From positions 43,503 to 107,502 of the forward strand of contig JAJDUK010000045.1 of the NCBI GenBank assembly GCA_022826665.1: 64,000 nt of DNA, written 5' to 3'. This document shows, piece by piece, positions 1 through 64,000 of the stretch. Within the stretch, counting starts at the first letter, position 1. Each line of letters opens with the position of its first letter. Source of the DNA: Alphaproteobacteria bacterium. GTDB taxonomy: Bacteria; Pseudomonadota; Alphaproteobacteria; UBA828. Under the pieces are notes generated by a model. The model ran no database searches and was not told the origin of the DNA. It was given only the letters and a program-made list of their open reading frames with translations. The position numbers were made by a program, and so were the translations under genes.

Positions 1-50
1 AGCGCGTCCTCGCCTATCTCAGCGAGCTGGAGGCCTTCAGCAACGAATAG
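1..50 (+). CDS. C-terminal end of a truncated CDS (…RVLAYLSELEAFSNE*), product unknown
   Basis: In-frame codons from nt 3 to a TAG at 48-50, just upstream of the amidase gene; too short to identify. Confidence 0.4.
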   Translation, partial: RVLAYLSELEAFSNE

Positions 51-67
51 GAGCGGGAGCGTTCGTC

Positions 68-1492
68 ATGACCGCATCGGATCTCGACCTCTGCTACATG
101 AGCGCGCTCGACGCGCTTGCTGCGTTCAAGGCACGAACGCTCTCGCCGGTCGAGCTGATGAAGGCGGTGATCGCCCGCTGCGAGGCGGTCAACCCGGCGC
201 TCAACCTCGTCACCTACAGCTATTTCGAGCGCGCCTTGGAGCAGGCGAAGGCGGCGGAGGCGCGCTACGGCAAGACCGACGGCCGGCTGCGCACGCTCGA
301 GGGCCTACCCTTCGCGAGCAAGGATTACCACGCGATCAAGGGCGAGATCACCACGATCGGCTCCAAGATCATGGAGCACAACCGCCCCGATCACACCTAC
401 CCGGTGACCGAGCGCCTCATGCGCGCCGGTGCGATCCTCCACATCCGCACCACCACGCCCGAGTTCGGCTATGCCGGGACGAGCCACAGTCCGCTTTGGG
501 GCGTGAGCCGCAATCCCTGGAATCCCGACTACACGCCGGGCGGCTCCTCCGGCGGCAGCGGCGGCGCGGTGGCCGCAGGCATGACCACCATCGCGGACGG
601 CGGCGATGGCGGCGGGTCGATCCGCATCCCGGCCTCGGTCAACGGCATCTTCGGCTTCAAGCCGCCCTACGGCCGCAACCCAAATGACACCACAGCACCC
701 CATGTCTTCCTGGTGCAGATCGGCGTGCTCACCCGCACGGTGGCCGAATCCGCCCTGCTCCAGAACGTCGTCTCCGGCCCCCACAAGGCGGATATCAACT
801 CTCTCAGAACGCGGGTTCGTCTGCCGCTCGCCTACGAAGGCATCGAGGGCTGGCGTATCGCCTACTCGCCCGACCTCGGCTATGTCGAGGTCGACGAGGA
901 GGTGCAGGAGAACACGCGGAAGGCCGTGGATGTCTTCCGCGATCTCGGCTGCGAGGTCGAGGAGGTCGATCTCGGCTGGACCTCGGGCGTGTTGAACCAG
1001 TACTTACGGCTCTTCGAGGTCTTCTTCGCCAGTGGGTTGCAGGACTTCCTGCCCGAATGGCGCTTCGAGATGGACCCGAGGGTGGTCGATCTGGTGGAGA
1101 GGGGTCAGCGGGTCAGCGCCGTCGAGTTCGAACGTGTCAGCCGAACGCGCGGCTGGATGTACCAGAAGCTCGCGCCGATCCTAGAACGCTATGACGTGAT
1201 GATCTGCCCGACGCTGGCGGTGCCGGCGGTCAAGGCGGACCACACCAACATGGATCCCGGCTTCACCATCAATAGCAAGCCGGTCGAGCCGCACCTGGGC
1301 TGGCTGCTCACCTACCCGTTCAACATGATGAACCAGTGCCCGGTGGCGAGCGTGCCGACCGGCTTCGCGCGGAACGGAGTCCCCACCGGCCTGCAGATCG
1401 TCGGCCGCACCTACGATGACGCCCGGGTGTTCCGCGCCGCGGCGGCCTTCGAGGCGGCAACGAACTGGAGCCGGCACCGCCCCTCGCTTTAG
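68..1492 (+). CDS. Amidase-signature family amidase (GatA/AtzF-like)
   Basis: Amidase signature: Lys in LPFASKDYHAIKG, PGGSSGGSGGAVAAGM, GDGGGSIRIPAS. Confidence 0.9.
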   Translation: MTASDLDLCYMSALDALAAFKARTLSPVELMKAVIARCEAVNPALNLVTYSYFERALEQAKAAEARYGKTDGRLRTLEGLPFASKDYHAIKGEITTIGSKIMEHNRPDHTYPVTERLMRAGAILHIRTTTPEFGYAGTSHSPLWGVSRNPWNPDYTPGGSSGGSGGAVAAGMTTIADGGDGGGSIRIPASVNGIFGFKPPYGRNPNDTTAPHVFLVQIGVLTRTVAESALLQNVVSGPHKADINSLRTRVRLPLAYEGIEGWRIAYSPDLGYVEVDEEVQENTRKAVDVFRDLGCEVEEVDLGWTSGVLNQYLRLFEVFFASGLQDFLPEWRFEMDPRVVDLVERGQRVSAVEFERVSRTRGWMYQKLAPILERYDVMICPTLAVPAVKADHTNMDPGFTINSKPVEPHLGWLLTYPFNMMNQCPVASVPTGFARNGVPTGLQIVGRTYDDARVFRAAAAFEAATNWSRHRPSL

Positions 1493-1509
1493 ACCCGGAG
1501 CAACCCGCA

Positions 1510-2937
1510 ATGGACAGAGGCTTGTGGAGCCGCAGCGCGGTCGAACTCGCCACGATGATCCGGGCGCGCAAGGCATCGTGCGTCGAAGTGACGGAGTCGG
1601 TGCTGGACCGCATCGCCCAGCACAACGGGCGCATCAACGCGATCGTCGTCGACTGTTCCGAGGAGGCGTTGCACGCCGCCGAACTGAAGGACCGTGAGGT
1701 CCGCGACAGCGCGGCCCTCGGGCCGTTGCACGGAGTCCCGGTCACCATCAAGGAGAATATCGACGTTGCCGGACAGGCGACCACGAACGGTCTGCCGGCG
1801 TATGCCGACGTCATCGCGCCGGACCACTCTCCGGTCACGCGCAACTTGCTCGACGCAGGCGCGATCATCGTGGGGCGCACCAATACGCCTGAGCTCTCGA
1901 TGCGCGCGACCACGGACAACCCGCTGCGCGGCCGCACTCTCAATCCTTGGGACGAGGAGGCGTCTCCGGGCGGGTCTTCCGGCGGGGCGTCGGCCGCTGC
2001 GGCGATGGGGTTCGGTCCGATTCACCACGGCAACGACATCGGCGGGTCGCTGCGCTTCCCTTCGTTCGCGTGTGGGTTGGCGACGGTGAAACCGACCCTC
2101 GGGCGAGTGCCCGCATACAATCCGAGCGCCACGGCCGAACGCGGCCTTCTCGCCCAGCTCAGCTCCGTCCAGGGCGCGATTTGCCGCGAGGTGCGAGACG
2201 TGCGGCTCGCGACACGGGTGCTCGCGGGGGGTGACGCGCGCGATCCCTGGTGGGTGCCGGTCCCCTTCGAGGGGCCCACGCTCGATTCCCCGATCAAGAT
2301 CGCAGTCACGTGCGAGGCTCACGGCTATCAGATCGATCCGCAGATCATCGCCGGTATCGACCGGGCGGCGGAAGTGCTCAGCGACGCGGGCTACGCGGTG
2401 GAGCGCGTGGCGACGCCCTCGATCATGAAGCCCGCGCAGGCGTGGTTCGACGTGCTCGCGAGCGAGATCGTGCACTTTCTGGGTCCCATCGCGCGCGAGC
2501 ATGGCAGCGAAACCATTCGGACCATCTTCGAGGACTACCAGCGCGTCGGAAACCCGGTCGATGCGGCCGGATACCGCCAGGGCATCGCCGATCGCACCGC
2601 GCTGACCCGCGAATGGAACGTCTTCCTCGACCGGTATCCGCTGGTGCTCTGCCCGTTCCTGATGCGCTCGATGTATCCGTGGGACCACGACGCGCACGGG
2701 TTCGAGCAGGTGAAGGACCTCTTCATGGCCGCCATCTATAGCACCGGCGTCAACTACCTCGGCCTGCCGGCGGGCGTGGTGCCCGTCGGCTTCGCGGACG
2801 GGCTGCCGGCGGGAGTGCAGATCATCGGCCGTCGGTATCGCGAGGATCTGATCCTCGACGCGATGGAAGCGATCGAAGCCTCGGTCGGAATTCTCGCGCA
2901 CACCCTGTGGGAACGCGAAGAGAGCGCACCGTCGTGA
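1510..2937 (+). CDS. Amidase-signature family amidase (second copy)
   Basis: GVPVTIKENIDVAG, SPGGSSGGASAAAAMGFGPIHHGNDIGGSLRFPS. Confidence 0.9.
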   Translation: MDRGLWSRSAVELATMIRARKASCVEVTESVLDRIAQHNGRINAIVVDCSEEALHAAELKDREVRDSAALGPLHGVPVTIKENIDVAGQATTNGLPAYADVIAPDHSPVTRNLLDAGAIIVGRTNTPELSMRATTDNPLRGRTLNPWDEEASPGGSSGGASAAAAMGFGPIHHGNDIGGSLRFPSFACGLATVKPTLGRVPAYNPSATAERGLLAQLSSVQGAICREVRDVRLATRVLAGGDARDPWWVPVPFEGPTLDSPIKIAVTCEAHGYQIDPQIIAGIDRAAEVLSDAGYAVERVATPSIMKPAQAWFDVLASEIVHFLGPIAREHGSETIRTIFEDYQRVGNPVDAAGYRQGIADRTALTREWNVFLDRYPLVLCPFLMRSMYPWDHDAHGFEQVKDLFMAAIYSTGVNYLGLPAGVVPVGFADGLPAGVQIIGRRYREDLILDAMEAIEASVGILAHTLWEREESAPS

Positions 2938-3078
2938 CCCGGTGCGGCCGGCCGCTCCACGCGAAGCGCTATTCCTCCGCCATCACCACCAGCCAGAGCT
3001 TGTAGCGCGAGCTTGATCTGCGCAGCGCCTGTGGTTGGTGCCGGCATCGGCATGCACCCGTTCCGGTGCACGACCCGC

Positions 3079-3084
3079 TATAAT
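3079..3084 (+). promoter_or_regulatory. Candidate -10 box TATAAT, 5 nt before the lptF ATG
   Basis: Exact TATAAT hexamer; no convincing -35 recognised. Confidence 0.4.
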
Positions 3085-3089
3085 GAGCC

Positions 3090-4214
3090 ATGCCTCGCTA
3101 CCAGCGTTACCTGCTGCGCCAGCTTATAGGCCCGTTCCTGCTCGTTACGGCGGGGCTCACGGCGGTCGTCTGGCTGTCGCAGTCGCTTCGCATCATCGAC
3201 CTGATCGTCAACAAAGGTCTGTCGTTCAGCGCCTTCCTGCTGATGAGCATGCTGGTGCTACCCACATTCCTGAGCGCGATCCTGCCGATAGCGCTCTTTT
3301 GCTCGCTGCTCTTCGTTTACAACAAGCTCATCATCGACAGCGAGCTGGTCAGCCTGCGTGCTGCCGGCGTGAGTCAGTGGTCGCTGGCGAAGCCCGCGCT
3401 GGTGATGGCCACGATTGTCGTCGTCATCTCCTACGCGATCATCATGTACGTGATGCCGGTCAGCTACAGGGAGTTCAAGGAGCGGCAGTTCGTCCTGCGC
3501 AGCGATCACTCGGCGCTTCTCCTGGAGGAGGGTACCTTCAACACGCTGACCGAGGGCGTCACCGTCTACATCCGCGGGCGTGAGGGCAGCACCCTCAACG
3601 GTATCCTCGTGCACGACGCCCGGGAACAGGAACGACCGGTCACGATGATGGCCGAGCAGGGCATTCTGGTGCAGACCGATGAGGGACCGCGCTTCATCCT
3701 GATCAACGGCCACCGAAAACGGATCGACCGGGACTCGTCGAAACTCTCGTTGCTCAATTTCGAACGCTACACAATCGACTTGGGTGATTTCATCCAACCC
3801 GGAGGCACGCGCTGGCGCGGGCCGCGAGAGCGGTTCATAGACGAGCTCCTCGACCCCGCAAGCGAGGGGGCGGAGCGGCTGCGGGGCAAGTTCCTGTCCG
3901 AAGCGCACAACCGCATCGTCTCGCCGCTATTCGGCTATGCGCTTGCCGCCATCGGGCTTGCAGCGCTGCTCTCCGGCAACGTCGACCGGCGGGGGCAGTG
4001 GCGTCGGATCCTCGTCGCCATTGCAGCCGGGGTCATGCTCGAGGCTGTGGCGCTCTTCCTGGTCAACGCGACCGCCAAGAACAGCAGTCTCATCCCACTC
4101 ATGTATCTCAACCCGGTCCTCATGATCGCCGCGGCGATGGTCGTGCTTCGCCACCGCTTACCGCGCTTCCTCGGTGGCCGCACTGCGGCGGCTGAGCCGG
4201 GCGCACGCGGGTAG
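3090..4214 (+). CDS. lptF: LPS export ABC transporter permease LptF
   Basis: YjgP/YjgQ family N-terminus RYLLRQLIGPFLLVTAGLTAVVWLSQSLRIIDLIVNKGLS; followed by lptG and lptD. Confidence 0.93.
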   Translation: MPRYQRYLLRQLIGPFLLVTAGLTAVVWLSQSLRIIDLIVNKGLSFSAFLLMSMLVLPTFLSAILPIALFCSLLFVYNKLIIDSELVSLRAAGVSQWSLAKPALVMATIVVVISYAIIMYVMPVSYREFKERQFVLRSDHSALLLEEGTFNTLTEGVTVYIRGREGSTLNGILVHDAREQERPVTMMAEQGILVQTDEGPRFILINGHRKRIDRDSSKLSLLNFERYTIDLGDFIQPGGTRWRGPRERFIDELLDPASEGAERLRGKFLSEAHNRIVSPLFGYALAAIGLAALLSGNVDRRGQWRRILVAIAAGVMLEAVALFLVNATAKNSSLIPLMYLNPVLMIAAAMVVLRHRLPRFLGGRTAAAEPGARG

Positions 4215-4226
4215 GAGCCACGGCAG

Positions 4227-5321
4227 GTGCGTCTCTCCTCCACCCTCTCGCTCTACATGGGCAGGCAATACCTGCAAAGCGTCGCGCTCGTGTTCCTGCT
4301 CGTCATGTTGACCATCCTCATCGCCGATACCATCGAGCTGCTGCGCCGCGCCTCCGGGCCCGACAAGACAGCGACGATCGAAACCGTGCTCCAGATGGCC
4401 TCGCTGCACATCCCCTTCATGGCGCAGAAGGCGCTGCCCTTCATCGTGCTCGTCGGCGGCATCGTGACCTTCGCGAAGATGACGCGGAGCCGCGAGCTCG
4501 TGGTGGCGCGGGCGGCGGGCGTCTCGGTCTGGCAATTCCTGCTGCCTGCGCTGGTAATCGCGGCACTGCTGGGCGGCCTCTTCATGACGGTCGTCAACCC
4601 GCTGGCCTCCGCCACGACGGCGCGATTCGAACAGATGGACGTGACCCACTTGCGCGGTAAGTCGAGCCTCATGGAGCTTTCCAAGTCCGGCATCTGGCTG
4701 AGGCAGGGCGATTCGGAGAGCCAATCGGTGGTTCACGCCGCGCGCATCGATCAGGAAACGATGACGCTCTACGACACGATCATCTTCCTGTACGCGAAGG
4801 AGGATCAGTTCGTCGGGCGGATCGATGCCGCCGAGGCTCGGCTGGAGGACGGGTACTGGAACCTGCAGGATGCTCTCTTCAGCGCGTCGGACGAGCCGGC
4901 CCGACATCGGGCGAACGCCCGCGTGCCGACCGACCTCACCCTGGAGCGCATCCAGAACAGCTTCTCGCCGCCGGAGACCCTGTCCTTCTGGGCGTTGCCC
5001 GGTTTCATCAAGGTGTTGGACGAGTCCGGCTTCTCTTCGGTGAAGCACCGCCTGCACTGGCATTCGCTTCTATCTGTCCCCCTCCTCCTTTGTGCGATGG
5101 TTCTGATCGCAGCGACCTTTTCGCTCCGTTTCACGCGGCGGGGCACCTGGGTGCTGGTCCTGGCCGGATTGCTCACTGGCTTTCTCCTCTATTTTATCTC
5201 GGACTTGGTGCTCGCCCTTGGCCTTTCCGGCAAGCTGCCACCGGTGCTCGCTGCGTGGACCCCGGCGGGCATTTTCACGTTGCTCGGCGTTGCGGGCCTG
5301 TTCCATCTCGAGGACGGATAG
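4227..5321 (+). CDS. lptG: LPS export ABC transporter permease LptG
   Basis: YjgP/YjgQ family (LYMGRQYLQSVALVFLLVMLTILIADTIELLRR), GTG start, directly after lptF. Confidence 0.93.
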   Translation: MRLSSTLSLYMGRQYLQSVALVFLLVMLTILIADTIELLRRASGPDKTATIETVLQMASLHIPFMAQKALPFIVLVGGIVTFAKMTRSRELVVARAAGVSVWQFLLPALVIAALLGGLFMTVVNPLASATTARFEQMDVTHLRGKSSLMELSKSGIWLRQGDSESQSVVHAARIDQETMTLYDTIIFLYAKEDQFVGRIDAAEARLEDGYWNLQDALFSASDEPARHRANARVPTDLTLERIQNSFSPPETLSFWALPGFIKVLDESGFSSVKHRLHWHSLLSVPLLLCAMVLIAATFSLRFTRRGTWVLVLAGLLTGFLLYFISDLVLALGLSGKLPPVLAAWTPAGIFTLLGVAGLFHLEDG

Positions 5322-5331
5322 CGGCGACATC

Positions 5332-7488
5332 ATGAAGGTCCTTGCGCCGCTCGTTTTCGCGTGTCTTCTGGCCCTCTCGTCGCTGGAAGCGCGAGCACAG
5401 CAGACGGACGCCGCGCCCGAGCTCGGCGACCTACTGACAGGCGATCTCCTGCTGACCGCCGACGAGCTGACCTACGACCAGGCCACCGACACGGTCATCG
5501 CCTCCGGCAACGTCGAGGTCGCACAGGGTGGGCGGGTGCTGCGTGCCGACAGCATCCACTACCGGCGCCGCGACGATTTGGTGACGGCATCGGGCGACGT
5601 CGCACTGCGGGAGCCCACCGGCGAGGTGATATTCGCCGAGTCCGTCGAGCTCACCGGCGACTTGAGAGACGGCGTGATTCATCGTTTGAGTGTCCTCTTG
5701 GCGGACCAGTCGCGGCTCGTTGCGAGCGGCGCTAAGCGTATCGACGGCACCCGTATGGTAATGCGGAAGGCGGTGTATTCACCGTGCGAACTATGCCCGG
5801 ACGATCCCGCGCCGGCACCGCTCTGGCAGCTCAAGGCAGCGCGTGTTATCCACGATCAGGTTGAGCACTCCATCACCTACCGCGACGCATCGCTCGAGTT
5901 CTTCGGTCTGCCGATCTTGTACACGCCCTATTTCCGTCATCCCGATCCGAGCGTGACCCGCCAGAGCGGGTTCCTGGCCCCGTCCTACAGCAGCTCCACT
6001 GCACTCGGCGCCGAGGTGACCATTCCCTACTACTGGTCGCTCGCGCCTGACCGGGATGTGACCTTTTCGCCCCGGTTCACCGCCCAAGAAAGTGCTGTGC
6101 TGGCTGGCGAATACCGCGAGCGCACGCAGGATGGTCAGTTCGAGATCGACGCGAGCATCACGCGTGCCCTCACCGCCGACGAAGATGGCAACAGGATTCG
6201 GGGGCACGTCTTCGGCCATGGTCTCTTCGACATCGACGAGACCTGGCGATGGGGCTTCAATCTGGAGCGCGCCCTCGACGACACCTATCTGCGCCGCTAC
6301 GGCATCTCGTCAAAGGACGATCTGGTCACGACCCTGTTTGCGGAGCGGTTCCACCAGCGCAGCTACATGTCGGGCGCCGGCTACCTGTTCCAGGATCTCC
6401 GGGCCGGCAAGCAGGGGGACCAGAGCCCGATCGTTCTTCCCCTGTTCGATGCGCACCTCGTGAGCGCGCCCGACTATGCCGGCGGCTACACCACGCTCGA
6501 CGCCAATCTCATGGTCCTGGAGCGCCTGGACGGAACCGACTCGCGGCGGCTCTCGATTGCCGGCGGCTGGCACCGGCCGATGATCCTGCCGGGCGGCCAT
6601 CTCTTCCGCATCGATGCGAGCCTGCGGGGCGACCTCTATCACGCCTACACCCCGGCCGACCGAGGAGATCCCTACGGCGTGATGAGGAGCGAAACGGCGG
6701 GACGGTTCTTACCTGAACTCGCCGTCGAATGGCGCTATCCGCTCATCACGCGGATCGGCTCCCTGCGGCAGCTCATCGAACCGATCGTACAGGGCGTCAT
6801 CAGCCCCGATGGCGGCAATCCCCACAAGATCCCCAACGAGGACAGCCGGGATCTTGAGTTCGATCACACCAATCTGTTCAGCACCAACCGCCACACTGGC
6901 CTCGACCGCATCGAGACCGGGCCGCGTGTCAATTACGGCGTGCGCCTCGGCTTCTACGGCCCTGACGGGGGCCGGGCGACCGCATTGATCGGGCAGAGCG
7001 CACGGGCAAAGGACGATTCGCCGTTCGGGCCAGGCAGTGGCCTCGAAGATCAGATGTCCGACTACGTCGGACGCATCCACGTGCAGCCGTCGCCTTGGCT
7101 TGATTTTTCCCTGCGGTTCCGTCTCGACCACCGTGACTTCACTGTCAGACGCAACGAAATCGACCTTGCCGCCGGTCCGGAATGGCTGCGCGCCCGGCTT
7201 GGCTTCGCCGATGTAGCCCGGCCGCCGGAAAGCGTGATTAGGGACTTCGTCGGGGGTAGAGAGGGGCTCATGGAGTTCGCTGCGGGTCCCTGGGACAACT
7301 GGACCCTCTCCGCCGGGGCCCGCCGCGACCTGGAGGATAACGCTTCCATTAACTGGAATGTGGGTCTTTTCTATGAAGATGAATGTATCGTCATCGGCAC
7401 GAGTGTATCGCGCTCCTTCACCCGAGACCGCGACGTAGAGCCGGGTACGGTATGGCACTTGACCGTCAATCTGAAACACGCGGGCTGA
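5332..7488 (+). CDS. lptD: LPS-assembly outer membrane protein LptD (OstA)
   Basis: N-terminal OstA-type domain (LLTADELTYDQATDTVIASGNVEV), signal peptide from M at 5332, beta-barrel C-terminal region; operon with lptFG. The ORF track start at 5218 overlaps lptG and is unlikely. Confidence 0.93.
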   Translation: MKVLAPLVFACLLALSSLEARAQQTDAAPELGDLLTGDLLLTADELTYDQATDTVIASGNVEVAQGGRVLRADSIHYRRRDDLVTASGDVALREPTGEVIFAESVELTGDLRDGVIHRLSVLLADQSRLVASGAKRIDGTRMVMRKAVYSPCELCPDDPAPAPLWQLKAARVIHDQVEHSITYRDASLEFFGLPILYTPYFRHPDPSVTRQSGFLAPSYSSSTALGAEVTIPYYWSLAPDRDVTFSPRFTAQESAVLAGEYRERTQDGQFEIDASITRALTADEDGNRIRGHVFGHGLFDIDETWRWGFNLERALDDTYLRRYGISSKDDLVTTLFAERFHQRSYMSGAGYLFQDLRAGKQGDQSPIVLPLFDAHLVSAPDYAGGYTTLDANLMVLERLDGTDSRRLSIAGGWHRPMILPGGHLFRIDASLRGDLYHAYTPADRGDPYGVMRSETAGRFLPELAVEWRYPLITRIGSLRQLIEPIVQGVISPDGGNPHKIPNEDSRDLEFDHTNLFSTNRHTGLDRIETGPRVNYGVRLGFYGPDGGRATALIGQSARAKDDSPFGPGSGLEDQMSDYVGRIHVQPSPWLDFSLRFRLDHRDFTVRRNEIDLAAGPEWLRARLGFADVARPPESVIRDFVGGREGLMEFAAGPWDNWTLSAGARRDLEDNASINWNVGLFYEDECIVIGTSVSRSFTRDRDVEPGTVWHLTVNLKHAG

Positions 7489-7495
7489 GGCGGCT

Positions 7496-8464
7496 ATGAG
7501 ATATCTACCGATCGCTCGGGCGGCTGTGCTGTTGTTCGCGCTGCTGCCGATCGTGCTCGTGCCGGTGGACCGCGCGAGGGGCCAGGAGGTCGTGAGGATC
7601 GCCGCTGTTGTCAACAGCGAGGCGATCTCGATCCCCGATCTCGTGCGGCGCATCGACGTCGCCATCGTGTCGTCCCGATTGCAGGTCAGCGAGGAGTTGC
7701 GCCGCCAACTGGCGCCGCAAGTGCTTCGCTCGCTCATCGATGAACGTCTGAAGGTGCAGGAGGCAGAGCGTCTCGGGGTGACCGTCAGCGAGGCCGACAT
7801 GGCGAACGCGCGGCGGAGCGTCGAGCAACGCAACGGAATCCCGGCTGGCGCGCTCGACGACTTCCTGCGGCGCCAGGGGCTGGACGTCGCCACCGTCGGG
7901 GAGCAGCTCCGCGCTGAGATCCTCTGGTCCAAGCTCGTGCGCGGCCGCCTGGGTGCCGCGGTCTCGGTCGGCGAGGGCGAAATCGACGAGGCGATCGCCC
8001 GACTTGAAGCCAACCGAGGGCGACCCGAATATCGTGTCGCGGAGATTTTTCTGGCGGTCGAATCGAGCGAGCAGGAGGACGAGGTCCGCGCCGCCGCCGC
8101 GAGCCTCTACAGGCAGCTAACGGACGGCGCCAACTTCGCCCAGATCGCCCGTCAATTCTCGCAGAGCGCCACCGCCGCGGTCGGCGGCGACATCGGCTGG
8201 GTCGTCGAAGGACAGCTCCCGAGCGAGATCGAGGCCGTGCTCGCCGAGACAGAACCCGGATCGATTACATCCCCGATGCGGGCGTTCGACGGTTACTACA
8301 TCGTCTCGTTGATTGACCGCCGCGCGGTGCTCGCGGACGTGCCTGCCGCCGGGCTCGATCGGGAGAGGATCCGGCAGGACATCGCGGGACGCAGACTGGA
8401 GATGCTCGCGCGGCGCTACGTGCGCGACCTGCACCGATCGGCGTTCATCGACGTGCGGATTTGA
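7496..8464 (+). CDS. surA: Periplasmic peptidyl-prolyl isomerase SurA
   Basis: SurA N-domain plus parvulin domain (YRVAEIFLAVES…FAQIARQFSQSATAAVGGDIGWV). Confidence 0.9.
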   Translation: MRYLPIARAAVLLFALLPIVLVPVDRARGQEVVRIAAVVNSEAISIPDLVRRIDVAIVSSRLQVSEELRRQLAPQVLRSLIDERLKVQEAERLGVTVSEADMANARRSVEQRNGIPAGALDDFLRRQGLDVATVGEQLRAEILWSKLVRGRLGAAVSVGEGEIDEAIARLEANRGRPEYRVAEIFLAVESSEQEDEVRAAAASLYRQLTDGANFAQIARQFSQSATAAVGGDIGWVVEGQLPSEIEAVLAETEPGSITSPMRAFDGYYIVSLIDRRAVLADVPAAGLDRERIRQDIAGRRLEMLARRYVRDLHRSAFIDVRI

Positions 8465-9333
8465 CCGGCACAAGCGACCCCAGTGGGGAAGACGCCGGCT
8501 GCGACGCCCGGCTGCCGCCGCTCTCTGCCGTCATCGCGCGCCACGAACTGCATCCCAAGCGAGCACTTGGTCAGCACTTCCTCCTTGATCCTAGCCTGTG
8601 CGAGAGAATTGCGCGGACAGCCCAGCCCGGCGCTTCGGCCGTCAATTTGGAGGTGGGGCCAGGACCGGGCGGACTGACCAGAGCGCTGCTCGCGGCCGGC
8701 GCGGCTCGCGTTGTCGCCGTGGAGAAGGACCGCCGCTGCGTGGCCGCGCTCAGCGAGCTCCAGGCGCGCTATCCTGATCGGCTCGAGATCGTCGAGGGCG
8801 ACGCGCTCTCCTTCGATATCGCGACTCTCAGGCCCGCCCGCATCGGGATCGTGGCGAACCTCCCTTACAACGTCGGCACGCGGCTGCTATTGCGATGGCT
8901 GGAGCAGGTCGAGCGGATCGAGAGCATGACCCTCATGTTCCAGAAGGAGGTAGCGGCACGGATCACCGCGGCCGGTGGGCGAGACTACGGCGGCCTCTCG
9001 GTGCGTGCGCAGTGGCTCTGCACCTGCGAGCGGCTGTTCGACGTGGGCCCGCGCGCCTTCGTGCCGCCGCCCGGCGTGATCTCGACGGTGGTGCGCCTGG
9101 TGCCGCGGGCTGCGCCGCTCGCACCGGCGGAGCCTGACGCCCTCGACGCCGTGACCCGCGCGGCATTCGGTCAGCGCAGGAAGATGCTGCGCCGCGCCCT
9201 TCGCACCCTTACCCCGGACCCGCTAGCGCTGCTTCAGAGCGCGGGCATCTCCCCCGAAGCGCGGGCGGAGACACTCTCAGTTACCGAATTCTGCGCTCTC
9301 GCCCGTGCTTGGGCAGCGATGCGGCACACCTGA
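8461..9333 (+). CDS. rsmA: 16S rRNA (A1518/A1519-N6)-dimethyltransferase RsmA/KsgA
   Basis: KRALGQHFLLDPSLCERIA, NLEVGPGPGGLT, IVANLPYNVGTRLLLRWL; probable TTG start overlapping the surA stop (TTGA). Confidence 0.94.
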   Translation: MTGTSDPSGEDAGCDARLPPLSAVIARHELHPKRALGQHFLLDPSLCERIARTAQPGASAVNLEVGPGPGGLTRALLAAGAARVVAVEKDRRCVAALSELQARYPDRLEIVEGDALSFDIATLRPARIGIVANLPYNVGTRLLLRWLEQVERIESMTLMFQKEVAARITAAGGRDYGGLSVRAQWLCTCERLFDVGPRAFVPPPGVISTVVRLVPRAAPLAPAEPDALDAVTRAAFGQRRKMLRRALRTLTPDPLALLQSAGISPEARAETLSVTEFCALARAWAAMRHT

Positions 9334-9500
9334 GCGCGGTAATTCCGCTGGTAATTCCGCTTGCCAATGCGCCCGGCACGCCTTAGTCACCCTTTCATGC
9401 CACGCTGTTCTCGCGAGCGACGACGAGACCGCTGACACCGCGGCGCCATCGGCGCTGCGGCATCACCACCTTGCCCGTCCGTCGTCGAGAGCAGAGCGCC

Positions 9501-10016
9501 ATGCCCCCCATCCGTAAAGAGCGGCCGCAAGACGGCCCGGAGATCGAGTCCCTGCTGGACCGTGCCTTTGGCGCGGACCGTCATTCCCGCTCTTCCTACC
9601 GCCTGCGCGAAGGTATCGAGCCCGTGCACAGCCTCTGCCTCGTCGCCGAGGCCGAGGGCCGAATCCTCGGCACGATCCGGCACTGGCCTGTACGGATTGG
9701 CACAACGGGATCGGCGCTGTTACTCGGGCCGATTGCCGTGGACCCGCCCCAAGAGGGACGCGGAATCGGAGGACTACTAATCCGAACCGCACTCGATCGG
9801 GCTGCTGCGGAGGGACACACGGCCGCCGTCGCAGTGGGCGCGCAGGGTTATCTCGGCCGTTTCGGCTTCAAGAGCGCAGCGCGCTACGGGATCAACCTTC
9901 CTGGCCTCAAGCAATCCGGCCGACTGCTCGCTCTGGCGCTCGCTCCCGGCGCCCTCGACGGTGTGAAGGGTGCGATAGCGCGGGTCAGCCCTGAGGCGGC
10001 TTCGTGCCCACCGTGA
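9501..10016 (+). CDS. GNAT-family N-acetyltransferase
   Basis: LLGPIAVDPPQEGRGIGGLLIRTALDRA acetyl-CoA binding motif, YLGRFGFKSA. Confidence 0.82.
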   Translation: MPPIRKERPQDGPEIESLLDRAFGADRHSRSSYRLREGIEPVHSLCLVAEAEGRILGTIRHWPVRIGTTGSALLLGPIAVDPPQEGRGIGGLLIRTALDRAAAEGHTAAVAVGAQGYLGRFGFKSAARYGINLPGLKQSGRLLALALAPGALDGVKGAIARVSPEAASCPP

Positions 10017-10653
10017 GTTTGCCCACGAATTCCTCGAGTCCTTTCAGGCGACCCCGGCGCAGCCGCTCGGCGCGGAGGATGGATCGCACCTCTTCGACGG
10101 ACCGTTCGAGCGCGGTGTTGACCACCACGTAGTCGTACTCGTCGTAGTGGCTCATCTCGTCAGCGGCGCGGCTCATGCGTTCCGCGACCACGGCGGGCGT
10201 GTCCTGAGCGCGGCGCTTGAGTCGTTCTTCCAGCGCCTCCAGCGACGGCGGCAGGATGAAGATGCGGACCAGATCGCCCTGCACGGCCTCGGCAAGCTGC
10301 TGGCTGCCCTGCCAGTCGATGTCGAAGACGACATCGCGGCCGGCATCGAGCGCGCTTTCGACCGGGTCGCGGGCGGTGCCGTACCAGTGGCCGAACACCT
10401 CCGCGCATTCCAGGAACGCCCCGCGCACCCGCAGACGCGTGAACCCGGCCTCGTCGACGAAGTGATAGTCGCGGCCGTCCATCTCGTCCGGCCGCTTGGG
10501 CCGCGTCGTGTGCGAGACCGAGATTTCGACTCCGTCGCCTTCAAGCTCGACCAGGCGGCGGGTAATGGTCGTCTTGCCCGCACCAGAGGGTGAGGACAGC
10601 ACCAGCAGGAGGCCACGGCGCCCAAAGGCCGGATTGTCGGTGGAAACGCTCAC
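9985..10653 (-). CDS. gmk: Guanylate kinase
   Basis: LLLVLSSPSGAGKTTITRRLVE P-loop, SVSHTTRPKRPDEMDGRDYHFV. Confidence 0.95.
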   Translation of the reverse strand: MSVSTDNPAFGRRGLLLVLSSPSGAGKTTITRRLVELEGDGVEISVSHTTRPKRPDEMDGRDYHFVDEAGFTRLRVRGAFLECAEVFGHWYGTARDPVESALDAGRDVVFDIDWQGSQQLAEAVQGDLVRIFILPPSLEALEERLKRRAQDTPAVVAERMSRAADEMSHYDEYDYVVVNTALERSVEEVRSILRAERLRRGRLKGLEEFVGKLTVGTKPPQG

Positions 10654-10656
10654 CGC

Positions 10657-11553
10657 CTACTCCACGTTCTGCGCCTGCTCGCGGAACTGGTCGATCGCGG
10701 CCTTGAGCGCGAGACCGACCTCCGTGAGCGCGGAGTGGGAGGCCTTGGAGCAGAGCGTATTGGCCTCCCGGTTGAATTCCTGGGCGAGAAAATCCAGCTT
10801 GCGTCCGACAGCACCCCCCTCCTGCAGATGACGTGCCGCCGCTGCGCAGTGGGACTTGAGCCGGTCGATCTCCTCGGTCACGTCGATCTTGACGGCGAGG
10901 AGCGCGAGCTCCGTTGCCAACCGATCCTCGGGTACCCCTGAACCAGCACTGACCAAAGCTGCTACCTGCTCGCGTAATCGCTCGCCGAGGGCCTCCTGGC
11001 GCGTTGGCGCCAGCGCCTCGGCGCGTTGTGTCAGCGTCGTAATCTCCTCGATCCGGTCCGTCAGCGCGGCGGCGAGCGCAGTCCCCTCGGCCTGCCGATC
11101 GCGTACCAGCTCGGAGATTGCTTCGCCGAGCGTCGCCAGCATGGCGGTATCGTCTTGAGCGTCCCCCGCTTCGTCGGATTGGTCGGCCGTCTCGATCACA
11201 CCGCGCAGCGCGAGCATGCCGTCGAGGCGCGGCGGCGCGATGTCGTCCCGCCCATGATACTCCGCTGCAAGGGCGATCAACTCGTCGAGCCACACCCGGT
11301 TGACCCGCATGCCGGCAGCTTCCGGCGCCTGCGAGAGCCTGAGCCCCACCGTGACGTTGCCGCGCCGAAGTCGCGCGGACACCGCGCTTCGCACCGCCGG
11401 GTCGAGCCGCTCCATCCCCTGCGGCAGGCGGCAGCGGATATCCAACGCCCGCCCGTTGACGCTCTTGACCTCCCAGCTCCAGCCGGCAGCGCCATCGCTG
11501 CCGCTCGCCCGCGCAAAGCCGGTCATGCTGGAGATTGCGGCCATGTCCCCCAT
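10657..11553 (-). CDS. yicC: YicC family protein
   Basis: SSMTGFARA…WEVKSVNGRALDIRCRLPQG, C-terminal KLDFLAQEFNREANTLCSKA; start uncertain (ORF extends to 11571). Confidence 0.9.
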   Translation of the reverse strand: MGDMAAISSMTGFARASGSDGAAGWSWEVKSVNGRALDIRCRLPQGMERLDPAVRSAVSARLRRGNVTVGLRLSQAPEAAGMRVNRVWLDELIALAAEYHGRDDIAPPRLDGMLALRGVIETADQSDEAGDAQDDTAMLATLGEAISELVRDRQAEGTALAAALTDRIEEITTLTQRAEALAPTRQEALGERLREQVAALVSAGSGVPEDRLATELALLAVKIDVTEEIDRLKSHCAAAARHLQEGGAVGRKLDFLAQEFNREANTLCSKASHSALTEVGLALKAAIDQFREQAQNVE

Positions 11554-11570
11554 CGACGCGCCTTCCGCCA

Positions 11571-12566
11571 CTACTTCTTTGCCTTGGCCCGCTTCGCACG
11601 CCAGCGCGCGACGTTGCGGTTGTGCTCATCCAGGGTCTTCGCGAACGCATGCCCGCCGGAGCCGTCGGCAACGAAGTAGAGCGCGTCGGTCTCAGCCGGG
11701 TTCAGGACTGAGGCAAGCGCCGCGCGCCCCGGATTGGCGATGGGGCCCGGCGGCAGACCCTTGTTGCGGTACGTGTTGTAAGGGCTCTCGATCCAGAGGT
11801 CGGCGCGTCTGAGCGCGCGTCCCAACGGCTTCTTGCCGCCGGTCAATGCGTAAATCACGGTCGGGTCGGCCTGCAGCCGCATGCCCTGCCTGAGCCGGTT
11901 GTGGAAGACGCCGGCGATCACCGGCATTTCGTCGGCGACGCCGGTCTCCTTCTCGACCACGGACGCCAGCACCACAGCATCGTGCGCTTCGTCGAGGCCA
12001 ACCGCCGGATCGCGGGCCGCCCATAGCTCGTCGACGAGGCGCGCCATGGCCCGCTGCATCCGCTCGATGAGGACGGCGCGGTTGTCCCCGAGCGCATAGT
12101 GATAGGTCTCGGGCAGGAGCGAGCCTTCTTCGGGCACCTTCAGGATCTCGCCTTCGAGCCCCGGCGCGGCGCGGACCGCGGCCACGACCTCGGCGCTGGT
12201 CATGCCCTCGGTAACGGTGAGCCGATGCACGACGGTCTTGCCCGCGACCAGCTTCTCCATCACGCCGCGCGGTGTGACCAGCGCCTCGAACACGTACTCG
12301 CCGGCCTTGAGCGCGTGCTGCTTGTCCTCGATCCAGAGGCCCGCGACGAAGAGCAACGGATCGTCGATGACCCCTGCCTCCTCCAGCGCATCGGCGATGT
12401 CGAAGGCACTCAGCCCTTGGGGCAGGACCACGGTGTGCTCGGCGCGTGCGGGCCCCGGCGTGTCGAACTGGCTGTGGACGTAGAGCCAACCTGCGATCGC
12501 GAGGACGACGGCGAGACCCACCACGACCGCCACGCCTGTGAGCGGCCATAGGAGGGCGCGCCTCAT
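11571..12566 (-). CDS. mltG: Endolytic transglycosylase MltG (YceG)
   Basis: LASVVEKETGVADEMPVIAGVFHNRLRQGMRLQADPTVIYAL, YNTYRNKGLPPGPIANPGRAAL. Confidence 0.95.
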   Translation of the reverse strand: MRRALLWPLTGVAVVVGLAVVLAIAGWLYVHSQFDTPGPARAEHTVVLPQGLSAFDIADALEEAGVIDDPLLFVAGLWIEDKQHALKAGEYVFEALVTPRGVMEKLVAGKTVVHRLTVTEGMTSAEVVAAVRAAPGLEGEILKVPEEGSLLPETYHYALGDNRAVLIERMQRAMARLVDELWAARDPAVGLDEAHDAVVLASVVEKETGVADEMPVIAGVFHNRLRQGMRLQADPTVIYALTGGKKPLGRALRRADLWIESPYNTYRNKGLPPGPIANPGRAALASVLNPAETDALYFVADGSGGHAFAKTLDEHNRNVARWRAKRAKAKK

Positions 12567-12577
12567 CGCCCGCCGCG

Positions 12578-13855
<1,278 letters not shown>

Positions 13856-13924
13856 TCACTGCTCTCCAGCTATCGGGGTCTCGCGCAGGCGGTATCTGCG
13901 CCATCGGCCCCTCTGGCCGCCCCG

Positions 13925-14164
13925 TCAGGTGATCTGCTCGATGTGGTCGATGGCGTCCTTCACCGTGAGGATTTTCTCGGCGGCGTCATCGGGTATTTCG
14001 CAGCCGAACTCCTCCTCGAAGGCCATCACGAGCTCGACCGTATCGAGACTGTCCGCACCGAGATCGTCGATGAAGCTCGCATTCTCGGTCACCTTTTCCT
14101 CTTCGATGCCAAGGTGATCGACGACGATCTTCTTGACGCGCGCGGCGATATCGTTATCGCTCAT
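13925..14164 (-). CDS. acpP: Acyl carrier protein
   Basis: [25 protein letters not shown]; 79 aa. Confidence 0.97.
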
Positions 14165-14411
14165 GTAACCTTCCCTCGTCGGACTGCGTGAACGGCTACG
14201 CCGGTCTCAACCGGCGGACGGCGGCCCCGCGCGGCTCCCGAATCGCAAGCGGACCGTGCCGCGCGGACGGTCGGACGCGGCGCTAGGTAACACATTTCTT
14301 GGCGATACTCCATACGCTCGGAAGACGGTGCCGGTACGAGCGCAAATTCAAGTCTGATGCCGGCCTGTGAGCCATGAGAGAAGCACCGAATCCACCGTCG
14401 CGTACCCGGCA

Positions 14412-15311
14412 ATGAGCGATCAACAGACCGAATCGAGCGCCATTCCCGGACGCGGGCCGGTGCTCCTGGGCTCGGCGCTCGTGGCTGCCGCAGGCTTGAT
14501 GTTCGCCCTCGCCGGCATGGGCATCAAGATGGCGGAGGAGAGCCTTTCCAGCTTCGAGGTGCTGTTCTGGCGCAACGTGCTGAGCCTTGCGATCCTCACA
14601 CCCTGGGTCATCCGGCACTGGCCCGGATCGATGCGTCCGGCGCATCGCGGGCTCATGGCGATGCGGGGGATCGCCTTGGTGGCGGCTCTGCTCTGCTACT
14701 ACCACGCGGTCAGCGTGCTCCCGCTCGCCGAGGCGGTGCTGCTCAACTTCAGCTCGCCCATCTTCGTGCCCGTCTTGGGTTTTCTGCTGTTCCATTTCGC
14801 GCTCGACGGCCGGGTGCTGGCGGCGGTGCTGATCGGCTTCGCGGGCGTTGCCCTGATCCTCAAGCCGGGAACGGAGTTCTTTCAGTTCGCGGCCCTGATC
14901 GGGCTTGCATCCGGCGTGCTGGGCGGGCTCTCCGCCGTCGCGATCTGGCGCATGCCGGCGGACGAGGACCCGTTCCGCATCGCCGTCTACTTCGCGCTGA
15001 TCGGCATTCTGGTCACGCTCACACCGGTGCTGATGAACCCGACCGTGCCACCGGCCGAGGCCTGGCCCGGTCTGATCATGCTGGGCGTGTTCTCGACCGC
15101 CGCCCACGTCCTCTTCGCGAAGGGCTGCCTGATCGCGCCGACCGACCGGGTCGGCACCTTCATCTACACCTCGGTGGTCTTCGCCGCCGTCTTCGGCTGG
15201 CTCTTCTGGGGCGAGGACGTGGACTGGCTCATGGGAGGCGGCGCGGTGCTGATCGTGGTGGCCGGCGTGCTCGCCATCCGCGCCGGAAAACCCGCCCGCA
15301 AGCAAATTTAG
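14412..15311 (+). CDS. DMT superfamily (EamA) transporter
   Basis: Two EamA-like repeats, about 10 hydrophobic segments (FWRNVLSLAILTPWV, LNFSSPIFVPVLGFLLFHF). Confidence 0.85.
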   Translation: MSDQQTESSAIPGRGPVLLGSALVAAAGLMFALAGMGIKMAEESLSSFEVLFWRNVLSLAILTPWVIRHWPGSMRPAHRGLMAMRGIALVAALLCYYHAVSVLPLAEAVLLNFSSPIFVPVLGFLLFHFALDGRVLAAVLIGFAGVALILKPGTEFFQFAALIGLASGVLGGLSAVAIWRMPADEDPFRIAVYFALIGILVTLTPVLMNPTVPPAEAWPGLIMLGVFSTAAHVLFAKGCLIAPTDRVGTFIYTSVVFAAVFGWLFWGEDVDWLMGGGAVLIVVAGVLAIRAGKPARKQI

Positions 15312-16045
15312 ATCATGGCCATGCCGCCGTTGACGTGGAGCGTCTGCCCGGTGACGTAGCGGGCCTCCTCGCTCGCGAGATAGACGCAGGCAGCGGCCAC
15401 GTCGCTCCCGTCACCGAAGCGCCCGGCCGGGATCGCGCCGAGCAGCGCCTCCTTCTGCGCGTCCGCCAGCGCATCGGTCATCGCCGTCTCGATAAAGCCG
15501 GGGGCGACGCAGTTGGCGGTGACGCCCCGCGCGGCCGCCTCGGCGGCGAGCGCCTTCACCATGCCGGCGAGGCCGGCCTTGGACGCCGCATAGTTCGCCT
15601 GCCCGGCGTTGCCGGTCGTCCCCACCACCGAGGTGATGAAGATGAGCCGCCCCCAGCGCTGGCGAATCATGCCGCGCAGACAGGCGCGGGCAAGCACGAA
15701 ACCAGCGCTGAGATTGACCTCCAGCACCTCCTGCCAGTCCTCGTCCTTCATGCGGAGCGCGAGCCCGTCGCGGGTGATGCCGCCGCAATGCACCAGGATG
15801 GCGGGCGCGCCCAGCGCCTCCGCCGCCCGTTCGGGCAGCGTCGCTAAAGCGTCGCGGTCGGCCAAGTCGCAGGGCACCGCTTGCGCACCCTCGCCGAGCT
15901 TCGACGCGAGCGCCTCAAGCGCCTCGACGCGCCGGGCGGAGAGTGCGACTGCCGCGCCCTGGGCGTGCAGGGCCTCGGCGATGGCGCTGCCGATGCCACC
16001 CGACGCGCCCGTGACCAGCGCCACCTTTCCCGACAAATCGAACAT
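15308..16045 (-). CDS. fabG: 3-oxoacyl-ACP reductase FabG
   Basis: VTGASGGIGSAIAEALHAQGA, TGNAGQANYAASKAGLAGMVKALAAE, VTGQTLHVNGGMAMI; next to fabD. Confidence 0.94.
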   Translation of the reverse strand: MFDLSGKVALVTGASGGIGSAIAEALHAQGAAVALSARRVEALEALASKLGEGAQAVPCDLADRDALATLPERAAEALGAPAILVHCGGITRDGLALRMKDEDWQEVLEVNLSAGFVLARACLRGMIRQRWGRLIFITSVVGTTGNAGQANYAASKAGLAGMVKALAAEAAARGVTANCVAPGFIETAMTDALADAQKEALLGAIPAGRFGDGSDVAAACVYLASEEARYVTGQTLHVNGGMAMI

Positions 16046-16080
16046 CCCTCGCCGCTCCCTGTTGCCGCTGCCCGCCGCGC

Positions 16081-17025
16081 CTAAGCCGAGCTTTCCAAGA
16101 GGGCCTCGACATCCGCGACCGCGCCGACTGCGCTCGCGCTCAAGCTCCGGTCGATGCGCCGCGCAAGCCCGGTGAGCACCTTGCCGGCGCCGACCTCGAT
16201 CAGCGTATCCACGCCCTCGCTCGCCATATGAAGCACGCTCTCACGCCAGCGCACCATCGCCGTCACCTGGCGCACCAGCAGCGCCGGCACGTCGGTAGCC
16301 TCGTGCACCGGGCAAGCGGTCACGTTGGAGACCACAGGCACGGCCAGCGGACTGAAGGAAACGGTCTCGAACGCCGCCGCCATGGTCTCAGCCGCGGGGT
16401 TGAGCAGCGGCGAGTGGAACGGCGCGCTCACCGGCAGCATCACAGCGCGCTTGACGCCGTGCTCCGGCGCGAGCGCCACCGCGCGTTCCACCGCCGACGC
16501 GGCACCGCTGACCACGACCTGGCCGGGCGCGTTGTCGTTGCCGATGACGCAGACCTCGCCCTCGGCCACCGCCTGGGCGATGGTCTCGGCCTGCGCGAGA
16601 TCGGCGCCGAGCAGCGCGGCCATGGCGCCGGCGCCAACCGGGACCGCCTGTTGCATGGCTTCGCCCCGCAGGCGCAGCAGTCGCGCCGCATCGCCCAGCG
16701 CCAGGCAGCCCGCAGCGGCGAGCGCCGTGTATTCGCCCAGCGAATGGCCGGCGACGAAGGCCGCCCGATCGGACAGCCGCCAGTCGCCTTCGTCCTCCAG
16801 CGCGCGAATGACCGCGACCGAGACCGCCATGAGCGCGGGCTGCGCGTTTCGCGTGAGCGTGAGATCGCTCTCCTCGCCTCCGAAGATGAGCCGCGAGAGA
16901 GGCTCGCCAAGCGCCTCATCCACCTCCTGAAACACGGCGCGGGCAGCCGGAAAGGCATCGTGCAGGTCCCGGCCCATGCCGACCTGCTGCGAGCCCTGTC
17001 CGGGAAAGATGATGGCCGTTGTCAT
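16081..17025 (-). CDS. fabD: Malonyl-CoA:ACP transacylase FabD
   Basis: FPGQGSQQVGMGRDL, VAGHSLGEYTALAAAG. Confidence 0.95.
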   Translation of the reverse strand: MTTAIIFPGQGSQQVGMGRDLHDAFPAARAVFQEVDEALGEPLSRLIFGGEESDLTLTRNAQPALMAVSVAVIRALEDEGDWRLSDRAAFVAGHSLGEYTALAAAGCLALGDAARLLRLRGEAMQQAVPVGAGAMAALLGADLAQAETIAQAVAEGEVCVIGNDNAPGQVVVSGAASAVERAVALAPEHGVKRAVMLPVSAPFHSPLLNPAAETMAAAFETVSFSPLAVPVVSNVTACPVHEATDVPALLVRQVTAMVRWRESVLHMASEGVDTLIEVGAGKVLTGLARRIDRSLSASAVGAVADVEALLESSA

Positions 17026-17146
17026 GTGGGAGACTCTTGCGCTTTCGCGACCCCAACGCGCCCGCCGCTACTGACCACGCAGCCTGAGACCTGTCAAGCG
17101 AACCGGCCGCGGCACCGCTTGCGATGCAAGAATGATGATGTATAGT

Positions 17147-17190
17147 CCGCCGCCTGGGTCTGACGCCCTGCCGGAGAGCGGGGCGGGCGG
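17147..17190 (+). promoter_or_regulatory. Candidate structured rpsF leader (nested hairpin, possible S6:S18-type autoregulatory element)
   Basis: Nested complementary arms CCGCC…GGCGG and GCCC…GGGC around a CCGGAGAG loop, in the 5' region of rpsF; fold not computed. Confidence 0.3.
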
Positions 17191-17232
17191 CCTGTTACGC
17201 GCCGCGACCGACACTCAGGAGAACAGCGCCGC

Positions 17233-17829
17233 ATGCCGCTCTATGAGAGCACATTTATCGCGCGTCCCGACATCTCGTCCCAGCAGGTGGACGGCCTTGC
17301 CGAGCAGTTCCGCGAGATCTTGACGGAGGCCGGCGGCGAGATCGCCAAGACCGAGTATTGGGGGCTGCGCAGCCTTGCGTACCGCATCAAGAAGAACCGC
17401 AAGGGCCACTATTACTTCATGAACATCGATGCGCCGCCGGAAGCGATTTCCGCGATGGAGCACACGATGCGCATCAACGAGGACGTCATCCGCTACCTGA
17501 CGGTGCGGGTCGACGAGCACGACCCCAATCCGGCGCCGCTCACCCAGTCGCGCGGGCGCGGACGCGATGGCCGCGGAGGCCGCGGAGGCCGGTGGGAGGG
17601 CCGCCGCCGGGACGACGACGGCGAGGGCCGGCGCCGCGAGGGCGATGGCGAACGGGGCGAGCGTCCGGCGCGCCAGGACGCTGCGCCGGCTGCCGATGCA
17701 AGCGCCAAGGAGGCCGCGAGTGAGACCCCCGCGAGTGAGACCCCCGCGAGCGAGACCCCTGTAAGCGAGGCGCCGAGCAGCGGCGAGAGCACGGCGGACA
17801 GCGGCGCCGAGGAGAAAAGCGATGGCTGA
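17233..17829 (+). CDS. rpsF: 30S ribosomal protein S6 with long low-complexity C-terminal tail
   Basis: [54 protein letters not shown]; 198 aa. Confidence 0.95.
17716..17769 (+). repeat. 15-bp in-frame tandem repeat (gcgagtgagaccccc; ASETP) in rpsF
   Basis: Units at 17716-17730, 17731-17745, 17746-17760 and a partial fourth. Confidence 0.85.
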
Positions 17830-18208
17830 AGGCGAACGGACCGAGGGCAGCGCGCCGCCCGCCGGTGCAAGCCGACCGGCACCAGCCGGCGACGGCCGCA
17901 GGCAGCATCCCTTCGGCGGACCGCGCCACGGCGGTGGTCCGGGTGGTGGCCGAGGCGGTGGGGGCGTTCCCATGGTCTCGTTCCCGAGACGGCCGTTCTT
18001 CCGCCGCAAGAAGTCGTGCCCCTTCAGCGGACCCAACGCGCCCAAGATCGACTATCGGGACGTGAAGCTGCTTCAGCGCTTCCTCTCCGAGCGGGGCAAG
18101 ATCGTGCCGAGCCGCATCACGGCAGTTTCGGCCAAGAAGCAGCGGGAGCTCGCGCGGGCGATCAAGCGCGCGCGCCACCTGGCGCTGCTGCCCTACGTCA
18201 TCAAATAG
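17822..18208 (+). CDS. rpsR: 30S ribosomal protein S18 with Gly-rich N-terminal extension (alternative start 17972)
   Basis: [72 protein letters not shown] overlaps the rpsF stop. Confidence 0.93.
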
Positions 18209-18270
18209 ACAGGTCGTCGCTCGGCACGGGTATTCCGGCCTGGGCGATTCGCCAAGCGGGGAACAGGGGC

Positions 18271-18960
18271 ATGGAAGTCATCTTGCTCGAGAGGATCGAG
18301 AAGCTCGGCGGGATGGGCGATATCGTCGGGGTGAAGGACGGCTACGCCCGCAACTTCTTGCTCCCCCGCAAGAAGGCCCTTCGCGCCACGCCCGAGAACA
18401 TGCAGCGCTTCGAGCGGGAGCGCGAGGCGCTGGAGCAGCTCAACAGCGACCGGCGCGATGCGGCCAGCTCTGCCGCGATCCGGCTGGAGGGCGAGAGCAT
18501 CATCCTCATCCGCCAGGCGAGCGACACGCTGCAACTCTACGGCTCCGTCAGCGCGCGTGATATCGCCGAGGCGATGGCCGAGCGCGGCGCTGAGGTCCGG
18601 CGCCAGCAGGTGCGTCTGGACCGCCCGATCAAGGCGCTCGGCGTCCACGACGTGCGGATCGCGCTCCATCCGGAGGTCACGGTGACAGTCAAGGTCAACG
18701 TCGCCCGCTCGCCCGAGGAAGCGGAGATTCAGGCCCGCGGCGGCACCATCCTCGATGAGGCGGAGGACGAGGCAGACGAAGCCGCAGAGGGCGAGGCCAC
18801 GGACGCGGACGCGCCGGCAGACGACGCACCCGATACGGCGGATGCCGGCGAGGCAACGGAGCCATCCGAAGCCGCTGGCGAATCAACCGAATCAGCCGAA
18901 AGTGCCGGTAACGCGGACAGTCCCTCGGAGGAAGACACGGCCGGCGCCCAGGCCGAATAA
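18271..18960 (+). CDS. rplI: 50S ribosomal protein L9 with acidic C-terminal tail
   Basis: MEVILLERIEKLGGMGDIVGVKDGYARNFLLPRKKAL at ATG 18271; ORF track start at 18016 overlaps rpsR and is rejected. Confidence 0.95.
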   Translation: MEVILLERIEKLGGMGDIVGVKDGYARNFLLPRKKALRATPENMQRFEREREALEQLNSDRRDAASSAAIRLEGESIILIRQASDTLQLYGSVSARDIAEAMAERGAEVRRQQVRLDRPIKALGVHDVRIALHPEVTVTVKVNVARSPEEAEIQARGGTILDEAEDEADEAAEGEATDADAPADDAPDTADAGEATEPSEAAGESTESAESAGNADSPSEEDTAGAQAE

Positions 18961-18975
18961 CCGAGGCCCCGTGCC

Positions 18976-20190
18976 ATGCTGGTTGCGCCCCTGCTCAGGA
19001 CCTTGATGAAGCGGGGCACGCTTCGCGTGGTGGATGCGCGGGGCAAGCTCCACACCTTTGCAGGCGAGCCGGGGGATACGGTCACCATCCGGCTGCACGA
19101 CCGCTCGCTCCACTGGAAGCTCCTGTTGAACCCGCGCCTCGTCGTCGGCGAAGCCTACATGGACGGCACACTGACGATGGAGGACGACGCGACCATCCGT
19201 GATTTCCTTCACCTGGTCGGCGCGAACCTCCATCTGCTCGACGAGAACGCGGTGATCAAAGCGCGCAACTGGCTTGCCCAATGGGTCCGACCGCTGCAGC
19301 AGCACAACCCCGTCGGCCGCGCGCGGCAGAACGTGGCCCACCACTACGATCTCTCGGACGACCTCTACGACCTCTTCCTCGACCCGGACCGGCAGTATTC
19401 CTGCGCCTACTTCGACACACCCAATCACTCGCTGGAACAAGCCCAGCACGCCAAGAAGCGCCATCTCGCGTCGAAGCTGCTGCTCGACCAGCCGGGCCTT
19501 AGCGTGCTGGACATCGGCTCGGGCTGGGGCGGGCTCGGCATCTACCTGCACGAGAAGGCCGGCGCCAACGTGACGGGGCTGACCCTGTCGAAAGAGCAGC
19601 AGGCCTACGCCGCGGAGCGCGCCCAGAAGCTCGGCATCCAGGAGCACGTGGCCTTCCACCTGCGCGACTACCGCGAGGACACGGGCACCTACGACCGGAT
19701 CGTCTCGGTCGGCATGTTCGAGCACGTGGGCGTCAAGCATTACGTCGAGTTCTTTCGCAAGGTGGAGCGGCTGCTCAAGGAGGATGGCGTCGCCCTGCTC
19801 CACACCATCGCCCGTTGGGATGGGCCGAGCGTCACCAACCCGTGGCTGCGCAAGTACATCTTCCCCGGCGGTTATTGCCCCTCGCTCTCCGAAGTCTTCG
19901 CCGCGCTGGAGCAGACCGGCCTGAAATCCCTGGACGTAGAGATGCTGCGCCTGCACTACGCCGACACGCTCAAGCACTGGTCGCGCAACTTCCGGGCGAA
20001 CCGGGAGCGGGTGAGGGCGGTCTACGACGAGCGCTTTTGCCGGATGTGGGAGTTCTACCTCGCGGGCTCGGAGGCCGCCTTCCGCCATCAGGACCACATG
20101 GTGGCCCAGATCCAGCTCGCCCGGCGCCAGGATGCGGCGCCTCTGACCCGCGACTACATGGTGGACTGGGAGCGCGCCCACGCGACCTGA
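18976..20190 (+). CDS. cfa: Cyclopropane-fatty-acyl-phospholipid synthase (SAM-dependent)
   Basis: NVAHHYDLSDDLYDLFLDPDRQYSCAYF, VLDIGSGWGGLGIYL, GMFEHVGVKHY. Confidence 0.94.
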   Translation: MLVAPLLRTLMKRGTLRVVDARGKLHTFAGEPGDTVTIRLHDRSLHWKLLLNPRLVVGEAYMDGTLTMEDDATIRDFLHLVGANLHLLDENAVIKARNWLAQWVRPLQQHNPVGRARQNVAHHYDLSDDLYDLFLDPDRQYSCAYFDTPNHSLEQAQHAKKRHLASKLLLDQPGLSVLDIGSGWGGLGIYLHEKAGANVTGLTLSKEQQAYAAERAQKLGIQEHVAFHLRDYREDTGTYDRIVSVGMFEHVGVKHYVEFFRKVERLLKEDGVALLHTIARWDGPSVTNPWLRKYIFPGGYCPSLSEVFAALEQTGLKSLDVEMLRLHYADTLKHWSRNFRANRERVRAVYDERFCRMWEFYLAGSEAAFRHQDHMVAQIQLARRQDAAPLTRDYMVDWERAHAT

Positions 20191-20394
20191 TCAGGCAAAG
20201 CTCCGCACCCTCGCCCAATTTCCACAACTCAATGCTCGCACCAAGAATGAGTGTGGCTGGGCGAAGGCAGCAGTTTTCCCCGTAGTTCACAGGCTATGGA
20301 GGAAGTTTCTCCCCGCAATCCTTCGCCTTGCCGCCTGCCTGCGTTTTTCACATCCCGCCCTGGCTTAGGACATTGCTCGACCACGAGAAATGGC

Positions 20395-20436
20395 GACTAT
20401 TCACGATAGTCAAACCATGTGCAGAACTTTAAGTTC
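20395..20436. promoter_or_regulatory. Two adjacent inverted repeats upstream of dnaB
   Basis: GACTAT-tcacg-ATAGTC (20395-20411) and GAACTT-t-AAGTTC (20424-20436) in an AT-rich patch. Confidence 0.5.
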
Positions 20437-20504
20437 TTTATTATCAATGTCTTACAAGTATATGAATTAGTGCCAGCGAGCATTCCAAGCGTGTATAAGA
20501 GGGC

Positions 20505-21992
20505 ATGGCCACTCGAGTCCCCCTCCAGGAAGCAACGACCGAGACGCCAAGCTATCGCTCTCCACCCAGCAACCTCGAAGCCGAGCAGGCGCTGCTCGGT
20601 GCGCTTCTGGTCAACAACGAGGCCGCCAGCCTGGTCAGCGCTTTTCTGTTGCCGGAGCACTTCTTCCTGCCGGTGCATGGCCGTATCTACGACGCCGTGC
20701 TCCGCATGGTCGAGCGTGGGCAGATCGCCAACCCGGTGACTCTCAAGCACTATTTCGAGCGCGACGAGGCGCTGGAGGAGGCCGGCGGCGGTCAGTATCT
20801 GGCCCGGCTCGCCGGCTCCGCCGTGACGGTGATCAACGCCGAGCACTACGGCCGGGCCATCCACGACCTGGCGCTGCGACGCTCCCTCGTCAGCATCGGC
20901 GAAGAGGTTGTGAACGACGCCTATGACGGGCCGCTCGATCAGCCGGCGGCGGAGCAGATCGAAACGGCCGAGCACAGCCTCTACCAGCTTGCCGAGGAGG
21001 GCCGCGTCGATCCCGGCGGGCAGCAGTTCGCCGCGCCGCTGACCAGCGCCGTCGAGATGATCAAGCAGGCCTATCAGCGCGACAGCCGGCTCACCGGCGC
21101 GCCGACCGGATTCGTCGATCTCGACCGCCTGCTTGGCGGTCTGCACGCCTCCGACCTGATCATCCTGGCGAGCCGTCCCGGCATGGGGAAGACGGCGCTC
21201 GCGACCAACATCTCCTTCAGTGCCGCATCCACTTTCAGCGCCGGCACCGAGGCCGGGTCGGCGGCCGACGGTGCCAAAGTCGCCTTCTTCTCCCTGGAAA
21301 TGTCGGCCGAGCAGCTCGCGACGCGGATCCTCGCCGAGCAGACCGAGATTTCGTCGGACAAGCTCCGGCGCGGCGAGGTGCGGGACGCGGATTTCGTCAG
21401 GATCGTCCGCGCCAGCCAGGCGATGGAGGCACTGCCGCTCTTCATCGACGATTCGCCTGCGCTCACCATCGCGGGCCTTCGCGCCCGCGCCCGCCGTCTC
21501 AAGCGCCGCCACGGCATCTCGCTGATCGTCGTCGACTATCTGCAGCTCATGCGGCCGACGACGAGCATGCGGCTCAACAACCGCGTGCAGGAGGTCTCGG
21601 AGATCACGCAGGGCCTCAAGGCGCTGGCCAAGGACCTGGACCTGCCGGTGCTCGCGTTGGCGCAGCTCAGCCGGGCCGTGGAGCAGCGCGACGACAAGCG
21701 GCCGCAGCTTGCGGACCTGCGCGAGTCGGGCTCGATCGAGCAGGACGCGGACGTGGTCATGTTCTTGTACCGCGAGCAGTACTACCTCGGACGCAAGGAG
21801 CCGGAAGAGGGCACCGCCGACCACGCCGAGTGGCAGGAGAAGATGGACAAGGTCCACAACAAGGCGGAGGTCATCATCGCCAAGCAGCGCCACGGGCCGA
21901 TCGGCAAGGTGGAACTCTATTTCAACGCGCTGCTGACCAAGTTCGACAATCTCGACAGGAGCCACGCGTCGGGCGACGACCCCCCGTTCTAG
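20505..21992 (+). CDS. dnaB: Replicative DNA helicase DnaB
   Basis: PPSNLEAEQALLGALLVNNEA, LIILASRPGMGKTALATNI, SLEMSAEQLATRIL, VVDYLQLM. Confidence 0.97.
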   Translation: MATRVPLQEATTETPSYRSPPSNLEAEQALLGALLVNNEAASLVSAFLLPEHFFLPVHGRIYDAVLRMVERGQIANPVTLKHYFERDEALEEAGGGQYLARLAGSAVTVINAEHYGRAIHDLALRRSLVSIGEEVVNDAYDGPLDQPAAEQIETAEHSLYQLAEEGRVDPGGQQFAAPLTSAVEMIKQAYQRDSRLTGAPTGFVDLDRLLGGLHASDLIILASRPGMGKTALATNISFSAASTFSAGTEAGSAADGAKVAFFSLEMSAEQLATRILAEQTEISSDKLRRGEVRDADFVRIVRASQAMEALPLFIDDSPALTIAGLRARARRLKRRHGISLIVVDYLQLMRPTTSMRLNNRVQEVSEITQGLKALAKDLDLPVLALAQLSRAVEQRDDKRPQLADLRESGSIEQDADVVMFLYREQYYLGRKEPEEGTADHAEWQEKMDKVHNKAEVIIAKQRHGPIGKVELYFNALLTKFDNLDRSHASGDDPPF

Positions 21993-22019
21993 TCTCCTGT
22001 TCGAAGGGTGTCTGGGCGT

Positions 22020-22520
22020 TTATGCGGCGGCGATCACCGCTCGTTTGGGAAGACGGGCCGGAACCCGCCCGCCCAGCACATCCAGCAGCACCTCGACCCG
22101 CTCGCGCGGCGCAAGCCGCAGGACGACCGCCGCGCACTCCACGAAGGGGCCGATCGCGATGGTCACGGCATCCCCCGGCTTCAAATCGGGAGGCTCGGGC
22201 GAGCTGACGCCGTCGGCCCCGGTCGCCTCCCTCAGTGCCGTGACGAATTCTTCGGGCAGCGCTCGAGGGCGCGGGCCGTCGGCGAGAAGCCGCTTCACCC
22301 CGAAGGTGCCGTTGATGGCGCGCCAGGGCTCGCGCCCAATATCGAGTTCCACGAACAGGTACTGTGGAAAGAGCGGCGCGTGCCCGCTCTCGAAGCGCTT
22401 TGCGCGGCGCCGGGAGCGTTCCATCACCGGCAGCCATACCCGATACCCCTGGCGCACCAGGTTTACCTCGGCGCGCTGCTCCTGATGGGGCCGCGTGTGG
22501 ACCACGTACCACTTACTCAT
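22020..22520 (-). CDS. NusG/RfaH-family specialised transcription antitermination factor
   Basis: NGN domain MSKWYVVHTRPHQEQRAEVNLVRQGYRVWLPVMERSRRRAKRFESGHAPLFPQYLFVELD plus KOW-like region LKPGDAVTIAIGPFVECAAVVLRLAPRERVEVLLDVLGGRVPARLP. Confidence 0.88.
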   Translation of the reverse strand: MSKWYVVHTRPHQEQRAEVNLVRQGYRVWLPVMERSRRRAKRFESGHAPLFPQYLFVELDIGREPWRAINGTFGVKRLLADGPRPRALPEEFVTALREATGADGVSSPEPPDLKPGDAVTIAIGPFVECAAVVLRLAPRERVEVLLDVLGGRVPARLPKRAVIAAA

Positions 22521-22762
22521 CCCTAACCTCCGACCGACTGCAACTGAGGCGCCGGAACTTTGCTGAACCAGAACCACTCCCAGCCATCATATCTCACATA
22601 GAACAAATAAGGTATATAAAAAGAACACATCCCGTATATGAAGCGGTGATGGCAGCCGGTGCTGTGCCACCGATACAGATATGGGGTGCGACAAGGATGG
22701 CCGCGAGGCCCCCGCTCCACTAACATCCCCGCCCGCATGAACGCGAGCCCGGCGGAGAGACG

Positions 22763-23698
22763 ATGAGCACGACATTCAAGGAGACCGAGTGGATCTGGCG
22801 CGACGGCGAATTCGTCCGTTGGCAGGACGCCACGGTCCATATCCTGGCCACCGCCGTTCAGTTCGGCTCCTCGGTCTTCGAGGGCATCCGCTGCTACGAC
22901 ACCGCCGGCGGCCCCGCCATCTTCCGCTTGGCTGAGCATCTGAAGCGGCTGCGCAATTCCGCGCGCATCTACCGCATGGAAGTCGGCTACAGCGACGAGG
23001 AGCTGACCGAAGCCTGCTTCGCCCTGATCCGGCGCAACGCACTCCGCCACTGCTACATCCGCCCGGTGATCATGCGCGGCTACGGCGCGATCGGGATGGA
23101 CGGCATCGGCAGCCCCATCGAGACCTGGATTCCGGCCTGGGAGTGGGGTGCCTATCTCGGTGCCGACGCCCTGGAGCGGGGCGTCGACGTTTGCGTCTCC
23201 TCGTGGAGCCGCGCCGCGCCCAACACCTTCCCCGGCATGGCCAAGGCCACCGGACACTACAACAACGCGCAGCTCATCAAGCTGGAGGCGATGGCCAACG
23301 GCTTCGTCGAGGCGATCGCGCTTACGCACGACGGCTTGATTAGCGAGGGCAGCGGCCAGAACCTCTTCGCTGTGATGGACGATGCCCTGCTGACGCCGCC
23401 GATCGACGGTAGCAACCTCTCCGGCATCACGCGGAACGCGGTGCTTACGATCGCCGCCGATCTCGACGTGCCGGTGCGCGAATGCCCGATGCCGCGCGAG
23501 CTGCTCTATTGCGCCGACGAGCTGTTCTTCTCCGGCACCGCGGCGGAGGTCACGCCGATTCGCTCCGTCGACCACATCACCATCGGCCCCGGCGGGATCG
23601 GCCCGGTCACGCGGCGCATCCAACGGCGTTTCTCCGACATCGTGAACGGCCGTTCCAACGACGATCACCGCTGGCTCACCCTGGTCCCGCCCGCCTGA
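22763..23698 (+). CDS. ilvE: Branched-chain amino acid aminotransferase
   Basis: Class IV aminotransferase: VFEGIRCYDTAGGPAIFRLAEHLKRL, KATGHYNNAQLIKLEA, ELFFSGTAAEVTPI. Confidence 0.94.
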   Translation: MSTTFKETEWIWRDGEFVRWQDATVHILATAVQFGSSVFEGIRCYDTAGGPAIFRLAEHLKRLRNSARIYRMEVGYSDEELTEACFALIRRNALRHCYIRPVIMRGYGAIGMDGIGSPIETWIPAWEWGAYLGADALERGVDVCVSSWSRAAPNTFPGMAKATGHYNNAQLIKLEAMANGFVEAIALTHDGLISEGSGQNLFAVMDDALLTPPIDGSNLSGITRNAVLTIAADLDVPVRECPMPRELLYCADELFFSGTAAEVTPIRSVDHITIGPGGIGPVTRRIQRRFSDIVNGRSNDDHRWLTLVPPA

Positions 23699-23744
23699 GC
23701 CGAGTCACGATCGTGGTACGCCCCTTGCGTAAGGGAAATTCGGT

Positions 23745-24608
23745 GTGACCGAGAGCCACGATCGCGCGGCCTCGCTTGCGGACCGGCTCTTCGCCGAGAA
23801 CGTCGAGGGCCTGCCGTTCCGTCGCTTCCGCGGCGTCGACTGCCCGGCGTCCCTGGATGAGGGTTATCGCGTCCAGAGCCTGCTCAACCGGCGGTTTGCG
23901 GAGGCCGGGCGGGGCGCAACCGCCGGCTACAAAGTGGGCCTCACCTCCGAAGCCATCCAGACCATGTACGGGAGCGACCAGCCGATTAGTGGCGTGGTCT
24001 TCGAGACAGGGGTGCACCGCTCCCCTGCCCGCATCGCGCTCGCCGACTACACCCACCTCGGAATCGAGTTCGAGCTTGCAGTCGAGATCGGAGGCGAATT
24101 CCGGCCCGAGGACGCGCCGTTCACGCTGGAGGATGCGCGCGCCCGCGTCGTCGCCTGCATGCCGGCCTTCGAGCTGATCGAGGACCGCAACGCAGACCAC
24201 GACGACGTCGACGCACTCTCCATCCTCGTGGACAATGCCTGGTGCGCCGGTGTGGTACTGGGATCGCCCCGAACCGATTGGCGCTCCCTCGATCTCGCCG
24301 GCACCCCGGTTTCACTCAGGGTCAACGATGGACCTCCGATGCGAGCGGTGACGGGTGCCGCCATGGGCAACCCGCTGAACTCCCTCGTCTGGCTCGCCAA
24401 CCAGCTTGCCTCTCGCGAGACGACATTGGAGGCGGGCATGATCGTGATGACCGGGAGCACGCTCGCCACGCAGTTCCCGGCAGCGGGCGATCGCTTCGTC
24501 TACGAGATCGAGGGGCTGGGCGCAGCGGAAGCGACGATCGTCCGAATTTGCGATCCAGTCGATTACCCGGCTGAGCCGGGGCGGCGTGTGATGACGACGT
24601 CGCGGTGA
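23745..24608 (+). CDS. 2-keto-4-pentenoate hydratase / fumarylacetoacetate hydrolase-fold protein (MhpD-like)
   Basis: AGYKVGLTSEAIQ, HLGIEFELAVEIG, GNPLNSLVWLANQL; GTG start. Confidence 0.85.
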   Translation: MTESHDRAASLADRLFAENVEGLPFRRFRGVDCPASLDEGYRVQSLLNRRFAEAGRGATAGYKVGLTSEAIQTMYGSDQPISGVVFETGVHRSPARIALADYTHLGIEFELAVEIGGEFRPEDAPFTLEDARARVVACMPAFELIEDRNADHDDVDALSILVDNAWCAGVVLGSPRTDWRSLDLAGTPVSLRVNDGPPMRAVTGAAMGNPLNSLVWLANQLASRETTLEAGMIVMTGSTLATQFPAAGDRFVYEIEGLGAAEATIVRICDPVDYPAEPGRRVMTTSR

Positions 24609-25711
24609 ACACCGACGCAAAGCAACAGTCCGAGACCCAGCATCAGGCTCAGCATTGCGCTGCCGCCGTAGGAGATCAGGGGCAGCGGCAGGCCCACGAT
24701 GGGGATCAGGCCGATCACCATCGCGACATTGAAGAAGACGTGGAAGAAGAACGTGACCGTGATCCCCATGCCCAGCAGGCGGCCGAAGTGGTTGTTGCTG
24801 CGGGCCGAGATCACCACGCCGTAGGTGGCAATCCCCAGGTACAACAGAAGGACGCCGGCCACGCCGAAGAAGCCCAGCTCCTCCGCCATCATCGTGAAGA
24901 TAAAGTCGGTCTGCTTCTCCGGCAGGAAGTTGAGGTGGCTTTGCGTTCCCTGGAGGTACCCCTTGCCGAACAGGCCGCCGGAGCCGAGCGCGATCTTCGA
25001 CTGCAGGATGTGGTAGCCGGCGCCGAGCGGGTCCGCCTCGGGGTTGAAGAACGTGAGAATGCGCGCCCTCTGATACTCGTGCAGGAACTGCCAGACGACA
25101 GGCCCGGAGCCGAGCGCGAGCACGACGGCGACGCCGATCTTCCACGCCTTGAGCCCGGCCAGGAACAGCATGATCGCGCCACCGAGCGCGAGCAGCAGCG
25201 CGGTCCCCAGATCGGGCTGGCGCAGGATCAGCGCGGCGGGCGCGACAATCATGAGCAGCGGTAGGAGATAGGTGCGGATGCGGCCGATCCCCTCGAGCGG
25301 GACACCGTGAAAATAGCGCGCGAGCGCGAGGATCAGCGCGATCTTCATGAGCTCCGACGGCTGTAGCTGGATCACCCCCAGGTCGATCCAGCGCTGCGCC
25401 CCCTTCCCCGCAGCGCCGAGCAGCTCCACACCCACCAGCAGGGCGAAGGCGAGGACGTAGATCGTGTACGCCGCGCGCAGCCAGAAGCCGATATCGATGA
25501 GCGACACGCCGAGCATCAGCAGGAGACCCGCGCCGAACCAGACCATCTGGCGAGACGCCCAAGGCTCGGTGGCGCCGCCGGAGGCGGAAATCAGCATTCC
25601 GATGCCGACCGCGCCAACCGTGCAGACGAGGACGACCAGGAACCAGTCGAGCCGAAGCAGCCGTTCGGCGACCCCGAAGCCCTGACGGCTGCTGACTTCG
25701 AACTGCGCCAT
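24563..25711 (-). CDS. rodA: Rod shape-determining SEDS glycosyltransferase RodA (MrdB)
   Basis: SEDS family: IDLGVIQLQPSELMKIALILALARYF, GLFGKGYLQGTQSHLNFLPEKQTDFIFTMMAEELGF. Confidence 0.96.
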   Translation of the reverse strand: MAQFEVSSRQGFGVAERLLRLDWFLVVLVCTVGAVGIGMLISASGGATEPWASRQMVWFGAGLLLMLGVSLIDIGFWLRAAYTIYVLAFALLVGVELLGAAGKGAQRWIDLGVIQLQPSELMKIALILALARYFHGVPLEGIGRIRTYLLPLLMIVAPAALILRQPDLGTALLLALGGAIMLFLAGLKAWKIGVAVVLALGSGPVVWQFLHEYQRARILTFFNPEADPLGAGYHILQSKIALGSGGLFGKGYLQGTQSHLNFLPEKQTDFIFTMMAEELGFFGVAGVLLLYLGIATYGVVISARSNNHFGRLLGMGITVTFFFHVFFNVAMVIGLIPIVGLPLPLISYGGSAMLSLMLGLGLLLCVGVHRDVVITRRPGSAG

Positions 25712-27594
25712 CAGGCGGTCTCGTGCGGGCGGATCAGCGCCTCGAGGTTGCGGGCGCGGCCCGAGGGGTCGCGGCGCTGAACCTCACGCAGAATGTCGCG
25801 GGCGATGGGCGCCGCCACGGTGCCGCCGCTGCCGCCATGCTCGACCACGACCGCAACGCAGTAGCGCGGCCGCTCCAACGGCGCGTAGGCAACGAAGAGC
25901 GCGTGGTCGCGCTCCTTCCACGGGCGGTCTTCGTTCTTTATCACCCCAGCGCGGTGCTCGCGTTCCGAGATCCGCCGCACCTGCACGCTCCCGGTCTTGC
26001 CGGCCATGGCCAACGCGGGCTCTTCGATACGCGCGCGATAGGCGGTGCCCTTGGGCTCGTTCACGACAAAATTCATGCCCTTGCGGACGATATCCAAATG
26101 GGCGGGCGAAAGCCCCATTGGGTCGAACGTCTCGCCCTCCCGCGGCACCGGCTGTCCGTCCCGGATGACCTCCGCCAGGAGCCGAGGCTCCACCGCGATG
26201 CCGCCGTTGGCGATACGCGCGACCATCACCGCGAGCTGAAGCGGCGTTGTGAGGAGATAGCCCTGGCCGATACCCACGACCAGCGTCTCGCCGCCCTGCC
26301 AGGGCTCGCCAATCCTGGCAAGCTTCCACTCGCGCGTCGGCACCAGGCCTGGCTTTTCCCCCGGCAGTTCGATGTCGAGCTTCCTGCCGAAGCCGAAGCG
26401 CTCCGACATCGCCGCGATCCGGTCTATGCCGACGCGCTTTGCCACCTCGTAGAAGTAGACATCGCAGGACTCCATGAGGCCCTGCACCATGGCGACGTGC
26501 CCGTGACCATAGCGCCGCCAGCAGCGGAACCGGCGTTTCCCGAGCTTTATGGAACCGTCGCAATAGAAACGCTGGTAAGGGCTCACTTCGCCGCTTTCGA
26601 GCGCAGCCAGCGCCACGATCATCTTGAATGTGGAGCCCGGCGAATACTGGCCGGCGATCGACTTGTTGCTGAGCGGGAAGCGCGGATGGCCGATCAGCTC
26701 CCGCCATTGCCGCTGGCTGATGCCGGAAGTGAAGAGGTTGGGGTCGTAGTTCGGCATCGACGCCAGCGCCAGGATCTCACCCGAATGGACGTCGAGGACC
26801 ACGGCCGATCCGCTCTCTTCGCCGAAGCGGGCCGCGACGTACTGCTGAAGCCCGAGGTCGATGGTCAGCATGTGGTCGTCGCCCGGCCGGCCGGTCCTGC
26901 GGCTCAGCTCGCGGATGACGCGGCCGTAGGCGTTTACCTCGACTTGCCGGGAGCCGGCCTCGCCCCGCAGCGAGCTTTCCAGAACCTTCTCGGCGCCGTT
27001 CTTGCCGATGCGGAAGTCGGGCAGCGTGAGCAGCGGATCGTCCGTCCGCTCCAAATCCGATTCGTTGACGGCACCGACGTAGCCGACGATGTGGACCGTA
27101 TCGCGGCCGAAGGCGTAGAGGCGGCGGCTGCCCACGTCGATCATCACGCCGGGCAAGTCGGGCGCGTTGACCTCGATCTGCGAGACCTCGTCCCACGTCA
27201 GGTTCTCGCGGACCGTGATGGGGACGAATCTCTGCTTGCGCCTGGCCTCGCGCAGGACCCGCTCGCGGTCGTGGTCCTCGATCGGCACCAGCGCTGCGAT
27301 TTCGTCCAGCGCCTTGTCGAGATTCATCGCCGCCTCGGGGACAACGACCAGCCGATAATTCAGCCGATTCTCCGCAAGCACCTGGCCGAAGCGGTCGAAG
27401 ATGCGGCCCCGCGCCGGCGGCAGAAGCTGCATGTTGATGCGGTTCTCGTCGGCGAGAACCTGATAGCGCTCGGAATCCACGACCTGGAGCTGATAGAGGC
27501 GCCCGGCGAGGCCGGCCGTAAGAAGCGCCTGCGCGCCGCCCACGATGATCGCGCGGCGCGTGAAAATGTTGGCGCGTCCCGTTTCGCCCCGCAT
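25711..27594 (-). CDS. mrdA: Penicillin-binding protein 2 (MrdA)
   Basis: GQYSPGSTFKMIVALAALESG, KTGSVQV; next to rodA. Confidence 0.96.
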   Translation of the reverse strand: MRGETGRANIFTRRAIIVGGAQALLTAGLAGRLYQLQVVDSERYQVLADENRINMQLLPPARGRIFDRFGQVLAENRLNYRLVVVPEAAMNLDKALDEIAALVPIEDHDRERVLREARRKQRFVPITVRENLTWDEVSQIEVNAPDLPGVMIDVGSRRLYAFGRDTVHIVGYVGAVNESDLERTDDPLLTLPDFRIGKNGAEKVLESSLRGEAGSRQVEVNAYGRVIRELSRRTGRPGDDHMLTIDLGLQQYVAARFGEESGSAVVLDVHSGEILALASMPNYDPNLFTSGISQRQWRELIGHPRFPLSNKSIAGQYSPGSTFKMIVALAALESGEVSPYQRFYCDGSIKLGKRRFRCWRRYGHGHVAMVQGLMESCDVYFYEVAKRVGIDRIAAMSERFGFGRKLDIELPGEKPGLVPTREWKLARIGEPWQGGETLVVGIGQGYLLTTPLQLAVMVARIANGGIAVEPRLLAEVIRDGQPVPREGETFDPMGLSPAHLDIVRKGMNFVVNEPKGTAYRARIEEPALAMAGKTGSVQVRRISEREHRAGVIKNEDRPWKERDHALFVAYAPLERPRYCVAVVVEHGGSGGTVAAPIARDILREVQRRDPSGRARNLEALIRPHETA

Positions 27595-27595
27595 C

Positions 27596-28111
27596 TCACT
27601 CAGGCCGCGCGGCGGCGAGCACGCCGAGGGGACGGAACAACAGCACGAATATCGGGAAGAGCAGCAACGTCAACACGACCTGCACGACGATGGGCAGCGG
27701 CGGGACCAGCGCACCGAAGCAGGCGGAACTGATGATCCAGCTGAGCAGCCCGACCGCCGGCATGACCAGGGAGAAGCCCCACCAGACGACGAGAAACGGC
27801 TTGCCGCGGAAGAAGGTGCGCTGCGAGGCGACGACTCCCTGAACGATGAGAAGCACCAGCGCTGTCATGCCGAGCGGCGTTGCGGCGAGAAGGTCTTGAA
27901 GCACGCCGATGCCGAAGGTCGCCACGTAGGGGAAACGCTCGGGCCGGTAGATGGTCCAGTAGAAGATCGCCATCACGGCGAAAGCCGGCGTGACCTCGAC
28001 GAACGCCGGCAGCCGCCAGGGGAGCGACGCCGCGAAGACGAGCATCACCGTGACGGTCACCGGGATCGCGCCGCGCACAGAGCGGTCGGCCCATTGTAGC
28101 CAGTCGCCCAT
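27596..28111 (-). CDS. mreD: Rod shape-determining protein MreD
   Basis: Small polytopic membrane protein between mreC and mrdA; MGDWLQWADRSVRGAIPVTVTVML…DLLAATPLGMTAL. Confidence 0.88.
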   Translation of the reverse strand: MGDWLQWADRSVRGAIPVTVTVMLVFAASLPWRLPAFVEVTPAFAVMAIFYWTIYRPERFPYVATFGIGVLQDLLAATPLGMTALVLLIVQGVVASQRTFFRGKPFLVVWWGFSLVMPAVGLLSWIISSACFGALVPPLPIVVQVVLTLLLFPIFVLLFRPLGVLAAARPE

Positions 28112-28992
28112 TACCGCAGGCTCCCGGCGCGTTCGGCGCGGCGCGTTTCGGGCAAGACCCCCGGCACCACGTAGTCGAGGACGGTAACGTAATCGAGCCG
28201 CTCCCACACCACGAAGGGCTGCACCGTCGCGCGGTCCTTGTCGACCGCAGACACGATCCCGACATCGAGCGCCGGCGGGAACATCCCGCCCTCTCCCGAC
28301 GTCACGACGCGATCACCTGGCTTTGCCCTGGCATCGGTCGCGAGGAAGGCGAGGTAGGGATGCGGGCTGTTGTCGCCGCGCAGGATCGTCCGGTCACGGC
28401 TCTCCTCCAGGACGACGGGAATACGGGAGTTGAGGTCGGTCAGCAGGAGAATTCGCGCCGTGTGATCGCCGGCCTCCAACACGCGGCCTACCAGTCCGTC
28501 GTGGTTGACCACCGCCTGGCCCTTGCGCACCCCGTGGGATTGGCCCGCGTTGACCAGGACCATGTGGATGAACGGCCCGCCGGAATCCGCGATAACGCGG
28601 GCCGTGACGAAACGCGCCCGCTGGTCGGGCACGACCTTGAGCATTCGCCGGAACATCTCGTTTTCGTAACCGAGCTGCTCGGCCACCGCCTGCCACTTGC
28701 GGAGCTGGGCGTTGTCGTGCGCCAGCTGCTCGTTACGCTCGTGAACGCTCATGATGCCGTCCAGCTCGTCGAACCCGCTGGCGATCGTTGCCGCAGGTTG
28801 CGAGAAGAAGGCGAAAATCGGGGCAACGGTGTCGACGACGCCGACGCGTATCGTCTCCACGACGCGTGGCTCCGCCTGGCTCAGGATCATCAGGGTGATC
28901 GCCGCGCAGGCCAGCATTGCGTAGCCAAAGCGCTGGGCGAAGACCCTGCCCGGCACGGCCAGGACGAGATTGCGCCCTCGGCCTACCCTCAC
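28111..28992 (-). CDS. mreC: Rod shape-determining protein MreC
   Basis: FVTARVIADSGGPFIHMVLVNAGQSHGVRKGQAVVNHDGLVGRVLE. Confidence 0.94.
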   Translation of the reverse strand: MRVGRGRNLVLAVPGRVFAQRFGYAMLACAAITLMILSQAEPRVVETIRVGVVDTVAPIFAFFSQPAATIASGFDELDGIMSVHERNEQLAHDNAQLRKWQAVAEQLGYENEMFRRMLKVVPDQRARFVTARVIADSGGPFIHMVLVNAGQSHGVRKGQAVVNHDGLVGRVLEAGDHTARILLLTDLNSRIPVVLEESRDRTILRGDNSPHPYLAFLATDARAKPGDRVVTSGEGGMFPPALDVGIVSAVDKDRATVQPFVVWERLDYVTVLDYVVPGVLPETRRAERAGSLR

Positions 28993-29048
28993 TCAGACCT
29001 CCAAACGTTACGCGGCGAATTCCGAATCGGGCCCGCGTAGCGGGAAAC

Positions 29049-30104
<1,056 letters not shown>

Positions 30105-30153
30105 CTAAACGGCAGCGGGGCAGGCAGGCTGCAGCCGGGGCCCACCCCGTCGT

Positions 30154-31713
30154 TCAAGCTGACAACGCCTCCGGAGCCGTCTTCTGCCGCTTGACCAGAA
30201 GCTTGTTGAGCGCGTGCACATAGGCCAGTACCGAGGCCACGATGGTATCGATATGCGCACTGTGCCCGTTCACTGTTCTCCCGTTTTCCTCCAGCCGCAC
30301 GCTCACTTCGGCCTGGGCATCGGTGCCTTCCGTCACCGCATGAACCTGATAAAGCTGTAGCTTGGCCTCGTGCGGGTAAATCGCCTTGATGGCGTTGAAA
30401 GCCGCATCCACGGGGCCGTTCCCGGTGGCTTGCGCCTCCGCCTGCTCGCCGTCGACGGCGAGCGTGAGAGACGCCTCCTGCGGTCCTGACGAGCCGCAGG
30501 ACACCGAGAGGGACCCGAACTTGATGCGGTCGTTTGCGCCGGCGACTTCTGTGTCCACCAGCGCGATGATGTCCTCGTCGAAGAGTTCTTTCTTCTTGTC
30601 GGCGAGGTCCTTGAAACGCACGAACGCCTCCTGAAGTGCGTTGTCGCCGAGCTCGGTGTAGCCGAGGCTCCGCAGCTTTTCGCGGAAGGCGTGGCGGCCC
30701 GAATGCTTGCCCATGACCAGCGTCGACTGCACCAGGCCGACCGATTCGGGCGTCATGATCTCGTATGTCTGTGCGTCCTTGAGGACGCCGTCCTGGTGAA
30801 TTCCCGCTTCGTGGGCGAAGGCATTGGCACCCACGATCGCCTTGTTGGGCTGCACGACGAAGCCGGTCACCGCCGAGACCAGACGCGAGGCGCGCATGAT
30901 GTTCTCGGTCTTCACGCCGGTCTCGTAGCTCAAGAGGTCGTTGCGCGTCCGCAACGCCATGACGATCTCTTCCATCGCGGCGTTGCCGGCGCGCTCGCCG
31001 AGCCCGTTGATGGTGCACTCCACCTGCCGGGCGCCCGCCTGCACGGCGCTCAGCGAGTTGGCGACGGCTAGCCCCAAGTCGTTGTGGCAATGGACCGAGA
31101 GCACGGCCTTGTCGATGTTGGGCACCCGGTCGAAGAGCATGGCGATCAGCGACGCGAACTCCTCCGGCATGGCGTAGCCCACGGTGTCGGGGATGTTGAT
31201 GGTGCCGGCGCCGGCCTTGATCGCCGATTCGACGCAGCGGCAGAGGAAGTCGTGCTCGGTGCGCGAGCCGTCCTCGCAGGACCACTCCACGTCGTCGGTG
31301 AACTTGCGGGCGTAGCTCACGCTGTCGATTACCGCCGCGTGCACGTCCTCGGGCTCCATCTGCAGCTTGACGCTCATGTGGAGCGGGCTGGTCGAGATGA
31401 AGGTGTGAATGCGGCCGGACTTGGCCGGCGCAAGTGCCTCGGCTGCGCGGTCGATATCCCGCCTTCCGGCACGGGCAAGACCGCACACGGTGCTCTCGGT
31501 CACCACCTTGGCGACCTCGCGCACCGCTTCGAAATCGCCGTTGGACGCGATGGGGAAGCCGGCCTCGATCACGTCGACCCTCATCTCCTCGAGGACCTCG
31601 GCGATCCGGAGCTTCTCCTCAAGATTCATTGACGCGCCCGGCGACTGCTCGCCATCGCGCATCGTCGTATCGAATATTCGGACTCGGTTTCCTGTCTCGG
31701 TCATAACGGGCAT
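30154..31713 (-). CDS. leuA: 2-isopropylmalate synthase
   Basis: [52 protein letters not shown]. Confidence 0.96.
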
Positions 31714-32052
31714 CCTTTCACCCCGGCGGCTACGACGGTCATCGCACTCCCCTGGTCGGTCGGCCGATTGTGCACGGCGAACCGCTCAGGGGCAGCTAAG
31801 TCGCAGCCCGCGTAGGGTGGAATGTGCCGTGGCCGCAGCGTCGCGCAATTGGTGCGTGCCTGCCGGTTCAGTCTCCGTCGGCACTGTCATCGGACCATGG
31901 CCCTCGACCCCATTCGCACGACATAAGCAGCCATCCGGTGCGGCACAAGATCGGCTCGCCGCCCGGGTTCTGGGAACTTGTACGCCCAACTCCTTGGGCG
32001 AAGCAACGAATTTGTCGCCTTGCGATGAAGCCCCTGCTTGTGCCGGGAGTCG

Positions 32053-33072
32053 TCAATTCTTGCTTCGGTCGACCAGCCGGGCCTCGGCGATCCACGGCAT
32101 CATCGCACGGAGCCGCTCGCCCACCTCCTCCAGCGGATGCTCGGCCGCCCGCGCGCGCATGGCCTTGAAGGAGGACTGGCCCGCGGCGTTCTCCGTCATC
32201 CACTCGGTGGTGAACCGGCCGTTCTGGATGTCCGCGAGGATCGTCTTCATGCGCTCCCGCGTCGCGTCGTCGATCACCCGGGGCCCGCGCGTGTAATCGC
32301 CGTACTCGGCGGTGTTGGAGATCGAGTAGCGCATGTTGGCGATGCCGCCCTCGTACATCAGGTCGACGATTAGCTTGACCTCGTGGAGGCACTCGAAATA
32401 GGCCATCTCGGGCGCATATCCCGCGTCCACCAGGGTCTCCCAGGCGGCGGTGATCAGGGAGGTCAGGCCGCCGCAAAGCACCACCTGCTCGCCGAAGAGA
32501 TCGGTCTCGACCTCCTCGCGGAAGCTGGTCTCGATGATGCCGGCGCGGCCGCCACCGATGCCCGACGCGTATGAAAGGCCGATCTCCTTGGCATTGCCCG
32601 AGGGATCGCGCGCCAGCGCGAGCAGGCAGGGCACGCCGCCGCCCCGCTGATATTCCGAGCGCACCGTGTGCCCCGGTCCCTTGGGCGCGACCATGAAGAC
32701 GTCGAGGTCGGGCCGGGGCTCGATCAGGCGGAAGTGGATGTTGAGCCCGTGGGCAAAGGCCAGCGCAGCGCCCTCCTTCATGGAGCCGTGCAGCACGTCG
32801 GCATAGAGCTGACGCTGAAGCTCGTCCGGGGTGAGCATCATCACGACGTCGCCGAAGCGCGCGGCCTCCTCGATGTCCATGACCGTCAGCCCGGCGGCCT
32901 CGACCTTGGCCGCGCTTGCCGAGCCCGGCCTGAGCCCCACGGCCACGTCCTCGACGCCGCTTTCCTTCAGGTTGTTCGCGTGCGCGAAGCCCTGGCTGCC
33001 GTAGCCGATGATCGAGACCTTCTTCGACTTGATCAGGTTCAGATCGGCATCGCGATCGTAATAGACCCGCAT
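32053..33072 (-). CDS. ilvC: Ketol-acid reductoisomerase
   Basis: [47 protein letters not shown]. Confidence 0.97.
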
Positions 33073-33115
33073 CCTGCTCTCCCAAGTTTGGCGTTGCGTG
33101 CGGCCCGCGGCCGCG

Positions 33116-33622
33116 TCAGATCGATTCCTTGCCGCGCGTGATCGCGACCACGCCCGTGCGCGATATCTCTGTCAGCCCGAGCGGTGTCATCAGCCGGATA
33201 AAGGCATCGATCTTGGTGCCCTTCCCGGTCATCTCGAACACGAACGAATCAATTTCGCTGTCGACCACGTGGGCGCGGAAGATGTCCGCGATCCTGAGCG
33301 ATTCGACCCGCTTCTCGCCGGTGGCGACGACCTTGATCAGCGCGAGCTCGCGCTCGATGTAGGGGCCTTCGCTGCCGAGATCGGAGACCTTGTGGATCGG
33401 TACCAGTCGGTCGAGCTGCGCCTTGATCTGCTCGATGACCATGGCCGAGCCCGAGGTCACCAGATTGATGCGCGAGAGGCGCTTGTCGTGCTCGACCTCG
33501 GCGACGGTCAGGCTCTCGATGTTGTAGCCGCGGCCCGAGAACAGCCCGATGACGCGCGCCAGCACGCCGGGCTCGTTCTCCACGAGCACGGAGAGCGTGC
33601 GGCGCTCGGCGTCGTCGCTCAC
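33116..33622 (-). CDS. ilvH: Acetolactate synthase small (regulatory) subunit
   Basis: ACT domain [33 protein letters not shown]; probable GTG start at 33622. Confidence 0.95.
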
Positions 33623-33738
33623 AGCCGCTCTCTCCGGGCCACCTGCGGGCGGGCGTCCCGCCGGTGCCGGCACTCAGGCATGCCGGACGGCGGCTTGGCG
33701 TTTCGCGTCATGGGTCGGTTCGATCGGCGCCCTGGGTC

Positions 33739-35532
33739 CTAGACGAGCACCATCCCGTCTTCCGAGCGCTCTTCGAGCTCGCCGTGCTCAGGCCCGAGCT
33801 TCATCTCGTAGTGCGCGGCGCCGGCCGGGATCATCGGATAGACGTTCTCTTCCTTGTCGACGAGGATGTCGGCGATCACCGGGCCCGGTGTCTCGATCAT
33901 GGCCTCGATCACGCCGTCTACCTCTTCGGGCCGGCGGGCGCGCAGGCCGGTCGCCCCGAACGATTCCGCCAGCTTCACGAAATCGGGCAGCGAATCCATG
34001 TAGCTCTCGGCGTAGCGGCCGCCGTGGAAGAACTCCTGCCACTGGCGCACCATGCCCATGTACTCGTTGTTGAGCAGGAAGGTCTTCACCGGCAGCCGGT
34101 ACTGCACCATGGTCGAAAGCTCCTGGATCGTCATGAGCAACGACGCCTCGCCGGCGATGTCGATGACGAGCGAGTCCGGATGGGCCACCTGCACGCCCAT
34201 CGCGGCGGGGAAGCCGTAGCCCATGGTGCCGAGGCCGCCCGAGGTCATCCAGCGGTTGGGCTCCTCGAACTTGAGGAACTGCGCCGCCCACATCTGGTGC
34301 TGGCCCACCTCGGTGGTGAAGTAAGAGTCCCGCCCCTTGGTGGCCTCGTAGAGCCGCTGTAGCGCGTACTGTGGCTTGATGGTGTTGCTGGAGTTCTTGT
34401 AGCGCAGGCAATCGCGCCCACGCCACTTGTCGATCTGCCGCCACCACGCCGCCACTTGGGCGCTCGGCTCCGCGCCGCTCGCCTCCCACTCGGCCAGGAT
34501 GGCGTCGAGCGCGAGACCCGCATCGCCGACCATGGCGACATCCACCGGCACGTTCTTGTTGATGGACGAGGGGTCGATGTCGATCTGCACCTTGGTCGAA
34601 CCGCGCGAAAAATCGGCGAGCCGGCCGGTGACGCGATCGTCGAAGCGCGCGCCGACCGCGATCATCAGGTCGCACTCGGCCATCGCCATGTTGGCCTCGT
34701 AGGTGCCGTGCATGCCCAGCATGCCGAGGAAGAGCGGGTCGGATCCCGGATAGCAGCCGAGCCCCATCAGCGTGTTGGTGATGGGATAGCCCGTGCGCTG
34801 CACCAAGGCCGCAAGACTCTGCGCCGCGTCGGGCCCCGCGTTGATAACCCCGCCGCCGGCGTAGAAAAGCGGGCGCTTGGCGCGCGTCAGAAGCTCGACC
34901 GTGCGCTTGACCGCGTCCGCATCGGGCGCGCGCTGCGGCCGGTAGGAACGGTGCTCCAACCCGTTGCCCGGCGCCGCGCACTCGGGGACGTAGGGCGCCT
35001 TGGCCATGACCACGTCCTTGGGCAGGTCCACGACCACGGGGCCGGGCCGGCCGGCGCTCGCAATGTAGTAGGCCTCGCGGATCACCTGGCAGAGGTTGTC
35101 GACTTCCTTGATGAGATAGTTGTGCTTCGTGCAGGGGCGGGTGATCCCCACCGTGTCGGCTTCCTGAAACGCATCGTTGCCGATCATGTGGGTCGGCACC
35201 TGCCCGGTCAGGCAGACGACGGGGATGCTGTCCATCAGCGCATCGGTGAGGCCGGTGACGCTGTTGGTAGCGCCCGGCCCTGAAGTGACCAGCACCGTGC
35301 CCACCTTGCCGGTGGAGCGCGCGTAGCCCTCGGCCGCATGGACCGCGCCCTGCTCGTGCCGCACCAGGATGTGACGCAGCTCGTTCTGCTTGAAGATGGC
35401 GTCGTAGATGGGAAGTACCGCGCCGCCGGGATAGCCGAACACGACGTCTACGCCGAGATCGACCAGCGTGCGAACGACTAGCTCGGCCCCGGTCAGCTCT
35501 GCCGGGGCGTGATCCTCGGCATCCGTTGTCAC
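33739..35532 (-). CDS. ilvB: Acetolactate synthase large (catalytic) subunit
   Basis: ThDP enzyme: VFGYPGGAVLPIYDAI, RHEQGAVHAAEGYARSTGKVG, MTSGGLGTMGYGFPAAMG; probable GTG start at 35532. Confidence 0.96.
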   Translation of the reverse strand: MTTDAEDHAPAELTGAELVVRTLVDLGVDVVFGYPGGAVLPIYDAIFKQNELRHILVRHEQGAVHAAEGYARSTGKVGTVLVTSGPGATNSVTGLTDALMDSIPVVCLTGQVPTHMIGNDAFQEADTVGITRPCTKHNYLIKEVDNLCQVIREAYYIASAGRPGPVVVDLPKDVVMAKAPYVPECAAPGNGLEHRSYRPQRAPDADAVKRTVELLTRAKRPLFYAGGGVINAGPDAAQSLAALVQRTGYPITNTLMGLGCYPGSDPLFLGMLGMHGTYEANMAMAECDLMIAVGARFDDRVTGRLADFSRGSTKVQIDIDPSSINKNVPVDVAMVGDAGLALDAILAEWEASGAEPSAQVAAWWRQIDKWRGRDCLRYKNSSNTIKPQYALQRLYEATKGRDSYFTTEVGQHQMWAAQFLKFEEPNRWMTSGGLGTMGYGFPAAMGVQVAHPDSLVIDIAGEASLLMTIQELSTMVQYRLPVKTFLLNNEYMGMVRQWQEFFHGGRYAESYMDSLPDFVKLAESFGATGLRARRPEEVDGVIEAMIETPGPVIADILVDKEENVYPMIPAGAAHYEMKLGPEHGELEERSEDGMVLV

Positions 35533-35650
35533 GGCGATCTCCCTTCCGCACAAGCGCGAGCGACCCACCCTTGCGGCAGGGTCGGCCGACCAGCGCTGGC
35601 ACGCCTTACGGCGCGCCCGTCTTCGGAGGGCGGACAGTAGTCCTTCGCCC

Positions 35651-36592
35651 TCAGCCGGTCAATAGCAGGCGTTCGACGAGGGCAAGAGATTCCCGTTTCG
35701 ATTCCGCGCGATAACGGTCCGGCATACGGACGTCGCCCGGCATCTGGGTGCGGAACCAGGTGGTCTGGCGCTTGGCATAACGGCGCGTCGCCTGCCGGCC
35801 GAGCTCGATCGCCCGCTCCAGCGTGGTGACGCCGCTCAGGTGATCGAGGAGAACGCGGACGCCGACCGCCTTCATCACCGGCAGCCTGGGATCGAGCCCG
35901 CGGGCCTTGAGGCGTGCCGCCTCGTCCAGCGCGCCCGCCGCCATCATGTGCTCGAAACGCTCGTTGCAGGCGTCGTAAAGCGCATCGCGCGGCGGTTCGA
36001 GGACGAGCACGGCCGCGTGGCCTGTGTAGCGATCGTGCTGCTTCGCCTGCCACGCGAGCAGCGAGCGCCCAGTGGCCTCGATCACCTCGTAGGCCCGCAT
36101 CACGCGCTGGCTGTCGCCGGGTTCGAGCCGCACGGCCGCCTCCGGGTCGCGGGCAGCGAGGCGCGCGTGAAGGCCGGCGCTGCCCTCGCGCTCGTAGAGC
36201 GTGCGCGCCGCCTCGCGCACGGCCTCGGGAATCCTCGGGACCGGCGCCAGGCCTTCGAGCAGCGCCCGCAGGTAAAGCCCTGTTCCGCCAACCAGAATGG
36301 GCAGCGCGCCATCGCCCTGCGCGCGCTCGATTTCCGCCATCGCCAGAGCGCGCCAGCGGCCGGCCGAGCAGCGCTCGGCCCCGTCGAGCACGCCATAGAG
36401 CCGGTGCGGCGCACGGGCGCGGAGCTCCTCATCCGGCCACGAGGTCAGGATTGGCAGATCGCGGTAGAGCTGCATGCTGTCGGCGTTGACGACCACGCCG
36501 CCGAAGCGCTCGGCGGCGTCGGCCGCGAGTGCCGACTTGCCGCTCGCTGTCGGGCCGCCGATCACCAGGATCGTAGGGGGGCCCTCGGCCAT
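35651..36592 (-). CDS. miaA: tRNA dimethylallyltransferase MiaA
   Basis: ILVIGGPTASGKSALAADAAERFGGVVVNADSMQLYRDL, ILVGGTGLYLRALLEG, TTWFRTQM. Confidence 0.96.
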   Translation of the reverse strand: MAEGPPTILVIGGPTASGKSALAADAAERFGGVVVNADSMQLYRDLPILTSWPDEELRARAPHRLYGVLDGAERCSAGRWRALAMAEIERAQGDGALPILVGGTGLYLRALLEGLAPVPRIPEAVREAARTLYEREGSAGLHARLAARDPEAAVRLEPGDSQRVMRAYEVIEATGRSLLAWQAKQHDRYTGHAAVLVLEPPRDALYDACNERFEHMMAAGALDEAARLKARGLDPRLPVMKAVGVRVLLDHLSGVTTLERAIELGRQATRRYAKRQTTWFRTQMPGDVRMPDRYRAESKRESLALVERLLLTG

Positions 36593-36609
36593 AGCGTCGT
36601 CATCTGCCT

Positions 36610-37842
36610 TCAGGACGTGAGCAGCGAGACCAGTCCGTCGGCGAGCTTGGGCTCGAACCAGGTGGTTTTCGGCGGCAGGATCGCGCTGGCGTCGGCGACC
36701 GCCATGAGATCATTCACCGAGGTCGGATGGAGCGAGAAGGCGACCGTCGCCGCGCCGCTGTCGACCGCCGCCGCGAGTGCGTCGATCCCGCGCCCACCGC
36801 CAACGAAGTCGATCCGCTCATCGAGCCTGGGATCGACGATACCGAGGATTGGCCCGAGAACCAGGCGCGCCAGCAGCGAAACGTCGAGACGGTTGACCAC
36901 CGGGCCACCCGCTGGCGCCGGGCCCTCGGCCGCGAGCCGGTACCAGCGGCCCTCGACATACATGCCGAATTGCGCCGGCGTCGCGGGCTCCACCGGCCCG
37001 TCCGCCGGCTCGCAGCGCAGCGCCTTGCCGATCTCGCCGAGGAATCCTGCCGGCGTGAGCCCGTTCAGGCCCTGCACGATCCGGTGATAGCCGAGAATCC
37101 GCACCTCGTCGGCGGGGAAGCTCACCGTCAACAGGCGGCCGGCAGCTTCTCCCGTCCCCGCTCCCATCGCCTGGGCCGCCATCTGCGCGGCGGCGGCGCG
37201 GTGGTGACCGTCGGCGATGTAGAGCGCGCCGATCCGGTCGAATTGCGCTGTCAGCGCGTCGATCTCGTCCGCACCGTCGATGGACCTGAGCGTGTGGGTC
37301 ACCGTGCCGTCGAGCACGGCGCGGCAGAGCGGCGGCCCCGCGCAGGCCGCAGCGAGCAGGCGGCGAACCTCTTCGTCCGGCCGGTGAATCGTGAGGACGG
37401 GGCCGGTCTGCGCGCCAAGCGCCGCGATGTGCCTAGCCCGGTCTTCTACTTTAGTCGGCCGGGTCAACTCGTGCCGCTTAACCGCGCCCTCCTCGTAGGC
37501 GGCGAGCGAAGCTGCCGCCACGAGCCCGGTCTGCGTGCGCCCGGCCACCTCCATGCGATAGGCGTAGAAGCGGGGGACGGCGTCGCGGATCAGGACTCCG
37601 CTCTCGGTCATCCGCGCGAAGCCCGCCGCAGCCCCCTCGTAAAGTTCAGGCGCGCCGGGCGGTGTCTCGGGCGGGAGGTCGATCTCCGGCCGGGAGACGT
37701 GGAGGAAGCTCCACGGCCGGCCCTGAGCCGCGGCGCGGGCCTCTTCCGTCGACATCACGTCGTAGGGCGGCGCCGCCACCGCATCGGCATGCTCCGGGGC
37801 CGCGCGAAGCCCCGCGAAGGGGGCGAGCAGCCGCTCGGTCAT
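36610..37842 (-). CDS. DUF1015 family protein
   Basis: FAGLRAAPEHADAVAAPPYDVMSTEEA, YIADGHHRAAAA. Confidence 0.9.
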   Translation of the reverse strand: MTERLLAPFAGLRAAPEHADAVAAPPYDVMSTEEARAAAQGRPWSFLHVSRPEIDLPPETPPGAPELYEGAAAGFARMTESGVLIRDAVPRFYAYRMEVAGRTQTGLVAAASLAAYEEGAVKRHELTRPTKVEDRARHIAALGAQTGPVLTIHRPDEEVRRLLAAACAGPPLCRAVLDGTVTHTLRSIDGADEIDALTAQFDRIGALYIADGHHRAAAAQMAAQAMGAGTGEAAGRLLTVSFPADEVRILGYHRIVQGLNGLTPAGFLGEIGKALRCEPADGPVEPATPAQFGMYVEGRWYRLAAEGPAPAGGPVVNRLDVSLLARLVLGPILGIVDPRLDERIDFVGGGRGIDALAAAVDSGAATVAFSLHPTSVNDLMAVADASAILPPKTTWFEPKLADGLVSLLTS

Positions 37843-37867
37843 CTCCTCCCCTTCCCCGCCGCAGCCT

Positions 37868-38062
37868 TTAGTTGACGAGCCACACCAGCAGGAGGCCGGT
37901 CAGAGCCGCGCCCATGCCGATGGCGCGTATCCGACCCGAAGGCTGGGCGAGCACGCGCTGAATGCTGCGCCGCATGGCCTCCGGGAACAGCGCGTAGAGC
38001 CCGCCCTCGATAACGAATATCAATCCGATCGCGGTCAGGAATGCGGTGAGACCGTCGCTCAT
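37868..38062 (-). CDS. DUF2065 family small membrane protein (YjeT-like)
   Basis: MSDGLTAFLTAIGLIFVIEGGLYALFPEAMRRSIQRVLAQPSGRIRAIGMG…; adjacent to hflC. Confidence 0.85.
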   Translation of the reverse strand: MSDGLTAFLTAIGLIFVIEGGLYALFPEAMRRSIQRVLAQPSGRIRAIGMGAALTGLLLVWLVN

Positions 38063-38121
38063 GGTCGGATCGTGGTAAGCGGCCGTGGGTCGGCCGTGCG
38101 CCGGGCCGCGGCCCGGCGGCG

Positions 38122-39036
38122 TCATTGCGTCGCTGCAGGGGCGGGTGCCCGGGGCGACACGATATCGTCGAAGAAACGGAAGAACTCGCTATCCGGCGAC
38201 AGGACCATGCTGGTGTCATTATCGCCAAGGGATTCGCGATAAGCCTGCATGGTCCGATAGAAGGCGTAGAATTCGGGATCGCGCCCGTACGCGTCGCGCG
38301 AGATGCGGAGCGCCTCTTCGTCGCCCTCGCCGCGCAACGTCTGGGCCTCGCGCTCGGCTTCCGCGAGGATGACCACGCGCTCGCGATCGGCGCGGGAGCG
38401 GATGCGCTGCGATTCCTCCTCACCCTGGGCCCTGAACTCCTTGGCCTCGCGTTCACGCTCGGTCTGCATGCGCTGATAGACGGCCTGGCTGTTTTCCTCG
38501 GGCAAGTCGGCACGGCGGATGCGCACGTCGATTACATCCACGCCGAAACCGGTGGATTGCCGGTTCACCTGGTCCCTGATCTCGGTCATCAACTGCGCAC
38601 GTTCGCCCGAGAGCACGGTGATCAGCTCGACCGTACCCAAGACCTGCCTCGTGCTGGCGTTGAGGATCGCGCCAAGCCTGGCGCGCGCGATCGCCTCGTT
38701 GCCGACGGACTGGAAGAATTTCAGCGGATCGATGATCCGGTAGCGGATGAAGGCGTCCACCACCAGACGCTTCTGGTCGCCGAGGATCATCTCCTCCGCC
38801 GGCGCGTTGAAGTCCAGTACGCGTTTCTCGAAATACTCGACGTTCTGGACGAAAGGTGTCTTGAAGCGCAGCCCCGGCTCGTCCGAGCCCCACTGGTTCA
38901 CCACCTTGATGGGCTCACCGAGCTGGAGGAGGATCGCCTGCTCGTCCTCGCGCACCTTGTAGGTGGAGATCAGAATCAGGATGATCGCCACGAGGATGAC
39001 CGCGGCGGCGATGATGAACTTGACCCGGGTACTCAT
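38122..39036 (-). CDS. hflC: FtsH modulator HflC
   Basis: SPFH protein: YKVREDEQAILLQLGEPIKVVN…GLRFKTPFVQNVEYFEKRVLDFN. Confidence 0.94.
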   Translation of the reverse strand: MSTRVKFIIAAAVILVAIILILISTYKVREDEQAILLQLGEPIKVVNQWGSDEPGLRFKTPFVQNVEYFEKRVLDFNAPAEEMILGDQKRLVVDAFIRYRIIDPLKFFQSVGNEAIARARLGAILNASTRQVLGTVELITVLSGERAQLMTEIRDQVNRQSTGFGVDVIDVRIRRADLPEENSQAVYQRMQTEREREAKEFRAQGEEESQRIRSRADRERVVILAEAEREAQTLRGEGDEEALRISRDAYGRDPEFYAFYRTMQAYRESLGDNDTSMVLSPDSEFFRFFDDIVSPRAPAPAATQ

Positions 39037-39039
39037 GGT

Positions 39040-40173
39040 CTATTGTGCGCCCGTATCGTTCTGCCGGCGCTGCAACTCGGGCAGGGGCAGGTAGGGAACG
39101 ACTCCGCCGGCTCCTTGGGCCGAGGAATCGATGAGAACCTTGTCGATCCCGCCGAGCACCTCCTCCATCGTCTCCAGGTACATGCGGCGGCGGACGACAT
39201 CCGTGTTCTGCGCATACTCGCCGTAGACCGAGAGGAAGCGCGCCGCCTCACCCTGGGCCTTGGCGACCACCTCTTCCTTGTAGGCCGTGCCCTCCTGCAC
39301 GAGACGCTCGGCTGCGCCGCGCGCACGCGGGATGATGTCGTTGCGGTAGGCCTCGGCCTCGTTCTTGGCCCGCTCCTGGTCGGCGCGCGCCGCCTGCACG
39401 TCGCGGAAGGCCGCGATCACGGCTTCCGGCGGCGCGATGTCCTGCGGCTCGACCTGGGTGATCTCGATGCCGGCGCCGTAGTAGTCGAGGATCTGCTGCG
39501 TGAGCTGGTGAGTCTGTTGCGCCAGCAACAGGCGTTCCTCGGCGAGCGCGGACTGCAGGCGGGACTTGCCGATCACCTCGCGCATCGCGCTCTCGGCCGC
39601 GTCCTTCACTGTGCGCTCCGGCGCCTGGATGTTGAACAGGAATTGCCCGGCATCGCGGATGCGCCAGAAGACGGTGAACTTCACGTCGATGATGTTCTCG
39701 TCGCCGGTGAGCATCAGGCTCTCGTCCGGCACTGCCCGCGTGAACGCCCCCCGCTGGGAATCGACCAGGGTCCGGTAGCCGATCTCGGCCCGGTTGATCT
39801 TCGTCACCTTGGGCCTGATGACGGTCTCGAAGGGCCAAGGCAGGTGGTAGTTGAGGCCCGGCTGGGTGGTCTTGGTCCACTCGCCCCAGCGCAGCACCAC
39901 GCCCTGCTCGTCGGGCTCGACCCGGTAGAAGCCGGTCAGCAGCCAGATACCGATGGCGACGAGGAGCAACAGGATGAGCCCGCGGCTACCGCGTAGCCCG
40001 GGCATCCATCTGCGGAAGCGATCCTGGCCGCGCCGCAACATCTCTTCGAGGTCGGGCGGTGGAGGTTGCCCACCACCACGCCGGCCGCCGCCGCCCGGCG
40101 AGCGTCCCCACGGGCCGCTGTTGCCGCCGCCGCTTTGCCAGCCGCCCCCGCCTCCTTGGCTAGACCAGGGCAT
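39040..40173 (-). CDS. hflK: FtsH modulator HflK
   Basis: Gly-rich N-terminus then SPFH domain (GFYRVEPDEQGVVLRWGEWTKTTQPGLNYHLPWPFE). Confidence 0.95.
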   Translation of the reverse strand: MPWSSQGGGGGWQSGGGNSGPWGRSPGGGGRRGGGQPPPPDLEEMLRRGQDRFRRWMPGLRGSRGLILLLLVAIGIWLLTGFYRVEPDEQGVVLRWGEWTKTTQPGLNYHLPWPFETVIRPKVTKINRAEIGYRTLVDSQRGAFTRAVPDESLMLTGDENIIDVKFTVFWRIRDAGQFLFNIQAPERTVKDAAESAMREVIGKSRLQSALAEERLLLAQQTHQLTQQILDYYGAGIEITQVEPQDIAPPEAVIAAFRDVQAARADQERAKNEAEAYRNDIIPRARGAAERLVQEGTAYKEEVVAKAQGEAARFLSVYGEYAQNTDVVRRRMYLETMEEVLGGIDKVLIDSSAQGAGGVVPYLPLPELQRRQNDTGAQ

Positions 40174-40304
40174 GGACCAGCCTTTCTCCCAAGGCTTTGC
40201 ATGTCGTCATGGGCGCCTTATAAGTCATGCGGTTGCGGCACGCAACGACGCGCGCACGTTTCTGCTGTCGCGTCTTGCCGTGACCCCCCGGTCGGAGTGG
40301 AACG

Positions 40305-41468
40305 ATGGCGTCGGTCACCAAGGATCAGGTTCTGGCGGCGCTCGCTGACGTCCTGGACCCGGACAGCGGACAGAGCGTCGTCGCGAGCGGCCTCATCAGC
40401 GGAGTCGTTGTGAGAGACGGCAACGTGGGCTTCGCGCTGGAGGTCGACCCGGACCAGGGCGCGGCGAAGGAGCCGCTGCGAAAGGCCTGTGAGACTGCGG
40501 TGGAGCGGCTCTCCGGCGTGCTCTCGGTGACGGCCGTGCTCACCGCCGAGCGACCGGCGGGCGGCCAGGCGCAGGGACAGGGCCGCGGTCATTCGCATGG
40601 CCACGGCCACGGTCACGCCCACGGCGGGCAGGCCCAGGCGCGGGCGCCACAGGCCGATCAGCTCCTGCCAGGGGTGAAGAGCGTCATCGCCATCGCCTCA
40701 GGCAAGGGCGGAGTCGGCAAGTCGACCACCGCCGTCAATCTCGCCACCGCCATGGCCGCCCAGAACGTTCGAGTCGGTTTGCTCGACTGCGACATCTACG
40801 GCCCCTCGATCCCGCGCATGCTCAATCTCAGCGGCCAGCCGGAGATGGTGGGCGAGCGGACGCTCCGCCCCATGGCGAACTACGGCATCAAGTGCATGTC
40901 CATCGGCTTCCTGGTCGCAGAGGACACCGCCATGATCTGGCGCGGGCCCATGGTCATGCAGGCGCTGGAGCAGATGATGCGGGACGTCGACTGGGGCGAG
41001 CTCGACGTGCTGCTCTGCGACCTGCCGCCCGGCACCGGCGATGCGCAGCTCACCATGGCGCAGCGGGTGCCGCTCACCGGCGCGGTCATCGTCTCCACCC
41101 CGCAGGATATCGCCCTGCTCGACGTGACCCGGGGCATCAACATGTTCCAGCAGGTGAACGTGCCGATCTTCGGGGTCGTCGAGAACATGAGCTACTACAT
41201 CTGCCCCGCATGCGGCCACCGGGCCGAGGTCTTCCACCATGGCGGCGCGCGCGAGACCGCGCAGCGGCTCGGCGTGGACTTTCTGGGCGAGATTCCGCTC
41301 GACCTCGAGATCAGGACGACATCGGATTCGGGCCGGCCGATCGTGGTCACCCAGCCCGAGAGCCCCCACGCCGACTCCTATCGGCGGATCGCCGCCGGCC
41401 TCATCGACAAGGCGAGCGCGGCGGTGGGCGGCGCCGGGCGCGCGCAGCCCCGCATCGTCATGATGTGA
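40305..41468 (+). CDS. mrp: Mrp/ApbC (NBP35-family) Fe-S cluster carrier ATPase with His-rich interdomain linker
   Basis: DUF59/MIP18-like N-domain, IASGKGGVGKSTTAVNLA deviant Walker A, ENMSYYICPACGH. Confidence 0.95.
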   Translation: MASVTKDQVLAALADVLDPDSGQSVVASGLISGVVVRDGNVGFALEVDPDQGAAKEPLRKACETAVERLSGVLSVTAVLTAERPAGGQAQGQGRGHSHGHGHGHAHGGQAQARAPQADQLLPGVKSVIAIASGKGGVGKSTTAVNLATAMAAQNVRVGLLDCDIYGPSIPRMLNLSGQPEMVGERTLRPMANYGIKCMSIGFLVAEDTAMIWRGPMVMQALEQMMRDVDWGELDVLLCDLPPGTGDAQLTMAQRVPLTGAVIVSTPQDIALLDVTRGINMFQQVNVPIFGVVENMSYYICPACGHRAEVFHHGGARETAQRLGVDFLGEIPLDLEIRTTSDSGRPIVVTQPESPHADSYRRIAAGLIDKASAAVGGAGRAQPRIVMM

Positions 41469-41480
41469 GCGCCCCCGCCG

Positions 41481-42167
41481 ATGACGCGCAGGCGGATCGA
41501 CGACGTGCTTTCGGCTCTAACACTTCGTTCAGGGCGCAGGCGCTGGATCGGCGCTGGCCTCGTTGCCCTTCTTCTTCTCGCTCTTGCAGTGGCCGGATGC
41601 ACGCCCTCGGTTCCTGATCGCCAGCAGGATCTTTGCGCGGTCTTCCATCAGCATCCCGACTGGTACGACTACGCGCGCGAGGCGGAGAAGACGTGGGACG
41701 TGCCGGTTCACATTCTCATGGCCTTCGTGCATCACGAATCGAGCTTCCGGAGCGACGCGCGGCCGCCCCGCAAGTACATCCTCTGGTTCATCCCGTGGGG
41801 CCGGGTGTCGTCGGCCAAGGGATACGCCCAGGCGCAGGACCCGGCCTGGGAGGACTACACGAACGAGCGCGGCTCTTTCTGGCGCAGCCGCTCGGACATG
41901 GAGGACGCCCTCGACTTCATCGGCTGGTACAACCACGGGACGGCGCGCGAACTCGGTATCGCCAAGACCGACGCGCGCAACCTCTATCTCGCCTACCACG
42001 AAGGACGCGCCGGCTACCGGCGCGGCTCCTGGAAAGAAAAGCCTGCGTTGCAACGCATCGCGACGCGCGTGGCCGAGACGGCCAGCCGCTACGAAGCCCA
42101 GCTCAAGCGCTGCGAATCAGAATTCCGCTGCGATTCCTGGTGGGAAGTCTGGCCCCTCTGTAGCTGA
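41481..42167 (+). CDS. Lipoprotein with lysozyme-like / SLT transglycosylase-like domain
   Basis: Lipobox-like LALAVAGC; AFVHHESSFRSDARPP…AKGYAQAQDPAWEDY; no family name recognised with certainty. Confidence 0.75.
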   Translation: MTRRRIDDVLSALTLRSGRRRWIGAGLVALLLLALAVAGCTPSVPDRQQDLCAVFHQHPDWYDYAREAEKTWDVPVHILMAFVHHESSFRSDARPPRKYILWFIPWGRVSSAKGYAQAQDPAWEDYTNERGSFWRSRSDMEDALDFIGWYNHGTARELGIAKTDARNLYLAYHEGRAGYRRGSWKEKPALQRIATRVAETASRYEAQLKRCESEFRCDSWWEVWPLCS

Positions 42168-42169
42168 GG

Positions 42170-43216
42170 TTAGGGATCAAGGCCGAGCACCTCCATCAGC
42201 TCGCGCCACTCGCGCTTGGAAAGGCCACTATTTTCTTGATTGACCGATTTCCTTTTGGTCACCAAACGCTTTACCACGCTAAGCCCGCCGGCAGAGAGCG
42301 GTACGGCGTCCATCGTGTAGTCCCTGAAGGCCTGATGTGTCGCCGGCACCCAGTTCGCGACGATCTTGTCGAGGATCACCTCGGCGTAGGCGCGGATTTC
42401 GTACTGGGCGTGGTCGTCGGCCCGCAGCGAAAGGAAGTGAAGCAGGTTGTGCAGGTCAATTTTCCAGTAGAACTGGGTGTAGTAGTTGACCGGCAGCGCC
42501 GCGCGGGCGAGCTCGCGGGCGAGCCCCACGTGATTGGGGTCCTTCGTGTTGCCTCTCCTGTTCTCGTTGAGCAGGCTCCGATAGATGCCGTACGCGTTCT
42601 TGGAAATCCAATTGATGGCGGAAAGTGCTTGCTTGGCTTCGTCGCCCGTCAGTACATCATCCCGACCTTGCTTGTTGGTGCTGGACTGGGCGGCGAGCGC
42701 CAGGGGCTCCGTTACCGACGAGTTCACGGTAAACAAGTCGTCCATTCCGCTAGTGCTAGCCCGCCGACGCCCGACTTGCTCCTCCAGGACGGATTGGAGG
42801 TGCTCCACGTCCGGCACATAGAACTCGCGATCCAACTTGGAATAGCGTGCGGAGTACTCGTTGACGCTGGCGGTGCGGTGGCGAAGCCACTGGCGGGCGA
42901 CGAAGATCGGCGCCTTGATGTGCAGCTTGAGCTCGCACATCTCGAAGGGCGTGGTGTGGCGATGGCGCAGGAGGTAGCGGATCAGCGCGCGGTCCTCCCG
43001 CACGTGCCGCGTGCCCGCGCCGTAGGAGACCCGAGCCGCCTGCACGATGGCGGCATCGTCGCCCATATAGTCGATCACGCGGACGAAGCCGTGGTCTAGC
43101 ACGACGAAGTGCTCGTCGAGGATCGACTCCATGGCCCGCACTGTGGCTCGCTTGGTTAATTGTGCGGTAGCGGATTGGGCCTTCGTCTCCACCCGCTTGT
43201 GGTCGTCGGTCGGCAT
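42170..43216 (-). CDS. thyX: Flavin-dependent thymidylate synthase ThyX
   Basis: ThyX motif [41 protein letters not shown]. Confidence 0.95.
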
Positions 43217-43360
43217 GGCGTCGGTGGTCCTCGGTGACTTGGGTCTGCGGGCCGCGTCGCCAATCGCGCACCGCCCTCACGGCCGCGCATAAATCCTTTG
43301 CCGCGGCTTCCATCGGGCACCGCGATCGCCTATATTAGCGGGGCCGGCGGGAGACCGTCG

Positions 43361-43640
43361 ACTATGGCGATAAACGCTGCTCGAAATAAGCGTTGCGGAC
43401 CCGGGGGCAGTACCCGGCGCCTCCACCACCCCTTGAGTGGGCGGCTCAAGTTGCGGGGGCGAACCAGGATCGACGTGCGTGGTAAAGGTGTGGTTTTCGC
43501 CCGGCATGGTACCGCCGTTATCGGGCCAACTCAGAGGTGCGAACGACAACGAAGTCGCACTCGCTGCTTAGCATCGCTAGGTAAGCGCGGCTTGGGGGGC
43601 GCCGGGCAACAGAAGCCCCCCGCTAACCCGGTATGCCAGC
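43361..43640 (+). ncRNA. ssrA: Circularly permuted (two-piece) alpha-type tmRNA: acceptor piece to about 43428, coding piece from 43455; outer ends approximate
   Basis: T-stem CCGGG/CCCGG (43401-43405/43413-43417); acceptor CGCCTCC-A-CCA (43418-43428) pairs with GGGGGCG (43455-43461) including G3:U70 (43457/43422); tag GCG AAC GAC AAC GAA GTC GCA CTC GCT GCT TAG (43539-43571); H-type pseudoknot GGGGGG/CCCCCC (43594-43599/43616-43621) with CCGGG/CCCGG (43602-43606/43627-43631). Confidence 0.95.
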
Positions 43641-43746
43641 CGGGGTCATGAATCGTCAGACATCCGAACGAACGACGGGCTTCGCGCGCGTCCCGCGCGA
43701 CGCAGACCGTGACCGTGACGAGGCATCCGGGCTAAGCTAACCGGTG

Positions 43747-43797
43747 GCGGCGAACCAGCGTGGTTTGGGGGCATCGGGCAACGGCAGCCCCGGTTGA
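43747..43797 (+). other. Degenerate tmRNA-like mini-copy (5'-end-like segment joined to pseudoknot-like segment)
   Basis: ggcgaaccag…cgtgg matches the 5' end of the coding piece minus about 10 nt, followed directly by tttgggggcatcgggcaacggcagcccc resembling cttggggggcgccgggcaacagaagcccccc. Confidence 0.5.
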
Positions 43798-43819
43798 GCG
43801 GGCGGACACGGACGCGGCA

Positions 43820-44368
43820 ATGAGCAAGGACCTCATCGGTTACAACACGCTGGTCGAGAACGGCCTGCGCTCGGTGGTTCGCGAGGCCCTCCGCCGCGTG
43901 GCAGAGGAGGGCTGGCCCGGCACCCACCACGCCTACATTACCTTCAAGACCGCAGCGCCCGGCGTCGAGGTGCCGGATTTCCTGCACACGCGCTACCCGG
44001 ACGAACTCACGATCGTGCTTCAGCACCAGTTCTGGGGCCTGGAGGTCGAGGACGATTCCTTCTCCGTGACGCTGAGCTTCAACAAGGTGGGCCAGCGCAT
44101 CGTCGTCCCCTTTGCGGCGCTCACCAGCTACGCCGACCCGTCGGTCAAGTTCGGTTTGCAGTTTGGGGTCGCGCCGGAGGCGCGCGGAGAAATGACCGCG
44201 CCGGAGGCGCGCGGAAAGAAGGCTGAGCCGGAAGCGCGCGCAACAGGGTCGGTGCCGGCGGCAGGTGGGGAAAAGGCCCCGCCGGAGGCGGAAGCGGAAG
44301 AAGATACGGACGCGCCGGGGTCGAACGGCGAGAAAGTCGTTGCGCTCGACCACTTCCGCAAGAAGTAG
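43820..44368 (+). CDS. sspB: SspB, ClpXP adaptor for ssrA-tagged proteins (alphaproteobacterial type)
   Basis: LIGYNTLVENGLRSVVREALRRVAEEGWPGTHHAYITFKTAAPGVEVPDFLHTRYPDELTIVLQHQFWGLEVEDDSFSVTLSFNKVGQRIVVPFAALTSYADPS; basic C-terminal tail VVALDHFRKK. Confidence 0.93.
   Translation: MSKDLIGYNTLVENGLRSVVREALRRVAEEGWPGTHHAYITFKTAAPGVEVPDFLHTRYPDELTIVLQHQFWGLEVEDDSFSVTLSFNKVGQRIVVPFAALTSYADPSVKFGLQFGVAPEARGEMTAPEARGKKAEPEARATGSVPAAGGEKAPPEAEAEEDTDAPGSNGEKVVALDHFRKK
44171..44251 (+). repeat. 27-bp in-frame tandem repeat x3 in the sspB linker (APEARGEMT/APEARGKKA/EPEARATGS)
   Basis: Units start at 44171, 44198 and 44225. Confidence 0.85.
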
Positions 44369-45142
44369 CTACTCCTCCCACTCCAGGTTGCCGCAGACCC
44401 CGATCAGTTGCCCGGTGATGTTGCGCGCCGCGTCCTGCGCGAGGAAGAACGCGGCGTCGGCGACCTCCTCGCAGCTGATCAGCGAACGTGTGGAGATGAA
44501 GCTCACGTAGCGCTCGTGCGCTTCCTCGACCGTCTGCCCGCGCTCCTTCGCGAGGTGCGTGATGAGGCGCCGCCCGCGCGGATTGTCGATGATGCCTGGC
44601 AAGATGGCGTTGCAGCGGATGCCCAAGGGGCCGAGCTCGCGCGCGAGATTCATGGTCATGCCGTCCACCGCGCACTTGGTGGTGATGTAGGAGGTCCTGA
44701 GCGGCATCCCGACCCGGGTGGAGGCGGTCGAGATGTTGATGATCGCGCCCGAGCCCTGCGTTTTCATCACCGGCACGGCCCGCTTGATGCAGTGAAACAT
44801 GCTATTGAGGTTGACGTCGATCACCCGCTGCCACTCGTCGTCCTCGATCTCCTCCACCGGCGCGCGCGGGCCGCTGATGCCGGCGTTGTTCACCAGCACG
44901 TCGAGCCGGCCGAGGGCCTCCAGCCCTTCGGCGAACCAGCGCGCGACCGCCTCCGCCGAGCCCACGTCGGCGATGCTGCCGGACATGCCGGGATTGGCGC
45001 CGAGCACGTCCTCCAGGCTCTCTTCGGTGAGGCAGCACATGTGGACGCGGGCGCCGGCGGCATGGAAGCGCTCGGCTACCGCGCGGCCGATGCTGCGGCC
45101 GGCACCGGTGACCATCACGGCCTGTGGGGTGTCGCTCACCAT
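44369..45142 (-). CDS. SDR family oxidoreductase
   Basis: VMVTGAGRSIGRAVAERFHAAGARVHMC, LVNNAGISG, YITTKCAVDGMTMNLARELGPLGIRCNAILPG. Confidence 0.92.
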   Translation of the reverse strand: MVSDTPQAVMVTGAGRSIGRAVAERFHAAGARVHMCCLTEESLEDVLGANPGMSGSIADVGSAEAVARWFAEGLEALGRLDVLVNNAGISGPRAPVEEIEDDEWQRVIDVNLNSMFHCIKRAVPVMKTQGSGAIINISTASTRVGMPLRTSYITTKCAVDGMTMNLARELGPLGIRCNAILPGIIDNPRGRRLITHLAKERGQTVEEAHERYVSFISTRSLISCEEVADAAFFLAQDAARNITGQLIGVCGNLEWEE

Positions 45143-45365
45143 GGCAGGCTCCTGGGCTCGCGGGGATGACGGCGCGAGGATAGGGCGGGGGCGGGCACGC
45201 GCCAAACTCTTCGAGCCGTTGCCCTTGGGCACATTGCGCGTCAACGGGGTTGACGTGGACGTGACCCCGGCCGATGGCCGATTGCACTGCGAGCCCCGCG
45301 CCACTACGTCATCGTTATCCCGCAGCGGCCTCGCGCCCGCGGCGGTCAACGCGAAGGGCTTCCCG

Positions 45366-46838
45366 ATGGACGAATCCCGGCACATGACGCCTGACGAGTT
45401 CCGCCGATGCGGCGCCGCGCTCATCGAGCGCATCGCCCGTTACATGGAGGAGGTGGAGCAGTACCCAGTGCTCTCGCAAGCGGAGCCGGGATCGGTCCGT
45501 GCGCGCCTGCCAAGCGCCGCGCCCGAGCAGGGCGAGCCTTTCGCCGACCTGCTGCGCGATATCGACGAGATCGTCCTTCCCGGCCTTACCCACTGGCAGT
45601 CGCCCAACTTCTACGCCTACTTCCCGGCGAACGCCTCGGGCCCGTCGATCCTCGGCGATCTGCTCTCGTCCGGGCTCGGGGTGCAGGGCATGCTCTGGGC
45701 CACGAGCCCGGCCTGCACCGAGCTGGAGACCCACGTGCTCGACTGGCTGGTCGACCTGCTCGGGTTGCCTCAAGGATTCAAGTCGAGCGCGGCCGGCGGC
45801 GGCGTGATCCAGGACAGCGCGTCGAGCAGCACGCTCACCGCGCTCATCGCCGCGCGGGAGCGCGCGAGCGCCGGTGCGGTCAACGAGTATGGCGTGGGCC
45901 GCGGACCGGATGGCGCGGAGGGGCCGCGGCTCACGGTCTACACCTCCCGCCACGCGCACTCCTCGATCGAGAAGGGCGTGAAGATTGCGGGCCTGGGGCA
46001 GGAGAACCTGCGGCTCGTCGAGGTCGACGAGCGCCACGCCATGCGCGTGGACGCTCTGGAGGCCGCAATCGCCGCGGATCGCGCGGCCGGGGCCGTGCCC
46101 GCGATGGTGTGCGCGACCGTGGGCACCACCTCCTCCGGCGCGGTGGACCCGCTGCGCGCCATCGGCGCGCTCTGCCGGCGCGAGGGTATCTGGCTCCACG
46201 TCGATGCCGCGCACGCCGGCAGCGCCACCATTTGCCCCGAGCACCGGGGGCTGATCGACGGGCTGGAGCACGCCGACAGCTACACCTTCAACCCGCACAA
46301 GTGGCTGCTCACCAACTTCGACTGCAGCTGCTTCTGGGTGGCGGACCGGGCGGCGCTGATCGAGGCGCTGAGCGTGCTGCCGGAATACCTGCGCAACCGC
46401 GCGACGGAGTCGGGCGCGGTGATCGACTACCGCGACTGGCAGATACCGCTCGGCCGCCGCTTCCGTGCGCTCAAGCTCTGGTTCGTGATCCGCCACTACG
46501 GCGCGGAGGGCCTGCGCGCCCACGTACGGAACTGCGTCGCGCTGGCCGACTGGTTCGCCGCGCAGGTAGAGGCGCACGATGCGTTCGCGCTGGCCGCGCC
46601 GGTCTCGGCCGGGCTGGTCTGCTTCCGCCACCGCGCGGGCGATGCGCTCAACCAGGCCCTGATGAACCGGCTCAACGAATCCGGTGCGCTCTACCTCACC
46701 CACACCAGACTCGACGACCGGCTCGTGCTGCGCCTTGCGGTGGGTGGGACCGCGACCCGCCGCGCGCATGTCGAGCAGGCCTGGGCACGGATCGTGGAGA
46801 CGGCGGGCGCGCTTTCCGCCGAGGAGTTTGCCGCCTGA
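45366..46838 (+). CDS. PLP-dependent group II (aromatic-L-amino-acid-type) decarboxylase
   Basis: LTHWQSPNFYAYFPANASGPSILGDLLSSGLGVQGMLWATSPACTELE, WLHVDAAHAGSA, YTFNPHKWLLTNFDCSCFWV. Confidence 0.94.
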   Translation: MDESRHMTPDEFRRCGAALIERIARYMEEVEQYPVLSQAEPGSVRARLPSAAPEQGEPFADLLRDIDEIVLPGLTHWQSPNFYAYFPANASGPSILGDLLSSGLGVQGMLWATSPACTELETHVLDWLVDLLGLPQGFKSSAAGGGVIQDSASSSTLTALIAARERASAGAVNEYGVGRGPDGAEGPRLTVYTSRHAHSSIEKGVKIAGLGQENLRLVEVDERHAMRVDALEAAIAADRAAGAVPAMVCATVGTTSSGAVDPLRAIGALCRREGIWLHVDAAHAGSATICPEHRGLIDGLEHADSYTFNPHKWLLTNFDCSCFWVADRAALIEALSVLPEYLRNRATESGAVIDYRDWQIPLGRRFRALKLWFVIRHYGAEGLRAHVRNCVALADWFAAQVEAHDAFALAAPVSAGLVCFRHRAGDALNQALMNRLNESGALYLTHTRLDDRLVLRLAVGGTATRRAHVEQAWARIVETAGALSAEEFAA

Positions 46839-46908
46839 GCGACACGGAGGCGGGCGCCGCAGGCCGCCGGCGTGGTAAAGGAGGCCCGCAACCGGAGAGG
46901 GCACGGCC

Positions 46909-48315
<1,407 letters not shown>

Positions 48316-48342
48316 AGCGTGTCCGTCAGAAGCGGACTCGCT
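48316..48342. terminator. Hairpin filling the fumC/argB convergent gap; candidate bidirectional terminator
   Basis: AGCG-t-GTCCG-tcagaag-CGGAC-t-CGCT; no T-tract. Confidence 0.5.
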
Positions 48343-49245
48343 TTAGCCCGGCACGATCATGGTGCCGGTGCCGTGCTCGGTGAAAAGTTCCAGCAGGATC
48401 ACGTGCGGCACGCGGCCGTCGAGAATGTGGGCGGCCCCGGTCGAGCGCTCGATCGCCGTGAGGCAGGTTTCGAGCTTCGGGATCATGCCGCCGCTGACGG
48501 CACCACCGGTGAGCATCTTCTGCGCCTCTCCGGTGGTCATCTGGCTGATTAGCGCGCCGTCGCCGTCGAGCACGCCGGGAACGTCGGTGAGCAGCAGCAG
48601 CTTGATGGCCGAGAGCGCGGACGCGATGGCGCCGGCTGCGGTATCGGCATTGATGTTGTAGGTCTCGCCGCCGGCACCGACGCCGATCGGCGCGATGACC
48701 GGGATGATGTCGGACTCGCCCAGGTGGTCGAGCAGCCCGATATTGACGCGCTCCGGTTCGCCCACGAAGCCGAGGTCCACCACGCGCTCGGCGCCGGTCT
48801 CGGCATCCCTTGTGCGCCGCTTGAGCGGCGACGCCTCGATGAGCCGGCCGTCCTTGCCGCTGAGGCCGATCGCGGTGCCGCCCTCCGCGTTGATCGTGGT
48901 GACGATCTGCTTGTTGATGGAGCCGGCGAGCACCATCTCGACGATCTCGATCGCCGCCGCGTCCGTAACGCGCAGACCGTCGACGAAGTCGCTCTCGATC
49001 CCCAGGCGGGCGAGCATCTTGGCGATCTGCGGGCCGCCACCGTGGACCACCACCGGGTTGATGCCGACCTGCTTCAGCAGCACGACGTCACGCGCGAAGC
49101 TCTGGGCGAGCGCAGCGTCGCCCATGGCGTGGCCGCCATACTTGATGACCACGCTGCGGCCCGCGAAGCGCCGCATGTAGGGCAGCGCTTCGGAGATCGT
49201 GGCCGCGGTACGCAGCCAATGTTTGGTGTCGCTGATGCGCTGCAT
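48343..49245 (-). CDS. argB: Acetylglutamate kinase
   Basis: [61 protein letters not shown]. Confidence 0.97.
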
Positions 49246-49318
49246 GGGATGCCTGGTCGGTCGCAGGCGCCGGCGCGGTACGCTGGCGCCCGGCGGCCGC
49301 GGATCACTAAACTATTCT

Positions 49319-49993
49319 TTACGCCGTGGCCAGCGCCGCGAGGTGGCTCCTCAGCTCCGCGATGCCGTCGCCAGTGCGTGCGCTGGTAGCGATCAGCGAG
49401 GGATAGGCGGCGACGTGGGCAGCAAGCGCCGCCTCGATGGCGGCGACCTGCGTGGTCAGTGCCTCGGGCGTCAGCTTGTCGCACTTTGTCAGCACAGCGA
49501 GGAAGGAGACGGCGCTCTGGTCGAACGCAGCCATGACCGGCTCATCGGCTGTGGTGATGCCGCGCCGCGCGTCGAGCAACAGGCAGACCCTTCGGAGCGT
49601 CGGCCGGCCGCGCAGGTAGGACTCAGCCAGCCGGGTCCAGGCCTTGATCTTGGTCTTGGAGGCGGCAGCGTAGCCGTAGCCCGGCAGGTCGACGAGCATG
49701 AGCCGGCCGTCGAGGTCGAAGAAGTTCAGCTCCCGCGTGCGCCCCGGCGTGTTGGAGGTGCGCGCGAGCGCGCGGCGGCCGGTCAGCGCGTTGACGAGGC
49801 TCGACTTGCCGACATTGGAGCGGCCCGCGAAGGCGATCTCGGGCAGCGCGGGCGCCGGCATTCCGTCGAGCCCGGCGACGCCCGCGACGAAGCGGCAGGG
49901 CTGCGCAAACAGCCTGCGGCCAGCTTCTAGCGCCGCCGCGCGCGCTTCCGCGTTCTCTGCCGCCTCGGCCTTGGCCGGTCCTGGCTCGTCCAT
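49319..49993 (-). CDS. engB: Ribosome biogenesis GTPase EngB (YsxC/YihA)
   Basis: EIAFAGRSNVGKSSLVNALTGRRALARTSNTPGRTRELNFF, LVDLPGYGYA, LTKCDKL. Confidence 0.95.
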   Translation of the reverse strand: MDEPGPAKAEAAENAEARAAALEAGRRLFAQPCRFVAGVAGLDGMPAPALPEIAFAGRSNVGKSSLVNALTGRRALARTSNTPGRTRELNFFDLDGRLMLVDLPGYGYAAASKTKIKAWTRLAESYLRGRPTLRRVCLLLDARRGITTADEPVMAAFDQSAVSFLAVLTKCDKLTPEALTTQVAAIEAALAAHVAAYPSLIATSARTGDGIAELRSHLAALATA

Positions 49994-52734
49994 TCGCCGC
50001 CGTCAGTGGATGCGCCGGGAGCTGACTCCTGCGTGGGCGCGTCGCCGTCCCCGGCCGCATCCCCGCTCATCGCCTCAGCCGGAGCCTCATGGGCCGGGGC
50101 CTCATCGGCAGGGGCTGCATCTGCAGGGGCTGCATCTGCAGGGGCCCCATCGCCGTTCGCGTCGGTGGGAGCGTCTCTCTCCTCGGTGGTGCGGGCGGCG
50201 GCGCGCTCCGCCCTGCGCTGCCTGCGCGATTTCTGGGGCTTTGCCTTGGGTGCGGGCGCAGGCGCGGGCCTGGACGCCCCCTCGGCCGGGGGAATCCCGA
50301 GGCCAGCCTTCAGGCGATCCATCAGGCCCGCGGGCTGGTCGGCGGCCGGCGCGGACTTGCGCTGGCGTGCGGCCTTTTGCCTCTGCTTGCGGGCCAGGGC
50401 CTTCTTCCGCGCAATGCGTGCCCGCTCTATGGCGGCGCGCTTGGCCGGCGACATGGTGCCCCGGCTCTCGCCCTTCGCCTCGTTCTTCGCCTCGCCCTTG
50501 CGCTCGGCGCGCGGGCGGTCGCCGCTCTTGGCACGAGGCTTCTGCCCTCCGCCGGATCCTGAACGCCTGGTCCGTGCCGAACCCTCCGCCTTTGCACTGC
50601 CACCCGATGCCTGCGTTGCGCCGGACTTGCGGCGGGGTGCCTCGCCCTGGCGCGCGGGTCGGTCGCTTCGCGTTTCGCCGGCCTTGCGCGCGGCTCCCTC
50701 GCGGCGCGGCTCTCCATCCTGGCGCGGAGCGCTGTCACGCCGCGCTTTGCTTGTCCGGGGCTGGGACTTGCGGGCGCGTGCTGCGGTGTCCCGCTGCGTC
50801 GTCCCTTCGCGACGTGCCGTGTCCTCGCCCGCGGCACGCGCGCTTTCCTTGGCCGGATCGGGGCGCTTGGTCTTCTTACGGGAAGAGCGGCTTGGCTTCA
50901 GCAGCGTGCCCTTCTCCGCTGCCTCCTTGATCTTTTTGATCTTCTCGGCGTCCTCGGCGAGGCTCTGGCGGGTGATGCCCATGCGCCGCATGATCAGCCA
51001 CTGCTGGCCGATGGAGAGCACGTTGTTCCAGGTCCAGTAAACCACCAGCCCGGCCGGGAAGCGCGCGAACAGGAAGAGGAAGATGATGGGCAACGCCATC
51101 ATGATCTTCTGCTGGATCGGCTCCATCGGCTGCGGGTTGAGCTTCATCTGGAGCCACATGGTCGCACCGAAGATGAGCGGCCAGATGCCCACCAGCAGGA
51201 ACTCCGGCGCCGGCCAATCGAGCAAGCCGAAGCCGGTGATGAAGGTCATCGGGTCGGGCGCGGAGAGGTCGTGGATCCAGCCGAAGAAGGGCGCGTGCCG
51301 CATCTCGATGGTGACAAACAGCATGTAGTAGAGGGCGAAGAACACCGGAATCTGGGCCAGCAGCGGCAGACAGCCAGCGACCGGGTTGGCCTTCTGCTCG
51401 CGGTAGAGCTTCATCAGCTCGCTGTTCATCCGCTGCTTGTCATCCTTGAAGCGCTCACGCAGGCGGATCATCTCCGGCTGGAGCTTGCGCATCCGGCTCA
51501 TGGACGCGTAGGCCTTGTTGGCCAGCGGGAACAGCAGCACCCGCACGCAAATCGTCAGCAGCAGGATGGCGACGCCGAAGTTGCCGGTCACCCGGTTGAA
51601 GAAGTCGATGACGTAGAACATCGGCTTCGACAGGAACCAGGCCGGCCCGAAATCGACGGAGAGGTCCAGGCGATCCGCGCCCAGCGTCTCCTCATAGTTA
51701 TCGAGGAGGCTGATCTCCTTGGCGCCGGTGAAGAGGTGCGAGGTGAGCGAGATCGCCTGCCCCGGACTCACCGTGAGCGGCTCGGCCTCGTAGATGGTCT
51801 GGAAGGAATCTTCCGTGCCGCCGTCGACCGGCACGTACTCGAAGCTGCCGTGGAACGGCACCTGCTGATCGGGGATGAGCGCCACCAGCCAGTACTTGTC
51901 GGTTATTCCCATCCAGCCGCCCGTCGCGTCGTAGCGGTACTCGGCCCCGGCGTGGGGGTTCTCCACCTTGGCGTCGTAGGCGTCGCGCATGTCGTCGTAG
52001 TCGGCGTCGCGATAGTCCTCGCCGAAGACGCCGAGCGCGCCGTCCTGGAAGATGAAGAGCGGCTTGAACGGCAGGATTGACTCGGTGGCGTCGCTGAACC
52101 GCGCGATCCGCGAGTAAGGCGTGAGCGCCAGCGGTGCGCCGGTGGTGTTGAGCACCGATTGGGTGACGGTGAAGACGAAATTCTCGTCGATGTCGATCTT
52201 GCGTGTGAACTTGAGCCCGGCGCCGTTGTCCCAGCGGAGCGTGACCGGCCGGCCGGGCGCGAGAGTGAGCTTGTCGGCATCCCAGAGGGTGTCGGGTTGG
52301 GGGAGCGCAATGCCCTCGTTGGCCGTAATCCAGCCGAAGTCCGCGAAATAGGGACGCACTGCGTCGCGGGGCTGGAGCAGCACGATGTTCGGGCTCTGCT
52401 CGTCCGCCTCCTCGCGATAGTCGAGCAGCGTGATGGAATCGATGCGCCCGCCGAGACGCGCGATCGAGCCGCTCAGCCTGGGTGACTCGATTGTGATGCG
52501 AGGGCTATCGATGCCCGCCTGGCGCAACTCCACCTGGGCCGGGTCGTCCACGTCGGGCACCAACTGATCGAGCGACGGCGGCGCCGTCCCCGGCGCGGGC
52601 TGCTCCGCGACGCGCCGCGGCCGCTCGTCCGGCGGGAACAGCGCCGGCATGAGGAACTGCCAGCCGACGAGGACCACGAAGATCGCGCCGATCGCGATGA
52701 TGAGATTGCGTTTGTCTTGGCCGCTGCCGAACAT
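49927..52734 (-). CDS. yidC: Membrane protein insertase YidC with long basic C-terminal extension
   Basis: Start MFGSGQDKRNLIIAIGAIFVVLVGWQFLMPALF; conserved region PMFYVIDFFNRVTGNFGVAILLLTICVRVLLFPLANKAYASMSRMRKLQPE; 935 aa total. Confidence 0.95.
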   Translation of the reverse strand: MFGSGQDKRNLIIAIGAIFVVLVGWQFLMPALFPPDERPRRVAEQPAPGTAPPSLDQLVPDVDDPAQVELRQAGIDSPRITIESPRLSGSIARLGGRIDSITLLDYREEADEQSPNIVLLQPRDAVRPYFADFGWITANEGIALPQPDTLWDADKLTLAPGRPVTLRWDNGAGLKFTRKIDIDENFVFTVTQSVLNTTGAPLALTPYSRIARFSDATESILPFKPLFIFQDGALGVFGEDYRDADYDDMRDAYDAKVENPHAGAEYRYDATGGWMGITDKYWLVALIPDQQVPFHGSFEYVPVDGGTEDSFQTIYEAEPLTVSPGQAISLTSHLFTGAKEISLLDNYEETLGADRLDLSVDFGPAWFLSKPMFYVIDFFNRVTGNFGVAILLLTICVRVLLFPLANKAYASMSRMRKLQPEMIRLRERFKDDKQRMNSELMKLYREQKANPVAGCLPLLAQIPVFFALYYMLFVTIEMRHAPFFGWIHDLSAPDPMTFITGFGLLDWPAPEFLLVGIWPLIFGATMWLQMKLNPQPMEPIQQKIMMALPIIFLFLFARFPAGLVVYWTWNNVLSIGQQWLIMRRMGITRQSLAEDAEKIKKIKEAAEKGTLLKPSRSSRKKTKRPDPAKESARAAGEDTARREGTTQRDTAARARKSQPRTSKARRDSAPRQDGEPRREGAARKAGETRSDRPARQGEAPRRKSGATQASGGSAKAEGSARTRRSGSGGGQKPRAKSGDRPRAERKGEAKNEAKGESRGTMSPAKRAAIERARIARKKALARKQRQKAARQRKSAPAADQPAGLMDRLKAGLGIPPAEGASRPAPAPAPKAKPQKSRRQRRAERAAARTTEERDAPTDANGDGAPADAAPADAAPADEAPAHEAPAEAMSGDAAGDGDAPTQESAPGASTDGGEWTSQDRPRPRRQRTRKRARRR
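50111..50140. repeat. 15-bp tandem repeat (ggggctgcatctgca) in the yidC tail, encoding ADAAP
   Basis: Two units at 50111-50125 and 50126-50140 with degenerate flanking copies. Confidence 0.75.
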
Positions 52735-52754
52735 GGATCGCTCGCCCGCCCCGC

Positions 52755-53021
52755 TCAGCGGGGGGCGCGCCTCCAGGGAGTGCCCAAGATACGGAGCGGG
52801 CGCTCCGGCACCTCATCGACCCCGCCGGGACAATAGGGATTGCACCGCAGGATCCGCCAGGTCGCGAGCGCCAGGCCGAAGACAACGCCATGCCGCCTGA
52901 GCGCGGTCATCGCATAGTGCGAACAGGTCGGCTCGAAGCGGCAGCTCGGCGGCAGGAGGGGCGAGATGAAATACTGGTATCCGCGGATCAGGCCCACGAT
53001 CAGTAAAACGATCGGTTTCAT
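52755..53021 (-). CDS. yidD: Membrane protein insertion efficiency factor YidD
   Basis: [61 protein letters not shown]. Confidence 0.95.
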
Positions 53022-53446
53022 GCGTCTCCCGCTCTCGGGCCCGCTTCGCGCGACCGGCCGGCGGCGGCTCGCCGTCTCCGGTCAGGTGCTCGATCGCCCG
53101 GCCGCGCGCCGACACGCGCCAACGCCGCGGCCAGATCATCAACCAAAGCGTCGAGCGGGCGGGTCAGCGTGGCAGCACGCGCGATGACGACGTAGTCGCA
53201 GCCGCTTTGCGCCGAGGCCGGCATAACATGGGCCACCGCCGCGCGCAATCGGCGCTTGGCGCGGTTGCGCGCGACTGCGTTGCCGATCCGCCGGCTCGCG
53301 GTGTAGCCCACGCGCACCAGCCCCTGCTCGGTGTCCGCCTCGGGCATGGGTGCCGCCTGCAGCACCAGGCCGGGCGCGGCCCAGCGCCGCGCCGCTGCCC
53401 GCACGCGCAGGAAGTCGCTTCGCTTCTTGAGCGTGGCGATGCGCAT
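53018..53446 (-). CDS. rnpA: Ribonuclease P protein component
   Basis: [31 protein letters not shown]…[27 protein letters not shown]; start at 53446. Confidence 0.93.
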
Positions 53447-53575
53447 CGACGTTGCTTCCGGTCGGACGCTAATCTTCGTTGCCGTGAAATGCGGTTGCGC
53501 GCGGCGCGACGAAATTGGTCTGCGTGCGTCGGGCAACCGAGAAATAGCGACAGGTGAGGCCGGGCCTCGCCAACC

Positions 53576-53710
53576 TTAGACGGCCAGGCGCTTGCGCCCC
53601 TTGGCGCGCCTGCGCGCGAGCACGCGCCGGCCGGCCACGGTCTTCATGCGCTGCCTGAAGCCGTGGCGCCGCTTGCGCACGATGTTGCTCGGCTGATAGG
53701 TCCGCTTCAC
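53576..53710 (-). CDS. rpmH: 50S ribosomal protein L34 (44 aa, GTG start; not in the ORF track)
   Basis: Reverse-complement translation (M/V)[43 protein letters not shown]; upstream of rnpA. Confidence 0.95.
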
Positions 53711-53813
53711 GCCTCGTCTCCGCTCCCGGCACGGTCTCTCGCGAGCGCCGGGGCCGGCGCTGTATAAGCGCGCGACCGGTCCCTGTCAACGCGCCCGCTG
53801 CGACGCAGCAGGC

Positions 53814-54797
53814 TCAGGGCGGGATGCGACCGGCGAGCCAGTCCTCGATCAGCCGGCGGGAGATCGAGTAGCGGCCCGGTAGGCGAAACTCGTCGCTGTC
53901 GCGGCGGCCGAGCAGGTCGCGCCGCTTGTACCAATGCGCGTACTCCAGCTCGGTCTCGTCGACCGCGATCTCGCGGGAGAGCGCCTGCGCCATGAAGCCC
54001 ACCATGAGCGTGCCGGGGAAGGGCCAGGGCTGTGAGGAGTGGTAGCGGACATCGCCCACGCGCACGCCGCTTTCCTCCTCGATCTCGCGGGCAACGCATT
54101 CCTCCAGGCTCTCGCCGGGCTCCAGGAAGCCCGCGAGGGTCGAGTGCATTCCCGGCGGCCAACGCGACTGGCGGCAGAGCAGGCATTCGTCGCCGTCATG
54201 GACCAGCGTGATAACCGCCGTGTCGGTGCGCGGAAAATGGACCGCGCCGCAGTCCTCGTTGGTGCAGCGCCGTTGGTGGCCGGCCTCGAGCGCCGCCGCC
54301 GGCGACCCGCAGGCGCCGCAGAAGCGATGCCGGCGATGCCAGTAGGTGAGCCCCCGGGCATACGCGATCAGCGCGGAATCGGGCCCTGGCACGATCTGCA
54401 CCAGCTCGCGCAGGTCCATCATCTCGCCGCCGGGCGAGCGCGCGAGCAAAGCCCCGGCCTCCACATGCGAAAGATCGACCACGAAGTGCGCCGCGCCGGC
54501 GGCGCCGTTCTCGACCTCCACGCCCAGCAGAGTGGGCTCGGCGTGCTCGTCGAGCAGGCCGTCGAGGGTCTCGCGGTAGTGGATGACGGGACGGGGCTCG
54601 GGACCCAGGCGAACGACGGCATTCTGCCGCCAGATCGCGATGTAGCGGGTGGACGGGTCGTCGAAGCGGGCCTTGAGCCACGCCGCGTCGGTCCGCAGGT
54701 GCGCGGCCCGGTCGAGCGGCATGCCGGCGAGCACGTTGGAGCCGATGCGAGTAAGGCCGGTCATCCCCCAAACTCGCACACCGATAGAACCATTCAT
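53814..54797 (-). CDS. nudC: NAD+ diphosphatase NudC (Nudix)
   Basis: Zn ribbon FCGACGSPAAALEAGHQRRCTNEDC; Nudix box GFLEPGESLEECVAREIEEESGV; start approximate. Confidence 0.92.
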   Translation of the reverse strand: MNGSIGVRVWGMTGLTRIGSNVLAGMPLDRAAHLRTDAAWLKARFDDPSTRYIAIWRQNAVVRLGPEPRPVIHYRETLDGLLDEHAEPTLLGVEVENGAAGAAHFVVDLSHVEAGALLARSPGGEMMDLRELVQIVPGPDSALIAYARGLTYWHRRHRFCGACGSPAAALEAGHQRRCTNEDCGAVHFPRTDTAVITLVHDGDECLLCRQSRWPPGMHSTLAGFLEPGESLEECVAREIEEESGVRVGDVRYHSSQPWPFPGTLMVGFMAQALSREIAVDETELEYAHWYKRRDLLGRRDSDEFRLPGRYSISRRLIEDWLAGRIPP

Positions 54798-54889
54798 ACC
54801 CCCAGCCCGCCCAGCGCTTGGACCGATGGCTGCGGGGTCTATAGTAGGTGCGAGTTGTTCCGGACTGCGAAAACCCTGAGTTCTTGGCG

Positions 54890-55780
54890 ATGAGCACCGC
54901 TCTCTACGTCCCGCTCGGCAATCGCGGGATCGTCTCCGTGGACGGTCCCGAGGCGGTCCCCTTCCTCCAGGGGCTGATCTCCAACGATATCGAGCGCGTG
55001 ACCGAGGCGCGCGGCATCTACGCGGCGTTGCTGACACCCCAGGGAAAGTTCCTGCACGACTTCTTCGTGCTGCGGCAGGGGGATGGCTATCTGCTGGACT
55101 GCGAAGGGCCGCGCGTCGGCGATCTCGGGGGCCGGCTGGTGGCCTACAGGCTGCGCGCCGATGTCCAGCTCGCGGACGCGACCGAGGATTTTCGAGTGGT
55201 GGCGCTCTTCGGCGGCGAAGGCGCCGACGATGCGTTCGGCCTGCCGTCCGGCGAAGGCGGCGCGACGCCCTGCGCAGGCGGCACCGTCATGCGCGACCCC
55301 AGGAGCGCAGCGCTCGGGCTACGCGCGGTGCTGCCCCGCGGCGCGGACCTCGCGTTCCTGGAGCAGGCAGGCTTCGCCAGGGGCCACGTCGCCGACTACG
55401 AGCGCCACCGCATCGCCCACGGTGCGCCCGACGGCAGCCGCGACATGGAGGTCGGCCGGGCGACGCTGATGGAGTGCGGCTTCGAGGCGCTCAACGGCGT
55501 CGATTTCGAAAAGGGCTGCTACGTCGGCCAGGAGCTAACGGCGCGCACCAAGCATCGCGGCCTGGTGCGCCGGCAGCTCGCGCCGGTTGCGCTGGAGGGG
55601 CCGCTGCCGCCCAACGGCACGCCGATCCTGGCGGGCGAGCGGGAGGTGGGCGAGATCCGCTCAGGGCTGGACGATGCCGCGCTCGCGGTGCTGCGCCTGG
55701 AGAGGATCGCAGCGGCTGCCAAGGCAGGAGAACCGCTCACCGCAGGCGAAGCGCGGGTTATCCCTCCCGATCTTCCTTGA
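54890..55780 (+). CDS. ygfZ: YgfZ/GcvT-like folate-binding protein (Fe-S metabolism)
   Basis: LQGLISNDIERV, LNGVDFEKGCYVGQELTARTKHRGLVRRQL (K-G-C-Y-x-G-Q-E motif). Confidence 0.93.
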   Translation: MSTALYVPLGNRGIVSVDGPEAVPFLQGLISNDIERVTEARGIYAALLTPQGKFLHDFFVLRQGDGYLLDCEGPRVGDLGGRLVAYRLRADVQLADATEDFRVVALFGGEGADDAFGLPSGEGGATPCAGGTVMRDPRSAALGLRAVLPRGADLAFLEQAGFARGHVADYERHRIAHGAPDGSRDMEVGRATLMECGFEALNGVDFEKGCYVGQELTARTKHRGLVRRQLAPVALEGPLPPNGTPILAGEREVGEIRSGLDDAALAVLRLERIAAAAKAGEPLTAGEARVIPPDLP

Positions 55781-58451
55781 GCAAGTCCGCTTCCTCTCCC
55801 CGAACGATGGCGGCCTGGGCCGCAGCGAGGCGCGCCACCGGCACGCGGTAGGGGGAGCAGGAGACGTAATCGAGACCGACCTCCTCGAAGAAGGCGATGG
55901 AGTCCGGATCGCCGCCGTGCTCGCCGCAGATGCCGAGCTTGAGGTCGGCGCGAGTTGCCCGGCCGCGGTCCCCGGCAACGCGGACAAGCTCGCCCACGCC
56001 GTCAGGGTCGATGGTGACGAAGGGATCGCGCGGCAGGACTCCTGCCCGCTCGTAATCGCCGACGAAGCTCGCCGCATCGTCGCGCGAGATGCCGAAGGTC
56101 GTCTGGGTCAGGTCGTTGGTGCCGAAGCTGAAGAAGGACGCGCTCTCGGCGATCTCGGCGGCACGCAGCGCCGCCCGCGGCAGCTCTATCATGGAGCCGA
56201 TCGCATAGGCGATCTCCGCGCCGGTCTCCTGTTCCACCGCCTCATGCACGCGCTCGATCGCCGCCTTGAGGATGTCGAACTCGCGCCTGGTCGCCACCAG
56301 CGGGATCATGATTTCGAGCTCGACCGGCTGCGCGCCGTCCGCCTCGGCCGCCGCTTCGAAGATGGCGCGCGCCTGCATCTCGTAGATCTCGGGGTAGGAG
56401 ATGCCGAGGCGGCAGCCACGATGCCCCAGCATCGGGTTGGTCTCGTGAAGCTGCGCGATGCGCGCGCGCAGGGCCTCGAACGTGACCCCGGCGGCCTGGG
56501 CGACGCCCGCGATCTCGGCATCGGTGCGGGGCAGGAACTCGTGCAGGGGCGGGTCGAGCAGGCGGATCGTCACCGGCAGGCCCGCCATAATGCGGAAGAG
56601 CGCGGCGAAATCCGAGCGCTGCGCCGGCAGCAGCTTGGCGAGCGCGGCGCGGCGACCGTCGGCATCCGCCGCCACGATCATCTCGCGCACCGCGACGATG
56701 CGCTCGTCGTCGAAGAACATGTGCTCGGTGCGGCAGAGACCGATCCCCTCCGCACCGAAGCGGAGCGCGGTCTCGGCATCGCCCGGCGTCTCGGCATTGG
56801 CGCGGACGCGCAGGCGCCGCGCGCGGTCCGCCCAGCCCATCAGGGTCGCAAAATCTTCGGAGAGCGCGGGCTCGATGGTCGGCACCGCGCCTTTCAGCAG
56901 CTCGCCGCTCGCGCCGTCGATGGTGACGACATCGCCCGCCGCGATCACAAGGTCGCCGGCCCGGCACTCCCGCGCGGCCTCGTCGATGCGGAGCGCGCCG
57001 GCGCCGGTGATGCAGGGGCGCCCCATGCCGCGGGCGACCACGGCGGCGTGGCTGGTCATGCCGCCCCGGCTGGTGACGATGCCCCTGGCGGCGTGCATGC
57101 CGTGGATGTCCTCGGGGCTGGTCTCGGTGCGGAGCAGGATGACGGCCTCGCCGCGGTTGGCGCGGTCCTCGGCCTCGTCGGCGTCGAAGACCACCTTGCC
57201 GCAGGCCGCACCGGGCGATGCCGGCAGGCCCCGCGCCAGCACCTGGCGCGGCGCTTCGGGATCGAGGGTGGGGTGGAGGAGCTGTTCGAGCGCGAGCGGG
57301 TCCACCCTCGTCAGCGCCTCCGCCTCGCTCACCAGGCCCGCGCCTGCCATGTCGACGGCGATCTTGAGTGCCGCCTTGGCGGTGCGCTTGCCGGCTCGCG
57401 TCTGGAGTATCCAGAGGGTGCCCTGCTGCACCGTGAACTCGACATCCTGCATGTCGCGGTAGTGGCCTTCGAGCCGGCCGAGCGCCGCCTCGAGCGCGGT
57501 GAAGGCCTCGGGCATGGCGCGTTCCATGGAGGGCGCGTCGGTGCCGCTCGCTTCGCGCGCGGCCTCGCTCACCGGCTGCGGCGTGCGGATGCCGGCCACC
57601 ACGTCCTCGCCTTGCGCGTTGACCAGGTACTCACCGTAAAGCGCCGCCTCGCCGTCCGACGGGTTGCGGGTAAAGGCGACGCCGGTGGCGCAGTCCTCGC
57701 CCATGTTGCCGAAGACCATGGCCTGCACCGTGACCGCCGTGCCCCACTCGGCCGGGATGCCGTGGAGGCGGCGGTAGGTGACGGCCCGCGCATTCATCCA
57801 TGAATCGAGGACCGCGCGGATGGCGCCCTTGAGCTGCGCGCGCGGCTGTTGCGGGAAGTCGCTACCGGTCTCGGTGCGGACGAGGGCCTTGTAGTCCTCG
57901 ATCAGGCGGGACCAGTCATCGGCCTCCATGTCGGTGTCGAGGCGGTAGCCGTGCGCTTCCTTCTCGCGCTCCAGCAGCTCCTCGAAGGCCCGGTGCTCTA
58001 CGCCGAGGACGACATCGCCGTACATCTGGATCAGGCGGCGGTAGCTGTCGTAGGCGTAGCGGGCGTCGCCGCTCGCGCGCGCGAGGCCATCCGCCGTCTC
58101 GTCGTTGAGGCCGAGGTTGAGCACGGTGTCCATCATGCCGGGCATGGACGCGCGGGCGCCGGATCGGACGGAGACCAGCAGCGTGCGGCCGGGGTTGCCG
58201 AAGCCTGCACCCGCGATCCGCTCGATATGGGCGAGGCCGGCTTCGATCTCAGCATCGAGGCCGTCGGGCAGCGCGCGGCTCCCGGCGTAGTAGGCGTTGC
58301 AGAGCGCGGTGGTGACGGTGAAGCCGGGCGGGACAGGCAGGCCGATGGCGGCCATTTCGGCGAGGTTGGCGCCCTTGCCGCCGAGCAGCGCGCGCATACC
58401 GGCGTTGCCGTCCGCGTCACCCCCGCCGAAGCGGTAGACCCAGCCGGCCAC
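55758..58451 (-). CDS. ppdK: Pyruvate, phosphate dikinase
   Basis: GGKGANLAEMAAIGLPVPPGFTVTT, GGMTSHAAVVARGMGRPCITGA, ANAETPGDAETALRFGAEGIGLCRTEHMF. Confidence 0.97.
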   Translation of the reverse strand: MAGWVYRFGGGDADGNAGMRALLGGKGANLAEMAAIGLPVPPGFTVTTALCNAYYAGSRALPDGLDAEIEAGLAHIERIAGAGFGNPGRTLLVSVRSGARASMPGMMDTVLNLGLNDETADGLARASGDARYAYDSYRRLIQMYGDVVLGVEHRAFEELLEREKEAHGYRLDTDMEADDWSRLIEDYKALVRTETGSDFPQQPRAQLKGAIRAVLDSWMNARAVTYRRLHGIPAEWGTAVTVQAMVFGNMGEDCATGVAFTRNPSDGEAALYGEYLVNAQGEDVVAGIRTPQPVSEAAREASGTDAPSMERAMPEAFTALEAALGRLEGHYRDMQDVEFTVQQGTLWILQTRAGKRTAKAALKIAVDMAGAGLVSEAEALTRVDPLALEQLLHPTLDPEAPRQVLARGLPASPGAACGKVVFDADEAEDRANRGEAVILLRTETSPEDIHGMHAARGIVTSRGGMTSHAAVVARGMGRPCITGAGALRIDEAARECRAGDLVIAAGDVVTIDGASGELLKGAVPTIEPALSEDFATLMGWADRARRLRVRANAETPGDAETALRFGAEGIGLCRTEHMFFDDERIVAVREMIVAADADGRRAALAKLLPAQRSDFAALFRIMAGLPVTIRLLDPPLHEFLPRTDAEIAGVAQAAGVTFEALRARIAQLHETNPMLGHRGCRLGISYPEIYEMQARAIFEAAAEADGAQPVELEIMIPLVATRREFDILKAAIERVHEAVEQETGAEIAYAIGSMIELPRAALRAAEIAESASFFSFGTNDLTQTTFGISRDDAASFVGDYERAGVLPRDPFVTIDPDGVGELVRVAGDRGRATRADLKLGICGEHGGDPDSIAFFEEVGLDYVSCSPYRVPVARLAAAQAAIVRGEEADLLKEDREG

Positions 58452-58505
58452 GGCTCAGAGTCCTGCGCCAGAAGAACGCACGAGCGGCACCAGCCTTTTA
58501 CCGCC

Positions 58506-58546
58506 ATGGCCGGCCCCCGGATCAAGTCCGGGGGTGTTCCGGCCAT
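58506..58546. repeat. Extragenic palindrome, copy 1
   Basis: ATGGCCGG-c-CCCCGGA-tcaag-TCCGGGG-…CCGGCCAT nested inverted repeat. Confidence 0.8.
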
Positions 58547-58620
58547 CCACGTCGCGCACGCCCAGAGGATCACGCGCGCAGAATGCGGCCGCCACCCTCC
58601 GACGGATGTGGCCGGGATGG

Positions 58621-58643
58621 ATGCCCGGATCAAGTCCGGGCAT
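58621..58643. repeat. Extragenic palindrome, copy 2
   Basis: ATGCCCGGA-tcaag-TCCGGGCAT; shares the CCCGGATCAAGTCCGGG core with copy 1. Confidence 0.85.
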
Positions 58644-58694
58644 GACGAGATGGGGGACGCGGGAAGCGGTCATGTCCGTTTCCGGGCCACCGTA

Positions 58695-60785
58695 CTAGCC
58701 CTCGATCTTGGAGAAGTCGGCGACGCGGTCCAGCGTGCTGCGAATTTGCGAGAGCATCAGCAGCCGGTTGCGGCGCAGCGCGGGGTCTTCGCAGTTGACT
58801 GTGACGTTGTCGAAGAAGGCGTCTACCGGCTCGCGCAGTGACGCCATGATCCTCATGACGTCCTCAAAGTGCTCGTTCTCTAGCATAACACCGGCGGTCG
58901 CATTGGCATTGCTGATGCAACTGTGAAGCCTGCGCTCCTGCTCCTCGACCAGGAGACTCTTGTCGGCGATACCTTTGTAGGGCTGGCCGTCCTTCTTCTC
59001 CTCGATCCGCAGGATGTTGGCGGCGCGGCGGTAGGCGGTGAGCAGATTGGCGCCGTCGGGCTCGCCGAGGAAACGTGCGAGCGCGTCCACGCGGGCCAGC
59101 AGGCGCACCAGATCGTCCTCGCCGCTTACCGCAAACACGGCGCTCACTAGGTCGTGGCGCTCACCCTGATCTCGCAAGTGGACCTTGAGCCGGTCAGCGA
59201 AGAAGGCGAGCAGCGCGTCCTTCGTGGCCTCCGGCCCCGGTTGCTCGGGCAGCTCACCTTCGTAGCCGTCAAGAGCTTCCGTCAGCGCGTCTCGCAGCGA
59301 TAGACGCAATCTTCGTCCAGTGATGATGCGAATCACGCCGAGCGCGGCGCGGCGCAGCGCGAACGGGTCCTTGGAGCCCGTTGGCCGCTCGTCGATGGCG
59401 AAGAGGCCGGCCAGCGTATCCAGCTTGTCTGCAAGCGCCACGGCAATGCTCACCGCCAATTCAGGATACCGATCGCGCGGCCCTTGGGGCGTGTAGTGCT
59501 GGCGAATGGCGAGGCAAACCTCTGGCTTCTCAGGCTCTTCTTGCCGCTCTGCGTAGTAGCTTCCCATTATTCCCTGAAGGTCCGGAAACTCGCCCACCAT
59601 CTCGGTCACGAGATCGGCCTTGCAGAGACGGCCAGCCCGCGCCGCCAGATCAGCGTCTGCGCCTCCGATCCACTGGCAGAAGGTGCGCGCCAGCTTCTCG
59701 ATGCGCTCGGCCTTTCGTTTCATTGAGCTCATGGACCGGAGGTGGGCGTGGAAGACCACGCCCTCAAGCCGCGGCACGTGATCGGCCAGTGGTTGGCGCC
59801 TATCCTGCTCCCAGAAGAAGCGGGCATCGGCGAGGCGAGCGCGCAGAACTCGTTCGTTGCCGGCAACGACGACGGCGCAATCATCTTCAGTCTCGATATC
59901 GGCGACCATGACGAAGCGGGGGGCCGGCCGGTTGGCCTTATCGACTAAACCGAAATAGCGCTGGTGCTTGCGCATGGCCGAGCGCAGCACCTCGGGGGGC
60001 AAGTCCATGAAGCACTCGTCGAAGGTTCCCATCCGCACCACCGGCCATTCAACGAGGCCCGCGTTTTCTCTCAACAGCCAGTGATCCGAAGAGAAGTTGA
60101 GAGCTGCCTCTTTCGCCAACTCACTGGCATCGTCTGCGATCTTTTCCGCCCGGTCCGGAAAATTCAACATGACCTTGGATTGCTCAAGTATCTCCTCATA
60201 GTCTTTTGCATCAGCGACAGAGAGCGTCCCGGAAGAGAGGAAGCGGTGGCCGAGGGTGGTGCGTCCGCTCTCGACCGGGCCGAATCGGAAGGGCACCACT
60301 TCATCGTCCAGCAGGCAGAGGATCGAGCGGATCGGGCGCACCCAGCGCACGCCGCTATCGTCCCAGCGCATGGATTTGGGCCAGGAGACCGCGGCCAGCG
60401 CCTCCGGCAGTAGCTCGGCGAGCAGATCGGCGGTGGGGCGGCCCTTCTCCTGCGTCACCGCGAACCAGACCGGGCCCTTGGGTGTCTCCCGCTGCTCGCA
60501 GTCGTCCAGCGTGAGACCGGTGGACTTGAGGAAGCCCTGAATCGCCTTCTCGGGCGCATCGACGCGAGGACCCTTGCGCTCCACCGTGATGTCGGGCTGC
60601 TCCGCCGGGAGGCCGCGCACCAGCAGGGCCAGGCGGCGAGGCGTGGCGAAGTGCTCCGAGTTCTTGAACTCGAGCCGGGCGTTCTGGAGCCGGGAGCAGA
60701 CCTGCTTCTCAAGTTCACGCTCTCCGTCCCGCTGCATCCGCGCCGGGATTTCCTCGGAGAGCACCTCCAGCAGTAGGTCAGGCAT
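58695..60785 (-). CDS. glyS: Glycyl-tRNA synthetase beta subunit
   Basis: MPDLLLEVLSEEIPARMQRDGERELEKQV; FLSSGTLSVADAKDYEEIL; partner glyQ directly upstream. Confidence 0.96.
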   Translation of the reverse strand: MPDLLLEVLSEEIPARMQRDGERELEKQVCSRLQNARLEFKNSEHFATPRRLALLVRGLPAEQPDITVERKGPRVDAPEKAIQGFLKSTGLTLDDCEQRETPKGPVWFAVTQEKGRPTADLLAELLPEALAAVSWPKSMRWDDSGVRWVRPIRSILCLLDDEVVPFRFGPVESGRTTLGHRFLSSGTLSVADAKDYEEILEQSKVMLNFPDRAEKIADDASELAKEAALNFSSDHWLLRENAGLVEWPVVRMGTFDECFMDLPPEVLRSAMRKHQRYFGLVDKANRPAPRFVMVADIETEDDCAVVVAGNERVLRARLADARFFWEQDRRQPLADHVPRLEGVVFHAHLRSMSSMKRKAERIEKLARTFCQWIGGADADLAARAGRLCKADLVTEMVGEFPDLQGIMGSYYAERQEEPEKPEVCLAIRQHYTPQGPRDRYPELAVSIAVALADKLDTLAGLFAIDERPTGSKDPFALRRAALGVIRIITGRRLRLSLRDALTEALDGYEGELPEQPGPEATKDALLAFFADRLKVHLRDQGERHDLVSAVFAVSGEDDLVRLLARVDALARFLGEPDGANLLTAYRRAANILRIEEKKDGQPYKGIADKSLLVEEQERRLHSCISNANATAGVMLENEHFEDVMRIMASLREPVDAFFDNVTVNCEDPALRRNRLLMLSQIRSTLDRVADFSKIEG

Positions 60786-60788
60786 GGC

Positions 60789-61661
60789 CTATCCCGACCC
60801 CGCCAGCCAGGCCTCGCAGCAGGCCTTGGCCAGCGCGCGCACGCGCCCGATGTAGGCCGCGCGCTCGACCACGCTGATCGCGCCCCGCGCGTCCAGCAGG
60901 TTGAAGAGGTGGCTCGCCTTCATGCACTGGTCATAGGCCGGCAACGCAAGCGGCTTGTCGCCCCCGAGCAGGGCGGAGCACTCGGCCTCCGCATCGTTGA
61001 AGTGGTTGCGCAGGCGGTCCACGTCGGCGTGCTCGAAGTTGAAGGCCGAGAACTCGCGCTCGGCCCGCAGGAACACGTCGCCGTAGACCGTGCCGTGGCC
61101 GTCCCAATCGAGGTCGTAGACGTTGTCGACGCCTTGGACGTACATGGCGAGGCGTTCCATGCCGTAGGTAAGCTCGACCGGGACCGGGTCGCAGTCGATC
61201 CCGCCCACCTGCTGGAAGTAGGTGAACTGGGTCACCTCCATGCCGTCGCACCAGACCTCCCAGCCGAGGCCCCAGGCGCCCAGCGTCGGGCTCTCCCAAT
61301 CGTCCTCGACGAAGCGGATGTCGTGGGCGCGAACGTCGATGCCGAGCGCGCCCAGGCTGCCGAGATACTGGTCCTGCACGTCCTCGGGCGCGGGCTTTAG
61401 GAGCACCTGGAACTGGTAGTAGTGCTGGAGCCGGTTGGGATTCTCGCCGTAGCGGCCGTCGCCCGGCCGGCGGGAGGGCTGGACGTAGGCTGTGCGCCAG
61501 GGCTCAGGGCCCAGGCTGCGCAGCGTGGTCGCGGGATGGAAGGTGCCGGCGCCGACCTCCATGTCGTAGGGTTGCAGGATGACGCAGCCGCGCTCCGCCC
61601 AATAGGCCTGCAGGCCAAGGATGAGCGACTGGAACGACCGGTCGCGACTGTTGGCGTCCAT
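60789..61661 (-). CDS. glyQ: Glycyl-tRNA synthetase alpha subunit
   Basis: [78 protein letters not shown]. Confidence 0.97.
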
Positions 61662-61761
61662 CGAAGGCCAGCGATTCGGGTGAATGGGCGGGCGGACAAT
61701 GCCCCCCGCTTAGGCAGCGGTCAACCGCGCGGATGCCCCGCAGTTGCCGCGGGAGCGTGCG

Positions 61762-61914
61762 TTAGCGGCGGTTGTCGTCGATGTTCTGATGCTCCTCGTG
61801 CTCGAGCGGCTCCGCGGCCTTGGCCTTGGCGCGCACCCGGCCGATTGCCTTGAAGCCGAACCAGACGGCCGCAATCAGCACCACGAGGATTAGCAGCTTC
61901 ATCGGGCTGAACAT
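61762..61914 (-). CDS. Small (50 aa) single-pass membrane protein; not in the ORF track
   Basis: Reverse-strand translation MFSPMKLLILVVLIAAVWFGFKAIGRVRAKAKAAEPLEHEEHQNIDDNRR*, one TM segment and a charged tail. Confidence 0.7.
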   Translation of the reverse strand: MFSPMKLLILVVLIAAVWFGFKAIGRVRAKAKAAEPLEHEEHQNIDDNRR

Positions 61915-62044
61915 GTCTCACGCTCCCGTCGAGCGGCACACCGCGCGGCACGGGCCGCCAGCGCGCCGTCCTGTTTGACGGTCACTCTGAAGCCCCCGCG
62001 CGGGCAGGTCAAGCGTTGTCTCGGAGTTGTGAACTGGGGCAGGA

Positions 62045-62782
62045 TTGACGCTGCACGAGCTAACAGCCATCGTCCGGCCCGTGCCTCCCGCCCTAAGTAT
62101 CGTGATTCCGACCCTCGACGCCGCCGGCATTCTCGGCGCGACCCTTGTCGATGTCGCGCCCGGCATCGACCGGCTGGAAGAGCGGGGGATCGAAGTCGAG
62201 GTCGTGGTCGCCGACGGCGGCTCACGGGACGGCACCGCCGACGAAGCCCGCCGCCACGGCGCGCGCGTGGTCGAGACGGAGGCCGGCCGCGGTCGGCAGC
62301 TTGCGGCCGGCGCGGAAGCGGCGGAGGGCGCGTGGCTGCTCTTCCTCCACGCCGACACGCGCCCCGCGGAGGGCTGGGACGACGAGGTGAGCGCCTATAT
62401 CGGTGCGCCCGGCAATGAGGGCCGCGCCGCCTGCTTCCGCTTCGCCCTCGACGACCGCGCCACCGCAGCCCGCCTGCTGGAGCGCATGGTGGCGCTGCGG
62501 TGCTGGTTGTTCGCGCTTCCCTATGGCGACCAGGGGCTCCTGATCCATCGCAGCCTGTATGAGGCGCTGGGCGGCTTCCGCCCGCTGCCGATGATGGAAG
62601 ATGTGGATTTCGTCCGCCGGATCGGCCGGCGGCGGCTCGCTTACCTGGCGACGCCGGCGGTCACCTCGGCCGTGCGCTTTCGCCGCTCGGGCTACCTGCC
62701 GCAGATGCTCCGCAATCTCTGCTGCCTGCTGCTCTTCTCCTTCGGCGTGCGGGCCGAGACGGTGGCGAGGCTCTACGGATGA
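62045..62782 (+). CDS. TIGR04283-type glycosyltransferase (family 2; rSAM/selenodomain-associated transferase 2-like)
   Basis: LSIVIPTLDAAG, VVVADGGSRDGTADEARRHGARVVETEAGRGRQLAAGAEAA, LFLHADTRP; start TTG 62045 or GTG 62081. Confidence 0.88.
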   Translation: MTLHELTAIVRPVPPALSIVIPTLDAAGILGATLVDVAPGIDRLEERGIEVEVVVADGGSRDGTADEARRHGARVVETEAGRGRQLAAGAEAAEGAWLLFLHADTRPAEGWDDEVSAYIGAPGNEGRAACFRFALDDRATAARLLERMVALRCWLFALPYGDQGLLIHRSLYEALGGFRPLPMMEDVDFVRRIGRRRLAYLATPAVTSAVRFRRSGYLPQMLRNLCCLLLFSFGVRAETVARLYG

Positions 62783-63540
62783 GGCGCCACCTCGCGATCT
62801 TCGTCAAGGAGCCAAGGCTCGGCCGGGCCAAGGCGCGGCTCGCCCGCGATGTCGGGCACGGCGAGGCCTGGCAGTTCTATCGGAGGCTGGTGCGCCGGGT
62901 GCTGCCGCCGCTCGCCCGCGATCCGCGCTGGAGCGCGTGGCTTGCGACGACGCCCGACAGCTGGCGGGGGTGGGAGCCGTTCTGGCCCTTCGCCCTGCCC
63001 CACCTTGAGCAGGGCTCAGGCGATGTCGGCCAACGCATGCTGCGCGTCTTCCGCAGCCTGCCGCCGGGACCCGCGATCATCGTCGGCAGCAACATTCCGG
63101 GCCTCACGCCTGCCCACGTGGCGCGCGGCTTCGCGGCACTGGGCCGCGCCGACATGGTGCTGGGACCTGCGGAGGACGGCGGCTATTGGCTGATCGGGTT
63201 GGGGCCGCGGGCCCGCGCAATCGACCCCTTCCAGGGCGTGCGCTGGTCGAGCCCGTGGGCGCTCAGCGATACCGAGCGGGCGTTGCCGGCGGGGTTCAGG
63301 CTCGCGCTGGTCGACCGCCTTGCCGATGTCGACGACGGGGCCGCGTATTGGAATTGGCGTGCCCGCACGAGGGGGACTTCAGGCCCCTGCACTCGGGCGA
63401 GCGACTCTTTGCGTTTGCGCGCTCAGGCGAGTGAGTCGTTGATTTCGCGCACTCAGGCGAGTGCGACGCACTCGATCTCGATATCGAACTCCATCGGCCA
63501 GGACGCCATGGCGACGAAGGTCCTCGCCGGCGGGTCGTGA
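62779..63540 (+). CDS. TIGR04282/DUF2064-type transferase with aberrant C-terminal tail
   Basis: LAIFVKEPRLGRAKARLARDVG, GSNIPGLTPAHVARGFAALGRADMVLGPAEDGGYWLIGL; ATG overlaps the previous stop. Confidence 0.88.
   Translation: MRRHLAIFVKEPRLGRAKARLARDVGHGEAWQFYRRLVRRVLPPLARDPRWSAWLATTPDSWRGWEPFWPFALPHLEQGSGDVGQRMLRVFRSLPPGPAIIVGSNIPGLTPAHVARGFAALGRADMVLGPAEDGGYWLIGLGPRARAIDPFQGVRWSSPWALSDTERALPAGFRLALVDRLADVDDGAAYWNWRARTRGTSGPCTRASDSLRLRAQASESLISRTQASATHSISISNSIGQDAMATKVLAGGS
63390..63479. repeat. About 30-bp tandem repeat, 3 degenerate units
   Basis: cactcgggcgagcgactctttgcgtttgcg / cgctcaggcgagtgagtcgttgatttcgcg / cactcaggcgagtgcgacgcactcgatctc. Confidence 0.7.
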
Positions 63541-63845
63541 GGGAAGTAGCGCCCGTAGATCTCGTTCACGATCCGGTAGTAGGCCGCGTTGGTGACGAAG
63601 ACCTGGCACTTCACCACGCGGTCGAGCGAGGAGCCCGCGCTCTCCAGCGTGTGCTTCAGCACCTCCATCACCTGCTCGGTCTGCACGTCGATTCCGCCCT
63701 TCACCATCTGACCTGAATCGAGGTCGAGGGGCGGCAGGCCCGAGACGTAGAGGAAGCCGCCCGCGCGCACGCAGGGCGAGAGCGGCACGCCGATCTCGCG
63801 TATCACGTCTGAGAGCTTGGGGATCTCGACGATTTCCTTTTCCAC
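63453..63845 (-). CDS. RidA family (YjgF/YER057c/UK114) protein
   Basis: VRAGGFLYVSGLPPLDLDSGQMVKGGIDVQTEQVMEVLKHTLESAGSSLDRVVKCQVFVTNAAYY; GTG start with AGGAGGAG upstream. Confidence 0.9.
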   Translation of the reverse strand: MEKEIVEIPKLSDVIREIGVPLSPCVRAGGFLYVSGLPPLDLDSGQMVKGGIDVQTEQVMEVLKHTLESAGSSLDRVVKCQVFVTNAAYYRIVNEIYGRYFPHDPPARTFVAMASWPMEFDIEIECVALA

Positions 63846-63867
63846 ATTCTCCTCCTCTTAGAGTTTG

Positions 63868-63890
63868 AATCATAAGCGTAACTTATGATT
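63868..63890. promoter_or_regulatory. Perfect 9-bp inverted repeat, candidate operator upstream of the ridA-family gene
   Basis: AATCATAAG-cgtaa-CTTATGATT in an AT-rich patch 23 nt upstream of the start. Confidence 0.55.
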
Positions 63891-64000
63891 TGTGTGTTTT
63901 CTATCAGGTGCTTAGTTCTCGTGCGACCCTGCGCATCAGAAAGCGGCATGCGGCCAGCCTCGCCCAGGCCAGGGAACTCGCCTCGTTGCGTTCGAAGTCC

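Follow-up and report, generated by a model that had tools for sequence, protein, structure and literature searches.

A probable decayed copy of the tmRNA 3' pseudoknot in the sspB leader of an alphaproteobacterium

Why does the leader of sspB, which encodes a ClpXP adaptor, resemble a piece of the tmRNA gene lying just before it? The question arises in a 64-kb stretch of alphaproteobacterial DNA (64,000 nucleotides, here called the window), where a single, normal ssrA is preceded by thyX on the minus strand and followed by sspB. An initial annotation had taken the resemblance for a degenerate mini-copy of tmRNA, and proposed that it may be a decaying, internally deleted ssrA duplicate, an extra tmRNA pseudoknot, or a tmRNA-mimicking leader of the sspB mRNA. 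The features concerned are the following:

43304..43624, plus strand: ssrA, permuted (two-piece), alphaproteobacterial type (Rfam alpha_tmRNA RF01849, 226 bits; tmRNA_permuted RF04321, 147 bits; ARAGORN tag ANDNEVALAA)
43586..43624, plus strand: pseudoknot at the 3' end of the ssrA coding piece (S1 43588-43591/43601-43604; S2 43594-43600/43615-43621)
43697..43738, plus strand: genus-wide promoter-like block upstream of sspB, core GTGACC-N18-TAAGCT (15 sites in its own genome; conserved before sspB in L031-L036)
43741..43777, plus strand: leader hairpin, whose 3' arm is the 5' half of the copy (fold z; strong in L032/L033, weakened in the window)
43758..43792, plus strand: sspB leader element, a probable degenerate copy of the 3' pseudoknot of ssrA (similarity scores, covariance model; orthologous in L031 and L032, strongly eroded in L033)
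43820..44368, plus strand: sspB, ATG at 43820 (Pfam SspB PF04386, E=9.5e-41)

Similarity between the sspB leader and the ssrA pseudoknot

The coding piece of ssrA terminates in an H-type pseudoknot with four pairs in S1 and seven in S2. Among 27 sequences from related loci its pairing is kept in 97% of cells, a level reached by none of 500 shuffles, with double-sided changes in 7 of the 11 pairs, and the window's pseudoknot scores 62.2 bits with the covariance model R1. In most of the sspB loci that were fetched (L031-L110) this pseudoknot lies about 300 nt or less upstream of sspB; tag RNA and adaptor gene are thus neighbours across many Rhodospirillales-like genomes, in a sample biased to relatives of the query.

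The stretch of the leader that resembles the pseudoknot is about 35 nt long (43758-43792). When the leader (43737-43819) is compared with the window's own 3' pseudoknot the score is 33, equalled by none of 6322 background chunks; with one base trimmed from the pseudoknot it is 31, and 6 of 10000 shuffles score as high. Against nine common family-type pseudoknots the score rises to 41, which was found in none of 17350 background chunks (best background 31) and in none of 10000 shuffles (Gumbel p about 7e-5). The copy is therefore closer to the family type than to its own pseudoknot (41 versus 31-33), which is unexpected for a simple recent copy. Both strings quoted in the initial annotation are present in the window, and the alignment of 43455-43640 with 43720-43815 that it had called for gives a score of 35 (shuffles: mean 17.4, sd 2.7, 0 of 3000 as high).

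The covariance model of the pseudoknot is less discriminating. Within the 64 kb the leader copy is the top site outside ssrA (17.4 bits, E=0.1); in a genome-wide search it is not singled out (E=7.2), another site ranking higher and several unrelated sites equalling it, and the model misses the copies of L031 and L032. We therefore rejected the model as sole proof of a copy. Sequence similarity to the alphaproteobacterial tmRNA 3' pseudoknot is above chance, whereas the genome-wide covariance result is not significant, and because of this weakness much of the case is carried by the position beside ssrA and by the sister species. The same model gives one strong site per genome in eight congeners, so a second ssrA copy elsewhere was rejected.

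The copy shares about 34 aligned nucleotides with the 3'-terminal pseudoknot of alpha_tmRNA (RF01849), and S1, S2 and the GGCAAC loop follow in the same order in both. It differs in that the 5' strand of S2 is one base shorter and the outer S2 pairs are lost, in having neither tRNA-like domain nor tag, and in sitting behind a separate promoter-like block. In fact, Rfam and ARAGORN find no tRNA-like domain with a CCA end at 43720-43815, and 43741-43792 contains by sequence no tag reading frame with a resume codon, nor do the two programs find a tmRNA there. Lacking tag, tRNA-like part and coding-piece start, the copy cannot act as a tmRNA, and we see no sign of such activity.

The promoter-like pattern occurs at 15 sites in the genome, against none for the reversed pattern, and shuffles lead us to expect none in the window. 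Its 38-nt consensus, GCGACGCRGRCCGTGACCNTGGYGAGRCATSCGGGCTA, is found at window positions 43697-43734 and at 14 other sites of the genome (L201-L215), and also in congeners; the sites often lie a short way upstream of ORFs, and the length is unusual for a promoter. A mobile repeat was rejected as the source of the copy, since it is this preceding 38-nt block that recurs in the genome and the matches end before the copy. The promoter-like block (43697-43738), being conserved and lying between copy and ssrA, also makes the proposal of an extra tmRNA pseudoknot unlikely in the window; that proposal fits the relatives of Pelagibius described below.

Conservation and folding in the genus

Eight genomes of the genus are present in our collection. 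The leader can be aligned in four of them (the window, L031, L032 and L033); the other four, L034 to L037, are without the copy, and in L035 and L036 the sspB leader is about 27 nt shorter. In the comparison with relatives, which the initial annotation had proposed as a check, the copy thus occurs in four of the eight genomes. The leader of L031 scores 31 against the pseudoknot over the same 34-nt stretch, and through different preserved bases: its copy keeps CGCGGCTT, as does its own ssrA, where the window copy has CGTGGTTT. The window and L031 copies differ at nine sites, and at all nine one of the two carries the tmRNA base, a count that backs duplication without proving it and that is also matched by one unrelated ssrA register. 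In L033 erosion has gone so far that similarity is at chance level. The sspB tree is compatible with one origin of the copy, without proving it.

Read from the sequence, the window copy can form S1 as UGGU/AUCG (four pairs, two of them wobble) and S2 as GGGGC/GCCCC (five of the seven pairs). The initial annotation was right that the first stem could form; the second, which it had considered lost, persists in the window copy and erodes in the relatives. Over the four leaders S1 is kept in 94% and S2 in 74% of cells, with one S2 pair broken in three of four; S2 is eroded in L031, L032 and L033, so that the two stems are not kept together, and the copy stems have no double-sided changes. Between the window and L032 identity is 86% in the copy and 100% in the 26 nt that follow it, while 10 of 56 fourfold sites of sspB differ. 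The copy evolves about as fast as its surroundings or faster, without sign of slow evolution.

The hairpin at 43741-43777 has 15 pairs, 86% of whose cells are paired over the four leaders, a level not above column shuffles; two pairs have double-sided changes, with 156 of 500 shuffles as high in this set of four sequences only. Its fold z is -5.4 in L032, -4.2 in L033 and -1.5 in the window, and folding is less distinct in the window and in L031. A transcription start past the TAAGCT box at 43733-43738 would place the hairpin close to the 5' end of the sspB mRNA. An N-terminal extension of SspB from an in-frame GTG at 43760 was also considered and rejected: two single-base gaps in L033 break the frame there.

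Origin of the leader element

We consider it likely that the element is a decayed partial duplicate of ssrA, namely of its 3' pseudoknot, in the sspB leader. Duplication is favoured because the similarity exceeds both shuffles and genomic background, because L031 matches through different bases, because ssrA adjoins, and because the relatives of Pelagibius show duplication of the same kind, with as many as four extra units in tandem; decay is favoured because the copy diverges no more slowly than its flanks, S2 pairs are lost in relatives, and L035 and L036 are without it. The proposal of a decaying ssrA duplicate is accordingly the best supported of the three options of the initial annotation, for a piece of about 35 nt and not for a whole gene with an internal deletion. 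That larger construct, with the coding-piece start joined to the 3' pseudoknot, we hold to be highly improbable. GGCGAACCAG...CGTGG is indeed present in the window, and GGCGAACCAG resembles the coding-piece start there above shuffles (3 of 2000); in the orthologous leaders of L031, L032 and L033 it is absent and the resemblance is at chance level, so that it is probably fortuitous and the copy is better read as pseudoknot alone. Nor is the claimed junction with about 10 nt lacking supported, as CGTGG aligns to S1 of the pseudoknot itself.

The main rival, an unlikely one in our judgement, is chance: a leader rich in GC and containing an inverted repeat would come to resemble a GC-rich tmRNA pseudoknot, and the element would merely be a leader hairpin. 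The genome-wide E=7.2 with several unrelated sites of equal score, the lack of similarity in L033, the nine-site count obtained also from an unrelated register, and a single origin unproven by the sspB tree all weigh against duplication, and the hairpin accounts for part of the conserved sequence. However, chance does not sit well with a score of 41 unmatched in 17350 background chunks and 10000 shuffles, with similarity that extends past the hairpin (GGCAACGGCAGCCCC), with the independent match in L031 and with the immediate adjacency of ssrA. A functional leader, in which a pseudoknot of the sspB mRNA binds a tmRNA partner (e.g. SmpB or ribosomal protein S1) and couples sspB expression to trans-translation, is very unlikely, even though the window copy can form both stems, S1 is well kept over the four leaders and sspB adjoins ssrA in most loci examined. 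The stems lack covariation, S2 is eroded in all three sisters, the copy is no better conserved than its flanks, four congeners do without it, and in two sisters the competing hairpin folds strongly. Harder still to credit is the specific proposal that such a bound, tmRNA-derived pseudoknot sets the level of the SspB adaptor to the demand for trans-translation.

Under the preferred duplication, an ancestor of part of the genus would have acquired a copy of the ssrA 3'-terminal pseudoknot, about 35 nt, in its sspB leader, probably by a local template switch during replication. The copy would have been inserted roughly 135 nt downstream of the original, between the sspB promoter and the start codon. 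Afterwards it would have decayed, or been co-opted, as part of an ordinary leader. In two sister species at least, sequence upstream would pair with the 5' half of the copy into the hairpin, which lies close to the predicted 5' end of the sspB mRNA and may have a modest effect on the stability or translation of the message.

Recurrence in Pelagibius relatives and meaning

We compared the 300 nt following ssrA with the locus's own pseudoknot in 83 loci, and the strongest positives were the relatives of Pelagibius and the window clade. In the former (L057/L155, L161, L048/L158, L044/L157, L052/L159, L066/L160) one to four extra tandem units derived from the 3' pseudoknot abut ssrA with a period of about 31-33 nt: four in L155, two in L161, one in L158, and in L157, L159 and L160 units that are partly degenerate. 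They mostly retain the S2 hairpin, in L160 by way of a C-G to U-A exchange, and have lost S1. Like the window copy, they are extra copies of the 3' element between ssrA and sspB; unlike it, they directly abut ssrA, in a regular period, with S2 mostly kept and S1 lost. By sequence comparison, such duplication of the pseudoknot is recurrent, and independent in the relatives of Pelagibius. A known parallel is the tandem pk4a/pk4b of one-chain cyanobacterial tmRNA (PMC1168896), where a tmRNA pseudoknot likewise appears as two smaller neighbouring elements; those lie within the mature tmRNA, whereas the window copy belongs to the leader of the gene downstream and not to ssrA. The element is not described in the openly accessible papers covered by our literature search.

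The copy is mainly an evolutionary curiosity, of little import alone, and it illustrates the duplication of a folded RNA element into the leader of an adjacent gene, followed by decay. A functional leader, if it were one, would connect the tag RNA with the adaptor by which tagged proteins are delivered. Moreover, the recurrence in relatives of Pelagibius points to a tendency of the 3' pseudoknot in two-piece tmRNA to be duplicated locally, which may be a source of the variable numbers of pseudoknots among tmRNAs.
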